In this document: positions 1-16,824 of the stretch, one piece after another
Numbering within the stretch: position 1 is the first letter of the stretch
How the letters are laid out: every line of letters begins with the position of its first letter
Assembly: GCA_027033525.1 (NCBI GenBank)
Contig: JALVLD010000022.1
Coordinates: 1 to 16,824, forward strand
Direction of reading: 5' to 3'
DNA length: 16,824 bases
Origin: Candidatus Dojkabacteria bacterium
GTDB lineage: Bacteria; Patescibacteriota; Dojkabacteria; GCA-002793355
The notes under the pieces: generated by a model
Database searches by the model: none
Seen by the model: only the letters and a program-made list of their open reading frames with translations
Told to the model about the DNA's origin: nothing
Position numbers and translations under genes: made by a program

Positions 1-805
1 TATCTACACCTTTCGCCTTAGCATAAGCAGTCTCTCGTGCTATCCTCTTCTTAGCTGCCTTCACCGCTGCATGCCTGCTCTTTCCGCTTGTAAGGCGACG
101 TGCATGCTCCAATAATCGCTCTAATTGCTGCTTTCTTTTTTGCCAAAGCTTAAATTCTTGATGATGCTTTCTAATAAATGCTGCTTTTTGAACTATATAT
201 GAATTATAATTCCCCTGGAATATATTTAATGTACCTTGATCTAACTCAAATATCTTATTAACTGTGTTATTTAGAAAATACCTATCGTGTGAAACCATAA
301 CAACCGCTCCTTTAAACGAATTTATAAAACGTTCAAACCATTTGATCCCAGCAATATCTAAATGATTCGTAGGTTCATCTAATAACAAAATAGTCGGCTT
401 ATCATACAAAACCCTGGCTAACATAAGCTTTAATTTCTGACCTTCGCTAAGAGTATTAATCTCGGTGCTAAGATCAACCAGCAGGCCTAATTTCTTAGCT
501 ACGATCTGGTACTGCCAAAAGTTGTAATCTATATCATCAACAAATTCCACAAGCCAATCTCTAACTTTGGCATTAGGTGAAAAATCGAACTCCTGTTCTA
601 AATAGCCAATCCGCTCATCTGGGGTCTTTATAATTCTCCCCTCATCTGGCGCTAACCTGCCAGCAAGTACACGCAATAATGTACTTTTACCACTACCATT
701 AAACCCTATTAGTCCAACTTTGTCTGTTTTATTTAAAACAAAAGATACCTCACTAAATAAAGGCTCGATATCAAATGTTTTAGTTATATTAACTACTTGC
801 AACAT
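1..805 (-). CDS. ABC-F family ATPase, N-terminal half (cut by window edge)
   Basis: Partial gene of 268 visible codons, starting at ATG 805 and open at position 1. Seen: Walker A GFNGSGKST at residues 34-42, an ABC signature LSEGQ at 119-123, Walker B leading into DEPTNH at about 139-148, and an H-switch motif VSHDRYFLN shortly after. A basic, charged helical stretch follows (residues about 200-268), matching the linker between the two ATPase domains of ABC-F proteins. No membrane segment is visible, so this is a soluble ABC protein of the type that binds the ribosomal E site (EttA/Uup/Vga-like). The start begins MLQVVNITKTF, typical of the family. The second ATPase domain lies outside the window, so the subfamily cannot be decided. 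The gene has its own promoter about 110 bases upstream. Confidence 0.9.
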   Translation of the reverse strand, partial: MLQVVNITKTFDIEPLFSEVSFVLNKTDKVGLIGFNGSGKSTLLRVLAGRLAPDEGRIIKTPDERIGYLEQEFDFSPNAKVRDWLVEFVDDIDYNFWQYQIVAKKLGLLVDLSTEINTLSEGQKLKLMLARVLYDKPTILLLDEPTNHLDIAGIKWFERFINSFKGAVVMVSHDRYFLNNTVNKIFELDQGTLNIFQGNYNSYIVQKAAFIRKHHQEFKLWQKRKQQLERLLEHARRLTSGKSRHAAVKAAKKRIARETAYAKAKGVD

Positions 806-827
806 AAAACCAACTAAATAAATTAAT

Positions 828-902
828 AAAAAAATAGGGAAAGATATCAAGGAAACCTAGGTTGTAATTCTAAAACCACATATTTTGCACTATGAACTTG
901 AT
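828..902 (-). other. Long AT-rich leader of the ABC-F gene with possible stem and T7 run
   Basis: Between the predicted promoter and ATG 805 lies a leader of roughly 100 nt. It holds a 6-bp inverted repeat (CTTGAT at 897-902 with ATCAAG at 846-851), an internal palindrome AACCTAGGTT, and a run of seven T on the minus strand (828-834). Some ABC-F genes are controlled by attenuation in such leaders. Here the stem is short with a long loop, so a regulatory role is only a suggestion. Confidence 0.25.
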
Positions 903-915
903 GGTAACTAGATAA

Positions 916-944
916 ATTATAGCAAATCCGCCAGCCGACGACAA
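916..944 (-). promoter_or_regulatory. Promoter for the ABC-F gene (extended -10)
   Basis: On the minus strand: TTGTCG (939-944), a 17-bp spacer, then TATAAT (916-921), preceded by TG to form an extended -10 (TGCTATAAT). The expected transcript start is near 909, giving a leader of about 100 nt to ATG 805. Confidence 0.7.
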
Positions 945-969
945 AAATAAATGCGTCTTGCCGCCATTT
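942..969 (-). terminator. Weak hairpin terminator after the 84-residue ORF
   Basis: On the minus strand a 7-bp stem with one bulged G (AAATGGCG with CGCATTT, loop GCAAGA) is followed by ATTTTTG. It lies 29 nt after the stop of the small upstream ORF and slightly overlaps the -35 box of the ABC-F promoter. The stem is weak. Confidence 0.35.
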
Positions 970-998
970 ACTTCTTAGGTTCATACTTGTCCTACCTG

Positions 999-1253
999 CT
1001 AGGTTCTATTTACTTGCTGCTTTTGTGGTATTATTTGTTGGTTAATTTTTTCAAACGCCTTTTGTATACGTGCTGGGATAGGCGTCCCAGGTGCAGGACG
1101 AAAAGGGTTCCCTTTATAAACAGGGATAGGGGTATGTTTTTGCACCGTCTGATCCGCACTCCCTAAATTACGAAGCTGCAATGCAGCCTGGGCAACTGGT
1201 GCATTACCTCCAAAGGCACTTGTGGTGTTAACCGCTTTAGATGCTAAATCCAT
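999..1253 (-). CDS. Hypothetical 84-residue protein
   Basis: I do not recognise this protein. It is short, soluble and rich in Pro, Gln and Ala, with no membrane segment, signal peptide or cysteine. The middle (residues about 35-60) is proline-rich and probably extended, and the C-terminal third could form a short basic helix. In its favour: it has an extended -10 box 4 nt upstream of the ATG, lies on the same strand as its neighbours, follows the dnaK terminator, and has a weak terminator of its own. The opposite-strand frame here has no promoter-like sequence and reads as low-complexity Leu/Tyr, so I take it as the shadow. Moderate certainty that this is a real gene, none about its role. 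Confidence 0.5.
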   Translation of the reverse strand: MDLASKAVNTTSAFGGNAPVAQAALQLRNLGSADQTVQKHTPIPVYKGNPFRPAPGTPIPARIQKAFEKINQQIIPQKQQVNRT

Positions 1254-1257
1254 ATTT

Positions 1258-1266
1258 ATTATAGCA
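1258..1266 (-). promoter_or_regulatory. Extended -10 box directly before the 84-residue ORF
   Basis: TGCTATAAT on the minus strand, ending 4 nt before ATG 1253. No good -35 is seen at 17 bp, but an extended -10 can work without one. The same 13-mer GATTTGCTATAAT occurs at the ABC-F promoter (916-928). Confidence 0.5.
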
Positions 1267-1291
1267 AATCTATCTACGGTAAAGGCTTAAA

Positions 1292-1320
1292 GTGGGCGGC
1301 CGGCGAAGCCGGCCACCCAC
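1292..1320 (-). terminator. Strong GC-rich hairpin terminator after dnaK
   Basis: A 13-bp stem with a 3-nt loop begins 10 nt past the dnaK stop. Read on the minus strand, all positions pair, including one U-G wobble that would be a C-A mismatch on the plus strand, which supports minus-strand use. It is followed only by TTTAAG, so the U-tract is short. Confidence 0.7.
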
Positions 1321-1329
1321 AAATAATCC

Positions 1330-3291
1330 CTACTTATCTGCTACCTCGCCATCTATCACATCGCCTTCGCTAGAATCCTTCCCCTCATCCTTACCTTTGC
1401 CAGTATTATTAGTCTTGCTACTAGAATTAGTAGGACCTGCTGGCTGCGTTCCCGCACTACCATAAGCTTTAGCCCCGATTTCCTGTAAAAGCTTATTCAA
1501 CTTTTCCGTCTTCTCCTCTAACACTCTTTTACTTATCTTACTAATATCCTTTGCAATTTCATCTCTTAATTCCTTTACTAATTTTTCAACTTCTTCTTTT
1601 GTTTTTCCATCTATCTTATCTTTTAAGTCCTTTAAGGTTTTTTCAGCTACAAATGTCAAAGTATCTGCTTTGTTACGAATTTCTGCTAACTCCTTACGCT
1701 TTTTATCTTCCTCTGCGTGCTTTTTAGCTTCTTCTATTAACTTATTTACCTCGTCCTCTGACAAACCAGTTGAAGCTGTTATAGTAATCTTTTGCTCCTT
1801 ATTAGTAGCAAGATCTTTAGCACTCACATTCAAAATACCATTGGCGTCTATTGCAAATGTTACTTCAATTCGAGGAACTCCCCTAGGTGCAGGTGGTATA
1901 CCATCTAAAATGAATCTCCCTAGAGATTTATTATCTTTGGCCATAGGACGCTCTCCTTGCAAAACATGAACTTCTACTGCTGGTTGATTATCCACAGCTG
2001 TTGTGAATATCTTCTTTTTCTCAGTTGGAATTGTAGTATTTCTTGGAATCATGACCTCTACCATGCCCCCCAAAACTTCAACACCTAAAGACAATGGCGT
2101 TACATCCAACAATGTTATATCTGTAACTTCCCCAGTTAAAACTCCTGCCTGCACAGCAGCCCCCATTGCAACGACCTCATCAGGATTTAAATCTTGTTTT
2201 GGTTTCTTGCCAAAAATCTCCTGAACCTTTTGCTTAACTGCAGGCATACGGGTCATTCCTCCTACCAAAATAACCTCATCAATATCGCTGGGAGATAGCT
2301 TTGCATCTTCCAATGCCTTTCTGCACGGCTCTTCTAATCTTTCTAACAAATCGGCTGTAATCTTTTCAAGCTCTGCTCGAGTTAGCTTATATGTTAGATG
2401 TTTAGGCCCCTCCTTTGTAGCCGTAATATACGGAATATTAATAGTAGTTTCTTGAGTACTAGAAAGCTCTATTTTTGCCTTTTCTGCGGCCTCCTTTAAT
2501 CTTTGTAAAGCTGCTCTATCCTCAGTTAAATCTATACCTTCCTTTTTCTTAAAATCCTCTATTAGTAATTCTATAATTCGCTGATCAAAATCTTCACCTC
2601 CAAGGTGTGTATCACCATTGGTCGACAAAACCTCAAAAACCCCATCTCCTACATCTAAGATAGAAATGTCAAATGTTCCACCTCCAAGGTCAAAAACAGC
2701 AATCTTACCTTCCTTCCCCTTATCTAAACCATAAGCCAAAGCGGCTGCAGTAGGTTCATTTAAAATACGCTTAACCTCGAATCCAGCTATTTTCCCGGCA
2801 TCTTTTGTGGCTTGACGCTGAGAATCGTCAAAGTAAGCTGGAACCGTTATAACCGCATATTTTACTTCATGACCAAAATAGGCCTCCGCATCTTCTTTTA
2901 TCTTTTGCAAAATCATTGCAGAGATTTCCTGAGGTGTGTACCACTTACCACCCATTTTTACCTCTACACCACCGTTTTTAGCCTTACGCATCTTATACGG
3001 CATCAACTCTGTATCCCGTTGAACTTCTGGATCATCCCAACGCCTACCGATTAAACGCTTCACTGCGAAAATCGTATTTTCTGGATTTAAAATACGCTGA
3101 CGCTTAGCTGGCTCCCCCACTAAACGTTCCCCATCAGAAGTTTCAGCCACAATAGAAGGAATTAAATTACTCCCTTGGGCAGAAGGGATTACCTTTGGAC
3201 GACCTCCTTCTAAATATGCCATCACAGAGTTGGTAGTCCCTAAATCTATCCCTAAAATTATCTCTGCAGTATTTTTTTGTTTTTTTGCCAT
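1330..3291 (-). CDS. dnaK: Chaperone DnaK (Hsp70)
   Basis: 653 residues, normal length for DnaK. This ATP-driven chaperone binds exposed hydrophobic segments of client proteins in the cytoplasm, with GrpE as nucleotide exchanger and a J-protein as partner. Seen: phosphate-1 motif GIDLGTTNS (14-22), [11 protein letters not shown] (178-188), phosphate-2 DLGGGTFD (201-208), adenosine motif VGGMTRMP (343-350), the linker region leading into DVTPLSLG (396-403), a beta substrate-binding domain to about 510, a charged helical lid, and a Ser/Gly/Asn-rich tail ending in an acidic stretch ([11 protein letters not shown]). It lies 48 nt after grpE on the same strand and is surely co-transcribed from the CIRCE-controlled promoter. 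A weak extra promoter (TTGCAC, 17 bp, TATTTT at 3295-3323) lies in the gap. No Shine-Dalgarno is visible. No dnaJ follows, which differs from the common grpE-dnaK-dnaJ order. Confidence 0.98.
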
Positions 3292-3339
3292 AATAAAATA
3301 TGTAATATATTATCTATGTGCAAAGAAGCAGGCAAAAGA

Positions 3340-3873
3340 TTATTGGCTTTTGTCTGCCTCTTTATTATTTACTTTATCTACCCCACTAACACTATCCACC
3401 TTCTTATACACAATTACCTTTGCTGGCCGTAGTATATACCGGCCGATTTTATAGCCTGGCTCTACCGTTTGCTTTATCTTGTTATCATGTACACTATGGT
3501 TTTCTACACCTATAACTTCTGCTACATTAAAGTCGTAAGGCTCTCCGGCAACTGGGCTTATCTCTTCTACTCCATGTTTCTTTAAGAGTTGCTTATACTT
3601 TTCTAAAACTAACAAAACCCCCTTTATATATGGGTTCTCTTTAGCTTTGTCGTCAAGTGCATCTACACTAATGTATAAATCGCTAAACAACTCCAACAAA
3701 TCCTTGAAAACCTCCTTTTTTACTAATTCCATAATATGCTTTTCACGGCGTTCAAAGTCCTTTTGTAAATTCTGATAATCCGCCAACGCTTTAAGAAGCT
3801 TGTTCTTTAAATCTGCGACTTCTGCCTCTAATTTTTCAACTGTTTTCTGTTTTTGTTTTTTTGCCTTAGCCAT
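3340..3873 (-). CDS. grpE: Nucleotide exchange factor GrpE
   Basis: 177 residues. GrpE is a cytoplasmic dimer that releases ADP from DnaK. Seen: a lysine-rich start, a heptad-type coiled coil (about residues 8-65), a helical middle, and the C-terminal beta domain with the family pattern of VEPGYKIGRYILRPAKVIVYK (residues about 135-157). The tail is Lys/Asn/Asp-rich. It is the first gene of the grpE-dnaK operon and is preceded by a consensus promoter whose start point falls inside a CIRCE-like inverted repeat. The leader to ATG 3873 is about 50 nt and shows no Shine-Dalgarno at a normal distance. Identity follows from both sequence and position before dnaK. Confidence 0.95.
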   Translation of the reverse strand: MAKAKKQKQKTVEKLEAEVADLKNKLLKALADYQNLQKDFERREKHIMELVKKEVFKDLLELFSDLYISVDALDDKAKENPYIKGVLLVLEKYKQLLKKHGVEEISPVAGEPYDFNVAEVIGVENHSVHDNKIKQTVEPGYKIGRYILRPAKVIVYKKVDSVSGVDKVNNKEADKSQ

Positions 3874-3901
3874 GACTAAATACTAACTTCACTTGTAACG
3901 C

Positions 3902-3928
3902 TTAGCAGTCGGCTTATCAGACTGCTAG
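3902..3928 (-). promoter_or_regulatory. CIRCE-like operator (HrcA binding site)
   Basis: Inverted repeat TTAGCAGTC-N9-GACTGCTAG. The CIRCE consensus is TTAGCACTC-N9-GAGTGCTAA. The arm length and 9-nt spacer match exactly. The main change (C to G at arm position 7) is mirrored in the other arm, so symmetry is kept. It covers the expected start of the grpE transcript, fitting repression by HrcA, which is not in this window. Confidence 0.88.
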
Positions 3929-3931
3929 AAT

Positions 3932-3960
3932 ATTGTAGCTATGTATTACCTTCTTGTCAA
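3932..3960 (-). promoter_or_regulatory. Promoter of the grpE-dnaK operon
   Basis: Minus strand: perfect -35 TTGACA (3955-3960), 17-bp spacer, -10 TACAAT (3932-3937). Predicted start near 3925, inside the CIRCE-like repeat. This is a vegetative-sigma type promoter. Confidence 0.88.
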
Positions 3961-4045
3961 CACCCTTTAAACATATACACAACAATAAATGACACATCCA
4001 TCTAAAGCTCATCAAGGTTATTGCAAGAAACAAACTATATATTAG

Positions 4046-4074
4046 TTAACACCTTAAACATTCAACCCTATAAT
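4046..4074 (+). promoter_or_regulatory. Upstream promoter of the small membrane protein / sortase pair
   Basis: TTAACA (4046-4051), 17-bp spacer, TATAAT (4069-4074). It would start near 4081 and give a leader of about 38 nt. It lies just upstream of a second promoter serving the same gene. Confidence 0.65.
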
Positions 4075-4083
4075 ATTATTTAC

Positions 4084-4112
4084 TTGCAAAAGTAGCCCGA
4101 TTGTGTTATACT
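4084..4112 (+). promoter_or_regulatory. Start-codon-proximal (leaderless) promoter of the small membrane protein
   Basis: TTGCAA (4084-4089), 17-bp spacer, TATACT (4107-4112), then 6 nt to ATG 4119. The expected transcript start coincides with the start codon. TG one base before the -10 makes it an extended -10 as well. Confidence 0.75.
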
Positions 4113-4118
4113 CTTCAC

Positions 4119-4361
4119 ATGAGAAAACTAAAACTTATTAAAAAACTAGGTTACTGGCTCCAAAGCTTTGCCTACATATTGCTTAGCACAAAGCTTAGCG
4201 TACTTGCAGCAGGCGAAGATAGCTCCCCTTACTATGATGATACAGAAGACACTGCAGGGGCATTGGATCCTATAATCACGATAGCTCTAATCGCATATGT
4301 GATTGGGCTACTCCTTTTTCTTTACGGAAAGATGTGGGAGCGCCGCGTAAAAAAACTCTAG
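4119..4361 (+). CDS. Small membrane protein with two hydrophobic segments, upstream of sortase
   Basis: 80 residues, family not recognised. Basic N-terminus (MRKLKLIKK), a first hydrophobic segment at about residues 10-31 that could be a signal peptide (possible cleavage after LAA), an acidic exposed loop (GEDSSPYYDDTEDTAG), a second hydrophobic segment at about 50-70, and a basic tail ERRVKKL. ATG 4119 is chosen because an in-frame TTG 18 nt upstream lies between the -35 and -10 boxes and cannot be transcribed from this promoter. It precedes the sortase by 40 nt and is probably co-transcribed. The layout (signal, loop, membrane segment, positive tail) resembles a sorting signal but has no LPxTG motif, so a role as sortase substrate or partner is only a guess. 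Confidence 0.75.
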   Translation: MRKLKLIKKLGYWLQSFAYILLSTKLSVLAAGEDSSPYYDDTEDTAGALDPIITIALIAYVIGLLLFLYGKMWERRVKKL

Positions 4362-4401
4362 TCTCTTTACAATTACTCAGGTAAGATAAAAAGTTTACAT
4401 T

Positions 4402-5019
4402 ATGTTTACCCGTTTATTAATTAAAACCTATAAAGCATTCGGAGTAATGCTAATGATTCTTGGAATATTACTATTACTTGCTCCTGTCTTGTTAAAGGAA
4501 CAACTTGAATTTGAGGCAATATCTGCCAAGACAAATGATTCCATCATTCTTATTCCAGCGACCTATCATACAAAACAGCCTTTACCCCAACTCCCCCCAG
4601 TAGACCCAAAACTCCCCCAAGGTCATATTATAAAAATCCCACGAATTGGAGTTTATACTTCCATCCTGGAAAGTAAAAATCCAAATGCTGCTTTACGTAA
4701 AGGAGTTTGGCGCGTTTACAACTTCGCAACTCCAATAAGCCAAAAACATGGTTTCCCAATAATTCTTGCCGCACATAGATTCGGATATATCACTTGGAGT
4801 CCAAATTATAGACGTAAAAACTCTTTTGCATATATAAACCAGCTAAAGAACGGCGACATAATATATATCTACTGGGATCAGCGCGAGTTTAAGTATCAAG
4901 TGATCAAAAAAATTATAGATACTAAAATCCCCACATATACGTCTGATCTTATACTATACACATGTGTAACCTTCAACTCTCCTCGCAGACTATTCGTACT
5001 TGCAAAAAGAATTAAATAA
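4402..5019 (+). CDS. Sortase family transpeptidase
   Basis: 205 residues. Sortases are membrane-anchored cysteine transpeptidases that cut a sorting motif in surface proteins and join them to the cell envelope or to each other. Seen: an N-terminal membrane anchor (about residues 13-32), a proline-rich linker (60-73), and a beta-barrel domain with catalytic His in ILAAHRFG (H125), catalytic Cys in LILYTC (C188) and Arg in SPRRLF (R195/R196). All three catalytic positions are present. The short single-domain form with an N-terminal anchor fits the class D/E type, but the class cannot be fixed from sequence alone. No LPxTG substrate is visible in the window. The stop is 8 nt from the 3' end of the convergent tRNA-Val gene. 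Confidence 0.93.
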   Translation: MFTRLLIKTYKAFGVMLMILGILLLLAPVLLKEQLEFEAISAKTNDSIILIPATYHTKQPLPQLPPVDPKLPQGHIIKIPRIGVYTSILESKNPNAALRKGVWRVYNFATPISQKHGFPIILAAHRFGYITWSPNYRRKNSFAYINQLKNGDIIYIYWDQREFKYQVIKKIIDTKIPTYTSDLILYTCVTFNSPRRLFVLAKRIK

Positions 5020-5027
5020 AAATGATA

Positions 5028-5101
5028 TGGGCAGGACAGGACTCGAACCTGTGACCTCTCGGATGTAAACCGAGTGCTCTAACCAGCTGAGCTACCTGCC
5101 C
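5028..5101 (-). tRNA. tRNA-Val (anticodon TAC)
   Basis: 74-nt cloverleaf on the minus strand. The acceptor pairs GGGCAGG (5101-5095) with CCTGCCC (5035-5029), and the discriminator is A (5028). The D arm is GCTC...GAGC. The anticodon stem CTCGG/CCGAG carries loop TTTACAT, giving TAC, which reads GTA (Val). The T arm has GGTTCGAGTCC. No CCA is encoded. Its first 10 bases overlap the end of the upstream yvcK-like gene, whose TAG stop is tRNA bases 8-10. Confidence 0.96.
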
Positions 5102-6099
5102 GGGAAGTACTCTATTATAACACTTTTTATCGCATCAGCCAATTTCTTGGGGTCGTGTCTTATCCTCCCGAACTTATCCAAAAGATAAAAATTGCCCGAG
5201 ATAATCCGCCTTGCATATTTAGATAATTCTTTAGTATCAACTTGAATCAGGGCTGCTCCTTCTTGTCTATATCGTGCTAAGATTTGATTTGACAACTGTG
5301 CTCTATTAACAACAACAATATCAAAAATATTACTCCCTAAAATTTCACTAAACTTTTTTAAATGATCTGAAGCGGAAAAACCATGGGTCTCACCATATTG
5401 GGTCATTAGATTCATTACAAAAACCTTCAAGGCAGTACTATTTATAACAGCTCTTTTTAAATTCTTTACCAAAAAATTTGGCATTAAACTTGTATACAAA
5501 CTGCCTGGCCCAACAATAATAAAATCAGCCTGGCGAATGCGCTTCAACACTAAATCTGGAGCTCTAACTTCTTGTTGTTTGGCAATACGAGGTTCAATCC
5601 ATATATCTACTATCTTGCCCAACATAGCCCTACCATGTTTAGCGATTTCCACTTCACCTTTCACCAGTTCACCGTCCGAAAAACGAGCCACTAGTTGAAC
5701 TTGTTCAACAAGTGAAGGTAAAACCTCACCCTTTAGCTTAAGGATCTTAGAAAGGATCAAAATTGCCTGCAAAAAATCACCATACTCTTCTGTAAGAGCC
5801 GTCAATATAATATTACCTACTGAATGGCCATCTAGCTCTCCGCCATTTTTGAACCGATGCTCTAGCAATTTTTTTAAGGCTGAGGTCGAAGCTAATGCTG
5901 TAATACAATGCCTAACATCTCCAGGTGCAGGTACGGAATCGTGAAATTCTATGATACGCCCAGTGCTTCCACCATTATCTGTCACAGCTACAATAGCAGA
6001 CAACCTCTTTATATACTTAGGGACCAACTCCTTTAAACCTGTAAGCAAAAAGGATAACCCCGTGCCTCCACCAATCGCAACAACATTAATTGGATACAT
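5092..6099 (-). CDS. yvcK: YvcK/GlmR family (CofD-like) protein
   Basis: 335 residues, close to the usual 310-330. The family has the CofD-like nucleotide-binding fold. In Bacillus, YvcK (GlmR) binds UDP-GlcNAc and is needed for growth on gluconeogenic carbon and for normal cell-wall precursor supply. Seen: GGGTG (10-14), DNGGSTGR (41-48), PAPGDVR (57-63), the conserved GHSVGNIILTAL block near residue 95, and IIVGPGSLYTSLMPN in the second half. It starts 17 nt after the eight-cysteine gene with no Shine-Dalgarno, so it is probably part of the same transcript. The last codons and the TAG stop lie within tRNA-Val, so processing of the tRNA 5' end would remove the stop from the message. Confidence 0.93.
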   Translation of the reverse strand: MYPINVVAIGGGTGLSFLLTGLKELVPKYIKRLSAIVAVTDNGGSTGRIIEFHDSVPAPGDVRHCITALASTSALKKLLEHRFKNGGELDGHSVGNIILTALTEEYGDFLQAILILSKILKLKGEVLPSLVEQVQLVARFSDGELVKGEVEIAKHGRAMLGKIVDIWIEPRIAKQQEVRAPDLVLKRIRQADFIIVGPGSLYTSLMPNFLVKNLKRAVINSTALKVFVMNLMTQYGETHGFSASDHLKKFSEILGSNIFDIVVVNRAQLSNQILARYRQEGAALIQVDTKELSKYARRIISGNFYLLDKFGRIRHDPKKLADAIKSVIIEYFPGR

Positions 6100-6116
6100 T
6101 AATTGCTTTAGCTAAA

Positions 6117-6539
6117 TTATTTATCCACACGAACTAGGGCACAATGGTTATTTATACATGCAGCAGTAACATTGCTTCCACACGTCGGATCGTTCGAAAT
6201 ATTTTGGGTACACAACATTTTAGGAGAACGTCTATTCATATATTTTGTAAAGACAGCCTTTTTTGTCCCTAATATAGCAGTAGCCCGTCCTCCAGCACTA
6301 CAACCACAAGGCGGCAAATCTATTCTAATGCACTCGACATCCCTTTTACACGGGGTTGCAAATTCCTTAGGCCCCTTAACTAAAACGTTCACCTCTCTGT
6401 GTATATCTCCACTAGTGTTCGATATGTTATAACATTTATTCTGACAACTACTAAATAACCCTATACCTGCCAATACACCAAGCAAGAATAATACTACCAA
6501 TACCTTACGCTTATGGAAAAAATATAATATATGCCCCAT
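6117..6539 (-). CDS. Secreted or lipid-anchored eight-cysteine protein
   Basis: 140 residues. A basic start (HKRK, residues 9-12) and a hydrophobic segment (13-30) end in LFSSC, an imperfect lipobox, so it is either a lipoprotein with C32 as the first mature residue or a membrane-anchored protein. The exposed part has a cluster of eight cysteines (64, 70, 78, 80, 110, 120, 128, 133) with a CGC motif, a GGRATAI stretch and a closing CxxxxC, suggesting a small disulphide-stabilised domain outside the cell. I cannot name a function. It starts 6 nt after the MFS stop, with GGAGG inside the end of the MFS gene, so the two are likely co-translated. Confidence 0.85.
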   Translation of the reverse strand: MGHILYFFHKRKVLVVLFLLGVLAGIGLFSSCQNKCYNISNTSGDIHREVNVLVKGPKEFATPCKRDVECIRIDLPPCGCSAGGRATAILGTKKAVFTKYMNRRSPKMLCTQNISNDPTCGSNVTAACINNHCALVRVDK

Positions 6540-6544
6540 AGATA

Positions 6545-6558
6545 ATTATACCTCCTTT
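6545..6558 (-). promoter_or_regulatory. Shine-Dalgarno and TATAAT before the eight-cysteine gene
   Basis: Minus strand AAAGGAGG (6551-6558) lies 11 nt before ATG 6539. It is the clearest Shine-Dalgarno in the window, though its spacing is long. It is followed at once by TATAAT (6545-6550), 5 nt from the ATG, but no -35 is seen at 17 bp. The motif sits in the last codons of the MFS gene. Confidence 0.45.
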
Positions 6559-8102
6559 TTTGTGCTAGATGCTGTTTTCATAAGCCAAACTCCTACTACT
6601 ATGAATAAACCTACAAACATCCACACTGAAATTGTCATAACATATTTTATAGAATCCAATACGGCTTGCACAAATCCCCTATACATTTGTTGCATCAAAT
6701 GCGGCGATAGTTGTTTTAATAATTTGGGTATAACTCTAATATCAATTGTACCCTTAGCATTAGCATTAAATTGCCTAATAATTTGTGTATAAAAGTCTGT
6801 GCCCTCAAAAGCATTAAAGAACAAGCTGCCTACGATAGCAGTACCGAATGAAGAAGCTAATCTTCGAATAGTGCTATTAACCCCAGAGGCCTCGCCTGCG
6901 AATTTGGCAGGAACGCCTGTCATTACTATATTGGTCAGCTTTGCCATAATAAACCCAAGCCCTAGACCGAACAAAAAGAATGCTAACACAAAATGTCCTT
7001 CCTTACCATTTATTAAGCTAGAACCTTGCGGAAAACTAAAAAAACGTAATAAAACAGTAGCACTAAGTACAATGCCTGTTCCCAAAAATATAGTAGCCTT
7101 ATCCTTAATATTCCATCTAGCCCCCAAAATAGACGAAACAAATACTCCCACTGTAATTGGCAAAAGCTTAATCCCTGTTGTTAAAGCTGAATAGCCCTTA
7201 AGCAGTTGGAAATATATAGGCAAAATAAACATCATTCCTGCCATAGAAATATTTACCAAAGATGTAACAAAAAGTCCTAAGCTAAACTCTGTATACTTGA
7301 AAATACGTACATTTAACAAAGGTTTATCCTTCTTTAATTGATAATTTGCAAAAATTGCCATAATAAGTACCCCGATCACCATTGCCCATAATGCCGGCGA
7401 TACTCCAGCAATTGCCAAATTTGCTCCTAATAGCTTCAAATCTGTTTTGGCCAAAAACCAGCCATATGCCCGGGACTTCAATATACCCCACATAAACAAA
7501 CTGATTCCTAAAATTGAAAGTACGGCCCCCAAAATATCAACACCTTCGTCTGCCAATGGACGCGACTCTTTTAACTTACGGGAAGTCAAAACAACAAAAA
7601 TTGCCAAACCTACCTGTAATAAAAAAGCATATCGCCAGGAAGCATAAGTTGTAATAGCCCCCCCTATTATTGGCCCTAGAGCTGCACCCACTGAAGCTGT
7701 AGCCCCCCACAGTCCAAACGCCAATGCCCTCTCTTTCCCTTTAAATGTATCGACAATAATAGAGGTTGAAGCCGGCATCATTAATGCAGCTCCAATTCCT
7801 TCTATTACACTCCATCCAATAAATAAGACTGTGCCAGTAGGCGCCAAGGCAGAAAGTAAACTACCAATACCAAACAAAATTGCTCCAAGAGTAAAAATAC
7901 GCCTCCGACCATAAACATCTGCAAGTTTACCCCCCAACAACAAAAATGCACCAGTTACTAATGAATAAAATGTAATCAAAACTTGCATGTTTTCTAAAGT
8001 AATATTCAAGGATGAAGCTACTTGCACTAACGACACATTCATAAGAGTCCCATCTATAACAACCATAAATATTCCTAGGAGTAACGCTATTAAACTTATC
8101 AT
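6546..8102 (-). CDS. MFS drug/proton antiporter, DHA2 (14-segment) type
   Basis: 518 residues, typical of the 14-segment DHA2 family (EmrB/QacA-like), which export drugs or other compounds in exchange for protons. Seen: first segment with the family pattern VIDGTLMNVSL (D17), MFS motif A GKLADVYGRRR (58-68), antiporter motif C within GATASVGAALGPIIGG (133-148), and many further hydrophobic segments up to a last one near residue 500. It begins 12 nt after the adenylate-kinase-like gene and is followed 6 nt later by the eight-cysteine gene, pointing to one transcript from the promoter at 9214-9242. The substrate cannot be told from sequence. A paired exported or surface product in the next gene is possible but unproven. 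Confidence 0.93.
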   Translation of the reverse strand: MISLIALLLGIFMVVIDGTLMNVSLVQVASSLNITLENMQVLITFYSLVTGAFLLLGGKLADVYGRRRIFTLGAILFGIGSLLSALAPTGTVLFIGWSVIEGIGAALMMPASTSIIVDTFKGKERALAFGLWGATASVGAALGPIIGGAITTYASWRYAFLLQVGLAIFVVLTSRKLKESRPLADEGVDILGAVLSILGISLFMWGILKSRAYGWFLAKTDLKLLGANLAIAGVSPALWAMVIGVLIMAIFANYQLKKDKPLLNVRIFKYTEFSLGLFVTSLVNISMAGMMFILPIYFQLLKGYSALTTGIKLLPITVGVFVSSILGARWNIKDKATIFLGTGIVLSATVLLRFFSFPQGSSLINGKEGHFVLAFFLFGLGLGFIMAKLTNIVMTGVPAKFAGEASGVNSTIRRLASSFGTAIVGSLFFNAFEGTDFYTQIIRQFNANAKGTIDIRVIPKLLKQLSPHLMQQMYRGFVQAVLDSIKYVMTISVWMFVGLFIVVGVWLMKTASSTKKEV

Positions 8103-8114
8103 TTGGCTAAATGA

Positions 8115-9206
8115 TTACGTTATCTCAAATATTTCCGATAATTGACGCAAAAATTGAAGTAAAACTGGCGCTGCTAAAAGCGAATAATAATTTTTTCCGT
8201 TATCCTTAACCACCCATGGGGACGTACGCTTTATTATCTTCCCATTCTTATATTCGAACGAATACCTTTCTGTGATCTCATAGTCCTGCACTAAATTATC
8301 TGCATCTTTTACTTCTATGGCATTATACATTTTAATCTTAGGTACTCCATACAATTTTTCGGCAAGTTGCATTAAGTATAAATCTTTTTTTATTCTAGGC
8401 ATAAGAGGCTCAATACCTTTGTCATCGCCTTGTTTTTTGATCAATACTTCTTTATTGCAAGCAGGATTATCGCACATAAACACAAATTCGTCGCCAGCTG
8501 CATCATACTTAACATGCTCACTTGGCAACAAAACCGTACTAAAGGATTTACCGCATTTAGGACAAACGCGTCTGTATTTTATACGCTCATCAATTACAGA
8601 CAGGGGCAAATATATCATTACAAACACGTCTGGATCATTGCGATAATTAATTAATTCTCTGAAATATAAAGAATAACTTACTTGATCCTCAGTCCGCGGA
8701 AAGCCATCTATAAACAAAGTTTTACGAGGTAAAGTATCTATTTTCTTTTTTACCAATGTTAAAATGAGCTCAGTTGGTTTAAGTTTGCTAACATCAGGAT
8801 GCAATAAGGCCTCTACAGCCTCGTTTAACTTTAAATATCCTCTATAGTGCTTCAAAAAATAACTATCGTACTCTTGTGCCTTTTGCTTATACTCTTTTTG
8901 AAACTCCCGAACTATATCTCCTACAGCTATGTAGTTAAAAGTATGTTGCCCCAAGAGCTCACGTAATAAACCTATATACGTGCTTTTGCCAGCATTCTTA
9001 GGAGCTAACCAATAGGCAATAAACGTATGATTTTCCAAAAATTGGGAAATTTTATCTATTAGTTTTCCTGCCTTTACCTTAAAGTATTCCCTGCGTCCTT
9101 TAACTGTATTCAAATCATATGTTTCTGACGTCCTCTTAAATGGAGGAGCAATCGTAGATACTAAACTCAAATTTTCTATGTGGTACTTAAAGCCTATATC
9201 ATCCAT
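8115..9206 (-). CDS. Enlarged adenylate-kinase-like nucleotide kinase with zinc lid
   Basis: 363 residues against about 180-220 for normal adenylate kinase. A kinase core is seen: P-loop APKNAGKST (68-76), IDGFPRTEDQ matching the DGFPRT motif (166-175), a zinc-type lid with C215, C218, C245 and C250, and a GDD...R segment after the lid (260-271). It should transfer a phosphate between ATP and a nucleoside monophosphate in the cytoplasm. Extra parts are about 60 residues before the core and about 80 after it, neither recognised. The P-loop is unusual: the first and fourth positions, normally Gly, are Ala and Asn. ATG 9206 is chosen because an in-frame TTG 36 nt upstream is itself the -35 box of the promoter. 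The substrate may differ from AMP. Confidence 0.85.
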   Translation of the reverse strand: MDDIGFKYHIENLSLVSTIAPPFKRTSETYDLNTVKGRREYFKVKAGKLIDKISQFLENHTFIAYWLAPKNAGKSTYIGLLRELLGQHTFNYIAVGDIVREFQKEYKQKAQEYDSYFLKHYRGYLKLNEAVEALLHPDVSKLKPTELILTLVKKKIDTLPRKTLFIDGFPRTEDQVSYSLYFRELINYRNDPDVFVMIYLPLSVIDERIKYRRVCPKCGKSFSTVLLPSEHVKYDAAGDEFVFMCDNPACNKEVLIKKQGDDKGIEPLMPRIKKDLYLMQLAEKLYGVPKIKMYNAIEVKDADNLVQDYEITERYSFEYKNGKIIKRTSPWVVKDNGKNYYSLLAAPVLLQFLRQLSEIFEIT

Positions 9207-9213
9207 TGCCTTT

Positions 9214-9242
9214 ATAATATAGTAAGTTAATCTTTTTTGCAA
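9214..9242 (-). promoter_or_regulatory. Start-codon-proximal (leaderless) promoter of the kinase-MFS-lipoprotein-yvcK run
   Basis: Minus strand: TTGCAA (9237-9242), 17-bp spacer, TATTAT (9214-9219), then 7 nt to ATG 9206. It lies in the 39-nt gap after the preceding gene plus the start of the frame, so it separates this run from the surface operon upstream. Confidence 0.72.
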
Positions 9243-9281
9243 CCAACACCTAAAACAAGAAGTGACTGTCTTAAATGTCCT

Positions 9282-10265
9282 CTATTTAGTGATAGGTTTG
9301 TCACTACCATTAAACAACACCCAGTCAAAAGTCTCTGGCATTGCAGGATGTAACCATATCATTCTAGTATACTCAGTATATATCTTCTTATTAATTTTAT
9401 CCGCATCTGGACTATATACTCTAGCTGTAAGCACAGCCACTTGTGCACTAGGCAATTGCACAGGTGCTCCATTCTCAACAGGACCGGTAACTGAAACCGG
9501 AAACCTAGAATTAATATCTGCAAGTAGTGCCTTTATTCTGTAGAAAGCAACCGAATCATCCCCGCTTGGAATGACTTCTATTATTTTGGACCCGTATTTT
9601 GAAGAAGCACCCGCCGATTGAGTAACTACAGTAGCGGTATCTAAGGGACCATTCAAGTATGCGGATTTCACGGCCAAATGCCCTAAACAGTCTGGGGAAG
9701 CCACTGCATGTCCTCCCCCATAATTTACCATGCACTCACCAATGGCTTTTAAGCCAGTTCCTTGATCGTACTTATAACCCATTATCAGTAATGTATCTGG
9801 CACGTTCCTATATTGACCAGCCTCTGTATAAATTGCTATGCCTAATTTCGCATTGTGTCGATTGGCTGCAACATCGATTTGAATACTCTCATCATTCTTC
9901 ATGTAGTATTTCACAACTTCCGAATACCTTGTGACGTAAACCTTAGAACCTTCCCCACATCTTTCTTCCACAGGAGCATTAATATCAGTCCTACAAATAT
10001 TTAACTTTGTATCAGACAAATCAAACTCTTTGGCTTCCTCATAATCACTAGGGTGTTCCATAACGTCTTTAGATAATTTGTCCAAAGCCGATAATGCCTG
10101 CTGCTCAGCACGGTCAGTTCCACGTTCTAACACTTCTTGTTGCAATTGCAATTGAATCTTTGACAACATATAAACTAATACTGCAGCAACCACCGCCACA
10201 ACAATTAATACTAACACCAGCGTACTCCCCTTAACTCCTCTATTAATGCTTTTCTTAGACTTCAT
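9282..10265 (-). CDS. PilX-like N-terminally anchored surface protein
   Basis: 327 residues. Basic N-terminus (MKSKKSINRGVKG) followed by GSTLVLVLIVV and a single hydrophobic helix to about residue 34, then a helical, charged stretch (35-75) and a long soluble region. This matches the N-terminal pattern of PilX-type minor pilins (basic, Gly, then a hydrophobic helix without the classic Glu5), so it may be handled by the type IV pilus machinery. That is inference, since no pilus ATPase, peptidase or platform gene lies in the window. Four cysteines (about 91, 103, 178, 193) could form two disulphides. It starts 20 nt after the 1070-residue gene and is the last gene of the surface operon. The function of the soluble part is not known. 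Confidence 0.8.
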   Translation of the reverse strand: MKSKKSINRGVKGSTLVLVLIVVAVVAAVLVYMLSKIQLQLQQEVLERGTDRAEQQALSALDKLSKDVMEHPSDYEEAKEFDLSDTKLNICRTDINAPVEERCGEGSKVYVTRYSEVVKYYMKNDESIQIDVAANRHNAKLGIAIYTEAGQYRNVPDTLLIMGYKYDQGTGLKAIGECMVNYGGGHAVASPDCLGHLAVKSAYLNGPLDTATVVTQSAGASSKYGSKIIEVIPSGDDSVAFYRIKALLADINSRFPVSVTGPVENGAPVQLPSAQVAVLTARVYSPDADKINKKIYTEYTRMIWLHPAMPETFDWVLFNGSDKPITK

Positions 10266-10285
10266 ACCCCATATTCATAAATTTA

Positions 10286-13200
10286 TTAACGCTTATTACA
10301 CCATGGATGATTATTTACACCACATTTAATTGTTTGTACTTTATACTTCCCCAAAAGAGGCTCATACAATTGCATTAGGCTTGGATCAAAAATAATCCAC
10401 TCAGAAGGGAATCTTGTATTATCTGCAAAGACTAAGTCCCTTTCGAAAACTGGCGTCCCCTTGCTATAAATAAAGCCGTGTACAATCAAGGCATCATAAG
10501 TGCCATTATATTTATATTGTTCACGTGGAGTTTGCTTAACTCGCACCTGCCCTTCTTGGGAACCAAAAGCAATAATTCCTAACTGCATAAAATCTGTATC
10601 TGTGGTATCAGCAGAGGATTTCTGCCATTTCTCGCCCATTACAGTAGCTGATTGTTTAGGATCATCATCTAACACTATAGTATTACCACTACCTTCCGCC
10701 AATACGAACAAACATCCTTCAGTATAATCTGCAAACGGGCTTAAGGTGTTATTATTGGCTACACGACTCTTTACCACCTGACCTTTTATTGTAATGTTTG
10801 AATTCTCAACAAAAATTAGGTTCGCATTCTTGCACTTTAATACTCCACCCAGACTTATATTTGCCTTATTCACATAAATAACCTTATAAGTACTAGACTG
10901 AGCCTCAACAGCATCCATAAAAGCACCTAAGCCTCTATCTTGCGCCTGGGCCCCATCAATAGTAATGATCTTACAACTATCAAGCACCCCACATCTTTGC
11001 TTCGCTAAACTCGCCATGTAACTGTACCTACGAGAATCTACATCTATTTGCCGCTTAACTAAGCCAAACCTTGGTTTTACGGAATCAAAAAAGTTACCTT
11101 CATATCCCCAAACAATATCTCCAAAACCATTTGTATTAAGTACCATACTAAAATTGCCCAAAGTCGCCCGCGAGCTAGTAAATGGTGCCAAATAATTCTC
11201 AAATAGATCTTTAACTTTATTATTATTCCCCGCAACAGGATACTCTCTAATAGATAATAATTGGTGGTAATCTGGCAATCCATCAAATCCTCCCTTACTA
11301 TATACGTTATTTAACGAAGTTTTAATCCAATTATTCCCTATCCCTCCAGGCGGCTCAGGAGGAGGGGGAGAACACAAATCATCTTGAGTACATTTAATAT
11401 TTCCTGCAACATCATAAGCACAGACTCCATAAAATATCTTATCCCCGCCCCCCAGCTCAAAGCCAGAAGGCCCAGCTACGTATATTTTAATATTTTGAGT
11501 ATGCCCGCCGTCCTGGCTTGATACACGCAAGTATGGAGCAACATTCTTTAACTGACCATTTTGTACAACTGTTTTACCAAAGATTGTACCATCAACTTTA
11601 TAACTAGTGGGCCTCATCGTGTTAGGATCGACTATATTCAAAAAATATCTAGTCCCGTCCCGCTTCTGCACAAATACATAAGCTGCAAAGAATGCCGGTC
11701 CCTTATCAGTAGGCAATTTATTATTGTCGCTTACGCTGACATTAAATTGCAACACGTCGGCATCATACGGAGAAAGCCCAACTTGTAATTGAGGCAGGGT
11801 ATTGTCTACCAAAAAGCTTACATTGTGGAAATCCTCCGTATACTTAGCGCCCTCTCTATCCTTTGTCCTCACACGAATAAAATACTTACCATCTGGCAAA
11901 CTCCTTTGATAAATCCGCAAATATACCTTCTTAGCGACAGGAGGGTTTTGCAAAATCCTATTAGGCAAGCCATCGACTGCCTTGTAGGCCGGATCACCAT
12001 TATGCAAACTCTGTAATATTTGCCTTACCACACTCCCAGGCACGTCTTCTACCTTAAACCGCATTGTACACAAAATGTTTCCTTGCTGTATGCACGTCCG
12101 TAAGGTTTCAGCTAACGAGCCAGAGACAGTATAAGTTCTATAACCATCAGTTGCGGGAGCTCTATGACTACTTGCTAACCCAACATCATACAAACCAAGC
12201 ACTTGATTTTGAGTATCACCTGTTCCTCTATTGACAGGATACTCTTGCCCACTAGTATTATTTACCAAATAAAAATCCTGATGATCAATATTAAAATCAC
12301 CCGGCCCATTTTCATCCCAGAGAGTCACCTTTAACCAAAATGGATTTGCGTCACCTACTCTGTATTCATAGTTCCTATCATTAGCCAACAAATCGCAAAT
12401 ACCTTTTTGTGCCAATGTATCAACATCTGGAGACTTCAAAAACTGCAGCGGGTCATCACCAATACCGCCAACCCAATCAACAATAGTATCTTGTACTAAT
12501 TTATAAGCTTTCCTTCCATCTAACTGCTCTACGCTTTCCTTATTTCTATCAACCAATTGAACCGTAAGGGCAAAGGTTGGGGGATAATAAACAGAAAGAG
12601 AATGATTACATTGCTGCAAAAACTCATCTTCCACCGGACCAACACTCTTTACCTCAGAAGTTATATCTACATGGCAAATGTTATTAGGATCCAACTGTGC
12701 CTCCACTTGTGATCCTCCTGCAGTTTTAAAAGCTATAGCCTGATTATAGTCACGAGGACGCGAATACCCTCTACTTGAACAATCCATACTTCTAAATTCA
12801 AATGGGACAAATTGCGGAAACTCTCTGTTATAATTATTGGCATATACAATGCTTCCGCAAGCCTTAGTGGAATAACCGAAGGCATTTATACGAAACATAT
12901 CACCCCTATCATACTCAGAAGCCTTATACACTCCAGACGCTATACTATTAAACCGCACATTCGTAGGTAAAGTTATACTACACGTTGGAGGCGTACTTGA
13001 GGCCGTCTCAGCTGTATTCGTTTTAGGCTCCCTACTACAAGAATGTTCTGAAGAGCACACATAATAAGTACAAGAGGACGTTCCATTACTACTCTCTCTA
13101 CATGCGGTTGCTGGTACAGAATCTCCGGGATCGCAAGGTGGCTCTGACGTACAATTACACCTATAACAAGTCACGTTATTCTTGCATCCGTGGTAAGGAG

Positions 13201-13498
13201 TTGACTGCCATTCACAATCGGATTCCGAACCATGCTTTTCATTCCAGTTGCAGTACTGACTAGTTTTTTCACTACAACCAACTCCTTCCCCAGCATGACA
13301 ACTAGGATACCATCCTGCCTCCTCCCAACAAGTTGCAAGACATTCTTTATGACCATTTGGATAATGAAAACCACAACACGCGAAAACATCACAGTCGTCC
13401 CCTGCTTTAACACTACCTCCCCCCACAACAAACACCAAGGCAACACTAAGTACCCATAAAATAATTATAAACCATTTATTTTGCAATCGAAATTTCAT
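10286..13498 (-). CDS. Large secreted cysteine-rich surface protein
   Basis: 1070 residues, family not recognised. A clear signal peptide (hydrophobic 9-28, likely cleavage after VKA at 32) is followed by a dense cysteine region with 19 Cys between residues 36 and 173. Next comes a long beta-rich part with Ig/cadherin-like patterns (for example a DNTLPQ boundary and SVSDNN), a proline-rich hinge PPPPEPPGG near 710, and a C-terminal region rich in short beta strands (NLIFVENSNITIKG) ending in a block with FPSEWIIFDP. No C-terminal anchor or LPxTG is visible. ATG 13498 is preferred over the in-frame TTG two codons earlier. It overlaps the end of the 527-residue gene by 23 nt and precedes the PilX-like gene by 20 nt, so it is probably an adhesin or tip-like part of a surface structure (inference). 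Confidence 0.85.
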   Translation of the reverse strand: MKFRLQNKWFIIILWVLSVALVFVVGGGSVKAGDDCDVFACCGFHYPNGHKECLATCWEEAGWYPSCHAGEGVGCSEKTSQYCNWNEKHGSESDCEWQSTPYHGCKNNVTCYRCNCTSEPPCDPGDSVPATACRESSNGTSSCTYYVCSSEHSCSREPKTNTAETASSTPPTCSITLPTNVRFNSIASGVYKASEYDRGDMFRINAFGYSTKACGSIVYANNYNREFPQFVPFEFRSMDCSSRGYSRPRDYNQAIAFKTAGGSQVEAQLDPNNICHVDITSEVKSVGPVEDEFLQQCNHSLSVYYPPTFALTVQLVDRNKESVEQLDGRKAYKLVQDTIVDWVGGIGDDPLQFLKSPDVDTLAQKGICDLLANDRNYEYRVGDANPFWLKVTLWDENGPGDFNIDHQDFYLVNNTSGQEYPVNRGTGDTQNQVLGLYDVGLASSHRAPATDGYRTYTVSGSLAETLRTCIQQGNILCTMRFKVEDVPGSVVRQILQSLHNGDPAYKAVDGLPNRILQNPPVAKKVYLRIYQRSLPDGKYFIRVRTKDREGAKYTEDFHNVSFLVDNTLPQLQVGLSPYDADVLQFNVSVSDNNKLPTDKGPAFFAAYVFVQKRDGTRYFLNIVDPNTMRPTSYKVDGTIFGKTVVQNGQLKNVAPYLRVSSQDGGHTQNIKIYVAGPSGFELGGGDKIFYGVCAYDVAGNIKCTQDDLCSPPPPEPPGGIGNNWIKTSLNNVYSKGGFDGLPDYHQLLSIREYPVAGNNNKVKDLFENYLAPFTSSRATLGNFSMVLNTNGFGDIVWGYEGNFFDSVKPRFGLVKRQIDVDSRRYSYMASLAKQRCGVLDSCKIITIDGAQAQDRGLGAFMDAVEAQSSTYKVIYVNKANISLGGVLKCKNANLIFVENSNITIKGQVVKSRVANNNTLSPFADYTEGCLFVLAEGSGNTIVLDDDPKQSATVMGEKWQKSSADTTDTDFMQLGIIAFGSQEGQVRVKQTPREQYKYNGTYDALIVHGFIYSKGTPVFERDLVFADNTRFPSEWIIFDPSLMQLYEPLLGKYKVQTIKCGVNNHPWCNKR

Positions 13499-15059
13499 AT
13501 GCAAGCAACAAACTTAAAATTTTATCTTGATATGGCAAAAATGCCCCCGAATTATCATAATTTACGACCATATTCCGAGATGCCTGCAAAAATGGCCCGT
13601 TATAGGGGTTAAACTCTGAGGCACTATAAATATAATATGCCAATGCTTTTTTATCGTATGGGTAATCAAGCACAAAGAATTTACCTTCCCCAAAATTCAT
13701 AGCTCGTCCATAAATTCTCGACAGCACCAACGCATGTAACAAAGCCCTAGATGCTTTAGGCAAATGTTCATAGTTATCCTTCGGGATGTATACCTTACCT
13801 TTAACGTATTTATAGTACGCTGCAGAATTATAATTTGAAACAGCCAACGATACCTCAGCGCCACTCCAACCTAAAAGCGGTATAGCAGTTTGGCCTGGAG
13901 TCTGTATTTTCTGCAATTCCACTAAATCCTTCACGTCTTTAATAAAGATGTTATAAGTGTCTAAGAAAAACTCTTTTAACTCTTTATCACTCTCGGTCAA
14001 TCCCACTGGCGCAACAGGTGCCACATACGGAACTATAAAACCCCATTTATCTTTTGTACCTCCCTCAGTAACCTTTGGGTGATAATTTATAAAATGTTTA
14101 TAAGTTGCTTCCTTCAAAGTTGTAAACAAGTCATGATCCCTATAATACAACGTGTACAGATACAACATATATGAGGCTCCAGGACTCACCGAACCATTGC
14201 TAACACATTTATTTTTATCACATTTTTGGTATGCACCACTAAACAAATCTACGATATTGTTAAAGAATTCAACCCGTCCAGCCGTTTGTGTTACATCAAA
14301 AACATGAAGTGCATTTTTCACTTTTCCCGTGTACCAGTCTGTAACTTTTTGGGCCCACTTATCCAAATAAACATCGTATTGGTCATCATTTGCGTTTTTA
14401 AAGTACTCGGCAGCTGTTCTTAATTTAGAAACACGCCAGGACAAAAGCTGCTCCGGAAGTATGTCTTTACTATGTTTGACATACACAACATAAGCATGTC
14501 TTATCAAATCTTTAACGGATGGATGTAGATATCGACTCATATTTATACGTAACTCGACTCGCGCTGGGATCGCCACTGGATCACCTGCAAATAGATGCGT
14601 ATAGCTGTCCACTGATAAAAGCTTATGGTCTAAAAATTCTTGCGGTTTATAATGGTTTACATCCGGCACTGTAAAAACAAACTCCCCTTTCAATCTTTTT
14701 CGCAAGCTAGAGGCAGGCATGTCCCGCATCATTTGGAGTACCTCCGAATACGGAACAAACGAAAAATAATAGGTAGCCTTCTTCCCGTCCCTATGTATTT
14801 TATAAAGTAAAGCATAATCCACCTTAACTGTCACGTTCTTAGCCTTTTTATCTACTTTATATGAAAACTTGTAACCCGGAAATGCTGGAAACGGCGTATC
14901 AAATAGACCAGATTGCCAAGTATCCATAGTATGCCAAACCATATCTAAAAACCTATATCCCAAATATCCTCCTGTGCCTATAACCAAGAAAAACAGGGAT
15001 AAAATAATGATCCTCCTGGTCAATTTATTAATTTTTATTACAAACTTTATAACTCCCAT
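13476..15059 (-). CDS. Membrane-anchored 527-residue surface protein, unknown function
   Basis: Family not recognised. A basic N-terminus (KINKLTRR) and one membrane segment (about residues 17-34) suggest an N-terminal anchor with the rest outside the cell. The first exposed part (50-200) looks beta-rich. The remainder looks mainly helical and rich in Tyr and Phe, with only two cysteines, in QKCDKNKC. It is the first gene of the three-gene surface operon, has its own start-codon-proximal promoter, and overlaps the next gene by 23 nt, which suggests coupled translation and a shared complex. An anchor, scaffold or chaperone role for the large secreted protein is possible but not shown. The TAA stop at 13476 leaves a tail of EISIAK. 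Confidence 0.82.
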   Translation of the reverse strand: MGVIKFVIKINKLTRRIIILSLFFLVIGTGGYLGYRFLDMVWHTMDTWQSGLFDTPFPAFPGYKFSYKVDKKAKNVTVKVDYALLYKIHRDGKKATYYFSFVPYSEVLQMMRDMPASSLRKRLKGEFVFTVPDVNHYKPQEFLDHKLLSVDSYTHLFAGDPVAIPARVELRINMSRYLHPSVKDLIRHAYVVYVKHSKDILPEQLLSWRVSKLRTAAEYFKNANDDQYDVYLDKWAQKVTDWYTGKVKNALHVFDVTQTAGRVEFFNNIVDLFSGAYQKCDKNKCVSNGSVSPGASYMLYLYTLYYRDHDLFTTLKEATYKHFINYHPKVTEGGTKDKWGFIVPYVAPVAPVGLTESDKELKEFFLDTYNIFIKDVKDLVELQKIQTPGQTAIPLLGWSGAEVSLAVSNYNSAAYYKYVKGKVYIPKDNYEHLPKASRALLHALVLSRIYGRAMNFGEGKFFVLDYPYDKKALAYYIYSASEFNPYNGPFLQASRNMVVNYDNSGAFLPYQDKILSLLLAYEISIAK

Positions 15060-15066
15060 TACTTAA

Positions 15067-15095
15067 AATATACACTACTCGTGCTATAATTGCAA
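15067..15095 (-). promoter_or_regulatory. Start-codon-proximal (leaderless) promoter of the surface operon
   Basis: Minus strand: TTGCAA (15090-15095), 17-bp spacer, TATATT (15067-15072), then 7 nt to ATG 15059. Its -35 shares base 15090 with the plus-strand -10 of the tRNA-Arg promoter, so the two promoters overlap head to head. Confidence 0.75.
15082..15090 (+). promoter_or_regulatory. Extended -10 promoter of tRNA-Arg
   Basis: TGCTATAAT, with TATAAT at 15085-15090. The expected start is near 15097, 12 nt before the tRNA. The -35 at 17 bp (CTTAAA) is weak, which an extended -10 can compensate for. Confidence 0.6.
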
Positions 15096-15108
15096 CATCC
15101 ATGGCTAA

Positions 15109-15182
15109 GCGCCCATAGCTTAATTGGATAGAGCATCTGGCTTCGGACCAGAAGGTTGGGGGTTCGAGTCCCTCTGGGCGCG
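15109..15182 (+). tRNA. tRNA-Arg (anticodon TCG)
   Basis: 74-nt cloverleaf. The acceptor pairs GCGCCCA (15109-15115) with TGGGCGC (15175-15181), and the discriminator is G (15182). The D arm is GCTT...GAGC. The anticodon stem TCTGG/CCAGA carries loop CTTCGGA, giving TCG, which reads CGA (Arg). The T arm has GGTTCGAGTCC. No CCA is encoded. The HD-domain gene starts 30 nt later on the same strand. Confidence 0.96.
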
Positions 15183-15212
15183 CATCCCTAATCCATTTAT
15201 ATTGACGTAAGA

Positions 15213-15791
15213 ATGCACTACGATAAACCGCCCCCTGCCCCAAACACCAACTGCTACACGCTTATTCACAAATACCTATCCCCGTCTCATCCTCTGTATG
15301 GCACATATATAACTCACGTAACACTAGTTACACAACTAGCACTAAAGATTACAAAAGGCCTTAAACTCCCTTACAAAGACTATGTATTTATAAAAGAAGC
15401 AGCGATGCTACATGACATTGGAATCATATATGTGCATCACCCTCAAATATTATATATGCACGGCCGTTATCCTTATGCTACTCATCAGTACCTGGGATAC
15501 CTAATTTTGTTAAAAGAAGGTCTCCCTAAACATGCTAAAGTAGCACTAAGACATGGTCTAGGTTACTACAATTACGAAGGAAAATTAATTCGGCCTCGTA
15601 CAGAAGCAGAAAAAATAATAAGCTATGCAGACTTATTTTACAGTAAAAGTACAGAAAAACTATGGCATCTCAGAACAACGAATGATGTTTTACACGCAAT
15701 ATACAACAAGTGGTTCCCCAAAAATCCAACTCCTTACGTAAAATTTTTCATGCAGCTGCATAAAAAATATGGCCCTTTTGCTTTTAGTTAG
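15213..15791 (+). CDS. HD-domain (HDIG-type) metal-dependent phosphohydrolase
   Basis: 192 residues. Seen: metal-binding pattern with H35 (TYITHV), the HD pair H67-D68 in AAMLHDIG, further histidines at H91 and H114 (LRHG), and a closing aspartate D140 in ISYADLF. The extra histidines fit the subset of HD proteins with a two-metal centre acting on nucleotides or phosphoesters. The substrate cannot be assigned. No membrane segment or second domain is visible, so it is probably a small cytoplasmic enzyme. It lies 30 nt after tRNA-Arg with only a weak promoter-like TATATT before it, so it may be transcribed with the tRNA. Its stop overlaps the stop of the convergent dCTP-deaminase-like gene by 8 nt. 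No Shine-Dalgarno is seen. Confidence 0.85.
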   Translation: MHYDKPPPAPNTNCYTLIHKYLSPSHPLYGTYITHVTLVTQLALKITKGLKLPYKDYVFIKEAAMLHDIGIIYVHHPQILYMHGRYPYATHQYLGYLILLKEGLPKHAKVALRHGLGYYNYEGKLIRPRTEAEKIISYADLFYSKSTEKLWHLRTTNDVLHAIYNKWFPKNPTPYVKFFMQLHKKYGPFAFS

Positions 15792-16824
15792 TTCTAAAAT
15801 ATTTTGATAAACGCACCGTAGGCTGACCAATATAATGAGAGCTGGCACGTTTATCGTACAAAATTTCAGCAGGTTTGCTTAATCTATCCCAAAATGCCTT
15901 AATAATTGGTTGGCCAGCTACAACATATACATTTTCAAATGGGCGTACCTCTAAAGTTATAGGTTTACCCTTATTATTGTTTATAACTCCCCAGCCTGGA
16001 TCCACAAAACCTGCATAATGGCCCCTAAATTCGCCTGTATATGGATCAATCGCAGCAAATTCTAAGCTCCAGGATGCTGGTACAACTATATATTCATAAG
16101 TAGTTAATATATAAAATTTATCTTTTTGCAAAAATAAAAATTTACTATCTTGCAAGTCAGTTTTAAACACTGGCTTAAAAAACTCAGTTGGATCATAAGT
16201 GCCTGCAGGTGCTGTTAGGTCCAACGGCTCTTTAGACTCTCTTGCTTGCCATCCTACTATATCTGCACTTAAACCCAAAGTAAATGTAATTGCATTATCA
16301 TAGTCTGAACGCACCAAGGTATCAGGATCAATCAGTTTACCTTCTGGGGTAAAAAAACATTTATTTTCTGCCAAAAAATTCATAACATGCTCTACTTGAC
16401 GCAAGCGAGGGTCTCCTTTAATAAATCTTATTTGAGTTAAACTTACCCCAGGAGCTATTACAACACTAAAAGATCTTGGAGTAACAAAAGCCCAAAGCTC
16501 ACCTTTATAACCTGGTTCTAATACGTCTAAACGTCCCTTATGAGGATTAATAATTCTTACATGCACATCTACCCTCCCAATACTAGATTTAGGGCTAAAA
16601 ATTGCTCTAATATTTGCTGGCAAATCTAAAGTTTCCTGAAATTTAACTAAATAAGTTTTGCCTTTCTCTAAAATCTTTTTATTATTATTTAATTTTTTTG
16701 CAATTAAATTATTAGATTTAAAAAAGGTGTAAACATCATTTATGTTTGAAGGAAGTACAATTGCTTTAAGTTCATACACATCATCCGCAACACGAATATC
16801 TACAGAGCTGGGGCCAATCTCTTC
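15784..16824 (-). CDS. Two-domain dCTP-deaminase-like protein, 5' end cut by window edge
   Basis: 346 visible codons, open at 16824. The frame continues through the GTG at 16779 and reads EEIGPSSVDIRVADD before it, matching the conserved start of the dCTP deaminase/dUTPase fold, so the gene begins outside the window. First domain: SPKSSIGRVDVH (visible residues about 77-88) and GELWAFV with a Glu (about 109) in the catalytic position. Second domain: GFVDPGWG, ITLEVRPFENVYVVAGQPI and a C-terminal SHYIGQPTVRLSKYF. Tandem copies of the fold are known in the longer DCD family, while E. coli Dcd has one of about 190 residues. The expected reaction is dCTP to dUTP in thymidylate supply. The second half lacks an obvious SSxxR motif and may be structural. 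Confidence 0.88.
   Translation of the reverse strand, partial: EEIGPSSVDIRVADDVYELKAIVLPSNINDVYTFFKSNNLIAKKLNNNKKILEKGKTYLVKFQETLDLPANIRAIFSPKSSIGRVDVHVRIINPHKGRLDVLEPGYKGELWAFVTPRSFSVVIAPGVSLTQIRFIKGDPRLRQVEHVMNFLAENKCFFTPEGKLIDPDTLVRSDYDNAITFTLGLSADIVGWQARESKEPLDLTAPAGTYDPTEFFKPVFKTDLQDSKFLFLQKDKFYILTTYEYIVVPASWSLEFAAIDPYTGEFRGHYAGFVDPGWGVINNNKGKPITLEVRPFENVYVVAGQPIIKAFWDRLSKPAEILYDKRASSHYIGQPTVRLSKYFRTN

Follow-up and report, generated by a model that had tools for sequence, protein, structure and literature searches.

Start-adjoining promoters and a second upstream signal suggest gene starts with little reliance on Shine-Dalgarno pairing in a Dojkabacteria genome

How does a ribosome find the start of a gene whose promoter reaches almost to the ATG? 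The question is raised by a window of 16,824 nucleotides, one contig of an 866 kb bin of Dojkabacteria (Patescibacteria). The preliminary description had reported three genes preceded by TTGCAA, a 17-nt spacer and a TATA-type -10, and had proposed leaderless transcripts. Direct reading bears out all three arrangements: TTGCAA-N17-TATACT-6 nt-ATG4119 on the + strand, and TTGCAA-N17-TATTAT-7 nt-ATG9206 and TTGCAA-N17-TATATT-7 nt-ATG15059 on the - strand.

4084..4089, + strand: -35 TTGCAA of the 4119 gene, exact, spacer 17
4107..4112, + strand: -10 TATACT, 6 nt from ATG 4119
4119..4361, + strand: 80-aa ORF, predicted leaderless
9237..9242, - strand: -35 TTGCAA of the 9206 gene
9214..9219, - strand: -10 TATTAT, 7 nt from ATG 9206
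8115..9206, - strand: adenylate-kinase-like gene (Pfam PF00406), predicted leaderless
15090..15095, - strand: -35 TTGCAA of the 15059 gene, overlapping a + strand TATAAT (15085-15090) upstream of tRNA-Arg
15067..15072, - strand: -10 TATATT, 7 nt from ATG 15059
13476..15059, - strand: 527-aa gene, predicted leaderless

The 4119 ORF has no Pfam match and no relative at E 0.001 in seven other family genomes. For the 9206 gene, the adjacent-TATAAT placement is retained in none of the six relatives compared. The 15059 gene has a distant relative (22% identity) in genome G006 (L152), which reads TTGACA-N17-TACACT-5 nt-ATG.

In the genome to which the window belongs, the first ATG of every ORF of at least 100 aa served as the gene start, independently of a gene finder; contigs reading as N (39 of 61; 72 of 263 kb) were dropped, and a scan of the genome contigs returned a single distant record only. 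Across 21 sampled contigs, with L022 left out, 26 of 85 transcript-leading genes, a class assigned from distance only, have an exact TATAAT whose last base stands 5-7 nt ahead of the ATG; among 676 internal ATGs there are 0 such cases (Fisher 4e-27). Allowing one mismatch, the counts are 39/85 and 11/676 (Fisher 1e-31). With the window excluded, the exact and one-mismatch counts for leading genes are 26/79 and 37/79, and shuffling gave a mean of 0.8 exact sites and a maximum of 5 in 1000. Over the whole genome, the TATAAT pattern occurs 145 times near and 56 times far. The proposed architecture is genome-wide and tied to the ATG.

A count that uses no gene calls, over 1.05 Mb of four family genomes, places 96 TATAAT sites at gap 5, 38 at gap 6, 28 at gap 7 and 19 at gap 8, with 7-24 sites at each remaining gap (mean, taken as background, about 13) and gaps 3 and 4 no richer than background. 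Contig L022, probably foreign, was left out of this count; L111, L122, L131, L132, L176 and L177, part or whole N, were dropped, their readable part entering the count except for L131 and L132. The flagged ATGs could in principle be upstream decoys, the true starts lying downstream behind ordinary leaders, given that starts were the first ATG per ORF and that certain ortholog alignments begin 20-26 residues in. A decoy, however, would not be expected at a fixed 5-7 nt from TATAAT, and there is no such peak at internal ATGs or, over the same 1.05 Mb, before seven other codons (GTG, TTG, CTG, ATA, ATT, AAG and ACG); we regard decoys as very improbable.

Three further sites of the preliminary description follow, two of them at gaps 3 and 4.

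1258..1263, - strand: TATAAT, 4 nt from ATG 1253, doubtful
3295..3300, - strand: TATTTT, 3 nt from dnaK ATG 3291, doubtful
6545..6550, - strand: TATAAT, 5 nt from ATG 6539, overlapping the stop codon of an MFS gene (6546-6548), ambiguous
6551-6557, - strand: AAGGAGG, directly upstream of the TATAAT of the 6539 gene

All three motifs are present as described, including TTGCAC-N17-TATTTT before dnaK, but the leaderless case is doubtful for 1253 and dnaK because their gaps of 4 and 3 nt sit at background level. At 6539 the overlap with the MFS stop codon and the AAGGAGG make the site ambiguous.

What kind of signal is the adjacent TATAAT? We collected 153 such promoters from the four family genomes (gap 5-8, up to one mismatch, without L022). 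A TTG box lies at spacers 16-18 in 45 of them, with 31 at spacer 17 against 0-8 at other spacers, and an extended -10 (TGn) occurs in 56 where 10 are expected; 7 promoters have both features and 59 neither. An A/T-rich ribosome-binding motif acting in translation would also be tied to the ATG in a lineage with no SD excess, and operon genes of relatives do carry adjacent TATAAT (9/43, 9/40 and 17/94). Against this reading, features of RNA polymerase recognition accompany the motif, namely TTG at exactly 17 nt and TGn, and in the own genome it favours leading genes (39/85, one mismatch, gap 5-7) over operon genes (5/52), both classes being assigned from distance only; a purely translational role is therefore highly unlikely. 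The adjacent-TATAAT sites are, by these sequence features, ordinary sigma-70-type promoters that imply leaderless mRNAs, and the genes at 4119, 9206 and 15059 are of this first type, predicted leaderless.

The preliminary description further suggested that TTGCAA marks a promoter class of the lineage and called for a genome scan. TTGCAA-N17-TATNNT is indeed enriched, with 21 exact sites where the reversed pattern has 3, and three sites adjoin ATGs in a single contig. However, the ATG of an ORF of at least 80 aa follows at 5-7 nt in only 5 of the 21, three of these being the sites listed above. The window holds one more exact site, its fourth (13486-13458, - strand), which falls in the opening codons of the 10286-13504 ORF and has no long-ORF ATG at that distance. 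The fourth base of the 45 TTG boxes is C in 19, A in 12, T in 9 and G in 5, and TTGCAA itself accounts for just 3, so that no preference over other TTGNNN boxes was found. The G006 relative of the 15059 gene has TTGACA in its place, and the 15059 box overlaps the -10 preceding tRNA-Arg. A distinct class is very unlikely.

The adjacent TATAAT extends to relatives: at gap 4-8 with up to one mismatch it precedes 25/89, 31/96 and 16/48 leading genes in G001, G003 and G006, and 53/159 in unseen G003 sequence. It is low in G026 (2/40) and stands at 3/19 in G014, and an E. coli control of 50 kb gave 0/24. Gene-by-gene placement is not conserved above the base rate, with 2 of 11 ortholog pairs showing it in the relative where our leading gene has it and 2 of 12 where ours does not (L022 left out). 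Outside the class the signal is weak, 14/124 near against 11 at gap 14-18 (samples of G068, G071, G085, G103 and G118 dropped), although 22 of the 108 genomes there have elevated counts of the TATAAT pattern.

Taken together, the genomic pattern is plain, and from it we infer 5' ends at the ATG and a leaderless reading route. In about 30-45% of the leading genes of this genome, and in 26-34% of those in three relatives with background not subtracted, a sigma-70-type promoter comes so close that only about 5-7 nt separate its TATAAT from the start codon. The first base of the ATG would then be the natural +1, giving an mRNA without a leader, and initiator tRNA on the ribosome would meet a 5'-terminal AUG.

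Shine-Dalgarno (SD) sequences show no excess before starts, the AAGGAGG at 6539 being an exception. Between -20 and -4 they precede 5/88 leading and 4/52 operon genes against 86/694 internal ATGs, counts that include L022 (C1; strong SD), as do the first counts for G001, G003, G006, G014 and G026. GGAGG occurs near and far from starts 81/83 times in the own genome, 791/759 in seven class genomes and 14905/11392 in 108 others. No clear excess of SD sites appears in eight class genomes, while the comparison with internal ATGs is positive in E. coli and outside the class. Some hints of SD use do exist: 12/89 leading genes against 88/846 internal ATGs in G001, 7/40 operon genes against 78/754 in G003 (8/94 against 181/1593 in its unseen part), pairing energy in f5 (12% and 14%, where shuffles give 4% and 1%), and a near/far ratio of 181/144 for GGAGG in G030. 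Although no 16S gene was found in the own bin, the recommended look at the 16S 3' end showed the anti-SD CCTCC in all five full-length 16S genes of relatives, and the IF3 and bS21 genes are also present.

In the relatives' 16S, GGAG follows the anti-SD. This downstream GGAG might lock the anti-SD in a hairpin, or may instead belong to a processing stem; B. subtilis has a similar pre-rRNA hairpin.

A single architecture gives an incomplete picture, since genes without an adjacent -10 often carry another signal about 20 nt upstream, which was invisible to the preliminary description. Expectation maximization (EM), with L022 left out, found TAANTT(A)A some 20 nt upstream of the start codon in 124 of 520 genes lacking an adjacent TATAAT, compared with 4/210 leaderless genes and 5/520 internal ATGs. 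At posterior >0.5, scored on the training set, the separation is weaker (255/520, 34/210 leaderless, 42/520 internal, 42/160 outside the class). The motif held in unseen sequence: 16/106 leading, 14/77 operon, 2/53 leaderless and 17/1593 internal. Six examples lie in the window.

6112..6120, - strand: ATAATTTAG, before ATG 6099 (CofD-family gene, Pfam), posterior 0.95
10278..10286, - strand: ATAAATTTA, before ATG 10265, posterior 0.98
13509..13517, - strand: TTAAGTTTG, before ATG 13498, posterior 0.77
8115..8123, - strand: ATAACGTAA, before ATG 8102 (MFS), posterior 0.89, poor fit to TAANTT
819..827, - strand: ATTAATTTA, before ATG 805 (gene running off the left end), posterior 0.97
4381..4389, + strand: GTAAGATAA, before ATG 4402 (sortase), posterior 0.89, poor fit to TAANTT

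The element is not an in-frame stop forced by picking the first ATG, because its first T is even over the three phases; leaderless genes, with starts picked the same way, mostly do not have it. Run outside the class, EM returned the SD motif instead. It did not return the -20 motif from leading genes of G001, G003 and G006 combined or from other class members pooled. On internal ATGs it reached a higher likelihood (318), from codon periodicity, and the control on 35 E. coli genes was weak, the SD not being recovered. The element is absent in G014 (1/16, 0/4) and in G026 operon genes (1/18), and in G019 it lacks position specificity (6/32 near, 5/32 far), L022 being left out of these counts too.

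Pairing with 16S rRNA was considered as a function of this element, as AATTA lies directly 5' of the anti-SD in relatives: all five read G[GA]AATTACCTCC, against GGATCACCTCC in E. coli, and TAATT is complementary. Yet the motif does not rise above background at its fourth position, where pairing demands T, and that 16S stretch would presumably sit closer to the start codon than -20; these two points rule it out as far as we can judge, and we hold it very unlikely. None of the five relatives has the E. coli 16S region near 458-466, a stretch to which one of the known A/U-rich enhancers is complementary, and pairing of that type was likewise rejected.

The -20 element is most likely, by analogy, a non-SD docking element for the ribosome, bound by S1, perhaps, or by a neighbouring protein. 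We propose S1-type docking because the element lies where S1 touches the mRNA in E. coli; Nakagawa et al. 2017 (PMC5397173) place the S1 contact roughly 11 nt 5' of the SD, from which we infer that it falls about 20 nt from the start. Many other leading and operon-internal genes have TAANTT(A)A beginning some 20 nt upstream of the start codon, and the element would recruit the 30S subunit through the protein, replacing rRNA pairing. In some leading genes a TATAAT 25-34 nt upstream predicts a leader of about 20-28 nt, the element lying close to the 5' end of the transcript. An S1-like gene is found in G003 (31.6% over 291 aa) and weakly in G055; none was seen in 191 readable kb of the own genome. 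Alternatively, the element could be a site of RNA processing, or could mark where leadered transcripts have their 5' edge. Cutting there is possible in operon genes, and among the 16 motif-bearing leading genes there are 7 TATAAT sites with up to one mismatch at 25-34 nt upstream. Transcripts already starting near the element, however, require no cut, and it also lies within overlapping upstream genes (18/95 over five sets; own 6/15, unseen G003 3/37). This alternative is possible, but we consider it unlikely.

Leaderless genes are of a kind already known; their combination with the -20 element was not found in print. Actinobacteria, Deinococcus-Thermus and other such phyla also use SD, whereas here SD shows no excess and gap 5 is dominant. 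Their leaderless TA-led genes share with ours a TA-type -10 lying some 10 bp upstream of the start, TAtAAT at low GC and an upstream TG peak, and Patescibacteria are not among the groups named for such genes in the cited passage (Zheng et al. 2011, PMC3160421). Bacteroidetes, Cyanobacteria and other SD-poor groups similarly have few SD genes and AT-rich pre-start signals, ascribed to leaderless mRNA or S1, the leaderless mRNAs being mostly of single and first genes (PMC5397173). Here, in contrast, two separate signals, TATAAT adjoining the ATG and TAANTTAA near -20, mark different gene sets. E. coli has A/U-rich translational enhancers working with S1 (PMC2176067), similar in composition; those add to an SD, whereas here the sequence is recognisable and SD excess is absent. 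Among the matches listed, the literature on leaderless or SD initiation in Patescibacteria, CPR and their members held no such report, nor was one found for the -20 element in literature covered in general terms.

We therefore favour, with a probability of roughly 0.78, a lineage that gave up reliance on SD and initiates in two ways, through leaderless genes and through genes with the TAANTT(A)A element. The fuller proposal, that a class with an intact anti-SD exchanged SD pairing for a protein-read TAANTT(A)A at about -20 plus leaderless mRNAs in a two-way division of genes, is tentative, at slightly under even odds. In such genomes, SD-rewarding gene finders may misplace starts, and TATAAT at 5-7 nt together with the element near -20 would point straight to the starts in a group not yet in culture. 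The class would provide a natural test of how starts are found without SD while the anti-SD, IF3 and bS21 stay.

The genome bin to which the window belongs (G000; 866,015 bases, 194 contigs, completeness 88.6%) is placed by its relatives in the class Dojkabacteria (Patescibacteria). It was sampled through the window and 60 further contigs, picked by their numbers irrespective of motif content; 22 of these 61 are readable (190.7 kb). After removing one probably foreign contig, C1, this gave 85 leading genes (apparent first genes of transcripts), 52 operon genes and 676 internal in-frame ATGs. On C1 (locus L022, 1-6527), 4/4 genes tested have an SD at least five bases long, and 3/3 proteins searched have a Kre9_KNH domain. 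Leading and operon genes were assigned by distance only, and the classes are not clean, because operon genes of relatives also carry the start-adjacent box (9/43, 9/40 and 17/94).

An exact TATAAT ending 5-7 nt before the ATG was found in 26/85 leading genes, 3/52 operon genes and 0/676 internal ATGs; allowing one mismatch, with TA and the last T kept, gave 39/85, 5/52 and 11/676 at the same gaps. Over 1000 dinucleotide shuffles of the 85 leading genes, the means were 0.8 exact and 4.0 one-mismatch boxes (maxima 5 and 12). A scan free of gene calls, covering 1.05 Mb from G000 and its family relatives G001, G003 and G006, found TATAAT 5 nt before ATG at 96 sites and 6, 7 or 8 nt before it at 38, 28 and 19, while each remaining gap between 0 and 19 gave 7-24 sites (mean about 13). 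On the same sequence, no gap peak follows TATAAT for GTG, TTG, CTG, ATA, ATT, AAG or ACG. The leaderless-type architecture that the preliminary description had proposed for window genes extends genome-wide, but not to all of those window genes: gaps 3 and 4, those of dnaK (ATG at 3291) and the 1253 ORF, are at background (9 and 14 sites), and therefore these two are not supported as promoter-adjacent starts.

Direct reading of the window confirmed the coordinates and spacings at the ATGs of 4119, 9206 and 15059: TTGCAA, a 17-bp spacer, a -10 of TATA type, then 6 or 7 nt to the start codon. Across G000, TTGCAA-N17-TATNNT has 21 sites, versus 3 for the reversed pattern; at five of the 21, the ATG opening an ORF of at least 80 aa follows after 5-7 nt, and three of the five belong to these window genes. 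The suggestion that TTGCAA marks its own promoter class was not borne out, as it makes up 3/45 TTG boxes. Among 153 promoters from G000, G001, G003 and G006 (gap 5-8, at most one mismatch), TTG occurs at spacer 17 in 31 and at other spacers in 0-8, and a TGn extended -10 is present in 56 (10 expected). Just 7 combine TTG at spacers 16-18 with TGn, the well-known trade-off between a -35 box and an extended -10, and 59 have neither. In G006, a gene distantly related to the 15059 gene (L152, 22% identity) has TTGACA-N17-TACACT-5 nt-ATG; of the other four loci checked, L151 has its TATAGT 9 nt away, L155 immediately follows a different reading frame, L153 gave no match and L154 has no candidate ATG.

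At 15059 the minus-strand TTGCAA, which is its own reverse complement, overlaps a plus-strand TATAAT 18 nt before tRNA-Arg. At 6539, the MFS stop codon falls within TATAAT, which is directly preceded by AAGGAGG encoding the last MFS residues; this promoter-adjacent start is ambiguous. The two regions read as follows:

15067-15109, both strands: minus-strand 15059 promoter and plus-strand TATAAT (15085-15090) before tRNA-Arg, divergent promoters sharing bases
6537-6557: last MFS codons and stop, AAGGAGGTATAAT, yielding an SD-like plus a -10-like string before ATG 6539

Genes without the adjacent box show an A/T-rich peak near -20. There, motif searches returned TAAtTTAA, aTAAttTA and TaAgTTtA in three of four family gene sets, a different, TATAAT-like motif in the leading genes of G001, G003 and G006, and GATATAAT in the pooled other class members. 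In the own genome, T[AT]ANTT starting at -22 to -18 precedes 14/43 leading, 13/46 operon and 4/42 leaderless genes (those with the adjacent box), and 12/676 internal ATGs. It is also clear in G001, G003, G006 and G055, and in G026 for leading genes only; in G019 it is raised at other positions too, and at -22 to -18 it does not stand out in G014 or E. coli. In new G003 sequence fetched as a test set, it precedes 16/106 leading, 14/77 operon, 2/53 leaderless and 17/1593 internal ATGs (Fisher 8e-12 for leading, likewise for operon, versus internal; 0.03 for leading versus leaderless). Starts overlapped by the upstream gene carry it in 18/95 cases over five sets.

Fitted to the full set of 520 non-leaderless genes, the motif becomes aTAANTTaA, with a likelihood of 261 versus 49-57 in four shuffles; its first T falls mostly at -21, -20 or -19, and these three positions are used almost equally. 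A codon-periodic motif at internal ATGs reaches 318, so likelihood alone is no proof. A posterior above 0.9 was obtained for 124/520 genes (the training set), 4/210 leaderless genes, 5/520 randomly drawn internal ATGs, 6/160 genes outside the class and 1/35 in E. coli; above 0.5 the counts are 255, 34, 42, 42 and 5. Six of the eight window genes without adjacent TATAAT exceed 0.5, and three exceed 0.9. Outside the class, the same search returns aAAAGGAGa, an SD.

Relatives were measured with one mismatch and gap 4-8, at which the own genome has the box in 42/88 leading genes (11/88 at the control gap 14-18). It precedes leading genes in G001 (25/89) and G003 (31/96), both of G000's family, in G006 (16/48), in unseen G003 sequence (53/159), and in G055 (11/38), G019 (8/40), G014 (3/19) and G026 (2/40); E. 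coli has 0/24. Individual orthologs do not conserve its position: in 35 ortholog pairs, the relative of an own leading gene has it in 2/11 cases where the own box is present and 2/12 where it is absent, and 0/6 relatives keep it at the adenylate-kinase-like gene 9206. A 49% relative of the 9206 protein lies in G055 (L089, family f5); the other strong matches among 57 genomes are all in G000's family, f1. Across 116 Patescibacteria, TATAATN5-7ATG was compared with TATAATN15-17ATG: the own genome has 145/56 and 7 class members have 524/288, while the 108 others total 5443/3614, with 22 of the 108 individually significant under Bonferroni correction. Three of the others, G159, G103 and G124, have high ratios (187/40, 53/9 and 17/2); the first two also have an SD excess, and G124 is without one by the same test.

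The lack of SD described at the window genes has a counterpart in the sampled contigs of G000, where SD sites show no excess: GGAG, GAGG or AGGA at -20 to -4 precedes 5/88 leading and 4/52 operon genes, below internal ATGs (86/694). The same test gave 10/24, 5/11 and 13/295 in E. coli, and 28/124, 13/51 and 119/1119 in Patescibacteria outside the class. Contrary hints come from G001 leading genes (12/89 versus 88/846 internal) and G003 operon genes (7/40 versus 78/754), though unseen G003 sequence does not repeat the latter (8/94 versus 181/1593). Strong anti-SD pairing and near and far GGAGG counts are tabulated.

Strong anti-SD pairing (leading, operon; their shuffles; internal)
Own genome: 4%, 13%; 3%, 8%; 18%
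Family f5: 12%, 14%; 4%, 1%; 17%
E. coli: 42%, 45%; 25%, 29%; 13%
GGAGGN5-9ATG versus GGAGGN25-29ATG
Own genome: 81/83
7 class members: 791/759 (highest G030, 181/144)
108 others: 14905/11392 (20 significant)

As to the 16S 3' end, no 16S gene was found in the G000 bin, and the anti-SD ACCTCCTT is kept in 5/5 full-length 16S genes of relatives. These five 3' ends (L098-L102) read G[GA]AATTACCTCCTT versus GGATCACCTCCTT in E. coli; a complementary GGAG or AGGAG stands no more than a few nt downstream of the anti-SD, which might therefore be masked in a short hairpin. bS21 is present in 23/24 genomes and IF3 in 22/24.

TA-led leaderless genes are described in many phyla (PMC3160421); among the matches listed in our literature search, we found no report of them or of SD loss in Patescibacteria, and "leaderless" refers to other matters in the accessible portions of PMC12641178 and PMC6851277. 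Mechanistically, RNA polymerase would initiate at the A of the ATG in the first gene type, and the leaderless message would be read through its 5'-terminal AUG, a route outlined in PMC10783764. In the second type, the -20 element lies about 11 nt upstream of an SD's place, where, according to PMC5397173, S1 contacts E. coli mRNA; we infer that it may dock the ribosome via S1 or a neighbour. G003 carries an S1-like gene and G055 has a weak match, while none was found in the own contigs sampled. The element is unlikely to pair with the altered 16S sequence that precedes the anti-SD.

Judged from sequence, two start signals, leaderless promoters and the -20 element, probably operate without reliance on SD (probability roughly 0.8). 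Two results lower our confidence in this explanation and in a two-way division of genes: orthologs agree no more often than the base rate, and in G019 the -20 motif lacks position specificity. Tentatively, and at slightly under even odds, this class, with its intact anti-SD, may divide its genes two ways, between a -20 docking element and leaderless mRNAs.
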